Source of the DNA: a virus
Length of the DNA: 41,360 bases
Reading direction: 5' to 3' (one strand)
IMG/VR virus record: IMGVR_UViG_3300047444_000306
Coordinates: 1-41,360 of that record
The translations under genes and the position numbers were made by a program. The notes under the pieces were generated by a model. That model did no database searches and was not told the origin of the DNA. It saw only the letters and a list, made by a program, of their open reading frames with translations. Shown piece by piece: positions 1 to 41,360 of this stretch. Positions within the stretch are counted from its first letter, which is position 1; each line of letters starts with the position of its first letter.

Positions 1-964
1 TGCCAGTCGGCAGAGCAGCGGGGGCGGGCGAGTCGGAGCGCGGGCTCATGCGCTGCAACAGTGCCCCCACAGCCTCAGACGGCTTGGCCTCCGGCGCGGC
101 TTCCAGCTCCTTGGCGAAGCGCGCGGCTTCCTCGGGCTTGCTGTCCAGGGAGGCGACGTAGGCGAGACGGGCAGGACCGTGCTGGAACTGAACGGCGCGG
201 AGGAGGGAGCCCAGCGCGGTACGCGACTCCTCGTTATCGTCCATACCCTTGGTGGCCTGATCGAACATGGCGCGCCCCGCCGCCTTAGACGCTGCCGACT
301 TCATGAAGAAATCGGGGTTGCCCTCCGCGTCCGTGAACTGCACAGCGAGGCTGATCTTTGCGGCGGCAATCTCCTTGGCGAGGTCGGACACCTTCATGGA
401 AGCCTTCAGGGCTTCCGTGATGCGCTTCGCCGCGTCGCTGACGATCTTCTCGGCGCCCTCTACCGCCGTGTAGTCCGTGCTTTCGAGCGTAACCAACTCG
501 CTACTCTGCGTGGTGGGCAGCGGGGTAGCCATGGCTTCGCGGACGCCAGCGCGGGCCTTTGCCTTCTCCGCAGCAACGCCCTTGCCCGACAGCGACGAAA
601 TGCGCGCCTCCGTCTCCGCCTCCAGCTCCTTGGCGCCGTCCGCGTTGCCCTCGCTGCGGAGGGTGATGATTCGCTCGGTGTTCGCGGCGATGTCCTCCAG
701 GGCTCGCGCTCCGGCGTCCGTGGTGATGTCGTTACGTGTTGCTGCCATGGGGGTCTCCTCGTTTGGGTCCTCGTGCGCGGCCTTGATTCGCGTCATTGCG
801 GTCTTGCAGACGGTTCGCCCGGCACCAAGGGTGGTCGGTTCGGTCAGCACCTTACCACACCAGCACTTAGAGTCACCAAGACCGCTGTAGATGTGCGCGG
901 TACGCCCTCCGGGGGAGGTGATGCCCAGGTCCGCCGTCGCCATGTAGTTCGCGAAGCCACTCAT
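1..964 (-). CDS. Helical protein with two in-frame starts, candidate regulator (partial, cut by window edge)
   Basis: The reading frame opens at ATG 964 and runs off base 1. It continues at 41233-41070 because the ends are duplicated, giving 375 aa. A second in-frame ATG at 748 has a better ribosome site (GAGGAG, 8 nt upstream) and would give 303 aa. The first 72 residues carry a Cys-x-Cys pair and one more Cys and could bind metal. The rest is Lys/Glu/Ala-rich and mostly helical. A segment around residues 115-170 of the short form (KVSDLAKEIAAAKISLAVQ, then GNPDF) vaguely recalls helix-rich actinophage regulators. The gene is last in the unit headed by the operator at 1298-1314 and is followed by a strong terminator (41008-41040). 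phiC31 makes its repressor as nested in-frame isoforms, so a repressor role is attractive, but I see no diagnostic helix-turn-helix. Confidence 0.8.
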   Translation of the reverse strand, partial: MSGFANYMATADLGITSPGGRTAHIYSGLGDSKCWCGKVLTEPTTLGAGRTVCKTAMTRIKAAHEDPNEETPMAATRNDITTDAGARALEDIAANTERIITLRSEGNADGAKELEAETEARISSLSGKGVAAEKAKARAGVREAMATPLPTTQSSELVTLESTDYTAVEGAEKIVSDAAKRITEALKASMKVSDLAKEIAAAKISLAVQFTDAEGNPDFFMKSAASKAAGRAMFDQATKGMDDNEESRTALGSLLRAVQFQHGPARLAYVASLDSKPEEAARFAKELEAAPEAKPSEAVGALLQRMSPRSDSPAPAALPTG

Positions 965-1000
965 GATGTACCCCTCTGTCGCTGTCTGCTACTCATTGCG

Positions 1001-1055
1001 TGCCCCCGGCGGGATTCGATCCCGCACCCTCTCGGCGTGTCACCGGGGCGGCGGC
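1001..1055 (-). pseudogene. tRNA-like remnant lacking a D arm
   Basis: On the minus strand there is a tRNA 3' half: T stem GCGGG, loop ATCGAAT, CCCGC, then an acceptor strand CGGGGGC and A. Possible 5' acceptor partners (GCCCCGG at 1049-1043 or GCCGCCG at 1055-1049) pair 6 of 7. Only about 17-23 nt lie between acceptor and T stem, so a D arm and a normal anticodon arm do not both fit. It sits 37 nt ahead of ATG 964. It resembles the element at 27312-27378, with a shared CCGAG...GGGTGCGGG stretch. It could be a decayed tRNA or a processed leader element. Confidence 0.4.
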
Positions 1056-1058
1056 CGA

Positions 1059-1220
1059 TCATCCGTGGTTGTGCTCGCAGCATCGGAGGCAGCGCCCCTC
1101 ATACCGGGAGGCGATATCTTCGTCTCGGTCCGCGCCCAGGTCGGTTACGTCACCCCGCTGGCACAGCATGCCGACCGGAAGGTTGTCAGTGTGGCACCTG
1201 ATGCAGTAGGCCGTGTCCAT
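1059..1220 (-). CDS. Small zinc-ribbon-like protein
   Basis: 53 aa from an ATG with a clear GGAGG site 6 nt upstream. It has two Cys-x2-Cys knuckles (residues 6-9 and 45-48) plus an extra Cys, another near the middle, and His near the C-terminus, suggesting one bound zinc. It is the first gene after terminator 1338-1370 and operator 1298-1314, and precedes the two-start protein. Function unknown; nucleic-acid or protein binding would fit. Confidence 0.7.
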   Translation of the reverse strand: MDTAYCIRCHTDNLPVGMLCQRGDVTDLGADRDEDIASRYEGRCLRCCEHNHG

Positions 1221-1297
1221 TGCGTTCCTCCGTCGCTGTTTTCCCTGCCGGAGGCCAACACTGCCATACGCGCGGAGCGCCGCACAACCCCAAACCG

Positions 1298-1314
1298 CAT
1301 ACGAGTCTCGTATG
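1298..1314. promoter_or_regulatory. Operator/stoperator site 1
   Basis: CATACGAGTCTCGTATG, the most perfect copy: 8-bp arms around one central base. It lies between terminator 1338-1370 and the zinc-ribbon gene (start 1220), so it probably controls the unit that includes the two-start protein. Confidence 0.75.
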
Positions 1315-1337
1315 TGCCCGCCGCCGCAACGCAAAAA

Positions 1338-1370
1338 GACCCGCCTCCGGCACTATGCCGAAGACGGGCC
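1338..1370 (-). terminator. Rho-independent terminator
   Basis: On the minus strand a G+C-rich stem with inner CGGCA/TGCCG and outer CCCG/CGGG is followed by GTCTTTTTG. It closes the unit ending at 1382. Confidence 0.8.
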
Positions 1371-1381
1371 GTGCGAAGCAC

Positions 1382-1552
1382 TTAGGTGCTGACCTGCGAA
1401 TACTGCTGCCGGAGCTTGCCGGTGGTGGTGATGCCGTGCAGACCAGACCCCGTGTAGGTGAATCTGACCCGCCACAACAGCTTGCCGTCGACCACAATGC
1501 GAAGCTCCGGGGCGTTCCTGCGCGCCCAAACGCTGCCGGGTGTGACCTTCAC
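1382..1552 (-). CDS. Small basic beta-strand-rich protein
   Basis: 56 aa from GTG 1552, chosen because AGGGGG lies 7 nt upstream. An ATG at 1588 in frame has no such site and would overlap the dNMP kinase stop. It opens VTPGSVW and continues as alternating hydrophobic/charged residues typical of a small SH3-like or beta-barrel fold. It follows dNMP kinase by 40 nt and ends just before a terminator. Function not recognised. Confidence 0.6.
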   Translation of the reverse strand: MKVTPGSVWARRNAPELRIVVDGKLLWRVRFTYTGSGLHGITTTGKLRQQYSQVST

Positions 1553-1592
1553 TGCGTACCCCCTCCAAAATCGGACAAGAGGGGGCATCCTA

Positions 1593-2168
1593 TCACGTGG
1601 TCAGCGCGTCAGCGCGTTGCGCCAGTTCTGCGAGGCTCCCGCCGTTGTAGATCAGCACGTCGGGTGTTTCGCCGTCCAGTGCCGTTTCGCTGTCATGCTT
1701 CGCGGCTTCGCGCTCAGCGGGTGTGAGGTTCGCGGCGATCACCGGGCGGACGATTCGGACGATCCGGAAGCCGATGGCGCGCAGTGTGGCGACTTCGTTC
1801 GGGTACCGCACATCGGTAACCACTACAGGGTCCGGGCGTACCTCGCTGATCTTGTTGACAGCGATACGAACCCAAAAGTACGGGTCCACCTCGCGGACAC
1901 CCTGCCCAATCTCCTGAAGGGTGCGGCGAACCTCGGGGAACTCGTCCTTCGCGCGCTCCCACCCGTAGATTTCGACGCACCTCGCCAGCCGAAGCGCGAA
2001 CTCATCCCCTCCGCTGAACCGGGTAGACACTATCGGATTGATCCGTAGCGCGTGCTCCTTCAGCGGGTCGGCGAACGCCACGCGGGCATAGCCGTGCGCC
2101 TCGCAGAGCCTTGCCGCCACCGTGTCCTTACCGCTGCGAGCCTTACCCATAAGGGCGATATTCGTCAT
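1593..2168 (-). CDS. Deoxynucleoside monophosphate kinase
   Basis: 191 aa. A P-loop (GKARSGKDT, residues 8-16) and a DVRYPNE motif identify the phage dNMP kinase family, which phosphorylates dNMPs to dNDPs to feed DNA synthesis; phiC31 carries one. The start MTNIALMG has GGGAGAG 8 nt upstream; a longer frame to 2219 would run through the promoter region. It lies after the lysis genes but has its own early-type promoter box (2213-2228). It is therefore probably expressed early despite sitting among late genes. An inverted repeat (2178-2187/2204-2213) spans the leader and includes part of the ribosome site. Confidence 0.9.
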   Translation of the reverse strand: MTNIALMGKARSGKDTVAARLCEAHGYARVAFADPLKEHALRINPIVSTRFSGGDEFALRLARCVEIYGWERAKDEFPEVRRTLQEIGQGVREVDPYFWVRIAVNKISEVRPDPVVVTDVRYPNEVATLRAIGFRIVRIVRPVIAANLTPAEREAAKHDSETALDGETPDVLIYNGGSLAELAQRADALTT

Positions 2169-2177
2169 GAGGGTTCT

Positions 2178-2213
2178 CTCCCGGAGTCGTGAGGGTTGTC
2201 TCAACTCCGGGAG
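2178..2213. repeat. Inverted repeat across the dNMP kinase promoter/leader
   Basis: CTCCCGGAGT and ACTCCGGGAG form a perfect 10-bp inverted repeat with a 16-nt spacer. One arm touches the end of the early box and the other overlaps the SD. If the transcript starts upstream of 2213 it would hide the ribosome site; if downstream, it would act as a DNA operator. Confidence 0.6.
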
Positions 2214-2228
2214 GGACAAACGACTGCC
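2213..2228 (-). promoter_or_regulatory. Early promoter box 1
   Basis: GGCAGTCGTTTGTCCC on the minus strand, followed about 7 nt on by AGTTGA. It lies 45 nt upstream of dNMP kinase. One of seven copies. Confidence 0.65.
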
Positions 2229-2229
2229 A

Positions 2230-2514
2230 CTACGGCGTCACGTACAGCGGAGCCTCCGCCTGCGGCGCGGGGTCAGCCACCTGCGCTACGGCCATGCTCG
2301 CAACGTGCTCGACCTCCGCGACAACCGGCGCCGGGACGTGCTTGGCGAGGTACCCGCAGACGAAGGTGACAGCAGCAGTGACGCCAGCACCGACCAGCGC
2401 GAGGACATCCCCCGGCACCTGACCGTGGAAAGCGTGGCGGGCGACAATGTCGGATACGAGAGTGGCGGATGCAGCGCCAACGGATGCGGCGCTGACCTTG
2501 CCGGAAATGGCCAT
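2230..2514 (-). CDS. Holin-like membrane protein
   Basis: 94 aa from ATG 2514, with the GAGG site overlapping the stop of the upstream gene. A hydrophobic segment around residues 39-58 (LALVGAGVTAAVTFVCGYLA) would span the membrane; the C-terminus is Ala/Pro/Glu-rich. It is last in an endolysin, small coiled-coil membrane protein, this-protein cassette. That supports a holin or accessory lysis role. Assigned by position and topology, not by a named family. Confidence 0.7.
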   Translation of the reverse strand: MAISGKVSAASVGAASATLVSDIVARHAFHGQVPGDVLALVGAGVTAAVTFVCGYLAKHVPAPVVAEVEHVASMAVAQVADPAPQAEAPLYVTP

Positions 2515-2525
2515 GGTGGAATTCC

Positions 2526-2753
2526 TCACTTGCTGTAGAACGTGGCGACAGTGGAGCCGACAGCGAGAAGGCTTGCTATCGGCAGGGCGTACTTCCAGCG
2601 CTCAATGGCGCGAATGCGGGCTTCGTGATCGTCCGTGCGCTCCTTCTCGTCCGCCACGGTGCGCGTTACCGACTGGATATCGGCGCGGGAGGCGACCACT
2701 TCGTCATAGATCTCACGCAGTCCGATGGTGATTCCCGGCTCTTCGTCTGCCAT
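2526..2753 (-). CDS. XhlA-like lysis-associated membrane protein
   Basis: 75 aa. Residues 10-52 are a charged heptad-like helix and residues 54-70 (ALPIASLLAVGSTVATF) are one membrane segment near the C-terminus. This is the arrangement of hemolysin XhlA-type phage proteins, which assist holins. ATG 2753 overlaps the endolysin stop by one base (TGATG), implying coupled translation. Its stop region supplies the ribosome site of the next gene. Confidence 0.75.
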   Translation of the reverse strand: MADEEPGITIGLREIYDEVVASRADIQSVTRTVADEKERTDDHEARIRAIERWKYALPIASLLAVGSTVATFYSK

Positions 2754-3571
2754 CAGGAAGCCATCCGAGCCGCGAGCAGCGCCACGACCCGCTGAGCGAT
2801 GGCCTCCGCCTGCGCGTCAGTGAGCACGACGGTACCGGCAGACTTCTCCGCTGCGGTCTTCGCGTACGCCTCAGCGTTGATCAGTGACTGGTGCATGTCG
2901 TGCTGATCGGTGCCGTGCGAGTATTCCCAGACGCGAAGCGCGATAGCGTCGATTTCAGCAGAGGTAAGAGCCACGTCAGTAACCTTCGGAGGAGTAGGGG
3001 TAGGGGCGGGCGCGGAACTTCCAGCGGCCCAAGCGCGGAGCGCAGCGACGGACGGGAAATTGGCAACGTTGTGGTCCATGCCGCCCGTCTCGCTGTACTG
3101 GTGGAAAACCCACGGGTGAGTGATTCCGGGCTTACCCGCAGGGCTGTCCGGGTCGGCGATCCAGAGGCCATCGCCCGCATAGCTCTCGGTGTCGCGGCTC
3201 CGCCAAAACGACTTGTTGCAGTACAGGACCACCTTGTGGGACGGTGCCTTGGCCTTTACGCGCCGCATCCATTCGTCTCGGTCAGCCTGCGTGGTGCTGC
3301 CTTCCTCCCAGTCATAGGCGATGATGTCGCCGGGCTTGAGGTCAGCGTGGGCGAGGAAGTAGTCCGCCTGCGCGGCTCCGTTACCGTGATGCCCGAAGTG
3401 GTAGTGCCCGAGCACCAGCCCAGCAGCGCGCCCGTGGGCTATCTGTCCGGCGTAGTGTGGGTTCACGTAGGACGTGCTCTCGGTCGCCTTGGCGAAGACG
3501 AACGCGAGGCCCGCTGTGCTGTACGTGGTGGACTGGTACGACGCTACGTCGATACCTGCGGGGAAGCTCAT
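2753..3571 (-). CDS. Endolysin, GH25 muramidase
   Basis: 272 aa. Residues 1-190 are a glycoside hydrolase family 25 domain: GIDVASYQ at the N-terminus, FAKATES, and YDWEE with acidic residues D87 and E89 at the expected catalytic position. GH25 enzymes cut the MurNAc-GlcNAc bond of peptidoglycan. A Pro/Ala/Thr linker (about 193-205) leads to a C-terminal helical domain that probably binds the cell wall. There is no signal peptide, so release needs the holin-like neighbours downstream. ATG 3571 follows the tail protein by 20 nt. Confidence 0.93.
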   Translation of the reverse strand: MSFPAGIDVASYQSTTYSTAGLAFVFAKATESTSYVNPHYAGQIAHGRAAGLVLGHYHFGHHGNGAAQADYFLAHADLKPGDIIAYDWEEGSTTQADRDEWMRRVKAKAPSHKVVLYCNKSFWRSRDTESYAGDGLWIADPDSPAGKPGITHPWVFHQYSETGGMDHNVANFPSVAALRAWAAGSSAPAPTPTPPKVTDVALTSAEIDAIALRVWEYSHGTDQHDMHQSLINAEAYAKTAAEKSAGTVVLTDAQAEAIAQRVVALLAARMAS

Positions 3572-3591
3572 TCGGTAGATCCCTTCTTGGC

Positions 3592-4128
3592 TTAGGTCGA
3601 AACCCAGCGGGCATTAAGGTTGGTCGCGCAGTCGCCGGTAACGATGGTGTTCAGCGCCGCACCACTGTTCTGGTAGCCCCACAGCGACACATAGTCGCCA
3701 ACGGCGAGGCGCACATAGCTGGTAAACGCGTTTACCGTAGATGCGTTGGCGGTCGCCGGGTTAATGGTGTTCTCACTGCCGGGGACGCTAGTCGCGCCGT
3801 TAACCAGGAACTTGGCCCCACGAATTCCGGTGCCGCCCGACGTGAACGACACCGCGCCGTTCACCTCATAGACCCCTGCCACCTGCGCGGTATACCGCTG
3901 GGAGTTTGTAGTGGTGCTGTGCCCGCCGTCCGTGTCGATGATCTCGGTGTCCAGCAGCATATTTACGAAGGTGTTGTTTGCTACCGACTGGACACCCGCG
4001 TGATACGCCACGAAGAGCGGCGGGCTAAGCACGAAGTTACCCAGCGCCTGAACGTTGGCGTTCCAGAATGCTGCCGTCTCGAAATTTCCGGGGGCAGCCG
4101 TGCCCATGGTGGGCGCAACACGGGTCAA
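3592..4128 (-). CDS. C1q/TNF-like tail protein, possible receptor binder
   Basis: 178 aa. Residues about 55-178 have the pattern of a C1q-like jelly-roll (RYTAQVAGVYEVNG, then YVRLAVGDYVSLWGYQNSG), a fold common in actinophage tail fibres. The start is TTG 4128, chosen because AAGGAG lies 7 nt upstream, just after the previous stop; the first in-frame ATG has no such site. It lies between the tail-tip protein and endolysin, where adhesion proteins are usual. Confidence 0.8.
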   Translation of the reverse strand: MTRVAPTMGTAAPGNFETAAFWNANVQALGNFVLSPPLFVAYHAGVQSVANNTFVNMLLDTEIIDTDGGHSTTTNSQRYTAQVAGVYEVNGAVSFTSGGTGIRGAKFLVNGATSVPGSENTINPATANASTVNAFTSYVRLAVGDYVSLWGYQNSGAALNTIVTGDCATNLNARWVST

Positions 4129-4137
4129 GATGGCTCC

Positions 4138-6933
4138 TTAGTACGCGAACGCGTGGCTGTCGAACTTGCTCACGCTGTCCCAAGTGGTCACGTCAGTCAC
4201 GCCAGCGGGCAGAGCCTCACAGATGGTCGCGCCGGTCGTGTGGCTATGAGCCGTCCCCGCTGTCAGCGTGATAGTGCCGGTGGCCCACGGGCTTCCGCTG
4301 CTGCTGACGCCCTGTACCGTGACGTTCTCCTTGGACGTCGTCCCCGTAGGGCTGATTGTCAGCACGGTGCCCGGGGCAAGCTGCGCGGCGAGGGGGTTGA
4401 GGTTGTCCTGCGGCGCGTTGACCGTCAGCGTGGTGGCGCCGGAGCTGCACGACTGCATGGTGGTGTGCCACGCGGCAAACACCCCGTACGGCGTGAGGTC
4501 AACCGGGCTGCACTGAAGAGTGACGAAAGCCTTGTTGCTGCCGTCCATATCCCACGTGATTTGCTCCACAAACGCGTCTACCGTGATTGCGGGACGCCCG
4601 AGCGGACGCCGGATGATGCGAATCCGCATGCCAAGTTCCAGCGAGAGGCACACGGGCCACAGCGCCGGATAAGCGGCGGGGTTGAGCTTCAGCATGCTGA
4701 CGCGCGTCGCCGGATTCTTGTAGCGGCTGACGAGATAGCTCGCGGCATCCTGGCACTCGAAAGCGTTTGAGCTGTTTACCGTCCTGGTCAGCGTGCGCGG
4801 GAAGTATGCATTCTGCGAGGTCGTATCCTGTGCTGTGAATACCTGGCCCGTGGTCGCCTGCGTTACCTCAGCGATGTTGCCAAGGTGCGTAGGGTCATAG
4901 TCCAAATCCACTTCCTCAAACGGGAATTCTCCGCCCGCTGTGTCCCCACCGAACGTGTAGACAGGCGCAACCGTGTTATAGCGGTAGCTTCGCGCACGGA
5001 ACACGATCTTCCCTGACGCATCCACGAAGTGCTCCCCGCCCTCCGTATCCACCACGTCTTGCAGGGCGCTCAGGGCGTCTTGCCCATCAAGCTGCGCAGG
5101 CCCCATGCTGCGCGTCATGCCCGTGGCGATGCTGGTTCGGCTTGTGTACCCGGCGTACTTGAGGATGCGACCATAGCGAACATCCGTAGCGTCGCCCGAA
5201 AAACTGTTCTTCCACGCGTTGTAAAGGGTGTTGCTCTGCGTGACGCTGAGCGCTGTCGGGAACTCAGCACAGAACGACATGTCCCCCTGATAGTTGAACG
5301 CAGACCCGTTACCTACGGTGGGGTCAATCCATCCGCCAACAGCGTCGGATACCAACCCCGTAGGCTCATCCGCCGCAGACAGGCCCGTGTATGTGCCGCC
5401 CTGTCCGTCGACTTGTAGCGTCAGCGTTAGATTCGCGTGAGAGTAGGCTGCAAGTACAAAATGCCAATTCCCGTCAACCACGTCGGTAATCACACCGGCC
5501 GCGTAGGTGATCCGCGTTCCGCCCGGACCACTAACAATCATGAAAAGGCCCTGCGTGGGGTCAATTATCCAAAACAGCGAAGAGCCGCCGCCCTTTTTCT
5601 TGTCCAGGGAGGACCACAGCGTGGCCGAAGTCGTTGGCGTAGGCCCCGTGTAGCGAAACGCGAAGATGCGCGACCAGTCACCCGACGGGTTCGCCGGTCC
5701 CGTGATGCCAGCGGTGGAGAGGTCAATATATGTGGCAGGGCCGGGAAGGTTGGTGCCCGGATCGCTATTGGCGAACGTCGCCACCGTGCCGGAATCGCCC
5801 GTGTACCCGCTGCCGTGGTCCGTGCCAAATACCAGCGAGCCGGGACCGAACTTGGAAACGTTGACGCTGGCCGGACCGTAATTGCCCGTCGCGTCCGTGG
5901 CCTGTTGCGAGCCGGAAGGATCGTCCAGCTTGTACAGGAAGCGCGGATTCAGAAGGTTGATTTCCTCCGCGAGCGGGTCATTAAGCTTCCGCTGTGCGAG
6001 CAGCGCGAACGCGTCAACCGCAGTGGGCTGCACCACGCTGTACGACTGGTCAAGCTCCCAAGACTGGGGCCAGCGCTCCACAAAACCGGCGTAGATCGGG
6101 TACCACGTGCCGGGGGTCTGGTATGCGGTCTTCGCATCTTTCTCCCACTGCCACCCGTCCGTCTGGATAGTGCAATTCGCCGCAGCAGTCGTTGTGTTGA
6201 TCAGGCCCGTGATCGCGTTCGCGCTGTTTGCCGGAGCCGTTCCGGAAATCGTCAACTCAGTCCAGCCGGTTGCAGTACTGGACCCGGTCAGCGTCACCGG
6301 AGTGGACAGCGCAGGGCCGATACTCGCGCCGGTCGCGTCACGCCACGAAATGGCCAAATTCACCTGAAGCGTGGTTGCGTCCGTGATATTGCGAACCTGA
6401 ATGGTGAAAACGTAGAGCTGACCCGCCTTGATTGCAGGCTGCTGCGTTTCCAGAATGTAGCTGTTAGCGGCCTGCGAGGTCAGTACCGCGCACTGCCACA
6501 CATTCGTCCCGACGTACGCCGATGCGCTCGCTGCAACGGTGGGCGCGGGACCGAACATATCGGGACCGTTGACGCTCTGATCCACAGCGCCGAGCGGAAC
6601 GCCCGTAGTCTCAGCAATAGCGGGCGAGAGCAGGTTGCGCGTCGCCGGGTACTGCGCGCGGAGACGGTACGGCTGATACGGCGCGATGTGGCCAGCGAAG
6701 GGACCGGCCGTGTTGGTGGGGTCCAGTACCCCATCATTGTTGCCGAGTACCACATTCAGCGTACCGGACTGTACCTGGTCAAGCTCGTACTGTCGCCCGC
6801 GCTGAGCAGACACGGCGCCCTGAGTGCGGCCCGTCACGTCCACAAAGCCGTCTAGCGGCGCGGAGCCGCCCGAAGCGCCCCACTTGGCGCCCCACCCGTG
6901 CTCAATGGTCGGATAGCCCGAAGTCAGGGTCAC
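4138..6933 (-). CDS. Large minor tail protein with embedded LamG-like domain
   Basis: 931 aa, GTG start with GAGAGGAG upstream. The N-terminal 95 residues (WGASGGSAPLDGFVDVTGR...LNVVLGNNDGVLDP) and a later YPIYAGFVERWPQSWE segment look like a distal tail (Dit-like) fold. A carbohydrate-binding-type beta-sandwich (about 115-280) is inserted between them. A LamG/concanavalin-like domain (about 340-560) follows, then a Tal-like region (about 600-830). Such proteins link the tail tube to the adhesin and contact the cell surface. Operator site 2 lies in the 39-nt gap upstream. Confidence 0.85.
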   Translation of the reverse strand: MTLTSGYPTIEHGWGAKWGASGGSAPLDGFVDVTGRTQGAVSAQRGRQYELDQVQSGTLNVVLGNNDGVLDPTNTAGPFAGHIAPYQPYRLRAQYPATRNLLSPAIAETTGVPLGAVDQSVNGPDMFGPAPTVAASASAYVGTNVWQCAVLTSQAANSYILETQQPAIKAGQLYVFTIQVRNITDATTLQVNLAISWRDATGASIGPALSTPVTLTGSSTATGWTELTISGTAPANSANAITGLINTTTAAANCTIQTDGWQWEKDAKTAYQTPGTWYPIYAGFVERWPQSWELDQSYSVVQPTAVDAFALLAQRKLNDPLAEEINLLNPRFLYKLDDPSGSQQATDATGNYGPASVNVSKFGPGSLVFGTDHGSGYTGDSGTVATFANSDPGTNLPGPATYIDLSTAGITGPANPSGDWSRIFAFRYTGPTPTTSATLWSSLDKKKGGGSSLFWIIDPTQGLFMIVSGPGGTRITYAAGVITDVVDGNWHFVLAAYSHANLTLTLQVDGQGGTYTGLSAADEPTGLVSDAVGGWIDPTVGNGSAFNYQGDMSFCAEFPTALSVTQSNTLYNAWKNSFSGDATDVRYGRILKYAGYTSRTSIATGMTRSMGPAQLDGQDALSALQDVVDTEGGEHFVDASGKIVFRARSYRYNTVAPVYTFGGDTAGGEFPFEEVDLDYDPTHLGNIAEVTQATTGQVFTAQDTTSQNAYFPRTLTRTVNSSNAFECQDAASYLVSRYKNPATRVSMLKLNPAAYPALWPVCLSLELGMRIRIIRRPLGRPAITVDAFVEQITWDMDGSNKAFVTLQCSPVDLTPYGVFAAWHTTMQSCSSGATTLTVNAPQDNLNPLAAQLAPGTVLTISPTGTTSKENVTVQGVSSSGSPWATGTITLTAGTAHSHTTGATICEALPAGVTDVTTWDSVSKFDSHAFAY

Positions 6934-6952
6934 CGTGTGCTCCTCTCGACCA

Positions 6953-6969
6953 CATACGAGACTTGTATG
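6953..6969. promoter_or_regulatory. Operator/stoperator site 2
   Basis: CATACGAGACTTGTATG between the tape measure stop (6973) and the tail protein start (6933). It sits in the middle of the late operon, with no obvious promoter next to it, so a stoperator role (blocking elongation in a lysogen) fits better than promoter control. Confidence 0.7.
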
Positions 6970-6972
6970 CGG

Positions 6973-9555
6973 TCAGATCTTGAATTGCGGGTACGTGCTG
7001 GTGTTGCGCATGCCTCGCTGCTGCATGACGGACTGAACGCTGTTGCCTAGATCCCGCTCAGCGATCACACTTCCGCGCACTTCCACATGAACATGGTTGT
7101 GCACGACCGTGCTTCCGCCACCCGAGGACAGCGACAGCCGGTTAGGCCCGAACTGCGAGCCTCCGGCAGAGCCGGGGAGCTTGCTTGCCAGCGAACGCAC
7201 GGCGGTATGCGCGATGTGCGCGCGGTCCGTCACACCCTTGGCAATGCCCTCCGGGATGGCGTAACCGACCACCTTGGCGAACACCTTGGATGGCGAGTTG
7301 ATATCGAGCACATTCATTGCGGCGTGCAGCGCGTCATTCGCGAGGTTACTTACTTCGTTCTTCAGGAATCCCGCTGCATTCTCAACGCCGTGAACGATGC
7401 CCATCACGATCCAGTAACCGACGTCGGAGAACCGGTCACCGAAATGCAAAACGCTGTTGTACGCGTCCTGCATCTTGTTGAAAATGGCGCCCTTTACGCT
7501 GATCATGTATTGCTTGACAGCGCTCAGCGCGTTGGCTATCGGCGTGACGATAGCGGAACGTACCCGCTGCCAGCCGGAAGCCGCCCCCCCGTGAATGGTC
7601 GACCACATCGCACCGAGCCACCGCGCCGCCGTGTTCCACGCTGAGCGCAGGAACGCGACCGTGACCATGATCGGCGCGATAATCACTGCCTTTACGCCGG
7701 TCCACACGGCATCCGCTGTTGCCTGAATCACGCCCCAAACCGTGCGCAGCACGCCAAGTACCGCATTCCACACCGTTTGCACAACGCCGAAAACGGTCGT
7801 GTGGAAGCGCCGCCAAGCGCCCACCAGGATTGCGAGACCCGGCATGAAGATGACGAAGAGCAGGGGCCACCAGCGCCGGAAAAACCCGGAGATGGCGCCC
7901 CAAACTGCCATGGTCACTGACGACACCATGCGCCAGCCGCTGAGTAGCGGATTCACGACAGCGCGGTATCCCGCTACCGCAGTTGACTCGATCGCCGTCC
8001 ATGCAGATTCCAGAGGAGCGACAATGTCATCATTCCAGATCTTCACGGTGTTGTCCGCTAGCCAATGCCACGCGGTAACGAGCCCGGAGACCGTGTCATG
8101 CCATGCGGTAGCGAGCCAATGTGCCACGTCCCGCCAGTGCAGCGCCAGCAGCACCAGCGCAGCGACCACAGCGACGATTGCAACTACAATCCACGTCAGC
8201 GGGTCGGCGAGAATCGAGTCTGTGAAACTCCAGCTAGCAATAGCGGCAACCGTCAGGCCGAGCGTCAGCGCGAAGAGCGCCGCACCCACCAGTTCCAGCG
8301 CGATCCGGTGTCGTGCGAGGAATCCAATCCCGATGCCGAGTACGTGAATGAACGCCATTGCGGCGGGCATGAGCTGTGTGCCAATCTCAATGCCCATTGC
8401 CTGAAGCGAACCCTTGGCCTCCGCCATCTGCTGATTGAAGGTCTTCTGAACGTCAGACCAGCCCTCAACCGACTTGCCGCCGTGCTTGACATGCTCGGTA
8501 ATCGTCTTGACGTTGCTCCGGAACGTCTCCATGTGCGGGCCGGTGAGCTGAAGCGCCGCCATCATTGACTTCGTACCGCCAACCATGGTGGCCAGCGCGC
8601 CAATGTACGTTTGCTGCGTAGGTGGCAGATTCGCCAGCACCTTTTGGAATTCCGTGGCGCTTCCGCTGACGGACTTCAGCTTATTGATCAGCACCGTGCC
8701 CGCAGGCCCCATGTGCTTCTCGATACCGTCCGTGAGCATGTTCAGCGCAGCGGCAAGGCCCTGACTGCCAAGCGTCTTGGCAACCTCAATGGAGCTAATG
8801 CCGAGTGACTTCATTTCGTTCGCTGCCTTGGCAGACGGATTCGAAAGCTGCCCGATCGTCTGCCGAAGGTACGTTGCCGCCACCTTGGCGGAAGTGCCCT
8901 GCATGGTCATTGTCGCCATGGCGCCGAGTACTTCGTTCAGGCCCACGTGGGCCGACGCTGCCACGGGCAGGATGGAACTCATGGATGACGCGAGGGCTTC
9001 CATGTTCGTTTTACCGCTGGCCTCAGTAGCGACTAGCGCATTCATGACGCCGGTCACGTCGCCCGCACCGAGCTTGTACGCGTTCAGCGCGGTAGTGGTG
9101 GCGTCCGTGACGCTTCCCAGGTCCGCCGCACCTACCTTGGCGCCCTCCGCCGATACCTCAAGCACCTTCAGTGCCGCAGCACCGTGGTAGCCCGCTGACT
9201 CGACCGTGTATAGGCCCGTAGTCAGATCCTTAGTCGACTCGCCGACCTTGCCCGCCATGTCGAGCACACCATGGCTTACCATGCCCATGTTTTGCTGAAG
9301 CTCACCCGCGCCGGTCCGCACGCGGGTCATCTGCGTTTGGAAGTCCGCTGCCATGTGCACCGAGGCGACAGCGGCAACGCCAGCAGCAACACCGATGCCG
9401 AGAAGCGCCGCCTTGGACACAGCGCCGAGACGAGCCATCTGCCCGCCGCCCTGCGTTTCGACCTCAGCAAGCTCGCGGCGGACACCAGCGGCGGTAGCGT
9501 GGAATCCCGTAGCCTTGCCGAGGAATTCGATGAAAACCGGGGGCAGAGCACCCAT
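6973..9555 (-). CDS. Tape measure protein
   Basis: 860 aa, the second longest gene of the late region, placed right after the tail chaperones as usual. Residues 1-350 match the TP901-type tape measure core (ADFQTQMTRVRTGAGE, then ALNAYKLGAGDVTGVMNAL). Three hydrophobic segments follow (about 385-415, 420-445, 525-545), then amphipathic tryptophan-rich repeats. The length sets tail length; about 850 aa implies a tail of roughly 120-130 nm from the usual 1.5 angstrom per residue relation. No separate lytic domain is evident. Confidence 0.93.
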   Translation of the reverse strand: MGALPPVFIEFLGKATGFHATAAGVRRELAEVETQGGGQMARLGAVSKAALLGIGVAAGVAAVASVHMAADFQTQMTRVRTGAGELQQNMGMVSHGVLDMAGKVGESTKDLTTGLYTVESAGYHGAAALKVLEVSAEGAKVGAADLGSVTDATTTALNAYKLGAGDVTGVMNALVATEASGKTNMEALASSMSSILPVAASAHVGLNEVLGAMATMTMQGTSAKVAATYLRQTIGQLSNPSAKAANEMKSLGISSIEVAKTLGSQGLAAALNMLTDGIEKHMGPAGTVLINKLKSVSGSATEFQKVLANLPPTQQTYIGALATMVGGTKSMMAALQLTGPHMETFRSNVKTITEHVKHGGKSVEGWSDVQKTFNQQMAEAKGSLQAMGIEIGTQLMPAAMAFIHVLGIGIGFLARHRIALELVGAALFALTLGLTVAAIASWSFTDSILADPLTWIVVAIVAVVAALVLLALHWRDVAHWLATAWHDTVSGLVTAWHWLADNTVKIWNDDIVAPLESAWTAIESTAVAGYRAVVNPLLSGWRMVSSVTMAVWGAISGFFRRWWPLLFVIFMPGLAILVGAWRRFHTTVFGVVQTVWNAVLGVLRTVWGVIQATADAVWTGVKAVIIAPIMVTVAFLRSAWNTAARWLGAMWSTIHGGAASGWQRVRSAIVTPIANALSAVKQYMISVKGAIFNKMQDAYNSVLHFGDRFSDVGYWIVMGIVHGVENAAGFLKNEVSNLANDALHAAMNVLDINSPSKVFAKVVGYAIPEGIAKGVTDRAHIAHTAVRSLASKLPGSAGGSQFGPNRLSLSSGGGSTVVHNHVHVEVRGSVIAERDLGNSVQSVMQQRGMRNTSTYPQFKI

Positions 9556-9566
9556 GATCTACCCCT

Positions 9567-10052
9567 TCACCATTTGCTAGTGGCCTTAGCCCAAGCCGCA
9601 TTCCATACGGCGGGCATTTTCGGCTCAGCTTTCTTAATGCCGGGCTCGAAATACGGGAACTTGCCCTCAAGCTCGCGCTTGTACCAGTTGACTTCCGGAT
9701 GCGCCTTTGCGCCGCCCATGAAGACGACAGCGGACCCACCACCTACAGTCGGGCGCGGCTTCCGGGATTTCTTCACGCTGTTGTAAAGCGTGCCGGTGAG
9801 CTTGCCCGGTCCGCCGCCCTTACTGACGTGGTGCGGCGAGAGGTTCAGATTCACAGCGGGACCACCGGGACCGGAACCGCGCTTATCCCAGCGAGGGCGC
9901 CCGCGCATTCCGCTGCGAACCGAGGTGCGCCCAAGCGCCGTGACTTTCTTCAGCGCTTGCAGCGTAGCGAGGTCAACGCGCCGATCCATGGCCACTAGCG
10001 CCGCACGCGCCTCCTTGCCGCCCTCAATGAAGGCGCCGAATCCCTCAGACAC
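9567..10052 (-). CDS. Tail-associated protein, function unknown
   Basis: About 161 aa, basic. Start GTG 10052 is 9 nt from GGAGG and overlaps the end of the frameshift product; GTG 10058 is an alternative. The protein has an N-terminal helical part and a central Gly/Pro-rich stretch, and ends in KATSKW. Its position between the chaperone pair and the tape measure is unusual, since those genes are normally adjacent. It may be a minor tail or tail-completion component with HK97 gp10-like features. Confidence 0.7.
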   Translation of the reverse strand: MSEGFGAFIEGGKEARAALVAMDRRVDLATLQALKKVTALGRTSVRSGMRGRPRWDKRGSGPGGPAVNLNLSPHHVSKGGGPGKLTGTLYNSVKKSRKPRPTVGGGSAVVFMGGAKAHPEVNWYKRELEGKFPYFEPGIKKAEPKMPAVWNAAWAKATSKW

Positions 10053-10338
10053 CCTCACTCGCCTCCCGCTGTTTGTTCGCTCGCGCTGTCGCCACGGCAT
10101 CGTCTACGGCCAGCAGCCAATCCAGCGTCACAGCGGATTCGTCCTCAAGATCGGACGGGCGACACCGCATAAGTGTGCAGAGTCGCCACGTCCTGTATTC
10201 CTCAAGAGGAAGGGTCTCGGGTGCGTGCCTGAACTTCCCCTCAAGCTCCGCCGTTAGACGCTTGAGGGATCGGTAGGGGAATCCGCATCCGGGGTCGGCT
10301 CGAAACCGGGCAGGAGTTGCGCCAGATACGGGCTGCAC
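10045..10338 (-). CDS. Frameshifted extension of the tail assembly chaperone
   Basis: This frame overlaps the end of the 151-aa chaperone by 85 nt, lies in the -1 frame relative to it, and lacks a convincing start of its own. In tailed phages the two chaperones are made as G and a -1 fusion GT from exactly this layout between tail tube and tape measure. A run GATTCCCCT in the overlap (near 10281-10273) allows CCT to re-pair as CCC and is the most likely slip site, though it is not a perfect X-XXY-YYZ heptamer. The extension adds about 90 residues. Confidence 0.7.
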   Translation of the reverse strand: MQPVSGATPARFRADPGCGFPYRSLKRLTAELEGKFRHAPETLPLEEYRTWRLCTLMRCRPSDLEDESAVTLDWLLAVDDAVATARANKQREASEGV

Positions 10339-10709
10339 GCCTCGCGAAGCGCGTCAAGGTCCCGCCCCGGAAGATCCTGGCAAGCGTCAGCGGACACGGG
10401 GAAGTCGTATGACCAACCGGCGACCATGGCCGTGACGAGAAGATCGTTCAGCAACTCCAGATCATCGAACGCAGAGCCCATGCCAGCGGCGATCGAAAGC
10501 TGATCCTTCGCGGACAGTGGAGCGTCTTCCTTACCCTTGGCCTTTGCCTTGGACTGGATAGCCTGCGCGGTGCTCACAGCGGCGGTGAACTCAGCATTAG
10601 CGCCAAGCTTGGACTGAATCCGCTTGATAGGGCGCCGGGACCGCTCCGTCACGTCGGCAACGGCGCGAATGTCGGCAGTGGCGCCGGAGGGGAGGTTCAG
10701 GTGGATCAT
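10254..10709 (-). CDS. Tail assembly chaperone (G-like)
   Basis: 151 aa, starting at ATG 10709 that overlaps the tail tube stop as ATGA. Acidic and helical, with a Lys/Ala-rich middle (IQSKAKAKGKEDAP) and an acidic Pro-rich tail. Size, order (tail tube, this gene, overlapping -1 frame, tape measure) and the overlap identify it as the short chaperone that coats the tape measure during tail assembly. Sequence alone is not diagnostic. Confidence 0.8.
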   Translation of the reverse strand: MIHLNLPSGATADIRAVADVTERSRRPIKRIQSKLGANAEFTAAVSTAQAIQSKAKAKGKEDAPLSAKDQLSIAAGMGSAFDDLELLNDLLVTAMVAGWSYDFPVSADACQDLPGRDLDALREACSPYLAQLLPGFEPTPDADSPTDPSSV

Positions 10710-11671
10710 GCGTAAGTTCCCGTCGTTACAGCATTCTGAATGGTGGCCTTCACGGGCGAATACCCACCGGAAGCGCCAATGTCGGTGACGTTGGCAAGGC
10801 CCTTGAACGTGATCGCAAGCTCTACGTAGTCCTTAGAGCGGCCGATCTCCGCCGCGCTGTACTTGACCTTAGAAAGGTCGAACTTCACCTGTACGGCGCT
10901 AGATCCAGAGCCTTGCTGGTAGTTGACGCTCAGCGTGGTAGCGGTGTTGTTCAGGAACCGCAGCAACTCCGCGTCGTCATCCATTACCACGGTCATCTTG
11001 CCGTCCGCGCTGACGGGGCCAGACCACAGAGCCGCAGGCGCCTGCGTACCGTCGACAGCGTCAATCACGGTCACGGTGCGCTTCAGGTTGATTTCACCGT
11101 CCAGCACAACGACAGTGGACGCCCCGCCGATAGTCACGGCGCCCACCCAACCGGCCAGCGGAGGAACGGCGGTAAACGATGATGTCGGCTTGGTGACCGT
11201 GGCACTCGGGTACGTCACAGCCTTGGCCGTGTACGTCAGCATCCCGTCCGCGCTGAACTTCAGACCGAAGTCGGAGAACTTGGCGCCCGGATACTGGCGA
11301 GTGCCAGTGCTGTAGTAGTCGGTCAGCGAATACGACTTCGGCTGTCCGTCACTCGTGTTCAGCGTCGAGATGACGTGCGTGTACGGGGCGCTAGCGCCGG
11401 TCGTGACGACGTCGCCAAGAATGCCCGCGATAACCCACGGAACGGTGTCCGGGAAGACGTCGCCCCCGAAGTCGACAGTTCCGGACTTAACACCCGCGAT
11501 CTCGTCGTACTCATCGACCATCGCGCCGCGCAGACCCTTGTCCGGCAGCATGGTCAGCGCATCCTTGGACGTGGGCGCGCTAACCGGGATGTACGCCGTT
11601 GCGGGAACACCCGTACCGGGCGTGACTTCCTTGGCAATGCCGAGGAACGAAAGCTGTGAAGCGTGAGGCAT
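10706..11671 (-). CDS. Major tail (tube) protein
   Basis: 321 aa, beta-rich. The N-terminal FLGIAKEVTPGTGVPATAYI and the following DKGLRGAMV stretch are typical of siphophage tube proteins of actinophages. The protein forms the stacked hexamers of the tail tube. It overlaps the chaperone gene by 4 bases and follows a 56-aa structural gene. The C-terminal half is long for the family and may hold an exposed Ig-like decoration. Confidence 0.88.
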   Translation of the reverse strand: MPHASQLSFLGIAKEVTPGTGVPATAYIPVSAPTSKDALTMLPDKGLRGAMVDEYDEIAGVKSGTVDFGGDVFPDTVPWVIAGILGDVVTTGASAPYTHVISTLNTSDGQPKSYSLTDYYSTGTRQYPGAKFSDFGLKFSADGMLTYTAKAVTYPSATVTKPTSSFTAVPPLAGWVGAVTIGGASTVVVLDGEINLKRTVTVIDAVDGTQAPAALWSGPVSADGKMTVVMDDDAELLRFLNNTATTLSVNYQQGSGSSAVQVKFDLSKVKYSAAEIGRSKDYVELAITFKGLANVTDIGASGGYSPVKATIQNAVTTGTYA

Positions 11672-11680
11672 GGTCCGCCC

Positions 11681-11851
11681 TTACTCGTCGTCTGTGGTGG
11701 TGGGTACCTGCGCGATGCTGGTTCCGGGCGCGGATTCCCAGCGACCATCCGCAGGGCATTCGTCCAGTTCAGCGACAGTCCCCGTAGTGGCCTCTAGGCC
11801 AAGCTGCGGGTAATAGCGGGCTTCCTCGCCCGTGTACTTGAAAGTGGGCAC
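11681..11851 (-). CDS. Small virion-region protein
   Basis: 56 aa from GTG 11851 (AAGGA 8 nt upstream), overlapping the previous stop. Sequence FKYTGEEARYYPQLGLEA is of a type seen as a free small protein or domain in actinophage head-tail regions, with Trp and acidic residues at the end. Probably a minor structural or assembly factor. Confidence 0.7.
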   Translation of the reverse strand: MPTFKYTGEEARYYPQLGLEATTGTVAELDECPADGRWESAPGTSIAQVPTTTDDE

Positions 11852-11853
11852 GG

Positions 11854-12321
11854 CTAGATCCTTTGGTAGCACTCGATTACGACTTCGCCGGATGCGAGCC
11901 GCCCCTTGTGCTCTTCGTCCCAAGCGACTTCACAACTACTGCTGATCGGCTTGCAGATGAGCACCAATCCCCCGGCGTCCACGCTGCCCCGGAAGATCGC
12001 AATCACCTGATCAATGAGGAGGCTCGCGCGGTTGAACGCGATCTGCGCGCTGTCCCCACCCCGGTAGACCTCAACAGCGATGGTGATACGGTATTTCTCT
12101 TCCAGCCATCCGGCGCCGCCACCGCCCACCAGGGAATTCGTGCCGATCTCGCGGAGAACACCGCCGATCGAGACAATGTCCTCCGGCTGATACGGGCCAG
12201 GCTCGTCATAGCAGACGAGAAGCGAAATCGTCTTGTCGTCAGGGTCGGGAGTGAGCGTCGCCGTGCACTGCGCGAATAGCCAATCGCGGACAGCGGGAGC
12301 GGTAGAGCTAGGAATGGTCAT
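11854..12321 (-). CDS. Tail terminator/completion-like protein
   Basis: 155 aa from ATG 12321, which overlaps the connector stop by one base (TGATG). The profile (N-terminal helix, then YRITIAVEVYRGGDSAQIA, long helix, two terminal strands) and its place between head-tail connector and tail tube match lambda gpU/minor tail completion proteins. These cap the tube before joining to the head. Confidence 0.7.
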   Translation of the reverse strand: MTIPSSTAPAVRDWLFAQCTATLTPDPDDKTISLLVCYDEPGPYQPEDIVSIGGVLREIGTNSLVGGGGAGWLEEKYRITIAVEVYRGGDSAQIAFNRASLLIDQVIAIFRGSVDAGGLVLICKPISSSCEVAWDEEHKGRLASGEVVIECYQRI

Positions 12322-13196
12322 CAGGCAATCCCGGGAGGTCGGCGAAACGGCGCCCACAGCTCTACGACGCGGTTAGGCAGGGCGAAGCCCGTAAGGACCA
12401 TCGGCGTACCTTCGTCGTATCCAGCACCGCCGAACTTGGGGCGTCCGCCTTGCTGCGTGAGTTGCCAGAGATGGCGGATCAGTTCCAGCGCACCGAGGCG
12501 CACCGTGTAGGGTACGTCAGCGCGACCAGCCGTATACACGACCTTGACGTTTTTGCTGCCAGCGGCGAACCGGGCAGCTTCCCCACCGAACGTGCGCCGC
12601 ATGATTTGGCCCGTGCTCAGGTCAACCGTGAAGGCGAATGCGTTCATCTGCCCGCCTAGCGGTTGCTCGGTCAGCGGGAAGGCGGAAAGCCCGTAATACT
12701 CGGTCACGCTGAGCACGCTGAGGAGCGGGAGCCACGCGGGCATGATGACGGACGTCCCGCCGCTGAAATACTCGGTGTGAGTCTCGGGCAGGAACGGACC
12801 GCACACGTTGCGCGCAAGCTCCGAAGCCGCGTAGATGAAACCCATCAGTTCCGGGTCGCTGCGGTCGTCATTCGCCGGGATATTTAGGTGGGCCTTGACG
12901 GAGGGGAGGTCGACGATCTGTTCGAGCCCTACGGCGCGGACCGTGAACTGACCCTCAAACGCGAAGTCGGGTGCCGTCCAGCGGTACAGCCATACGCCAG
13001 CGACGGCGACAGAGGGCGCGACAGCCGTATACGCCCCGCTGCCAGCCTCCGAGACTGCCGGAGTGGTGACGGTCCCTGACGGGTCTGTAACGGCCACAGC
13101 GACCGACGTAGAGCCCGTCACGGGGTTGCCTGCGCTGTCCGTCACCAGCACGGTCAGGCCCACGTCTTGGCCGAGTAGGTACACAAGCTGAGACAT
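12321..13196 (-). CDS. Head-tail connector with an N-terminal Ig-like domain
   Basis: 291 aa. Residues 1-90 look like an immunoglobulin/invasin-type beta-sandwich (TVLVTDSAGNPVTGSTSVAV, then GAYTAVAPSVAVAGVW). Residues 95-291 match the gp6-like head-tail adaptor pattern (VKAHLNIPANDDRSDPELMGFI, YTAGRADVP, helical RLGALELIRHLWQ). The adaptor ring binds under the portal. The fused Ig-like domain would be displayed at the neck, where it could touch the cell surface. Coupled to the next gene by TGATG. Confidence 0.82.
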   Translation of the reverse strand: MSQLVYLLGQDVGLTVLVTDSAGNPVTGSTSVAVAVTDPSGTVTTPAVSEAGSGAYTAVAPSVAVAGVWLYRWTAPDFAFEGQFTVRAVGLEQIVDLPSVKAHLNIPANDDRSDPELMGFIYAASELARNVCGPFLPETHTEYFSGGTSVIMPAWLPLLSVLSVTEYYGLSAFPLTEQPLGGQMNAFAFTVDLSTGQIMRRTFGGEAARFAAGSKNVKVVYTAGRADVPYTVRLGALELIRHLWQLTQQGGRPKFGGAGYDEGTPMVLTGFALPNRVVELWAPFRRPPGIA

Positions 13197-13208
13197 GGGC
13201 CTACCTCG

Positions 13209-13412
13209 CTACTTCGCTACGGCTTCGGCAGACGCGATGGTCTCGGCCTTCAGGGCTTCGTGCTCATCACCCGGGGCGAACTCGCGGAGGGCGGGGAGCC
13301 ATACCTCAAGCTCCTTGACAAGCGCCGCCTTCAGCTTCGCTTCCTTGCGGTCGATGGCGCCCTGTAGCCCGTCGACAAGCCCGCGAACGTAATTCAGTGG
13401 ATTTGCATTCAT
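13209..13412 (-). CDS. Small helical protein after the capsid gene
   Basis: 67 aa, starting at ATG 13412 with AAGGA upstream. Lys/Glu/Ala-rich helices throughout. It sits between the capsid terminator hairpin and the connector gene. It could be a minor head protein or head-completion factor; no family recognised. Confidence 0.7.
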   Translation of the reverse strand: MNANPLNYVRGLVDGLQGAIDRKEAKLKAALVKELEVWLPALREFAPGDEHEALKAETIASAEAVAK

Positions 13413-13439
13413 GGTGTGCAGTCCTTCCGATCAGCGAGA

Positions 13440-13472
13440 GGCGCCCCCACCTTGCACATCAGTAGGGGCGCC
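13440..13472 (-). terminator. Hairpin after the capsid gene
   Basis: A perfect 8-bp G+C stem (GGCGCCCC/GGGGCGCC) with a 17-nt loop, 10 nt past the capsid stop. There is no U-tract, so it may reduce rather than end transcription, or stabilise the capsid mRNA 3' end. Confidence 0.6.
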
Positions 13473-13481
13473 AAACGGAGA

Positions 13482-14813
13482 CTAGAAACCGGCCGGTGCA
13501 ACCAGACCCACACCGTCAATGATGGAAATGGACTTGGGGAAGCGGGCAGGCTGGAAGGAGGCGTAATTGTAGAGCCGCACGAACACGCTGAGCTGGTTCG
13601 CGTAGGTCTGAGCGAAAGCCTCCGCCTTCACATTGCCCTCGTACAGCCGGAGATCCGCGAAACGGGCAACGATGATGCGGTCCTGGTTCGTACCCGCACC
13701 GATGTTGACGGGAATCAGCGCGTCCACGTAGACCGGGAGGCCCAGCATGGTACCCACGTACCCCTCAGACGCGATAGCGCCCGGAGAGGCGAGGGTGTTC
13801 ATCGGCGCCTGCGGGGCAGCCACGACAAGCGGGCGGTTCGTGGTGTCCGACTGCGCGAGAAGCCAGTTCCAGCGCCGGGGGTGCATCACGATGGCGTCAG
13901 GGGGCAGGAACCGATTCCCGTGAACCTGCGAGATGCCCGCAGCAACCGAGCTGTAGACAGTCTTGGCGTCCGCAGTGCCGCAGGTGACCGCGTTGGTGCC
14001 GGACAGAGTGAAAATGCCGGTGATGTGACCAGCAGCGCCCGAACCGGACAGAACCTCAGTGTTCAGGTTCACCGCGTAGGCCGCAGCGAGGTCACTCAGG
14101 ACCATGTCATCCACGTTCAGCGGGGACTGTTCGATGAGCTGAAGGCTCAGCGTCTGCCCGCCCGCAATGGTGATCACGGGCGAAGAGATGGACGTAGTAG
14201 TCAGGTCCGTCTGCTGAACGCCAGTGTTCTGCGAAGTCTGCTGCGCAGTGGCGGTACCGGTCGCAACCTTCGGGACATTGATCGAGTCGGTACCGGCCGG
14301 AAGCTCACTGGTCGGCACACGGTCAGCGGAGACCCGGCCCGGACGCGCAAGCTTCACGTACTCGTCAACGAGCCACTTCGGCGGAACCAGCTCACCCCCG
14401 GCACCGTCAGTGGTGCTGATCGCGCGAGTCTCACCCTGAGCAACGTTGTTGCGGGCAAGCCGCTCCATGGCGTCACGGTCACCGCGCTTCTGGACCAGCC
14501 ACATGTCACGGAAGTACGACGGGGAACCAGCGTTCCGCGTGTAGATCTCCGGCTCGCTGGTCACGCGGACACCTGACGGGGCATAGCGCTTGGCCATCTC
14601 CGCCGCAGCGTCGTCCGCCCGAACCTCAGCGTCCAGCTCCGCCACACGGGCGTCAATCTCGCGCACCTCGGCCTGAGCCGCGTCGAAAGTGGGCTGCTCG
14701 GTGTCGCTGAGCTTGCGAGTCTCCGCCTTGGCGAGGTCGGCAAGGTCAGAGACGGTCTTGCTTGCGGCGGCGCGCTTCTCAATGAGCGACGCGATAAGTG
14801 CACGCTTATCCAT
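13482..14813 (-). CDS. Major capsid protein, HK97 fold
   Basis: 443 aa. Residues 1-80 form a coiled-coil delta/scaffold domain with heptads and many Glu/Lys/Ala. Residues about 125-443 carry the HK97-type core (GGELVPPKWLVDEYV, then DAIVMHPRRWNWLLAQSD, then LGLPVYVDALIP). The protease encoded upstream would remove the delta domain after prohead assembly. It has its own leader with operator site 3 and a T-rich hairpin (14852-14872), and a hairpin after the stop, so it may be regulated apart from its neighbours. Confidence 0.95.
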   Translation of the reverse strand: MDKRALIASLIEKRAAASKTVSDLADLAKAETRKLSDTEQPTFDAAQAEVREIDARVAELDAEVRADDAAAEMAKRYAPSGVRVTSEPEIYTRNAGSPSYFRDMWLVQKRGDRDAMERLARNNVAQGETRAISTTDGAGGELVPPKWLVDEYVKLARPGRVSADRVPTSELPAGTDSINVPKVATGTATAQQTSQNTGVQQTDLTTTSISSPVITIAGGQTLSLQLIEQSPLNVDDMVLSDLAAAYAVNLNTEVLSGSGAAGHITGIFTLSGTNAVTCGTADAKTVYSSVAAGISQVHGNRFLPPDAIVMHPRRWNWLLAQSDTTNRPLVVAAPQAPMNTLASPGAIASEGYVGTMLGLPVYVDALIPVNIGAGTNQDRIIVARFADLRLYEGNVKAEAFAQTYANQLSVFVRLYNYASFQPARFPKSISIIDGVGLVAPAGF

Positions 14814-14851
14814 GCGGGATTTCTCCTAGGTTGTTTCCGGATTTCAGAAAC

Positions 14852-14872
14852 CCACCACGTGTCAGGTGGTGG
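14852..14872 (-). terminator. Hairpin in the capsid leader
   Basis: CCACCAC/GTGGTGG with a 7-nt loop, followed on the minus strand by GGTTTCTG. It lies between operator site 3 and the capsid start, so it could be a weak terminator or an mRNA 5' stabiliser. Confidence 0.5.
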
Positions 14873-14937
14873 CCTAGGTGGTGCCCCATGTAGCGAGGGG
14901 TCCGGCGTAGGCTCCGGCGTGTGCCGGGTGGGCTGCA

Positions 14938-14954
14938 CATACGAGACTTGTATG
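14938..14954. promoter_or_regulatory. Operator/stoperator site 3
   Basis: CATACGAGACTTGTATG in the 145-nt gap between protease stop (14959) and capsid start (14813). Same sequence as sites 2 and 9. Confidence 0.72.
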
Positions 14955-14958
14955 TGGT

Positions 14959-15645
14959 CTAGCGCTGTGCGGCTCGCGCCTGAACGTCAAGCGCGGCAAG
15001 GTAGCCCGAGAGGTCTTCGTCAGCGGGCTTGGCAAGGGTGCGGAGCATCCGCTCCACTTCAGCGGGATCAGCGGTACGGCACCACTCGGCCACGTCGCGG
15101 GAGCGCAGCGAGGCGCCTGCGGTTGCAGGGTTCGCGCCGTAGTTGACGGCAGACACATCGCCCTTGTTGAGGTTCACCTCAGTGATGCTCCGCTGCATGT
15201 AGTCCGGCGACCACTCCTGACGCACGACACGGAAGCCAAAGCTCATCTCGTCAAGGTCGCCCCGCTGCATGGCGCTACGCAGGCTCTGTACGTCTGGCGA
15301 TGCCGGGTCCAAGTCCGCTTCCACGTATAGGCCCGTACTGTCCTCAGCGAGACGCATGGTGCCGCTCTTGGTGCGCGCCAGCGTGATACCGGCGTGGTTC
15401 ACCTTGAACGGCACATCGGCGCCCTCCGCCAACGTCTTCGCGAACGCTCCGGCGCGGATCACCTCGCTGTAGTCGCCGAACATGTCGCACATCTCGTACG
15501 GCGATTCGGTAACGCTGGCGTATCCGGTGAACTTGAGGACGTCTCCGCCCGTACCGTCAGGCGCTGAGCGAATCTCCATCTCACGCGCGATGGCGCGGCG
15601 CTCTACCTCATTGCGCTTATCGGCGCGGGTCTCGATTCCTGGCAT
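14959..15645 (-). CDS. Prohead maturation protease, HK97/S78 family
   Basis: 228 aa. Core motifs are FTGYASVTESPYEM, then VNHAG with candidate catalytic His84, then DEMSFGFRV with candidate Ser135, then VNLNKGDVSAVNYGANPA. It cleaves the capsid delta domain. The start overlaps the portal stop (TAATG). The C-terminal 50 residues are a helical tail that may act as its scaffold-binding part. Confidence 0.93.
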   Translation of the reverse strand: MPGIETRADKRNEVERRAIAREMEIRSAPDGTGGDVLKFTGYASVTESPYEMCDMFGDYSEVIRAGAFAKTLAEGADVPFKVNHAGITLARTKSGTMRLAEDSTGLYVEADLDPASPDVQSLRSAMQRGDLDEMSFGFRVVRQEWSPDYMQRSITEVNLNKGDVSAVNYGANPATAGASLRSRDVAEWCRTADPAEVERMLRTLAKPADEDLSGYLAALDVQARAAQR

Positions 15646-16883
15646 TACAGCACCGCCCCCAAGGCATCAGCAGTCATGGACGTTTTCGCCCCTATGTCTT
15701 TGCCGGGGGATGCAGTGGAATTCAGCCCTGCGGCGATATCGTCTCCGCCAGAGATCGGCGGATAGTTCTCAAGCGCGCGAATTTCGTTCTGCGTGAGGAT
15801 TCCAGCGGACCGCGCGGCGGAGTACACGGCGTAACGGCCAGCGGCATCCGTGCGCAGCATTGCGTTTCGGTTGAAAACCGCGCTCTGCGGCTTCGGGAGC
15901 ATGGCGGACCACGCATCCTCAAAGCGGCCTAGCCAACCCTCAAGCGTGTAGGCGAGAAAGCCGAGGGCCTGTTGCTCAATGCCCGTGCCCCATGACGTCG
16001 TCTTGTCCGTCTGCGCAAGCATGTGCGGCGGGACGCCAAACAACATCGCCATATCGAGATTCTGTGCAGCGCGCGTGCCGAGGAACTGTGCGTCCTCCGG
16101 GCTTACGGAGATCGGCTTCCACTCCGCCCCGCCGCTGAGCACGCCAACCGTGTGGGACTTCGCAAGGCCAGCGTGACCGGCGCTGAAGTTCTCCTTCAGT
16201 TGCTTCGCACGCGCGGGGTCAAGGTCGCCGGGCACCGTGACGATGCCGGTAAGGTGCGCGCCCTCGCCAAGGAAGCGGGAGCCGAACTCCTCAGCAGCGA
16301 GGCCAAGCCCGATGGCGTTCCGCGCGTACGCGATCACACTCATGCCCGTAGGCGACTCCGGGAAGGAGAGGCCCATGATGTGGACAATATTGGACGCGTC
16401 AACGGGCTTGCGGTCGATTTCGTAGACGCGTTCGCCAGCATCATCAAACTCGCACTTGACACGGTCCGGGTGAATCACGCGCAGTCGCTGAGGTCGGCCC
16501 ATACTGTCGATAGCGAGGACGAGCATGTACGCATTGCCGCGCAGCAGCAGTGAGACAGCGAGCTGAATCATGCCCATGCGGCGAGTCAGAAACCGCGTAT
16601 TCGTAGCGCCGCCGAACGGGTCAGCGATGATCGGCGGGGCGGGCGAAACGGTCTTACGGACTTCGCCGTCAGCGCGTACAGCGTCGAACGGCAGGCCCGC
16701 GATTGCATCGGAGATGATGCGCACGCAGGCCATCACAGAGGTGAGCTTAAGCGCAGTCTCATCCGTAACGTGCACGCCAGCGTGAGTGATGCCAGCGAGC
16801 GAGCCGTTAGAGGGGATCACCCAAGGATCGCCCGAGCCGGAAGGCGCGTACATACGCCGCTCAGCGTTACGAAACAGGCCCAT
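15645..16883 (-). CDS. Portal protein, HK97 family
   Basis: 412 aa. Shows family hallmarks: an N-terminal LFRNAERR, then ALKLTSVMACVRIISDAIAG, then a long stem/wing region, and QTDKTTSWGTGIEQQALGF. The dodecameric ring is the DNA gate of the head. It overlaps the preceding 62-aa membrane protein gene by 17 nt and the protease gene by one base. Confidence 0.94.
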   Translation of the reverse strand: MGLFRNAERRMYAPSGSGDPWVIPSNGSLAGITHAGVHVTDETALKLTSVMACVRIISDAIAGLPFDAVRADGEVRKTVSPAPPIIADPFGGATNTRFLTRRMGMIQLAVSLLLRGNAYMLVLAIDSMGRPQRLRVIHPDRVKCEFDDAGERVYEIDRKPVDASNIVHIMGLSFPESPTGMSVIAYARNAIGLGLAAEEFGSRFLGEGAHLTGIVTVPGDLDPARAKQLKENFSAGHAGLAKSHTVGVLSGGAEWKPISVSPEDAQFLGTRAAQNLDMAMLFGVPPHMLAQTDKTTSWGTGIEQQALGFLAYTLEGWLGRFEDAWSAMLPKPQSAVFNRNAMLRTDAAGRYAVYSAARSAGILTQNEIRALENYPPISGGDDIAAGLNSTASPGKDIGAKTSMTADALGAVL

Positions 16884-17055
16884 TGTGGTCCACCTCCCAC
16901 CCAGCGACCATGAAGGCGAGGCCCAGCACTACGAGCCCCGCAATGGGGCACCACTGGAATCCGGCGACCGTGAAGCTAACGCCACCACACGCGGCGAGTG
17001 CGTCAGCGTAATGGCTACGGGTGATCGGTGGTCGCCAGCGCAACAGCTTTCGCAT
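16867..17055 (-). CDS. Small membrane protein between terminase and portal
   Basis: 62 aa. A basic N-terminus (RKLLRWRPPITRSHY) precedes two hydrophobic stretches (about 18-34 and 37-53) split by a short polar turn. It overlaps the portal start. Function unknown; the position is conserved for small hypothetical proteins in related phages, to my knowledge, without an assigned role. Confidence 0.65.
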   Translation of the reverse strand: MRKLLRWRPPITRSHYADALAACGGVSFTVAGFQWCPIAGLVVLGLAFMVAGWEVDHNGPVS

Positions 17056-17064
17056 GGGTCTCCC

Positions 17065-18597
17065 TTAGAGGTCAGCCCACGAAAAGAATTGTGGCGTGGG
17101 TTCCACTTCCGGCTCCTGGCAAGCTCGCTCAAGAGCCATGACAGCGGAAATGGCGAGGTCAATCTTTCGCGGGCTTCCCTTGCTGTCCTTAGACAGTCGG
17201 CTTCCGCGATTGTCCGTGCGGATCACACAGTTTGCGAGGTGACGGGCAAGCCGCGCATCCCCGCTGTGAGTGATCGTCTGGTTCAGCACACCCTCATAGA
17301 AACGGGCGGTTGCCGGGATCATGCGGGAAGGCGACTGCGGAAACTCGACTACGGGCAAGCCCTCATCTTCCAGGACCTGATAGGTACGCGCCCACCGGTA
17401 CGGGTCACAGACGATCTCACGCACTTGCCAGCGTCGACAGGCTTTGCGGATCTCTTCCTCAACGTCGATGATCGGCACAGCCCAATCCTGGCCCGACCCC
17501 TGTGGCTTTTCCCATGCCGCCACGACGTCCACATGTGGCGGAGCGTCCTCGGTCGGAGTGGTAACCACCACAAGAGCAGTCGAGTCATTGTTGAAACTGC
17601 CGTCAAAGCCTAGGACGACCTCGGTACCGTCTGCGATCTGCTGATCCGTGACAGCACACGCGTCCCATGCGCCAGCGGGGAGCCATGCTTGTGCAGCGCT
17701 GACCCACTGATTGAGACGCTTGGTGCGGAATTCCGCCTCCGGCGTGCGGAGGACAGCGGAGTGAAAGTCGTCCTCGCTGACAATGTCACCGAATCCGGGA
17801 TTGGCGTCCGCCCACACCTGCGGGTCTCTGTGGTCAGCGCCCTCCGGCGCGCCCCACCACTCAAAGTAGAACGACGTATCGTCAATCTCGCCGGAGGCGA
17901 CCTTGCACCCGTACTGATACATGCCATAGCACAGCGAGTCGGAGCCGGAGCTATCCGACTTCACTCCCGCTGTAGTGATGCCGACTAGTAGCGGCTCTAC
18001 GCGTGCGCCGGTTGCCAGCGCCATGACGTCCCACAGCTCACGATTAGGCTGTGCGTGCACTTCGTCAAAGAGCACCAAGTGTGGGTTAAGACCCTCCTTG
18101 GTGAATGCCTCAGCGGAGAGGACGCGGTACACACTGCCCGTTGCCGGAAGCTCAATCGCATCACGGTATGTCTTGAACATGGAGCCGAATTGCGGCTCAA
18201 GCTCAAGCATTTTCTTGGCCGTGCCGAAGACGATTCGCGCTTGTTCCTTGTCAGCAGCGCACGAGAAAACCTCGCCACCGCTCGGGCCGAAAGCCAAACC
18301 GAACAGCGCGATACCGGCGCCGAGTGCGGATTTCCCATTCTTGCGCGGGACGCCGATCAGTGCCTGACGATGCCGGAGGCGACCATTCGGCTTGCGGGCG
18401 AGAAGGCGATTCATCATCGCTGTCTGCCACGCGCGCATGATCATCGGTTCGCCAGCGGAGCCACCTACGGAATCCTTGGTGACGCGGAGGAACTGCGTGA
18501 AGTCCTGGAAGTCGGGACCATCGCCAGCGGGCAGGGATTCGGGCGGAACGTCAGTCAGATACAGGGGCTTCGGGCTCTGCGTAGTCACACCAGTCAC
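17065..18597 (-). CDS. Terminase large subunit
   Basis: 510 aa. ATPase domain with Walker A GVPRKNGKS (82-90) and Walker B LVLFDE (174-179). The nuclease domain follows, with GFDGSFNNDST near 330 and a late acidic cluster. This is the DNA-packaging motor. GTG 18597 lies about 10 nt after a GGAGGAGGGG run; GTG 18588 is possible. The small subunit gene lies just upstream, with a 36-codon frame bridging the two. Confidence 0.95.
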   Translation of the reverse strand: MTGVTTQSPKPLYLTDVPPESLPAGDGPDFQDFTQFLRVTKDSVGGSAGEPMIMRAWQTAMMNRLLARKPNGRLRHRQALIGVPRKNGKSALGAGIALFGLAFGPSGGEVFSCAADKEQARIVFGTAKKMLELEPQFGSMFKTYRDAIELPATGSVYRVLSAEAFTKEGLNPHLVLFDEVHAQPNRELWDVMALATGARVEPLLVGITTAGVKSDSSGSDSLCYGMYQYGCKVASGEIDDTSFYFEWWGAPEGADHRDPQVWADANPGFGDIVSEDDFHSAVLRTPEAEFRTKRLNQWVSAAQAWLPAGAWDACAVTDQQIADGTEVVLGFDGSFNNDSTALVVVTTPTEDAPPHVDVVAAWEKPQGSGQDWAVPIIDVEEEIRKACRRWQVREIVCDPYRWARTYQVLEDEGLPVVEFPQSPSRMIPATARFYEGVLNQTITHSGDARLARHLANCVIRTDNRGSRLSKDSKGSPRKIDLAISAVMALERACQEPEVEPTPQFFSWADL

Positions 18598-18661
18598 AGA
18601 GACACCGCCCCTCCTCCGCTAGTTCGTCGTCATGCGTGATCAACTCGCCCCAGCGGCTCAT
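18551..18661 (-). CDS. Possible 36-aa coupling peptide
   Basis: ATG 18661 overlaps the small terminase stop as ATGA and is preceded by GGGAGCGTGAAGG. The peptide ends after a CLCDWC cluster and its frame overlaps the large terminase start by 47 nt. It may be a real zinc-knuckle peptide or only a translational bridge that carries ribosomes to the large subunit. Confidence 0.35.
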   Translation of the reverse strand: MSRWGELITHDDELAEEGRCLCDWCDYAEPEAPVSD

Positions 18662-19134
18662 CCTTCACGCTCCCTGCGCTTGCTCAGCATCTCCTCAAAC
18701 GCGTTCTTCGCCTTGACCTCGCCAAGCCCGATCCGCGTACGGTCAGCAGCGGTAAGGCCCATCAGCGAGGCGATGTGCACCATGCGTTTCTCGACATCGC
18801 TAAGCATTGCCGCTGCGGGATTCGCCACCAGGTGGCCATCACCAGGGCGCTCAATCAACGTGCCGTGCTCGATCAGCGACTTCCGGAACGTTTCGCGCCG
18901 GTCGGCAAGCTCGCAGAGGAGCATGAGCATGGGGTGATCGGACGGAGCAAGCCACGCCTTGGCGGTTGCCGTGATCGATTCCCACAGCTCAGCGCCATAC
19001 GGGCCGAGAGATACGGGCGTGTCGTTGGACAGCGCGGGAAGCGGCGTAACTGCTGCCAGCTCCGGGAGCGCGCGCTTTCCGGGGTTGCCGATCCGGCGCT
19101 TTCGCTCATTCGGCATCGGAGGTGGGCCGGGCAC
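18658..19134 (-). CDS. Terminase small subunit, P27-like
   Basis: 158 aa from GTG 19134 (AAGGGGG upstream). Features are a basic Pro-rich N-terminus with RRIGNPGKRALP, then a helical body (LWESITATAKAWLAPSDHPMLMLLCELADRR in two helices), and a basic end. This is the pattern of the P27-family small terminases, which recognise the packaging site. It lies between the probable cos region and the large subunit. Confidence 0.9.
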   Translation of the reverse strand: MPGPPPMPNERKRRIGNPGKRALPELAAVTPLPALSNDTPVSLGPYGAELWESITATAKAWLAPSDHPMLMLLCELADRRETFRKSLIEHGTLIERPGDGHLVANPAAAMLSDVEKRMVHIASLMGLTAADRTRIGLGEVKAKNAFEEMLSKRREREG

Positions 19135-19337
19135 GGTGACCCCCCTTCACTGTGAGCTACCAAGATCATCAAAAACGAGGCGCCTAACCTGCGGCGCTGT
19201 GCGGGGGCGTGGGGCCAGGATCTCCGGCGCGCATTGTGCCAGACTTTGTACTACCCCCCTATGCCCTGCTATGTCCGTTTCCACGAGCACGCACAGTGAC
19301 ATGGGCAGTGACCAGCAGTGGCGCGAGGCATGGCCGG
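19135..19337. other. Non-coding gap, likely packaging (cos) region
   Basis: 203 nt without a supportable gene between HNH and small terminase. It contains a G-rich core (GCGGGGGCGTGGGGC near 19201-19215), followed by CCCCCC near 19254. cos-type actinophages with an HNH-terminase pair have their cohesive ends here. The exact nick positions cannot be read from the sequence. Confidence 0.45.
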
Positions 19338-19679
19338 TCATCTCGCAGCATCACGCTTGCGACTGTTGCAAGACCGACATAGCACACGGAGATTGCTTGG
19401 CTCGCTGCTCCCACCTTTAGCAAGGGGGACGATGTGATCCGCAGTGAGGTCTGTGCTGCTATGGGCAGGCACGCCCCAGCCTTGGCAGTAGTCACCGACA
19501 GTGGCCCGGTACTCAGCGATGAGTGCAGCGCGGACGCGTCGGTATTCAGCGGTATATCCACGCTGTGTAGAACTGCCCCTGCGCCGTGATGTCTCGCGCT
19601 GCAGCGCCGCTTGGTGTTCGTCGCAGCGAGACGGGTTAGTAGTCAACCTACTGCAAATCAGGCAGGGCCGTTTTCTCAC
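19338..19679 (-). CDS. HNH endonuclease next to terminase
   Basis: 113 aa, GTG start with GGAGG 8 nt upstream. An N-terminal Cys-x2-Cys and a later Cys/His form one zinc site. The HNH core reads [20 protein letters not shown] followed by [11 protein letters not shown] nucleases at this position work with the terminase in cos cleavage in several phage groups. Free-standing homing is the alternative. Confidence 0.88.
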
Positions 19680-19697
19680 TGGGCCTGCCTCCGGCTA

Positions 19698-19967
19698 CTA
19701 GAAAGGTGGCGCGCTGTAGCCCATGTCGTCTCGCGTCTTCGCCTTATGGCACGGCCTACACAGCACCTGGACATTGCCCGGCGTGTCGGTACCGCCCTTA
19801 GACAGCGGGAGGATGTGGTCAACGTCAACGGCAGACGGCAGCACCACAGCGGGACAGTTAGCGCAGTGCGCCCAGCCCTCGCGCTGAATCTCGCGCCGCA
19901 GCTTCGCCGCAGCATCCTGCCCAGTGGCAATGACGCGAGCACGCCGATAGGGGCTGATCGTTGCCAC
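19698..19967 (-). CDS. Second HNH endonuclease
   Basis: 89 aa, GTG start after TGAGGTGG. The core VDVDHILPLSKGGTDTPGN plus CRPCHKAK is intact. It is only 18 nt upstream of the other HNH gene, but the two differ enough to be separate genes and not a split one. It is the first gene after operator site 4 and the tRNA terminator. Confidence 0.85.
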   Translation of the reverse strand: MATISPYRRARVIATGQDAAAKLRREIQREGWAHCANCPAVVLPSAVDVDHILPLSKGGTDTPGNVQVLCRPCHKAKTRDDMGYSAPPF

Positions 19968-19977
19968 GAAACCACCT

Positions 19978-19994
19978 CATACGAGTGTTGTATG
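19978..19994. promoter_or_regulatory. Operator/stoperator site 4
   Basis: CATACGAGTGTTGTATG, the most diverged copy (two arm mismatches). It lies between the tRNA terminator (20024-20052) and the HNH gene start (19967). Confidence 0.65.
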
Positions 19995-20023
19995 TGCCAG
20001 CCTGCGGCGCGGAACGTGCAAAA

Positions 20024-20052
20024 GGCCCGCCAGTCCCTTGCGGGAGAGCGGG
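20024..20052 (-). terminator. Terminator after the tRNA cluster
   Basis: Stem CCCGC/GCGGG with an inner loop, followed on the minus strand by CCTTTTGC. Confidence 0.6.
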
Positions 20053-20152
20053 AAGTTTAGGGCCCGTAAGGTCTGGTGACGGGCGGCACCATCTGCGCTT
20101 GGCCAGCTTCACGGATTGTTTCGCCGCTTAGGAGTGCTGGCCCTACTCCCGC

Positions 20153-20226
20153 ATACCCTGATGGATTCGAACCACCGACACCCGGGTTTGGAATCCGGTG
20201 CTCTGGCCTGACTGAGCTAAGGGCAT
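20153..20226 (-). tRNA. tRNA-Trp (CCA)
   Basis: 74 nt. Acceptor ATGCCCT/AGGGTAT (one G-U), D arm TAGCTCAGTCAGG, anticodon loop TTCCAAA giving CCA, T loop TTCGAAT. The lowest anticodon-stem pair is an A-C mismatch. Last of four tRNAs. Confidence 0.9.
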
Positions 20227-20292
20227 AGGGCGCTTCGCGCTAACCAGTCACGTGCCGCGAGGCCCGTAGTGTTCCTGGCGCGCTAGCGCTGC

Positions 20293-20365
20293 TGGCACGG
20301 CAGGGATCGAACCTGCGACATCCGGATTAACAATCCGGCGCTCTTACCGACTGAGCTACATGCCA
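20293..20365 (-). tRNA. tRNA-Asn (GTT)
   Basis: 73 nt. Acceptor TGGCATG/CGTGCCA, perfect anticodon stem CCGGA/TCCGG with loop TTGTTAA, T loop TTCGATC. All arms canonical. Confidence 0.93.
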
Positions 20366-20442
20366 TTGCCCGCAAGCGAACCACATCACCCCTGCGGAGG
20401 GCACCCCGACCGCTATACACAGATCAGTGCCGTTCCTGACGC

Positions 20443-20513
20443 GCCTCATGCCGGATTTGAACCGACGACCCTCCGCACGACAAGCGGACGCTCTACCACT
20501 GAGCTAATGAGGC
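20443..20513 (-). tRNA. tRNA-Asp (GTC)
   Basis: 71 nt. Acceptor GCCTCAT/ATGAGGC, anticodon stem TCCGC/GCGGA with loop TTGTCGT, T loop TTCAAAT. All arms canonical. Confidence 0.93.
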
Positions 20514-20816
20514 TTGGCAGCGAGCCAATCCTTCGCCTCATCCGTATCCGGAGCGCGCAAGGCACCGCTGCGTGGGGGTGGTGGTTTTTCCCGCCCTAAC
20601 CCGGACGGCCCCTTACCAAGATTTAGGGCTACTCGCCGCGCGCTGCAACCGATGACTAGTCGGCCAGTCCGAGCCGGTTTCACCCAAGGTGCGCGGCGGA
20701 ACGCCGGTCAAGGCATTCCGTCAGTGCACCACGTGTCGGGTTTGTTAACGCAGTGTGCTCCCTCTGCGGACTAGCTTCGCGGATTCAACCGCCATGTTGG
20801 CGCTAGCCTGGCCCCG
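20514..20816. other. Non-coding gap inside the tRNA cluster
   Basis: 303 nt between tRNA-Asp and tRNA-Ile with no gene. It holds a 7-bp hairpin GCCCTAA/TTAGGGC (about 20597-20633) and a compact 40-nt fold at 20769-20808 with a 7-bp acceptor-like stem, but no complete tRNA. It may be the scar of deleted tRNAs. Confidence 0.5.
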
Positions 20817-20891
20817 TTCGCCCGGATGGATTTGAACCACCGACCTACGCCTTATCAGGGCGTCGCTCTAACCGGACTGAGCTACAGGCAA
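20817..20891 (-). tRNA. tRNA-Ile (GAT)
   Basis: 75 nt. Acceptor TTGCCTG/CGGGCGA (two G-U), anticodon stem ACGCC/GGCGT with loop CTGATAA, T loop TTCAAAT. First of the cluster, about 210 nt downstream of early box 2. Confidence 0.9.
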
Positions 20892-21116
20892 TCAGCTTTG
20901 CAGGCGCCCTACGTGCCGGGTCGTTTAAGGCCAAGCTGCGTGCACGCTGGCCCCTGCGTAGCGCGGGTGCACGTCGTTGCGCTTGCGCGCCCTGACGCTC
21001 CCTGGGTTTATGCGAAGCGACGGGAGAGAGTGCGTCGCCCGCACGTGGCACGAAGTCCTCAGTCCGCCTAATCGCTCGGAGGGGTGCGCGGGATGCTTCG
21101 TGCTCTACTTGTACTA

Positions 21117-21132
21117 GGGACAAGCGACTGCC
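21117..21132 (-). promoter_or_regulatory. Early promoter box 2, tRNA cluster
   Basis: GGCAGTCGCTTGTCCC followed by TAGTACA and then AGTAGA. It lies upstream of the four tRNAs with no protein gene between, so they are probably early transcripts. Confidence 0.7.
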
Positions 21133-21156
21133 AGCGCGGAGGGGCGGCCGAGAGGC

Positions 21157-21260
21157 CCGAGTGACGAAGTGACGTTGTGCCGAGCGGTTCTGATTGCACC
21201 TACAGATATAGAGACTCTATGGATGGAACAGCACTACTCGTCATCTCGTCACTTCGTCAC
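21157..21260. repeat. 104-bp TIR-bounded element, copy 1
   Basis: Ends in a perfect 14-bp inverted repeat, GTGACGAAGTGACG (21161-21174) and its complement (21247-21260), and holds a 13-bp palindrome ATAGAGACTCTAT (21208-21220). Nearly identical to 40859-40962 except for about 15 central-left bases and single changes. It lies 24 nt upstream of early box 2 in transcription order and downstream of integrase. Confidence 0.9.
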
Positions 21261-21382
21261 CACCATAGTTACTGAGTGTGGGAAAAGTGCGATCTTGGCT
21301 ACTGAGAGTGTTCGAGCGCACGTTGCCGCACCCCGCTCGCTGTAGAACCGGAGCCGCCACTCCGCTTAGAGTGTGACCGGCG

Positions 21383-23032
21383 TCACTCGTCTTCGTCGTA
21401 CGGGTGCCACTCGATCCGGACCCGCCGTTCCACAGGAACGATCTTCTTGTCTTCGTCGCGTCCCTTGCCGACACGGATAGCGCGGACGAAGAGCGCCAGG
21501 AACTCCCGCCGCTCGTACACGTCCCAGGATGCCCACAGCGAGCCGGTGCCGATTGGGTCAGTGCCCGGCTCCACGTCCCACTCTGACGGCACTCGTACGC
21601 GCTCTACGTCCTGGCCTGCCAGCTCCGCGAGCTTCGCTGTGCATGATTCCTCATAGTCCCGGTATTGCGTGATCGTCGCGCGCCATACGGTCAACTCGTC
21701 GGCGCCCCGGTACAGCCCCGCCTTACGGTCCGCTTGCAGCTCTCGGATGCTGTCGCGTACGTGGTCCAGGTGGGCCTGCGTCTCCAGCCGCTCAGCTTCC
21801 GCTCCGGCCGTGTCTTGCTGGTGGGTGAAGCGCATGGCAGCAGCGATGACGAATGGGTCAGTGGGCTCCGCCGACGTGAGCCGTGCCCACACTCGCCGCG
21901 CCACGTAGTCATCTAGGATCTCCCGCTGAATCGACAGGCCACCGTGCCCGACCGGATTGGCGCACATGTACATGGGATCGCTCTTACCCATTGATCCGCC
22001 GCATTCGCCGCACGTAAGCATGCGCCATCCGCTGAGGAGTGTTTGAGCGCCGCTGAGGGGTCGCCTACGGGCCTTTGTGCGGCCGGACAGCACCTCTTGC
22101 AGTGCCAGCCACTCAGCGCCCGTCAGGACCCCTGCGTGGGGCGCCAACGGGGCACCTCCTTCATCGCGCGCCATCACGTTCTCATTGCCGCGCCGCTCGC
22201 TGGCGAATCCTCCGATGGCGGGGTGAGTGAGCATGTGCCGCACGCTCTGAGAGCGCCACAGAATCGTCCGCTCTTCCGTGCTCGTACCAGTTCGGCGCTT
22301 GTTCACATCCGCCATTCGTGCTGCTGTCGCCCGCTGAGCACTGAGACCCGGGGGCGCAATTCCGTCCTCATTGAGAATCTTCGCAATGGCGCCGTATGTG
22401 TGGCCTTCCATTGCGAGATCGGCAGCGCGCTTGACGATCGGGCCGGTTTCCGGGTGCGGCTCCAAATACGTCACTACGAGTTTGTCCGCAGCAGCGCGAA
22501 CACCCTGCATTCCGTACGGGGGCGCGGAACTGTGCCTACCGCCGACTGCGCCGATAGCGGCCTTTGTACTGGCAAGCTTCGCGGATTTAATGTCGCTGTC
22601 CTGTTTCACCAGGGCGGCAATCAGCGCGAAAATCGCCTGGCCTACCGGCGAGGACGTGTCAATGAACGGCTCCAACACGCTGACCAGGCGGACGCCGTAT
22701 TTCTTCAGCTCGTCGTCAATGGTCATGGCGTCGAATGCGCCCTGTCGGGTGAGCCGGGCAAGCTCGGGGATAATGATCACGTCGGCTTCGTGGGCGCGCA
22801 CGCCAGCCATCATCTTCTCGAAGTCGGCACGGATCACCGAAGGGTCCCATCCGGACCGGCCGACGTCTGCGAAGCGGCCCACCACCGTGTAGCCCCGCGC
22901 GTCGGCAAGGTGCTGGTCCATCTCTAGTTGGGTCTCGGTGCTGGTCTCGCTGCCGTCTAGTCGGGCTTTTGACTGCCGTGCGTATAGGAACGCCCTGACG
23001 ACGTCTTGGGGGTGCGTGCTGAGTGGGGTCAT
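21383..23032 (-). CDS. int: Large serine integrase
   Basis: 549 aa. The N-terminal catalytic domain has YARQS with nucleophile Ser21, and ELARLTRQGAFD with the conserved Arg pair. A recombinase domain follows (about 170-310), then a zinc ribbon with CGECGGS near 339 and further Cys at about 353. A coiled coil lies at about 395-460, as in phiC31-type integrases. The enzyme joins attP and attB without host factors, and excision needs an RDF. The start has AAGGAAG upstream. A 22-bp inverted repeat lies 30 nt before the start (23062-23083). Full length and apparently intact, so the phage is temperate. Confidence 0.96.
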   Translation of the reverse strand: MTPLSTHPQDVVRAFLYARQSKARLDGSETSTETQLEMDQHLADARGYTVVGRFADVGRSGWDPSVIRADFEKMMAGVRAHEADVIIIPELARLTRQGAFDAMTIDDELKKYGVRLVSVLEPFIDTSSPVGQAIFALIAALVKQDSDIKSAKLASTKAAIGAVGGRHSSAPPYGMQGVRAAADKLVVTYLEPHPETGPIVKRAADLAMEGHTYGAIAKILNEDGIAPPGLSAQRATAARMADVNKRRTGTSTEERTILWRSQSVRHMLTHPAIGGFASERRGNENVMARDEGGAPLAPHAGVLTGAEWLALQEVLSGRTKARRRPLSGAQTLLSGWRMLTCGECGGSMGKSDPMYMCANPVGHGGLSIQREILDDYVARRVWARLTSAEPTDPFVIAAAMRFTHQQDTAGAEAERLETQAHLDHVRDSIRELQADRKAGLYRGADELTVWRATITQYRDYEESCTAKLAELAGQDVERVRVPSEWDVEPGTDPIGTGSLWASWDVYERREFLALFVRAIRVGKGRDEDKKIVPVERRVRIEWHPYDEDE

Positions 23033-23061
23033 GCCGCTTCCTTCCTAGTCATGGTTCCTTT

Positions 23062-23083
23062 CCTCTGGACAGTGGTCCAGAGG
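23062..23083. repeat. Inverted repeat ahead of integrase: attP or operator candidate
   Basis: CCTCTGGAC-AGTG-GTCCAGAGG, perfect 9-bp arms with a 4-nt centre, flanked at near-equal distance by GGT and ACC. Large serine integrases recognise imperfect inverted repeats next to int. It could also be an integrase operator or an mRNA hairpin. Confidence 0.45.
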
Positions 23084-23100
23084 TAACTACCTATCAGACG

Positions 23101-23634
23101 TTACTTCTTGCTCTGACCTGCGGTGATGTACACGCCAGCCCTCGCAAGTTCTAGCGCGATGTCCTCGTGGCTCGTCCCCTTGTCCAGTTCATCGGCCACC
23201 AGCGCCACCAGCACCATCAGCAGCGGGGCGCGCTTCTTGGCTCGATACTCCGCCATGTCTGCGGCTCGTTTCGCCCGGTACGCGTCTGTGCCGACACGGT
23301 CAGCCTGTGCGGCCCGGGATACCCTCTTCCGCTCCGCATCCGATACGGGCGGCGAGGGCGCGTACTTCCTGAGGATGTCCGGCAGGGTGCCCGACGATAG
23401 GCGAGGCTTCGCACCCTTCGCGGCCCGTGCATCACGCCGTGCGGCATTCTCGCGCTCTCGCTGTGCGTCGGTGCGTTCAGCGTGCGGGGCGGCTAGCTGT
23501 GCGTCGCGTACGCACTTCTTGCAGCGGGCACCGTTGACGACCCGGCTACCGCTGGACGGGACCACTCGCCAATACCAGTGATCATCGTCCAGCGGCTTGG
23601 CCTCGCCGCACGAAGTGCACGTCTTCGTATCCAT
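23101..23634 (-). CDS. Zinc-finger protein upstream of integrase
   Basis: 177 aa from ATG 23634. Two Cys-x2-Cys pairs (CTSCGEAKPL and CKKC, residues about 6-42) form a treble-clef-like zinc site of the kind found at the N-terminus of HNH and other nucleic-acid proteins. A basic Ala/Arg-rich helix (about 55-130) follows. The C-terminus (GTSHEDIALELARAGVYIT) resembles the first helices of a helix-turn-helix. It is probably DNA-binding and possibly a regulator of the adjacent integrase or of lysogeny. The ribosome site is weak. It is followed by the inverted repeat and int. Confidence 0.75.
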   Translation of the reverse strand: MDTKTCTSCGEAKPLDDDHWYWRVVPSSGSRVVNGARCKKCVRDAQLAAPHAERTDAQRERENAARRDARAAKGAKPRLSSGTLPDILRKYAPSPPVSDAERKRVSRAAQADRVGTDAYRAKRAADMAEYRAKKRAPLLMVLVALVADELDKGTSHEDIALELARAGVYITAGQSKK

Positions 23635-23644
23635 GCCCACAAGC

Positions 23645-24187
23645 CTAAAGCTCCCGCCCTGTATGGGGGTCGCGGTGTCGGTGGGGCCATACAACGTCGG
23701 GCATTAGCAGCCTGACGCGCGTGACCTTGCCGGGCATTACCGGGTCGCCGTCGCCTGCGAAGTCCAGTTCCCCGCAGTGCTCCGCCGCAAGGTCCCGCAC
23801 CATGGCGAGGCCCCGTCCGCCCTCGCTGTCCCACCCCACTTGCCGACCAAGCTCGCGCCACGGCCGGTAGGGATTCTTGTCGTGCACGCTGATCACTAAG
23901 AACCGGTTCGGGTGCCAGATGGTCACGCTGCCTGCGGGGAACTCTTCGCCCGCGTACCGCTGCACATTGGTGACCAGCTCACTGACGATCAATTGCACGT
24001 TGTCCACCAGGTTGGGTACCCACCCGAGCTGAAGGCGCACGCGGAGCATCCATCGTGTTGCCGCCCGGCATTCCGCTGCGGCTTCCGGGTCGGCGACGTA
24101 GAAACCGACGCTGCCCCACCGTTCGCTCTCAAGTGGTCCGTGAATCTGCGTGGTTGGGCGCGTCTCCCGCGCCGCTGAAGGTGCCAT
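23645..24187 (-). CDS. RsbW/SpoIIAB-like ATP-binding protein
   Basis: 180 aa from ATG 24187 with GTGAGGAC upstream. GHKL ATPase motifs are present: N box LIVSELVTNVQRYA (Glu70, Asn74), G1 box with Asp103 in VHDKN, and G2 box GGRGLAMV. This is the single-domain anti-sigma kinase type that is abundant in Streptomyces chromosomes and rare in phages. It could bind a host sigma factor or a signalling protein. It lies in the lysogeny module between two small genes and the zinc-finger/integrase pair, so expression from the prophage is likely. Probably acquired from a host. Confidence 0.88.
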   Translation of the reverse strand: MAPSAARETRPTTQIHGPLESERWGSVGFYVADPEAAAECRAATRWMLRVRLQLGWVPNLVDNVQLIVSELVTNVQRYAGEEFPAGSVTIWHPNRFLVISVHDKNPYRPWRELGRQVGWDSEGGRGLAMVRDLAAEHCGELDFAGDGDPVMPGKVTRVRLLMPDVVWPHRHRDPHTGREL

Positions 24188-24207
24188 GTCCTCACGGTAG
24201 CTGTGAC

Positions 24208-24474
24208 CTACCGATCCCGATACAGCGCGACGAAGATTGGCCCCGATCGGGCGTCCCATCGGTCCGCGCCGTTTTGCAGCGCTAGCGCACCCTCCGTCAG
24301 GAGCTGAAGCCGTAGGGCGGGCACTGACGCTGTGAGTGCTGCGCCTAGCTCCGCTGTGTCCAGGTCGGCGAGGGAGGCCCGGAGACCGGCTGTCAGGGCT
24401 GTTGCTGCGCCCTCTGCGTCGGTCACCGTGGCCTCCCCTGCTCCGCGTCCCTCTACTGCCCACGTGATCCGCAT
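24208..24474 (-). CDS. Small Ala-rich protein in the lysogeny module
   Basis: 88 aa from ATG 24474, with little SD (CTGCCCCC precedes), so leaderless or coupled translation is likely. The composition is Ala/Leu-rich with a mid helix (ALTAGLRASLADLDTAELG) and an ordered end (GPIFVALYRDR). It precedes the RsbW-like gene by 20 nt and may be its partner. No family recognised. Confidence 0.65.
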   Translation of the reverse strand: MRITWAVEGRGAGEATVTDAEGAATALTAGLRASLADLDTAELGAALTASVPALRLQLLTEGALALQNGADRWDARSGPIFVALYRDR

Positions 24475-24483
24475 GGGGGCAGG

Positions 24484-24864
24484 CTAGCGCGCGGGTACGA
24501 CGATTCCCCTCGCTGTCGCGGCCCGTACTTGCTCGTCCCATACACACCAGGGAGACCCGTGCGGCTTGAGCTGGCCGGTCTCCGCCGATCGAATCCAGAC
24601 GTCGCGGCCTAGAATCGCCCCCGTGACCATGCCGTATGCGGCGAGTGCGAAGCGATCATGCGCCGTGCCAACCAGCACGCGAGTGACGATCGAGCCCCAT
24701 ATGCGAAGCACCTGCGTTAGCTCCGCGCCGGAGTACACGAACTCATGCCCTACCGGGTCGGCCTGCGGCAATGCTGCCCATGTCCATCCGTCGCCATGCG
24801 CGAGTGCAATGGGTACATACACCACGAGCCTGACTGTGTGTGAGATCGCCCCGAATACCGGCAT
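24484..24864 (-). CDS. First gene of the lysogeny module, unknown
   Basis: 126 aa from ATG 24864 with a GGGGG run close upstream. It has hydrophobic strands (TVRLVVYVPIAL, RVLVGTAHDRFALAAYGMVTGAI) and a DVWIRSAETG motif, with no clear signal peptide. It opens the five-gene unit leading to integrase, after an AT-richer upstream region. Confidence 0.65.
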   Translation of the reverse strand: MPVFGAISHTVRLVVYVPIALAHGDGWTWAALPQADPVGHEFVYSGAELTQVLRIWGSIVTRVLVGTAHDRFALAAYGMVTGAILGRDVWIRSAETGQLKPHGSPWCVWDEQVRAATARGIVVPAR

Positions 24865-25016
24865 GTTGGACCCCCGAACTCCCCTTGTGTAGGTCGTGTG
24901 AAGACCTATGGCCTGAGTATTACAGCTACGCCGGTAGAACGGCGATATCCAGCCTCGAACACATGGCAAAAAATATCGTTAGTTGCGCTAACCAACCTAT
25001 TTGAGGCAAAAGGAAA
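24865..25016 (-). promoter_or_regulatory. AT-richer promoter region of the lysogeny module
   Basis: About 150 nt with low G+C for this genome, including a run of six A/T and a GTTAG-TTGCG-CTAAC inverted repeat (24978-24992). Neither the early box nor the CATAC operator is present, so this unit is probably controlled differently, as expected for genes on in the prophage. I could not fix the -35/-10. Confidence 0.5.
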
Positions 25017-25038
25017 GGCCCCACCCGAAGGTAGGGCC
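25017..25038 (-). terminator. Terminator before the lysogeny module
   Basis: Stem GGCCCTACC/GGTGGGGCC-type with a CGAA tetraloop region, followed on the minus strand by TTTCCTTTTG. It isolates the lysogeny module from early transcription. Confidence 0.8.
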
Positions 25039-25052
25039 GGTTCCTTGCTGCG

Positions 25053-25379
25053 CTACGCCTGCGACCCGTGGTTCTCGCCCCGACAGGAGCAGTCGCACGA
25101 CCCGCGCTTAGCGTTCGTGCACCGGCCATCGCACACCTTTTCCGGGTTGTAGGTGGCGTTCAGTGCTTCCACGCGCATCGGGCCGTGCGCCTCGCACCAA
25201 ATCCCCCGGCGACGCATCGGGGTCTCGATACCCGCAGGGCGGAAGTACGCGGCGTTAAACAGGTTCTCAAGCCCGTTGTCTGTGCGGATGACCGGTGCAC
25301 CGCCCACGACGGGGGCGAGGAACGGCTTACGGGCCTTGCAACCCTTGTGCTCGCAGTAGGCGAAGAATCGCTCAGCCAT
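25053..25379 (-). CDS. Cys-rich metal-binding protein
   Basis: 108 aa from ATG 25379. A Cys-x4-Cys pair lies near the N-terminus, and a C-terminal cluster CDGRC, CTNAKRGSCDCSC, then HG occurs in many actinophage and plasmid proteins of unknown role. The leader (GGTACGGTCAGCAGACAACG) is shared with the gene at 25579. Operator site 5 lies 55 nt upstream. Confidence 0.75.
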   Translation of the reverse strand: MAERFFAYCEHKGCKARKPFLAPVVGGAPVIRTDNGLENLFNAAYFRPAGIETPMRRRGIWCEAHGPMRVEALNATYNPEKVCDGRCTNAKRGSCDCSCRGENHGSQA

Positions 25380-25433
25380 GGTGTGCTCCCTCGCTTGTCG
25401 TTGTCTGCTGACCGTACCATGCGGGACGGACCA

Positions 25434-25450
25434 CATACAAGGTTCGTATG
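25434..25450. promoter_or_regulatory. Operator/stoperator site 5
   Basis: CATACAAGGTTCGTATG, extended by GGAC/GTCC to a longer stem. It lies upstream of the Cys-rich gene (start 25379) and 16 nt after the end of the 38-aa peptide gene. Confidence 0.72.
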
Positions 25451-25465
25451 CGGTCCGCGTAGCTG

Positions 25466-25582
25466 CTATCGCGCCGATACGGCGTAGCCCGCAGGCACCA
25501 TGGGCAGTGTGTACTCCGCGTGGTGGGCGCTGACCACAGCGAATGCGAATGCCATGGCCAGCGCCGCGAGGATGACCCTCAT
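25466..25582 (-). CDS. 38-aa membrane or signal peptide
   Basis: ATG 25582 overlaps the preceding stop as ATGA. The peptide begins MRVILAALAMAFAFAVVSA, a classic signal or anchor segment, followed by 19 mostly polar residues. There is no lipobox. One of several tiny membrane peptides in the early region. Confidence 0.65.
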   Translation of the reverse strand: MRVILAALAMAFAFAVVSAHHAEYTLPMVPAGYAVSAR

Positions 25583-26079
25583 GGCTTCGGCACCTGCCGG
25601 TAGTGAGGGTTCTGGAACCCTCCCGTCTCGGTCTTCGGCTCACTGGCGTAGTGGCCGTGCGCAACGTGCCGAAGCTCAATGAACCGCCCGTCCGTGCTCA
25701 TCACACGCCACACGTTTCCGAACGTCGTCTTCACGTACTGGCCAACCTCCGGGATGTACTCCGGAAAGCACACGTCGCAGTCCAGATCACAGCCCTCCGG
25801 GTCGTGGGCGGGAACCGCCTCCGCCGCAATCTGCGCAAGCGCCGCCTTTTCGCACGTCTTGCACAGTTTCCGGCCACCAGCGAGCCGCGCGGCTTCCAGG
25901 GCATCAGCCAGCGACTCGAACGACTTGCCAGCCCCGAACCGTCCCCGCGTCAGCGCCCCGCACGCGCTCAGCGAGTAGTCACTGACGTGGCTGCCCATGT
26001 CGTTGCCGCCACCCGTGGTGCGCGCGCTGATGCCGTCAATGTGATTCGTGGTCCGGTTGTAGCGGATCGTGTAGGCCAT
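25579..26079 (-). CDS. Zinc-knuckle early protein
   Basis: 166 aa from ATG 26079 with GGGAG upstream. The middle carries CKTCEKA and GCDLDCDVC, with an N-terminal Cys, consistent with a zinc site. A C-terminal strand-rich segment reads KTTFGNVWRVMSTDGRFIELRH. It shares its leader with the gene at 25053 and follows operator site 6, so the pair may come from a duplicated regulatory cassette. Confidence 0.75.
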   Translation of the reverse strand: MAYTIRYNRTTNHIDGISARTTGGGNDMGSHVSDYSLSACGALTRGRFGAGKSFESLADALEAARLAGGRKLCKTCEKAALAQIAAEAVPAHDPEGCDLDCDVCFPEYIPEVGQYVKTTFGNVWRVMSTDGRFIELRHVAHGHYASEPKTETGGFQNPHYRQVPKP

Positions 26080-26119
26080 GGTGCGCTCCCTTGTTTGTCG
26101 TTGTCTGCTGACCGTACCA

Positions 26120-26136
26120 CATACAACGCTCGTATG
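26120..26136. promoter_or_regulatory. Operator/stoperator site 6
   Basis: CATACAACGCTCGTATG between terminator 26159-26193 and the zinc-knuckle gene. The shared leader sequence GGTACGGTCAGCAGACAACG begins within 3 nt, so the promoter probably overlaps the operator. Confidence 0.75.
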
Positions 26137-26158
26137 TGCCCTGCCTGCGACAGAAAAA

Positions 26159-26193
26159 TGCCCCGCCCCCGGCGTGATGCCAGAGACGGGGCA
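26159..26193 (-). terminator. Rho-independent terminator
   Basis: Stem TGCCCCG/CGGGGCA with an inner GGC/GCC, then ATTTTT on the minus strand. It closes the 27277-26204 unit. Confidence 0.85.
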
Positions 26194-26203
26194 GGGTTGG
26201 CCA

Positions 26204-26365
26204 CTAGGGCTGTGCGGCTTGGACGGTAACAGACTGCGAGGCGAACGCCTTGACCAGCTCAAAGGCTTGCTGCTCGCTGAAGCCCGCCCGGATGTGCGCC
26301 TCATAGATCTCGCGGAGGCGGGCAGAGTAGACGTTGGCCTCGCTGAACATGTCGAACGCGGGCAT
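26204..26365 (-). CDS. 53-aa helical protein
   Basis: ATG 26365 with AAGGGGG 9 nt upstream. Two amphipathic helices (SEANVYSARLREIYEAHIRAG and SEQQAFELVKAFASQ). It belongs to a small-protein type frequent in actinophage early regions, without a known function. It overlaps the neighbour's SD region and ends before the terminator. Confidence 0.7.
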   Translation of the reverse strand: MPAFDMFSEANVYSARLREIYEAHIRAGFSEQQAFELVKAFASQSVTVQAAQP

Positions 26366-26370
26366 GTTGC

Positions 26371-26607
26371 TCACTCCCCCTTGACTTCGTCAATGACCGT
26401 GAAGCTTCCGCGCCTCACGTTGTGGAGCTGCGCCGGTCGCTCCCACGTCGTCTCGCTGGTGGCCAGCACGTAGGCGACTCCATCCGGGTAGTGGGCCACG
26501 CTGGACACGTGCGGCGCATGCCGGTCCGTTATCACGAACTCTTCGTCGTGATACTCTTCCATGCTGCCGTGGTAGCGGACGCGGGTTCCGCGCTTCAGCG
26601 GCTCCAT
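26371..26607 (-). CDS. Small SH3/KOW-like protein
   Basis: 78 aa, ATG start with GGAGGG upstream. The opening LKRGTRVRYHGSMEEYHDEEF and the strand pattern suggest a small beta-barrel as in KOW/SH3 domains. It sits 2 nt after the upstream gene. Function unknown; a ribosome- or RNA polymerase-binding role is conceivable. Confidence 0.7.
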   Translation of the reverse strand: MEPLKRGTRVRYHGSMEEYHDEEFVITDRHAPHVSSVAHYPDGVAYVLATSETTWERPAQLHNVRRGSFTVIDEVKGE

Positions 26608-26609
26608 GG

Positions 26610-26882
26610 CTACCGCCCTCCGTACGGTCGGGTGAAGACGCCGACCGGAACGTCAGCCGGAATGGTGCCGGATACGAGAGTGACTGGGATGCCCTGCGCG
26701 GCAACCGTCAGCTCTGCGGCAATCTCCAGAGCCTCATCCCGCGTTAGCGTGGCACGGTCGCCGGGAACGGCCAGCGAGATCCGATTCGGCTCCTTGCTGG
26801 TGTGCCACACGAGTACGCGCCCCCCGTCCTTTGTGCTCAGCTTCGCGGACTTCCGCGATTCCTGACTGCGCTGCATGCTCAT
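26610..26882 (-). CDS. Conserved-type early protein
   Basis: 90 aa, starting at ATG 26882 that overlaps the previous stop (ATGA), SD GAGGAGAG. A basic N-terminus precedes a strand-helix pattern (RISLAVPGDRATLTRDEALEIAAELTVA) resembling small phage regulators. No family assigned. Confidence 0.7.
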   Translation of the reverse strand: MSMQRSQESRKSAKLSTKDGGRVLVWHTSKEPNRISLAVPGDRATLTRDEALEIAAELTVAAQGIPVTLVSGTIPADVPVGVFTRPYGGR

Positions 26883-27277
26883 GCTCTCTCCTCAGTTGTA
26901 AGTGGCTCGGTGCCGATCAGCTCAGCGGCGTTGCGGTCGAACACGGTCTGCCCCACACATCCGACACGCGCGGCTTCGTCAGGCACGTCATAGACATGCA
27001 GCGCGAATCCGAGCCCGTCCATGAGCGCGCGGTACTCCGGCTCAAACCAGGCTTCCAGGGCGTACAGCGAATTGAATCCGCACACCTCATGCTCCGCGAT
27101 CCAGTCAAGCCCGCTGTACGCGTTGTACGGCGCCGGATGCCGGTAGTAGTCATCGCAGTGCGCATTCATCATGGGATTCAGCGCACTGCGGGCAGCGCCC
27201 GGCAAATCTCCGCAGTATGGGCCTGACGGGAATTCCCGAGTGCGGGCGGTTGTGTGGGCTACTCTCCAAACTCGCAT
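26879..27277 (-). CDS. Early protein, unknown
   Basis: 132 aa, SD GAGGAGAG, ATG 27277. Acidic, rich in Tyr/Trp (YYRHPAPYNAYSGLDW, then LYALEAWFEPEYRALMDGLGF). The fold appears alpha/beta and cytosolic. It is first in a four-gene unit that starts right after the tRNA-like element 27312-27378. Confidence 0.7.
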   Translation of the reverse strand: MRVWRVAHTTARTREFPSGPYCGDLPGAARSALNPMMNAHCDDYYRHPAPYNAYSGLDWIAEHEVCGFNSLYALEAWFEPEYRALMDGLGFALHVYDVPDEAARVGCVGQTVFDRNAAELIGTEPLTTEERA

Positions 27278-27311
27278 AGCGTCTCTCCTCGCTGCTGCGC
27301 TTGTACTTGCG

Positions 27312-27378
27312 TGTCCCTGGCGGGATTCGAACCCGCACCCCGATGCCTCGGAAGCTCTTGCCGTTGAGCTACAGGGAC
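27312..27378 (-). tRNA. tRNA-like element with shortened anticodon arm
   Basis: 67 nt. Perfect acceptor GTCCCTG/CAGGGAC, D arm TAGCTCAACGGCAAGAGC and T arm GCGGG-TTCGAAT-CCCGC. Only 17 nt lie between D and T stems, where 22-23 are normal. That stretch folds as TTCCGA-GGCA-TCGGGG, so no 7-nt loop with U33 exists and no anticodon can be assigned. It lies between the TerD gene and the next gene, ahead of its ribosome site. Confidence 0.6.
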
Positions 27379-27385
27379 GGCCCTG

Positions 27386-27982
27386 CTACTGCGCGTACTG
27401 CGCGGCGAAGCGCATCAGCGACTGGTCATCTCCCTGCCGGATGGTGCCGAACTCCTCAATCACCTCGAACAGCCACGATCCGGCCGGAGTCTTGTACGCC
27501 TTGGCCACGGCGCACGCGTTGGCGGTTCCCAGCAGGGAAGGCCAGATCTCCGCCACCTTCTCCGGTCGCCCGCCTGTCGCGTCGTACACGTTGAAAGCCA
27601 CATTCCGGGCGCCCGTGAACTTGTTGCCGGGCTTGAAGGCGGAGACGACCCACACCACCGACGTCACGATGCCGGGGAAGTTGGCGAACGTCGCCTCGGT
27701 CAGTTCATCGTCGCCGTCCGCAGCACCCGTGAACGCGTCGCCCGTGTGGATCAGCGAGCCGTTCCCGAAGGGGTTCAGCGAGTCGAGACCGGCCAGCCGC
27801 TTGGGCTCCCCGCCGACCATGGCAACGGCGATCAGGTCCAGGTCGGTTCCCTTGGCCTTGCGGAGCTTGCCCATGATCCGCCCGCTGTTGCCCGAAGACG
27901 CGTCCCATGCAGCGCCCACGTTCAGCTTCTCGACGCCGTTCAGGTCCGCCGCTTCGTCGCCCTTGGCCAGCGTGATGCTCAT
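27386..27982 (-). CDS. TerD-domain protein
   Basis: 198 aa. The TerD pattern is clear: ITLAKGDEAADL, LNVGAAWD, DLDLIAVAMVGGEP and later DELTEATFANFPG. TerD proteins bind Ca2+ and belong to tellurite/stress and phage-resistance clusters; homologues occur in actinophages. Here it is alone, without TerB/TerC partners. A role in host stress or superinfection response is inference. The SD is GAGGAGAG. The tRNA-like element 28023-28109 lies just upstream. Confidence 0.88.
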   Translation of the reverse strand: MSITLAKGDEAADLNGVEKLNVGAAWDASSGNSGRIMGKLRKAKGTDLDLIAVAMVGGEPKRLAGLDSLNPFGNGSLIHTGDAFTGAADGDDELTEATFANFPGIVTSVVWVVSAFKPGNKFTGARNVAFNVYDATGGRPEKVAEIWPSLLGTANACAVAKAYKTPAGSWLFEVIEEFGTIRQGDDQSLMRFAAQYAQ

Positions 27983-28022
27983 GTGTGATTCCCTCTCCTC
28001 GGTTGCTGCGCTTGCGCTTGCG

Positions 28023-28109
28023 TGCCCGTGGCTGGATTCGAACCAGCTACCGCAGTCCCGGGAATTGCGCGCGCATCCGGGATCGGCTCTGCCATTGAGC
28101 TACACGGGC
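28023..28109 (-). tRNA. tRNA-like element with expanded anticodon arm
   Basis: 87 nt. Perfect acceptor GCCCGTG/CACGGGC, D arm TAGCTCAATGGCAGAGC, T arm GCTGG-TTCGAAT-CCAGC. The middle is 38 nt; its best fold is a TCCCGG/CCGGGA stem with a 15-nt loop (ATGCGCGCGCAATTC) and an 8-nt linker. No normal anticodon loop can be drawn. If the loop carries an 8-nt insertion, the anticodon could be GCG (Arg), but this is a guess. Confidence 0.6.
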
Positions 28110-28115
28110 GACCAC

Positions 28116-28373
28116 CTACTGAGTGGCCTTTTCCAGAAGGGTCATGGGGTCGTGATCGGCGGAAATCAGCCGCTCGGGTACGTTGAACGTCGCGCAGGTC
28201 CGCACTCGGTGGTCCGCGTACAGGAGGGCTCGCAGCATCTCGCTGGCCTCGCTACCGCTCTTGCGCACTGTGCTGATCACCTCGCCCTGCGCGTTGGAGG
28301 TGATGAACTCCGTGGCTTCGCCGACAGGCAGCGTCTTGACGCGCGAGCCTCCGGGGAGCTTGTAAGTGCTCAT
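28116..28373 (-). CDS. Small early protein
   Basis: 85 aa from ATG 28373, overlapping the previous stop (ATGA). The N-terminus is strand-rich (YKLPGGSRVKTLPVGEATEFITS) and the middle helical. It ends 6 nt before the tRNA-like element. Unknown function. Confidence 0.65.
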   Translation of the reverse strand: MSTYKLPGGSRVKTLPVGEATEFITSNAQGEVISTVRKSGSEASEMLRALLYADHRVRTCATFNVPERLISADHDPMTLLEKATQ

Positions 28374-28750
28374 GCGGCGTACGCCCTCTCTGCTTCGGCA
28401 AGGGCGCTGGTCCAAGTCCCCTCGGCATCCTGCCGACTCTGCGCGTAGCGAAGCGCCGTCTGCGTACGCCAGGAGCCGATACCAAGCTCGGTAAGTACCT
28501 TGTGCGCGGCATCCCCTTCATGCTCCGCGAGGACTTCCAGCGGGACACCGAGGCGATTCAGGACCGTTCCGACGATGCAGCCGGGGGCCTCCGGGGCGCC
28601 GTCCGTGTCCGTGTGGACGTAGAAACACGTCGTGCTGGCCAGTGCGGGCATGTGCTCCGGTCGGGCGTAGATCTTGTCGGGCGACTCCGCCACGACCGCT
28701 CGCAGGGTGTCCATGAGCTGTTCGTCCGTGATGCTGCTGTAATCGCTCAC
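28370..28750 (-). CDS. Early protein of the box-3 operon
   Basis: 126 aa from GTG 28750 with AAGGAGAG upstream. The N-terminal helix (DYSSITDEQLMDTLRAVV) and acidic composition are typical of phage early proteins. It is first after early box 3 (28791-28806). Confidence 0.65.
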   Translation of the reverse strand: MSDYSSITDEQLMDTLRAVVAESPDKIYARPEHMPALASTTCFYVHTDTDGAPEAPGCIVGTVLNRLGVPLEVLAEHEGDAAHKVLTELGIGSWRTQTALRYAQSRQDAEGTWTSALAEAERAYAA

Positions 28751-28790
28751 TGCTCTCTCCTTCAGTGGGTTTCTGTCTCTACTTGGCTAT

Positions 28791-28806
28791 GGGACAAGCG
28801 ACTGCC
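28791..28806 (-). promoter_or_regulatory. Early promoter box 3
   Basis: GGCAGTCGCTTGTCCC, then ATAGCCA, then AGTAGA; 41 nt upstream of GTG 28750. Confidence 0.7.
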
Positions 28807-28815
28807 AGCAGCGCG

Positions 28816-29610
28816 CTACGCCGTAATCTGTGTGTTTCCCGCGAGGTAGACCGTGCGGAATCGCGCCTTAGCCTTGCTGCGCGCCGCGCTGAGGTCGGTC
28901 CTCCGGGCCATGCCGAAGTAGGCCGCGAACTCGTCCTCATTCGTCGTGCCGAAATACGGGGTGGGTCCGTCGATGCCGAACGTGCCCTTCAGGATGGCGC
29001 TGTGGCGCGAGGACAGCTTGCCCAGCGCAGCGTGTACCGCCTTGGCAGTCTCCCGGCGACGCTCGCTGATCACATCGGACGTGGTCCGCAGATCGTCAGG
29101 GATCATGTCGCCTAGCGTGTCGCCGTCCTCCCCCACGGGCGTGTCCAGATTGGCGCATCCCTGCCATGCCATCCGGGCAGCGAGGGCGGTTTCCCGCGAC
29201 ATCTTGGCGGTGCCCATGGCGTCGCTGGCGGCAAGGGTCTCAGCGGCGTAGGCATCGCCTCCGGACCGGCTAAGCGCAGACTCGAAATCGCGGGCGACGC
29301 TGGCACTGACTCCGGGGCGGGTGCTCTCGCGGCGGGCAATGTTCATCTCGCCACTCAGCGTGCGATCCACATAGACGAAGAACTGCGCGACGTCTGTCCC
29401 GCTGAACTTTTCGATGGCCTGCCAGACAGCAACGCGCCCGATCTGCGCGAGGTCGTCCCGCAGGTGGTGATCCGTGTGTCCACCGGTCACGGTGGCGTAC
29501 CGGTTGGCGTGCTGCATGACGCGCGCTTCCATCTCCGCGAGTACCGCCGTTACCGCTGCCATGTCGTTCGCCTTGGCGTCCGCAATCTGCTGCGCAGTGA
29601 TCTGGATCAT
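28816..29610 (-). CDS. Phage sigma-70-like factor
   Basis: 264 aa from ATG 29610. Region 2-like helices span residues about 45-100 (HLRDDLAQIGRVAVWQAIEKF, then FFVYVDRTLSGEMNIARR). A linker with LDTPVGEDGDTLGDMIPDD looks like region 3. Region 4-like helices follow (VHAALGKLSSRHSAILKGTFG). The protein would redirect host RNA polymerase. Promoter box 4 and operator 7 lie upstream, so it may recognise its own promoter class and be silenced in the lysogen. No -10/-35 target can be proven here. Confidence 0.75.
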   Translation of the reverse strand: MIQITAQQIADAKANDMAAVTAVLAEMEARVMQHANRYATVTGGHTDHHLRDDLAQIGRVAVWQAIEKFSGTDVAQFFVYVDRTLSGEMNIARRESTRPGVSASVARDFESALSRSGGDAYAAETLAASDAMGTAKMSRETALAARMAWQGCANLDTPVGEDGDTLGDMIPDDLRTTSDVISERRRETAKAVHAALGKLSSRHSAILKGTFGIDGPTPYFGTTNEDEFAAYFGMARRTDLSAARSKAKARFRTVYLAGNTQITA

Positions 29611-29647
29611 GTGATTCTCCGCGTTCTCTGGGTGTCTGCTGCCATGA

Positions 29648-29663
29648 GGGACAAGCGACTGCC
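29648..29663 (-). promoter_or_regulatory. Early promoter box 4, sigma gene
   Basis: GGCAGTCGCTTGTCCC followed by TCATGGC and AGCAGA. It lies 37 nt upstream of the sigma start, with the operator 18 nt further upstream. Confidence 0.68.
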
Positions 29664-29681
29664 AGCGCGGAGCGGGGATCA

Positions 29682-29698
29682 CATACCAGGCTTGTATG
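29682..29698. promoter_or_regulatory. Operator/stoperator site 7
   Basis: CATACCAGGCTTGTATG, the only operator next to an early box, located upstream of the sigma gene. Confidence 0.7.
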
Positions 29699-30083
29699 TG
29701 GATCAGGGCATGACGAAGAACGGCACGTCACATCGCTACCGGCCAGCAGTGGCGGGCGGCGTGATCAGTGCCGTTCGTCGTTGCGTTCGATGAAAGTAGG
29801 ACTAGATCGGCCGGGATTCAACGACCGATTTGGGGCTTAGACCCGTGAGCAGGTGTGAAGGTTGTGTGCGTATCCAAGGTGCAACCTGCGCAGGTCCCTT
29901 GTAATCCTTGGGGATGACCCGGTCACGGCGGGGTCACGCCTTGGATACGCAGGTTGGATCATGAAACGGACATCCGGCACGACTCGCGCGGGCGTTATTC
30001 AAACGTGACCTACAGGAGCCGTAGGGTGACCGGATTGCATCGCTACCGCTACGTACAGTTGTGGTGGAGATGTGAAGACCCGT
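29699..30083. other. Long non-coding gap with symmetric repeats, origin candidate
   Basis: About 385 nt with no gene between polymerase and sigma. It contains GCGTATCCAAGG (29868-29879) and its exact complement (29939-29950). It also has a 12-bp palindrome ACCTGCGCAGGT (29884-29895), a GGTCACG direct repeat, and CATCGCTACCG twice (about 29732 and 30038). Such symmetry suits a replication origin or complex terminator. Confidence 0.5.
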
Positions 30084-31994
30084 TCACGCCGCGTCTGCCA
30101 TCGCGCGCAGCTCCATGTCCGGCGACCCATCCGGCCGCAGCATGTACAGCGAGCCCCACGAGCGACCCCCGATCTCCGCATCCGCCTCAATCGGAACCCC
30201 AAACAGGTCCATGGTCATGCAGCGCTCAAACTCCCGGCTGATCTCCGCTGCCTCCGCCTTGGGCGCGAACGCCAGCATTTCGTCATGAATGGGCAGTCGC
30301 ATGTATGGCAGCAGGCCCGCGCGCTCCATGTTGACCATGGCCTGGCCGAGCACGTCCCGAGCCGTCGACTGACACTGGTAATTCACGACCGCGTACATGC
30401 GCTGCCGGTCCAGCGGAAGCCTCCGGCCCGTACGGGTGATTGTCACCCCGCCCTGCGCCCGTGCTTCCCGCTGCCAGCGCGACGAAGCCCGCTTCACCTC
30501 CGGGTACATCCGGTCATAGATCGCCATGGCTCGCTGCACGTCCGGCAGGGGTGCGCCCGTCTGGCCCGACACGTGATCGGCCCCACCGCCGAAGACCTTT
30601 CCTAGGCCGATGGCTTTGGCGACCTTGCGCTGACCCTTGGTGAATCCTGGACCGTAGACCAGACTGGCCGTGAAGTCGTGCAAGTCCTCGCCGCGCGAGA
30701 TGGCGCCCTTCATGCGCTTGACATCCGCCAGCGCTGCCAACACGCGCAGCTCTACGGCTTTGAAGTCGGTCGACAGCGGTACCCAGCCCTGCGGGGCGAC
30801 GATGCAGCGGCGGATCATCCAATCGCCGGACGGCAGTGTCTGCACGGCGGGCTTCGTGATGGACATGCGACCGGTGCGGGCTTCCAGCGTCTGAATGTTC
30901 GCGTGGATCAGGCCATCAGGCCCGCGCTCATTCAGGAACGTGTCCACGTACGCAGTGCGCCACTTGCCTGCGCGAGTAGCCCGCAGTACAGCCATGGCCA
31001 GCGGGTTGGGGGTCCGCGACTCGATCGGCACCCAGAATTTGTCTACGTCGGCAAGCTTCCGCAGGACATCGCCGTCCACAGCGAGGCCCTTGCCGGTCTT
31101 CGTGAGCTTCGTCAGCTCCTCTCCCATGCCCTGAAGGCCCGCGATTACCTGCGCGTTCGAATTGACATTCTCGACGCCGTAGCGCGCCGCCTCAGCGGTA
31201 AAGGTCGAGATCTCCGCGTCAAGCTTGTCGTACAGACCTCGCGTGTACTCTTCGTCAATCTCCATTCCGGCTCGGGCCATGATGGCGCACAGCCGCGAGA
31301 TGGTGTGCTCATACGCGATCAGCGCAGGGCGGATGCCGAGACGCTGCATTTCGGCACGGTGCGCCACCAGCACGCGGGAACCGAGGATCACGTCAAGCAT
31401 GGCGTACTCAACGTACGTGGGGTGGTTCCACGGAATGTGGGTCCAGCCAAGCCCGGATTTCTTGGTGTAGCCAAGCTCACGGAAGACTGCGTTCAGACCC
31501 TCTTGGGTGTCCGGCGCTGAGGGGTCCACGTAGTACGCGGCGTGAGGCTTCAGCTTGGCGCCAATGCCACCCGCTTCCGGGCCTCGCGGGTCAATCAGCT
31601 TGGCCGTGATCATTGTATCCGCCACCTTGGGGCAGAACTCCTCAAGAGTCACCCCCAGGTGTTCATCAATCACCAGACCATCGAACGCGATCACGTTGTG
31701 CCCGCACAGCTTCGGCAGGGTCCTCAGCGCCCAAGCGGTGACCTCGCGGAAGGCGGGACCAAGCTCTACCGGGATGACCCATGCTTCGGTGGACGTGCCG
31801 AACTGCGCGAGCCTCAGATAGTGCGGGCCGGTCGCGTAGATCTTCAGGCCGCACGATTCGGTGTCGAACGCGACGGCTTCGCCCGTGCCAACCTGCGCCA
31901 GCACCCATTCGCGAAACGCGCGCAGGTCTTCCGGCCGTTCGCACAGCCATCCGCGCCACGCCATGCCGCCGAGACTTCCGCTGAATTCCTTCAT
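30084..31994 (-). CDS. DNA polymerase, family A
   Basis: 636 aa. The N-terminal 3'-5' exonuclease has VAFDTESCGL (about 41-50). The polymerase domain has motif A STDFKAVELR (about 405-415, an unusual form of the DYSQIELR motif), motif B-like KGQRKVAKAIGLGKVFGGG, and motif C PIHDEML (about 566-572). There is no 5'-3' exonuclease. It replicates the phage genome with the primase-helicase encoded upstream. Start ATG 31994 has GAGGGAGAGG. The hairpin/operator 32015-32053 lies directly ahead. Confidence 0.95.
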   Translation of the reverse strand: MKEFSGSLGGMAWRGWLCERPEDLRAFREWVLAQVGTGEAVAFDTESCGLKIYATGPHYLRLAQFGTSTEAWVIPVELGPAFREVTAWALRTLPKLCGHNVIAFDGLVIDEHLGVTLEEFCPKVADTMITAKLIDPRGPEAGGIGAKLKPHAAYYVDPSAPDTQEGLNAVFRELGYTKKSGLGWTHIPWNHPTYVEYAMLDVILGSRVLVAHRAEMQRLGIRPALIAYEHTISRLCAIMARAGMEIDEEYTRGLYDKLDAEISTFTAEAARYGVENVNSNAQVIAGLQGMGEELTKLTKTGKGLAVDGDVLRKLADVDKFWVPIESRTPNPLAMAVLRATRAGKWRTAYVDTFLNERGPDGLIHANIQTLEARTGRMSITKPAVQTLPSGDWMIRRCIVAPQGWVPLSTDFKAVELRVLAALADVKRMKGAISRGEDLHDFTASLVYGPGFTKGQRKVAKAIGLGKVFGGGADHVSGQTGAPLPDVQRAMAIYDRMYPEVKRASSRWQREARAQGGVTITRTGRRLPLDRQRMYAVVNYQCQSTARDVLGQAMVNMERAGLLPYMRLPIHDEMLAFAPKAEAAEISREFERCMTMDLFGVPIEADAEIGGRSWGSLYMLRPDGSPDMELRAMADAA

Positions 31995-32014
31995 ACCCTC
32001 TCCCTCGCTGCGCG

Positions 32015-32053
32015 AAAAGGGGCCACATACAAGGTTCGTATGTGGCCCCCTCG
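32015..32053 (-). terminator. Terminator fused to operator site 8
   Basis: The 17-bp operator (32026-32042) is the middle of a longer stem, GGGGCCACATAC on one arm and GTATGTGGCCCC on the other. On the minus strand it is followed by TTTTCGCG. A hairpin RNA terminator and a repressor site are thus one sequence between the 68-aa gene and DNA polymerase. Confidence 0.7.
32026..32042. promoter_or_regulatory. Operator/stoperator site 8
   Basis: CATACAAGGTTCGTATG, 32 nt upstream of the DNA polymerase start, inside the terminator stem. Confidence 0.75.
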
Positions 32054-32064
32054 GATGGTGCGGA

Positions 32065-32271
32065 CTACGCGAAGAAGCGCGCGTCCCAATCGCTCTCGGG
32101 GACTTCGGTATACGCGTGCCCCGTCGCGCACGGAACCAGCTCGAACACCTGCGTTTCCGTCTTCCAGTAAGAGCGGCGGGCGGCGGAGATGACGTTCTTT
32201 ACGTTCTTCTCAGACTCGTGCCCCTTCCACTCCGACCGGCGCCCGCGCTGATACGAGATGAATCGATCCAT
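32065..32271 (-). CDS. Small basic protein between primase and polymerase
   Basis: 68 aa, SD GGAGAG, ATG 32271. The N-terminus is basic and helical (ISYQRGRRSEWKGHESEKNV), the C-terminus acidic. It begins 3 nt after the primase-helicase stop. Possibly a replisome accessory protein by context only. Confidence 0.65.
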   Translation of the reverse strand: MDRFISYQRGRRSEWKGHESEKNVKNVISAARRSYWKTETQVFELVPCATGHAYTEVPESDWDARFFA

Positions 32272-32274
32272 GAC

Positions 32275-34689
32275 TTACTCTCCTCCGAAGATGCCGGGTC
32301 CAGCGGGCGAAGCCGCACCAGCGATACGACAGCCCACCAGAGCGATTCCCTTGTTTGTCTTGCGCTTCTTCACCTTGCGCTCCGCCATAGCGGAGTAGAA
32401 CGTGGTCCGCGTCCAGCGCTCCCGATCGGGAAGGTTCTCCGCCTCGCACCAATCCAGATACGCGCTGAATGCGTCGTTGCCGGGCAGCGGGGTTGGGTCG
32501 TCGGTGCGCTCCAACACTCCGGGGAAGAATCCGGCCAGCGCATCGGACGTCTCCCGGTACTCCTTCACGCTGGCAGTGATGGCTTCCGGATCTTGCAGCC
32601 CGTTCGCGAACCAGTCGACGGCTCCGCGCACAGCCCACGCCGCAATGCCCTCCGCCTCAGCGGCAAGCTTCGCGTCCAACTTCGGATCGCGCTCATGCGG
32701 GGCGAACCAGCGCTGGAAGGGGATCATCTTGACCCGCCGCCACAGACCCTCATCCTGCCCGCGAAAGCGCGGCTGATGATTGGTCGCTAGCATGATCAGA
32801 AATGAGGGCTTGAACTCGAAAAACTCCTTCCGCATGAATCGCGCCGACATCATGTCCTTACCGGTCGCCCGCTTCAGCACCGCCTCACTCATCGGCTTGC
32901 CGCTCTCGCCCTCGCTGGCCATGACCAAGCGACTCCCGCGAAGTGCGGCGATGTCGTTCGGGATGCCGCCCGAAGCCTTTTCCTCGAAAGTCGCGAACTG
33001 CGTAGTTTTGGTGATCGGCCGGAACACCGTAGTCAGCGTGTCGGTCAGCACCGATTTGCCGTTCGCGCCCGTCCCCCACAGCACCGCGAAGCACTGTTCG
33101 CTGACATGCCCCGTGATGCCGTACCCACACAGCCGCTGCATGTAGTCGGCAAGCTCCGGCGCTGACGGGAAGATCTCCAACAGGAATGCCACCCAACGCG
33201 GGCACGTGGCATCCGGCCGGTAATCGAGATCCAGCGCGTATGTGAGCATGTCGCCTTTGGCGTGCGGGCGAAGCTCACCGGTCCGCAAGTCCACCGTGCC
33301 ATTGCGGAAGCTCAGCAAGTCCGGGCGGGCATCGAACGCGTCGATTTCCACATGGACGCTCGGTACGGCGCTCAGCTCACGCATGAGATCGTCAATATTC
33401 CGCGAGACGGAAAACCCCTTGGCGCCCTCAAATCCCGCTTGCTTCAGCGCGGCACCCATGTAGTGCACGGCCTGACGCACCCGCGTACTCCCGCGCTCCC
33501 ACGTGCGCCCGTTCCACACCATGAAGCCAAGCCCGTCCGCGTACTTGATATGCCCGCCCATGAAGGCCACCAGCGCGTGAGCGTTCAGCACGTCGCCCGC
33601 TTCGTAGCGCTCCGCAAGCTCCGCCATCACACGCACAGCGCGAGCGGCTTCGTCATCATCCGGCACCATCGCACCCGTTGACTCGTCCACCGTGGCGAGG
33701 CCCATGCGCGGCTGATACGGCGTGGCGCCCTTCACGGCGGCGTGCAGCGCATCCGGGAAACGCTGTGCCCCAATGCGTTCGCGCCACTCCGTCAGGTCGG
33801 CACCCTCATACGGCACGGCCAGCGTGAAGACGTCCAAGCCATGCGCGGCGAGAGCGGAGGCCAGCCGCTGAGTGAAGCCGTTGCCCGCCGTGTCGTTGTC
33901 CCCGCAGATGATGACTTGGCGCCCTGCGAGGTTCCGCGCAAGCTCCGCGATCAGCTCCGCACTGCCACTGAGCGAGGCGCCCCGGATGCCCACGGCGTCA
34001 TAGCCCACGGAAACTGCTGTGAGCCCGTCTCCTGGCCCCTCAGTGAGCAGCACGGGTGCATACCCGCCCTGCCCCCTGAAGACGCCGTACGTAGCCCAGT
34101 GAGCCCCTTCAGGGTTGGTCAGCGAGACCCACCTACCCGGGCACTTGCCGCTGAGATCGCGACCCTGAAGCCCGTAGGCGATGCCGTCGAAACCGCGCAG
34201 CGGAACCGTGAGGCGCCCATAGGACTTGTACGCGCGAGACAGGTGGGGGAAGCCGAAGCCGTCCCCTTCGTCCACACCAAGCATCAGATCTGCGGCGGTT
34301 TCCACGTCGATGCCGAAGCGGCGGAGTGCGTACGCCCGTGCCTGCTCCGCTACGGCGTTGTACGGGTTCGCCAGCGCGTCAGCAGCCGACAGCACGTAGC
34401 TAGCCAACGCGTCTCGGTGGGTCTCGCCGATCAGGCGGGGACGCTCGCGCGGCACGGTCAGCCCGTCGCCGGTCGCATTGAACATTTGGGGCCACGTGAG
34501 GCCAGCGGCTTTGATCACGTCGTCAGGCTCACACCCGGCACGGCACGTGACGCGGACCTTGCCATCGTCGCCCCGCCAAATGCGGAGGGATGGCGTCGAA
34601 TCCGGGTGCGCGCCGCACAGCGCGAGGTACCCGCCATCGGATTCTTCACTCACGCGTTCGAACCGCGCGAGGATTTCAGCGAATTTCAT
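32275..34689 (-). CDS. Primase-helicase
   Basis: 804 aa. The N-terminal zinc site has Cys25, His28, Cys49 and Cys53 (CGAHP...CRAGC). The TOPRIM region at about 215-300 has TEGPGDGL and GDNDTAG. Linkers follow, then a D5/P4-type helicase core with Walker A GTGANGKS (about 537-545). It synthesises primers and unwinds DNA, as in phiC31-like phages. It is transcribed from box 5 (34723-34738), with a terminator just upstream of the box. Confidence 0.94.
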   Translation of the reverse strand: MKFAEILARFERVSEESDGGYLALCGAHPDSTPSLRIWRGDDGKVRVTCRAGCEPDDVIKAAGLTWPQMFNATGDGLTVPRERPRLIGETHRDALASYVLSAADALANPYNAVAEQARAYALRRFGIDVETAADLMLGVDEGDGFGFPHLSRAYKSYGRLTVPLRGFDGIAYGLQGRDLSGKCPGRWVSLTNPEGAHWATYGVFRGQGGYAPVLLTEGPGDGLTAVSVGYDAVGIRGASLSGSAELIAELARNLAGRQVIICGDNDTAGNGFTQRLASALAAHGLDVFTLAVPYEGADLTEWRERIGAQRFPDALHAAVKGATPYQPRMGLATVDESTGAMVPDDDEAARAVRVMAELAERYEAGDVLNAHALVAFMGGHIKYADGLGFMVWNGRTWERGSTRVRQAVHYMGAALKQAGFEGAKGFSVSRNIDDLMRELSAVPSVHVEIDAFDARPDLLSFRNGTVDLRTGELRPHAKGDMLTYALDLDYRPDATCPRWVAFLLEIFPSAPELADYMQRLCGYGITGHVSEQCFAVLWGTGANGKSVLTDTLTTVFRPITKTTQFATFEEKASGGIPNDIAALRGSRLVMASEGESGKPMSEAVLKRATGKDMMSARFMRKEFFEFKPSFLIMLATNHQPRFRGQDEGLWRRVKMIPFQRWFAPHERDPKLDAKLAAEAEGIAAWAVRGAVDWFANGLQDPEAITASVKEYRETSDALAGFFPGVLERTDDPTPLPGNDAFSAYLDWCEAENLPDRERWTRTTFYSAMAERKVKKRKTNKGIALVGCRIAGAASPAGPGIFGGE

Positions 34690-34722
34690 TCGTTGCTCTC
34701 TCCTACTCGTCTACTGCGGGGA

Positions 34723-34738
34723 GGGACAAGCGACTGCC
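34723..34738 (-). promoter_or_regulatory. Early promoter box 5
   Basis: GGCAGTCGCTTGTCCC then TCCCCGC and AGTAGA, 34 nt upstream of the primase-helicase start. Confidence 0.7.
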
Positions 34739-34755
34739 AGCGGCGCTAACGCAAA

Positions 34756-34800
34756 GCGACCCCCTGACAGCGCGGAGTGTCCGAACCATCAGGGGGTCGC
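34756..34800 (-). terminator. Strong rho-independent terminator
   Basis: A perfect 12-bp stem, GCGACCCCCTGA and its complement, loop 21 nt, followed on the minus strand by TTTGCG. It ends the unit that includes the HNH gene, right before box 5. Confidence 0.85.
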
Positions 34801-34805
34801 GTACC

Positions 34806-35213
34806 TCAGAACCCCTCCGCCCATTCCGCCAGCGTCTTCGCGCCCTTGCTCAGATTGCAGCCTGCGCAAGCGGGAACCATATTCGACTCAACGTCGGCGC
34901 CTCCCTTCGCAATCGGAGTTACGTGGTCCAGGTGCGTTGCGCGGTTGTCGCAGTAGCAACACTTGCGCCTCCACCTGATCATGATCGCCGTACGTGAATA
35001 CGGGACATGAGCAACGCCAGCGGCTTCCGCCCGGCGTTTGTGGGTCTTCGTGTGCCGTTCGTCCGGGGGCAGCGAGGCGAAGTAGCTGCGCACATGCTTT
35101 GCCGCTGCTGCCTTGCGACATGCCGCGCAGCTCGTGCTTACGCGCTTGGCTTTGCCCGCGATGAACGCTGACGCGGGGAACGGCTTCCCGCAGCGCCTAC
35201 ACGTCGTCATCAT
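34806..35213 (-). CDS. HNH endonuclease (early region)
   Basis: About 135 aa from ATG 35213 (35210 is equally possible), overlapping the upstream gene. An N-terminal zinc pair CRRCG and CAAC is joined to the core CCYCD, THLDHVTPIAKGGAD, then CAGCNLSKG. It lies between small genes and primase. It may be homing-type, or serve host DNA degradation or recombination. It is unlike the two HNH proteins near terminase. Confidence 0.85.
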   Translation of the reverse strand: MMTTCRRCGKPFPASAFIAGKAKRVSTSCAACRKAAAAKHVRSYFASLPPDERHTKTHKRRAEAAGVAHVPYSRTAIMIRWRRKCCYCDNRATHLDHVTPIAKGGADVESNMVPACAGCNLSKGAKTLAEWAEGF

Positions 35214-35397
35214 CGACCCCACTAGGCGCGCACAATGGGCACGTTGCCGCATCATGCCTCTCATCCAGAGCCGCTAGAACCTCCGCCGCAAGGTCCCTGC
35301 GCCGGAAACCAAACGGCACCCCGAGGAACGACAGCGAGGGGGACGCCACAATTCCCGTACGGTGCGCAACCCTCTTGAGAATCCGCCGCAAGCTCAT
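35197..35397 (-). CDS. Small protein with C-terminal CPLC
   Basis: 66 aa. Basic N-terminal half, a helical middle (AAEVLAALDERHDAA) and CPLC with an acidic tail (GVDDDDV). It overlaps both neighbours, typical of translational coupling. Unknown. Confidence 0.6.
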   Translation of the reverse strand: MSLRRILKRVAHRTGIVASPSLSFLGVPFGFRRRDLAAEVLAALDERHDAATCPLCAPSGVDDDDV

Positions 35398-35759
35398 GAG
35401 CCGCCCCCGTCATCGCTGGCTGCCGCCCACAGCGCGAGGAAGCGCCGAAGCTTCGCGGTAGCTACCTCTGCGGACGCGCCGAACCGGTCGAACGTGATGC
35501 CCATGTCGCGAAGCGCGCCCAGCAACTCCGCCCGCTCCAGGATTTCCGCGTGCTGCGCGAGTGTTCGGATGAGCGAGCGCGGGTCAGCAGTGTTCCGAAG
35601 CCCGCTCTCGATCCGGTAGGTCTCCGCCGCGTAGCCCTCGCCGATGGTCAGCAGCTTCCGCCCGGCCTTGGTCACCGTGACGGCCCTGCCGGAGCTAGTA
35701 CCGTAGCGCTCCAGCAGCAAGACAACGTCGCCGACCTTCACGCCGCTGAGATCACCCAT
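35394..35759 (-). CDS. KOW-like N-terminal, helical C-terminal protein
   Basis: 121 aa from ATG 35759, with GGAGGG 10 nt upstream (ATG 35768 lies too close to it). Residues 5-45 (VKVGDVVLLLERYGTSSG) are a small barrel. The remainder is helical (ADPRSLIRTLAQHAEILERAELLGAL), suggesting dimerisation. It may bind nucleic acid. Confidence 0.7.
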   Translation of the reverse strand: MGDLSGVKVGDVVLLLERYGTSSGRAVTVTKAGRKLLTIGEGYAAETYRIESGLRNTADPRSLIRTLAQHAEILERAELLGALRDMGITFDRFGASAEVATAKLRRFLALWAAASDDGGGS

Positions 35760-35886
35760 GCTTCGCATCCCTCCGCTTCTCGTACGCGTCCAGCGCCGGA
35801 TGGGTCGCCTGCTCCCGCGGGCTATCGCGCCACATCCGGTCGAATTCCGCTGCCTTGACTTCCGCGCTTTGCGGATCATCGGGCAT
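35752..35886 (-). CDS. 44-aa charged peptide
   Basis: ATG 35886 with AAAGGAG 7 nt upstream. Charged helical peptide (SAEVKAAEFDRMWRDSPREQ), overlapping the following start. Too short to assign, but the SD and spacing are convincing. Confidence 0.65.
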   Translation of the reverse strand: MPDDPQSAEVKAAEFDRMWRDSPREQATHPALDAYEKRRDAKHG

Positions 35887-35890
35887 CCGC

Positions 35891-36382
35891 CTACTCCTTT
35901 CGGAAGAGCTTGTACAGCGCCCCCGGCGTGACCTGTCCGGGCTGCCGTCCGTCGCTGAAGAGCTGAACGCCCGCGCGCCGGTACGCTTCGTCAGCGAGCT
36001 GCGAACAGATCAGGTGGCGCGTGCTGGCCACGTAGGCGCGAAGTCGCTTGCTCGGAAGCCGAAGGCGAACAGCGCCAATGGCGAAGTAGTCCAGGAACGA
36101 ATACGGAGTGCCGAGCATCCCGTACGCATAGTGCGCTACGGCGTAGCGCTTACCCTCCGGCGCACGGTGCCACACGATGCGGCTCGCGTCGTACTTGCTC
36201 AGCGGGGCGAGAATGGCGCCTCCCGGCTGTGCTTCCACGACTTCACCGAGACCCACGTACACGAATGCGTGCTCGTAGTCCGCGAAGCCGTCGCCGTTCA
36301 GCCACTGGCCAATACGGATCAGCTTGCCGGTAATGCCGCCGATCTGTGTCAGGCCGATATCGCCGACCTGCGGTTCATACAT
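35891..36382 (-). CDS. NlpC/P60-like (permuted) protein
   Basis: 163 aa, ATG 36382 overlapping the previous stop (TGATG). It carries HAFVYVG with candidate His and a later ICSQLADEAYRRAG with candidate Cys. This matches the circularly permuted YiiX-like NlpC/P60 papain fold. No signal peptide, so a cytosolic or chemically unusual substrate (amide or thioester) is possible. It lies among early genes, far from the endolysin, so a role in lysis is unlikely; host takeover or superinfection control is open. Confidence 0.75.
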   Translation of the reverse strand: MYEPQVGDIGLTQIGGITGKLIRIGQWLNGDGFADYEHAFVYVGLGEVVEAQPGGAILAPLSKYDASRIVWHRAPEGKRYAVAHYAYGMLGTPYSFLDYFAIGAVRLRLPSKRLRAYVASTRHLICSQLADEAYRRAGVQLFSDGRQPGQVTPGALYKLFRKE

Positions 36383-36561
36383 CAAATCCACCTCACGTCA
36401 GCGCCGCGCGACATGGCATGCGCCACCGCGTCAGCGAACCGGGGCCAATCGCGATCCTCGCGAACGGCTTTCTCAATGACGAATACGGCGCCCTCGCCGC
36501 ACTCCCGTACATCACCAGCGGCGGGGAAGTTGCCCGCCGAGATGAGCCACTGCGCGCGCAA
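36382..36561 (-). CDS. Small protein with uncertain start
   Basis: About 59 aa from TTG 36561 (SD AGGGGGG 5 nt upstream); GTG 36567 or ATG 36576 inside the operator are alternatives. Sequence GNFPAAGDVRECGEGAVFVIEKAVREDRDW appears to be a small alpha/beta protein. It starts right at operator site 9, so repression would silence it directly. Confidence 0.55.
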   Translation of the reverse strand: MRAQWLISAGNFPAAGDVRECGEGAVFVIEKAVREDRDWPRFADAVAHAMSRGADVRWI

Positions 36562-36573
36562 GCGCACCCCCCT

Positions 36574-36590
36574 CATACGAGACTTGTATG
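36574..36590. promoter_or_regulatory. Operator/stoperator site 9
   Basis: CATACGAGACTTGTATG between terminator 36608-36644 and the gene at 36561, touching one possible start codon. Confidence 0.75.
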
Positions 36591-36607
36591 TGCCCTGCGA
36601 CAGCAAA

Positions 36608-36644
36608 AGGGCGGGCAGTCTCCGCATTGGAAACCACCCGCCCT
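36608..36644 (-). terminator. Rho-independent terminator
   Basis: An 8-bp stem AGGGCGGG/CCCGCCCT followed on the minus strand by TTTTGC; the next element is operator site 9. Confidence 0.85.
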
Positions 36645-36653
36645 CGCGCTTCG

Positions 36654-36932
36654 CTACTGCTGCGGGACCACGCCCGATCGGATCAGCCGCACATGCTCAG
36701 CGGAAATCCACTGCGGGCGGATCTTGCGCCGGGCCGTGAAGCCGCTCTCTGTGCCAGTCGGCAGCACCTTCAGCATCGGGCGGAGGCGACCGGCGACCTT
36801 CAGCGCAGTCACCTCACAGACCAGCGCATCGGCCATGCGGACCCGGTTAGCCTGCCTCGCGCTGTACGCAATCAGATCGCCCGGGTACAGTTCCTCGCCG
36901 CTGTAGTCGGTGACCACGCCTCGCTTGCCCAT
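36654..36932 (-). CDS. Beta-rich early protein
   Basis: 92 aa, ATG 36932. KRGVVTDYSGEELYPGDLIAYSAR begins a small beta-barrel, then ALVCEVTALKVAGRLRPMLKVL. Its start is 3 nt past the previous stop, so it is coupled. Unknown. Confidence 0.68.
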   Translation of the reverse strand: MGKRGVVTDYSGEELYPGDLIAYSARQANRVRMADALVCEVTALKVAGRLRPMLKVLPTGTESGFTARRKIRPQWISAEHVRLIRSGVVPQQ

Positions 36933-36935
36933 GGG

Positions 36936-37094
36936 CTACACCCCTTCCAGGTCTGCCAGCAGCTTCCGCGCGTCGTTTTCCTCAGCGTCCCAGAAGCCGT
37001 ACGTAGTGATTGCCTTCATGCCGAGACGGATGAGCCGTAGCTCCTCGGACGTCAGCTCCACCGTGAACGTAGCGGGCGGATGGATCGTCGCCAT
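36936..37094 (-). CDS. 52-aa helical protein
   Basis: ATG 37094 with GAGGAACC upstream. Strand (TFTVELTSEELRLIRLG) and helix (EENDARKLLADLEG). Seems to be a short regulator-type peptide; not assigned. Confidence 0.68.
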   Translation of the reverse strand: MATIHPPATFTVELTSEELRLIRLGMKAITTYGFWDAEENDARKLLADLEGV

Positions 37095-37137
37095 GGTTCC
37101 TCGCTCTCTCCGCGACTGGTGCTTTCACTGCCCCCAA

Positions 37138-37172
37138 GCCCGGAACCTCCGCGCAATGCGGAAGCTCCGGGC
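37138..37172 (-). terminator. Hairpin, possible terminator
   Basis: GCCCGGA/TCCGGGC outer stem with CCGC/GCGG inside, 15 nt after the stop of the 90-aa gene. It lacks a U-tract. Confidence 0.55.
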
Positions 37173-37186
37173 AAGGCATATGCCGG

Positions 37187-37459
37187 TTAGAGCATCGGGA
37201 CGGAACCGCCCTGGTCGAACGGCTCGAACGGAAGCTCCGGCGCCTGCGGCTCGCGCTCATCGTGGTACGTGGTCATAAGGCGCGGCGCCACATCCCGGGA
37301 GCTGACATCCACGGGGGCAGCGAGCACGTTGGAGGCAGTCACGCCTTCCAGGTGACGTACTGCGTTCCGGGCCTGCCTCGCACCGTGGGCGATGACCAGC
37401 GCGTTGACGAACTCGCCGGGCTGGACGTCGTCAGTGCGAACAACCTCGTAAAGCGCCAT
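37187..37459 (-). CDS. Early protein, unknown
   Basis: 90 aa, ATG 37459, SD GAGGAGAG with a GCGCAAGCGCAGC leader shared with several genes. The middle is helical (GARQARNAVRHLEGVTASN) and the C-terminus acidic/Pro-rich. Confidence 0.68.
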   Translation of the reverse strand: MALYEVVRTDDVQPGEFVNALVIAHGARQARNAVRHLEGVTASNVLAAPVDVSSRDVAPRLMTTYHDEREPQAPELPFEPFDQGGSVPML

Positions 37460-37488
37460 GCTTGCTCTCTCCTCGCTGCGCTTGCGCG

Positions 37489-37665
37489 CTAGCTGTATTC
37501 GGGGTCGCCGGTCTCTTCGTCTACGCCGAACCGTCGTCGGCGCTCATGGATCACTGCGGGGCGCTCAGCGGGAGTGAACTCCCAAAGAGGCCGCTTGATA
37601 TCCACGTCAGGCAGAATCCGCAGTGCAGCGGCAAACGGCGTGACGTGGGTTGCGTCGGTTGCCAC
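37489..37665 (-). CDS. 58-aa early protein
   Basis: GTG 37665, 8 nt after the RDF candidate stop, with little SD, so coupling is likely. Sequence (THVTPFAAALRILPDVDIKR, then ERRRRFGVDEETGDP) is acidic/basic and soluble. Unknown. Confidence 0.62.
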   Translation of the reverse strand: MATDATHVTPFAAALRILPDVDIKRPLWEFTPAERPAVIHERRRRFGVDEETGDPEYS

Positions 37666-37673
37666 GTTCGCGC

Positions 37674-38405
37674 CTAGCCCGCGATGGCGTCGTTGTACGA
37701 GCGGATGCGGTCGAGAACGGGCTTCGTGTACTCCACCAGCTTGCCCGCCATCTTGCCCTTCTTGGGGACGTAGCTGACCAGTTCCAGCGCCAGATCGGCA
37801 ACGCTCTCGCTGTTGTCCGCGAGGTCAGCCGCGTACTCGTGCAGTACCTTCAGCATGGTCTCGCTGCCGGTCTTGAATGTGAACTTCCCCAGCTCTGGGT
37901 CATCCGCCAGCCGGAACGTGATGACGATGGACGGCTTCGGCCCCATCTCCGCCTGCCAAGCCATCTTCTTCTCCGCGAGAAGAGCCGGGCAGCCGCAGGG
38001 CGTACCGATCTTCTTGTCGTCCAGCGGGTGCGAGAGGAACTTACTGCCGGTGCAGTGGTGGACCAGCTTGCCGCCCTTCCACTCCTTGAAGTCCGCGTCA
38101 ATGGATTCCGCGTCCAGGATCACGGGAATCTTGGAAGCCTCCGTGTACACGGAAATGTAGTTCTCCTTGGTGGATTCGTCGTCCACCACCACCGAGCCGC
38201 CGAAGAGCTGCGCGATGGCGTCGGCGACGTTCCGATCCGCAGTGGAGAACTTCCACGCGCTCAGCGCCTCCGGAACCATCTTGCCCTTCGCGTTCTCCAC
38301 CATGTGGCCGGAGTGGAAGGTGCCTACGGTGTCATCCGAGTACTTCTCGCGCTTCTCGGGCTTGGCGTCCGGGTCGGTCTCGAAAATGTCGATGTTCAGG
38401 GCCAT
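37674..38405 (-). CDS. Candidate recombination directionality factor (phiC31 gp3-like)
   Basis: 243 aa, close to the 244 aa of phiC31 gp3 as I recall it. ALNIDIFETDPDA, DTVGTFHSGHMV and a Cys-rich GTPCGCPALLAEK segment match that family pattern from memory, without an alignment. RDFs bind the large serine integrase and reverse it from attP x attB to attL x attR. A phage with such an integrase should encode one, and this is the best candidate. It lies far from int, in the early region, behind box 6 and a structured leader. Confidence 0.65.
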   Translation of the reverse strand: MALNIDIFETDPDAKPEKREKYSDDTVGTFHSGHMVENAKGKMVPEALSAWKFSTADRNVADAIAQLFGGSVVVDDESTKENYISVYTEASKIPVILDAESIDADFKEWKGGKLVHHCTGSKFLSHPLDDKKIGTPCGCPALLAEKKMAWQAEMGPKPSIVITFRLADDPELGKFTFKTGSETMLKVLHEYAADLADNSESVADLALELVSYVPKKGKMAGKLVEYTKPVLDRIRSYNDAIAG

Positions 38406-38438
38406 GCGTGCTGCCTCTCTCCGCTGTCAGTGTTGGGA

Positions 38439-38531
38439 AAGGGGCGGGAAGGGTCAGCTTCGCCTACGGGCAAGTGGTCCGCGTGTGCGGTGTTGTGCCC
38501 CCCGGCGTAGCCTCCGCGCTTCCCGCCCCTT
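38439..38531 (-). ncRNA. Structured leader of the RDF candidate
   Basis: Between box 6 and ATG 38405. A perfect 13-bp stem, AAGGGGCGGGAAG (38519-38531) and its complement (38439-38451), encloses about 67 nt. Inside lie CGCC/GGCG and GGGCA/TGCCC stems and a CCGC-ACAC-GCGG hairpin. After the outer stem comes TTTCCC. It may be an attenuator or riboregulator, or simply mRNA-protecting structure. Confidence 0.6.
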
Positions 38532-38543
38532 CTACTTAGCTAT

Positions 38544-38559
38544 GGGACAAGCGACTGCC
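38544..38559 (-). promoter_or_regulatory. Early promoter box 6
   Basis: GGCAGTCGCTTGTCCC then ATAGCTA and AGTAGA. The structured leader starts at or just after AGTAGA. Confidence 0.7.
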
Positions 38560-38563
38560 CGCC

Positions 38564-38629
38564 CTAGCGGCTTGCGCCCCCGGCAGCGAAAAGCGCGACC
38601 ACAACGACAATCAGGATGATCAGCATCAT
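38564..38629 (-). CDS. 21-aa membrane peptide
   Basis: ATG 38629 overlaps the preceding stop (ATGA) with GGAGGGGGG upstream. Nearly all residues hydrophobic (LIILIVVVVALFAAGG), one transmembrane helix with almost no flanks. The strong SD and coupling argue it is real. Confidence 0.6.
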   Translation of the reverse strand: MMLIILIVVVVALFAAGGASR

Positions 38630-38808
38630 GCCTGACCCCCCTCCCTCACGTGCTGAACGGTTTCGAGTCGCTGCGCCAGATCGGCCAGCAACGGAACGTC
38701 GCCCGACTCCTCTACGGCGATCAGCGCTTCCACCTGAAGCTCCCTGACTTCGTCTCGCGTCAGGTAGATGCAGAACGGATGCGCGGTAGTCTTGCGGTAC
38801 AGCCGCAT
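38626..38808 (-). CDS. 60-aa early protein
   Basis: ATG 38808. N-terminal LYRKTTAHPFCIYLTRDEV, then a Glu/Leu helix (LQVEALIAVEESGDVPLLAD). Soluble helical protein, 9 nt after the lipoprotein gene stop. Unknown. Confidence 0.62.
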   Translation of the reverse strand: MRLYRKTTAHPFCIYLTRDEVRELQVEALIAVEESGDVPLLADLAQRLETVQHVREGGQA

Positions 38809-38817
38809 GCGCGCCCC

Positions 38818-38994
38818 CTACTTCCTGCGCGAGTACACGTGGTGGACTACGGTGGTGTGGTGCACTACGTGCGTGTGGTGCACGACGTGCACGTGTGAGT
38901 GCGAGTGGTAGTGGCTTCCGCCTCCGGCGTTGCAGGCGGCAATGGCGGGCAGGGCCAGTACGGCACCCGCGAGGGTCAGAGCGAGTCGCTTCAC
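38818..38994 (-). CDS. His-rich lipoprotein
   Basis: 58 aa from GTG 38994, which overlaps the RNA ligase stop (GTGA). The signal peptide KRLALTLAGAVLALPAIAA ends at a lipobox-type AAC (Cys21). The mature 38 residues contain 12 His in HxH and VVHH patterns (HYHSHSHVHVVHH, then HVVHH, HH) and end in RRK. A lipid-anchored His-rich peptide outside the membrane should bind Zn/Ni/Cu. Possible roles are metal handling, or surface change to block superinfection. Confidence 0.7.
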   Translation of the reverse strand: MKRLALTLAGAVLALPAIAACNAGGGSHYHSHSHVHVVHHTHVVHHTTVVHHVYSRRK

Positions 38995-39851
38995 AGGGTT
39001 TCCCACTTTCCGGCGTCGTTGTTGTCGAGAGTGACCTTTAGCGTTTGGCGCGTCGCGCTGTGATACACGCACACACCTTCGGGGTTGGCGAAGCCAGGGG
39101 CAGCGACGGAGCCGTGATCGCGGAGGTGCGCAAGTCGCTGCGCGATGATCTCGGTGGACATTGGACCCTGATACAGCACGGGTACGGCGTCCAGCGGAAT
39201 GCCCCCTACGCACTGCGCGAGGTCGCCCCACTTGTGCGCGTTGAACAGCGAGAAGCGCCGGTCTCCGTTGGCGTAGCCGTAGGCGCGATTGATCCCGCTG
39301 CCCCACCACTCACCGAAGTGCATACCCGGCCCGAGAAGGCTCACAAGCTCGGTGGCGTTGTCCCACACCCACGCCGCGAAGCCGTAGTTGTCCGTCGACT
39401 TGCCCGGCGTGATGATGCGCTTCCGGGACTGCGCGAACACCGCATAGAAATTGCCGTCCGCGTCGGTGGCGTACCTCGCAACCTGCGGGCAGTACTGCGT
39501 AGGGGTCAGCGGGCGAATGACGATCGCAGCGTTCGTACCGTCCAACTTCTCCGTCACGACGATGTCCCGGAACAGCCGCGCAGTCTTCGGCCACGGGGTG
39601 AACTCGTGAAGGGGCGTCTCCGGGACTGCGGGAGCATCGGCGGACCAGGGTGCCCACTGGGCCTCGGTAGCCTCCACAGTGCCCGTCAGGCCATCGCGAA
39701 GACCCCGCCAACTGGTTGCATGGGTGGTCACCATGCGGGCAGCGGCTGCCTTGGTGGTGTACGGGCCGTAGACACCCGCCACGTTGCCATCCGGATACCG
39801 CATGACAGTGCGGTACAGCTTGGTGTCCTCGTAGCGAATCGCGCGTGCCAT
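38991..39851 (-). CDS. RNA ligase family protein (Rnl2-like nucleotidyltransferase)
   Basis: 286 aa. ATG 39851 overlaps the preceding stop (TAATG). Motif I TEKLDGTNA has the candidate AMP-accepting Lys102; later motifs include HFGEWWGSG and a terminal NPEGVCVYH with a Lys in LKVTL. The nucleotidyltransferase fold is complete. RNA ligases repair cleaved tRNAs in phages that meet anticodon nucleases; no companion end-healing kinase was seen. Located in the first early operon. Confidence 0.85.
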   Translation of the reverse strand: MARAIRYEDTKLYRTVMRYPDGNVAGVYGPYTTKAAAARMVTTHATSWRGLRDGLTGTVEATEAQWAPWSADAPAVPETPLHEFTPWPKTARLFRDIVVTEKLDGTNAAIVIRPLTPTQYCPQVARYATDADGNFYAVFAQSRKRIITPGKSTDNYGFAAWVWDNATELVSLLGPGMHFGEWWGSGINRAYGYANGDRRFSLFNAHKWGDLAQCVGGIPLDAVPVLYQGPMSTEIIAQRLAHLRDHGSVAAPGFANPEGVCVYHSATRQTLKVTLDNNDAGKWETL

Positions 39852-39970
39852 TACTGCCCTTCCCTGGCGAGGTAGATGATGATGTCGCCGACGAGCCAGC
39901 CGACTACGTAGCTGATGTCGGGCATGCGGTGTGTGACGAGCCAGTAGGCGAGGATCAGCGCAGCGCCCAT
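39851..39970 (-). CDS. 39-aa membrane peptide
   Basis: ATG 39970 overlaps the exonuclease stop by one base (TAATG). Two hydrophobic stretches (AALILAYWLVTH and YVVGWLVGDIIIYLA) split by MPDIS. Likely a membrane peptide. Confidence 0.62.
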   Translation of the reverse strand: MGAALILAYWLVTHRMPDISYVVGWLVGDIIIYLAREGQ

Positions 39971-40806
39971 TACTTCGCCCTCCGCTGTGTGCCGGTGATG
40001 ATCTGCCCGCTTCCCGCGATGGCCTTGCCGATGGCGCCACGCGAATCCGCGTCCCACCCGAACAGCCCGCGCAGATACAGGAAGTAACGGAATGCCTCGC
40101 GGAGATCCATCTCGATCGGGTGGAAGTTCCAGCCCTTGTCCGTGATGTGCAGCACGTACGCGCCCGTGATCTCAGGGATCGGAAACTGACGGCCGTCAGC
40201 GTCCAGGATGTAATCCGCTTCGGCATACGCCGCGAGCTGCATAGCTACTTCCGCGTGCGTGTCCTTGGACGTCTTCCAGTCCACAATCACAACGCGCGGA
40301 GTGCCCGAGCGATCCGGAGTCGGCAGGCCGAAAGCGTCAAGCCACACAGTGAGGATTGCGTCGAACGATCCGGCGTAGTCCCAGGTCTCCGACCAGACGA
40401 CGTCCTCAGCGCGCACAAGCTCCGGATTCACAGCGGCAAGGAACTCCGCGAAGTGCCGGTGAACGTGCTCCAGATCGGGGGCGATACTGCGGATGACCTC
40501 TCCGCGAATCATGCGCTCAAAGAGATCGTGCGCCTCGCTGCCGAAATTGGCGCGGATGGTGGTGTAGCGGCGGCTCGCTCCGCTGAGGTACTTCACGGCG
40601 CCCTCGCGGTCGTTCTCCGCCATGCGCTCAATGAACGCGAGCGAGTCAATCGCAAGCTCCGCTGTCATCTTCGCGGCCCACGGCGAGAGGAACGGCTTTG
40701 CGAGCTTGTCCAGCACGCTGGTGACGCCGGGTCGCTTGGTGCGGTCGTCGCTAGGGTCGATGTAGTAGCGACTGCCACCCCGGTACAGGGTGCGTACTTG
40801 GCTCAT
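39970..40806 (-). CDS. RecB/Cas4-like PD-(D/E)XK exonuclease
   Basis: 278 aa, ATG 40806. Core nuclease motifs are present: SFDAILTVW with the conserved Asp, VVIVDWKTSKD (the D-x-K motif near 172-177), and QLAAYAEA. The N-terminus PGVTSVLDKLAKPFL is common in phage members. It likely resects DNA for recombination or replication. First gene after box 7 and the second 104-bp element. Confidence 0.88.
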   Translation of the reverse strand: MSQVRTLYRGGSRYYIDPSDDRTKRPGVTSVLDKLAKPFLSPWAAKMTAELAIDSLAFIERMAENDREGAVKYLSGASRRYTTIRANFGSEAHDLFERMIRGEVIRSIAPDLEHVHRHFAEFLAAVNPELVRAEDVVWSETWDYAGSFDAILTVWLDAFGLPTPDRSGTPRVVIVDWKTSKDTHAEVAMQLAAYAEADYILDADGRQFPIPEITGAYVLHITDKGWNFHPIEMDLREAFRYFLYLRGLFGWDADSRGAIGKAIAGSGQIITGTQRRAK

Positions 40807-40844
40807 GTGGTGCCCCTTCAGGTGAATGTGCTCTCACCTATGGA

Positions 40845-40860
40845 GGGACAGACGACTGCC
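40845..40860 (-). promoter_or_regulatory. Early promoter box 7
   Basis: GGCAGTCGTCTGTCCC followed by TCCATAG and GTGAGA, directly abutting the 104-bp element. It lies 39 nt upstream of the exonuclease start. Confidence 0.68.
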
Positions 40861-40962
40861 GAGTGACGAAGTGACGTTGTGGCGGCGCCTCCCGTTTGCA
40901 CCTACAGATATAGAGACTCTATGGATGGAACAGAACTACTCGTCATCTCGTCACTTCGTCAC
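40859..40962. repeat. 104-bp TIR-bounded element, copy 2
   Basis: Same architecture as 21157-21260: 14-bp terminal inverted repeat GTGACGAAGTGACG, and a central palindrome at 40910-40922. It ends at early box 7 with a 2-nt overlap. Confidence 0.9.
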
Positions 40963-41007
40963 TGCTGCGCCTCGCACCCGCTGTACGCCCGTCTCCGGGC
41001 ATGAAAA

Positions 41008-41040
41008 AGTCCCGCCCGACCACTGGGGCCAGACGGGACT
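41008..41040 (-). terminator. Rho-independent terminator
   Basis: AGTCCCG/CGGGACT stem with loop, followed by TTTTTC on the minus strand; 29 nt past the stop of the two-start protein. Confidence 0.85.
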
Positions 41041-41069
41041 ACGAAGCGCTTAGCGGGGCACTCAGCGGC

Positions 41070-41360
41070 CTACAGGGCGGAAGCCTGCGCGATGAGTGCC
41101 GTTGCCGCTGCGTTCAGCTTCGCCTTCAGCTTCTCCCGCTCCGCGTCGTCCAGCTTCGGGGCACGCTTGACGGCAGTCGTAAGCAGCTTCTCCGCGCGGG
41201 ACACGCGCTCGAACTCCTTCACGTACTCCTCGCTGCCAGTCGGCAGAGCAGCGGGGGCGGGCGAGTCGGAGCGCGGGCTCATGCGCTGCAACAGTGCCCC
41301 CACAGCCTCAGACGGCTTGGCCTCCGGCGCGGCTTCCAGCTCCTTGGCGAAGCGCGCGGC
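41070..41360 (-). CDS. C-terminal part of the two-start protein (5' cut by window edge)
   Basis: Same gene as 1-964; bases 41234-41360 duplicate 1-127. The distinct part ends KLDDAEREKLKAKLNAAATA, a basic helix, then stops at 41070. The intact gene is contiguous in the circular genome. Confidence 0.85.
   Translation of the reverse strand, partial: AARFAKELEAAPEAKPSEAVGALLQRMSPRSDSPAPAALPTGSEEYVKEFERVSRAEKLLTTAVKRAPKLDDAEREKLKAKLNAAATALIAQASAL
41234..41360. repeat. 127-bp terminal duplication of window bases 1-127
   Basis: Exact copy of 1-127, checked base by base at several anchor points. It lies inside one reading frame and fits an assembler's k-mer overlap on a circular or terminally redundant molecule, so the unit genome is 41,233 bp. 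Confidence 0.95.

Follow-up and report, generated by a model that had tools for sequence, protein, structure and literature searches.

Paired iteron elements as probable replication origins of phiC31-type phages, and their co-variation with the primase-helicase wing

A paired element in a phiC31/TG1-like genome

The 104-bp element at positions 21157-21260 of the window (the whole 41,360-nt stretch of DNA analysed, IMG/VR record IMGVR_UViG_3300047444_000306) is very probably a replication origin of the phiC31-type phages, carried in two copies and bound by the phage primase-helicase, with both activity and binding proposed from sequence comparison. Its anatomy is the same as that of the SaPI/PICI origins, which led us to this conclusion, and the wing of the primase-helicase most likely reads the repeats, with the repeat sequence and the protein changing in step family-wide. 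With less confidence, we lean toward a fuller reading in which two matched origins lie one at each boundary of the early and late blocks, and a wing code (residue 779 to base 1, 777 to base 4 and 782 to base 5) has switched repeatedly, leaving differing phages mutually blind to each other's origins. No mapped phiC31 replication origin was found in the literature accessible to our search. phiC31 is a workhorse of genetics, and two exact candidate origin sites, at phiC31 positions 21667-21760 and 40446-40541 with GTGAYG arms, and a proposed initiator domain can now be named for it, together with three candidate specificity residues that make the claim testable by point mutants; the system would also be a naturally occurring example of a protein-DNA recognition code, switched repeatedly, in which a winged helix reads DNA by its wing.

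The ends of the window share a 127-nt direct repeat (1-127 equals 41234-41360), indicating a closed circular phage genome, 41,233 bp long, shown here on the strand opposite to the phage genes. The window is a phiC31/TG1-like Streptomyces phage; its primase shares ~62% identity with the primases of Lilbooboo, Shawty, phiBT1, TG1 and phiC31, all Streptomyces phages. Its minus-strand gene order of exonuclease, early genes (primase-helicase, DNA polymerase), serine integrase, tRNAs, HNH, terminase and structural genes matches phiC31. An Rfam search of the window returned tRNAs only, and GC skew was uninformative, with no turn at copy 1 or copy 2. The features of the two copies and their surroundings are as follows.

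21157-21260, no strand: copy 1 (late-side), 3+3 inverted iterons and AT-rich core, with the integrase gene on one side and the tRNA genes on the other
21161-21182, plus strand: copy 1 arm 1, GTGACG, GTGACG, GTGCCG (degenerate), 8-bp spacing
21185-21236, no strand: copy 1 AT-rich core, 56% AT (genome 36%), holding the ATAGAGACTCTAT palindrome
21239-21260, minus strand: copy 1 arm 2, GTGACG, GTGACG, ATGACG, 8-bp spacing
40859-40962, no strand: copy 2 (early-side), immediately upstream of the exonuclease gene, which heads the early block
40863-40884, plus strand: copy 2 arm 1, GTGACG, GTGACG, GTGGCG
40887-40938, no strand: copy 2 AT-rich core, 54% AT
40941-40962, minus strand: copy 2 arm 2, GTGACG, GTGACG, ATGACG
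39970-40806, minus strand: exonuclease gene (exo), first early gene, downstream of copy 2
21383-23032, minus strand: large serine integrase gene (int), upstream of copy 1
20151-20891, minus strand: tRNA genes Ile, Asp, Asn and Trp, downstream of copy 1, followed by the HNH gene and terminase

A sequence-only reading of this DNA had described 14-bp terminal inverted repeats with two GTGACG units in each half, a central palindrome and a near-identical copy about 19.7 kb away. The copy and the palindrome were both confirmed: the two 104-bp sequences lie at a distance of 19,702 bp and align without gaps at ~90% identity, their likeness ends abruptly on either side, and ATAGAGACTCTAT (21208-21220 in copy 1) lies in both within a nearly invariant 68-bp block. 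The 14-bp arms are exact in both copies, but the left one begins at 21161, 4 bp inside the end of the element, and the preceding CCGA is common to both copies and outside the arm. Two GTGACG units per half are likewise exact, but each arm has a third unit at the same 8-bp spacing, the innermost being degenerate. Exact GTGACGAAGTGACG sites fall at 21161-21174 (plus), 21247-21260 (minus), 40863-40876 (plus) and 40949-40962 (minus), and at up to two mismatches there are 6 matches against 0.39 expected by chance, a number reached in 0 of 100 shuffles. In a blind search of the closed genome for AT-rich cores flanked by inverted arms with internal periodicity, the two copies ranked first and second. 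The core of copy 1 is the presumed melting region.

Conservation across the phage family

The sequence-only reading had proposed searching other actinophages, and this search found the pair in two fixed, orthologous places throughout the phiC31-type family, upstream of exo and downstream of int in phiC31, TG1, phiBT1, Lilbooboo, Shawty, Rowa, Samora, RemusLoopin and Shaeky. Complete genomes of phiC31, TG1 and phiBT1 relatives nearly always have two copies, as do most IMG/VR relatives, and in most of 64 IMG/VR loci found via exo the element lies ~155 bp upstream of that gene. Counted from stitched full records, both copies are present in 36 of the 47 genomes scanned, and several of the remaining genomes are incomplete records. 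In these 36 the copies are 15-24 kb apart, or 0.40-0.50 of the circle, a half-circle spacing that probably merely reflects two gene blocks of equal size. Each arm in the family holds 2-3 iterons at 8-bp spacing. The core is ~50-65 bp long across the family and varies in sequence while remaining AT-rich in every copy (AT 0.41-0.66, mostly 0.5-0.6, versus 0.32-0.40 for the genomes). Copy 1 used as a DNA query against named phages gave no match, owing to the fast divergence of the core, and an exact-pattern scan of viral contigs for the element found nothing.

Single-copy genomes exist, namely the closed genome L024 and prophages L009, L010 and L011, so two copies are probably not always needed and the exo-side copy can be lost. 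Clean absence of the exo-side copy was seen in Streptomyces prophages L009, L010, L011, L155, L231, L232, L233, L236 and L242, the first three of which retain one late-side copy each, and many prophages of this kind have a different wing (V-I-K-R-A-G-V). Upstream of exo in L191, L192, L193, L199, L250 and L253 there is a different AT-rich element, in several cases with GTCCCA / CTGGGAC motifs, not GTGACG-type iterons, and the wing residues of this group are NTV, NAV, PTI, DAV and TVV. L005 and L006 share identical iterons and near-identical flanks upstream of exo around different AT-rich cores, as if the core had been exchanged independently of the arms.

Co-variation of the iterons with the primase-helicase wing

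Iteron classes among the phages include GTGACG/GTGAYG, GTGTAG, ATGACG, CTGACG, GTGGTG, GTGCAG, GTGTYG and GGACGTTC. Free variation of the two copies between sister phages, with arms not co-varying, had been named by the sequence-only reading as the outcome that would speak against it; instead, arms and copies co-vary. Arm distance is 0.127 within an element and 0.120 between copies of one genome, against 0.342 between genomes, and the observed agreement within genomes was reached in 0 of 10,000 permutations. Since all arms within a genome agree, one trans-acting protein would read both copies.

Alignments of 12 protein families from 49 dereplicated genomes were examined in 40-residue stretches, 411 in all, for correlation with iteron distance, controlled for overall protein distance. 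The best-scoring stretches span the C-terminal ~55 residues of the primase-helicase, with a partial r of 0.46, a maximum equalled in 1 of 500 permutations. A terminase stretch gave a weaker signal (0.35), and no terminase column came near the top of the column ranking. Whole-protein partial correlations were weak in all 12 proteins (≤0.23), the signal being found in local stretches only. For iteron positions 4-5, primase-helicase columns 777 and 782 were the two best of 2,794 variable columns in the 12 proteins, and the partition is near-perfect: AC goes with K777 and I782 (31/31), and TA with R777 (9/9) and M782 (8/9), while GT occurs with V782 and CA with N. These residue numbers are shared by phiC31 gp9a and the window protein; a count that starts at the upstream stop codon makes them 785 and 790. 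With the primase-helicase C-terminus left out of the tree, iteron class switches ~8 times, which is few independent switches, and in 7 of 7 phylogenetically independent pairs it agrees with residue 777 as well as with residue 782 (sign test p=0.016). Residue 779 follows iteron position 1 (N with G, A or M with A, E with C), with only ~3 independent tree contrasts.

Primase-alignment scans supplied new phages and actinobacterial prophages as a held-out set, and the link largely held in the 36 new loci, after removal of redundancy, in which an iteron could be recognised. Hosts among the scan results include Arthrobacter, Pseudarthrobacter, Herbiconiux, Microbacterium, Promicromonospora and Actinoplanes, with primase identity of 44-46%. 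At position 4, K777 occurred with A in 25 of 26 loci (Fisher p ~1e-5) and R777 with T or C in 7 of 9; at position 1, N779 occurred with G in 19 of 19 (Fisher p ~3e-5) and M779 with A in 3 of 3; at position 5, M782 occurred with A in 5 of 5 (Fisher p ~4e-6) and I782 with C or T in 19 of 19. Further loci read by eye also match (L170, L180, L182, L188, L190, L195, L234 and L235). Some distant relatives break the wing rule or carry other elements, and exceptions to the rule include L203, L213 and L207, all three with R777 and GTGACG, as well as L247, L248, the K-K-R-T-N-K-G-I prophages and L024. For L011 (K777, M779, I782; no exo-side copy), ATGACG was predicted in advance, and its late-side sequence, retrieved only after the prediction, held one element with ATGACG in 4 of 4 units. 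L009 and L010, which have V782 and were excluded from the derivation, carry GCGGTG units in their single late-side copy, fitting V with GT at positions 4-5.

The proposed initiator and its wing are encoded as follows.

32275-34689, minus strand: primase-helicase, 804 aa, orthologue of phiC31 gp9a
32335-32370, minus strand: codons 774-785, beta-hairpin wing with candidate specificity residues K777, N779 and I782

Profile search against Pfam gave Toprim, D5_N and DUF5906 domains, and a Pox_D5-like C-terminus (winged helix) was found in 35 of 45 primase-helicase members. In the AlphaFold2 model, residues 726-789 fold as a winged helix (block pLDDT mostly 76-90) whose wing is a beta hairpin, 774-778/781-785, and residues 777, 779 and 782 all fall within this wing. 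Among domain-sized PDB entries, the C-terminal model is closest to the DNA-binding domain of RFX5 (target-length TM 0.71, with a weak Foldseek E of 0.08). Structural matches of the whole-protein model include D5/E5 of poxviruses, AsfvPrimPol and the SaPI5 primase-helicase, the last (7ola) with a profile match of E 2.4e-6 and a fold match of E 1e-14.

We propose that the winged helix would bind each iteron as a 6-bp recognition unit, mainly by its wing as in RFX-type winged helices, with residue 779 reading iteron position 1, 777 position 4 and 782 position 5. The opposed arms would then load two hexamers onto the AT-rich core, which would melt; the helicase would unwind, the Toprim primase domain would prime and the phage family-A DNA polymerase would extend. 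The second copy may serve as another origin or as a partner for bridging, much like the ori and crr pair of phage P4.

Comparison with known systems and alternative explanations

Origins of SaPI/PICI consist of an AT-rich region flanked by two iteron sets, and are recognised by the C-terminal domain of the SaPI Rep protein, apparently as two hexamers (PMC6092414, PMC7581432). The phiC31-type element was examined for this layout and has it, with two iteron sets flanking an AT-rich region, and its cognate protein is likewise a D5/SF3 primase-helicase whose C-terminus probably binds the iterons, as the Pfam and profile domains and the co-variation suggest. Unlike the SaPI/PICI origins, it is not directly 3′ of the initiator gene but kilobases from the primase gene, and it occurs in full-size temperate phages, twice, ~15-24 kb apart.

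Phage P4 alpha is a primase-helicase initiator with a C-terminal winged-helix origin-binding domain, acting with the distant cis sites ori and crr. The phiC31-type phages similarly have two separate cis sites with iterons (36 of 47 genomes), but here both sites share the iteron/AT-rich/iteron layout, and the primase domain is of Toprim type. D5-family tails have a fold resembling the P4 alpha origin-binding domain and RFX1 (PMC10516667), and in RFX1 the wing reads DNA in the major groove (PMC4333399). The candidate specificity residues of the primase-helicase, as modelled, also appear to sit in the wing, although RFX proteins are unrelated eukaryotic transcription factors and the RFX5 match is no better than the E value given above.

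Binding of the primase-helicase to these sites in a different role, e.g., autoregulation, would be expected to produce the same co-variation, and a phage-type promoter adjoins the element copies examined, which counts against the origin reading. Iteron initiators often autoregulate, and two distant identical sites suit looping, so the protein could bind them for regulation or for bridging (handcuffing or segregation). We consider this improbable, as an AT-rich core is kept between opposed arms in every copy despite sequence change, L009, L010, L011 and L024 have a single copy, and the match to the PICI origin layout is close. More improbable still is an activator or operator pair heading the early and late units, bound by the sigma-like gp12, a repressor or another phage regulator. 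Each copy does head a transcription block, after a terminator-like hairpin and beside a phage-type promoter motif, but the distance between element and motif ranges from ~0 to ~190 bp, the same motif occurs at other genes without the element, and phages without the exo-side copy retain promoter-like sequence before exo; the co-variation also indicates the primase-helicase wing and not a sigma-like protein, repressor, RDF or polymerase.

Of the possibilities raised by the sequence-only reading, a protein-bound structure such as an origin is supported, but a short mobile element is not. A MITE-like sequence copied within the phage would account for the ~100-bp size, terminal inverted repeats and near-identical pair, yet target duplications were sought in the flanks and none were found, insertion sites do not vary, and arms match within a genome but differ between phages. 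The element is at the same two loci in all relatives and nowhere else, a positional conservation that already refutes this explanation, and we rejected it as having almost no chance of being correct. A recombination site, either an accessory site of the serine integrase or a cos-linked packaging signal, seems equally far-fetched: copy 1 adjoins int and is ~2 kb from the terminase genes, but the second copy is 15-24 kb from both, the annotated phiBT1 attP is upstream and not downstream of int, and the iterons follow the primase wing. Attachment and packaging sites were thus rejected on position and co-variation.

Other sequence features of the window

The motif GGCAGTCGcTTGTCCC...AAGTAGA occurs on the minus strand at 21104-21140, 28778-28814, 29635-29671, 34710-34746 and 38531-38567, with a weaker instance at ~40845-40860, in most cases some tens of bases ahead of a gene start, and once beside each element copy. 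It looks like a phage-type early promoter, compare CCGACTCCCTTCA...GTAGAG in phiC31 relatives. Intergenic CCACATACnnnnnnCGTATGTGG palindromes at 1295, 6947, 14932, 25428, 26114, 29676, 32020 and 36571 are candidate operators of the phage repressor, compare the known conserved inverted repeats of phiC31. The sequence TTGCGTGCCCCCGGCGGGATTCGATCCCGCACCC, which resembles a tRNA 3′ end, is present at 996-1029, 27307-27340 and 28018-28051; one copy is part of a tRNA (27312-27378), and the remaining two may be tRNA remnants. Two 45-nt start regions 700 bp apart (25375-25419 and 26075-26119) are 93% identical, which suggests duplicated small genes or shared leaders.
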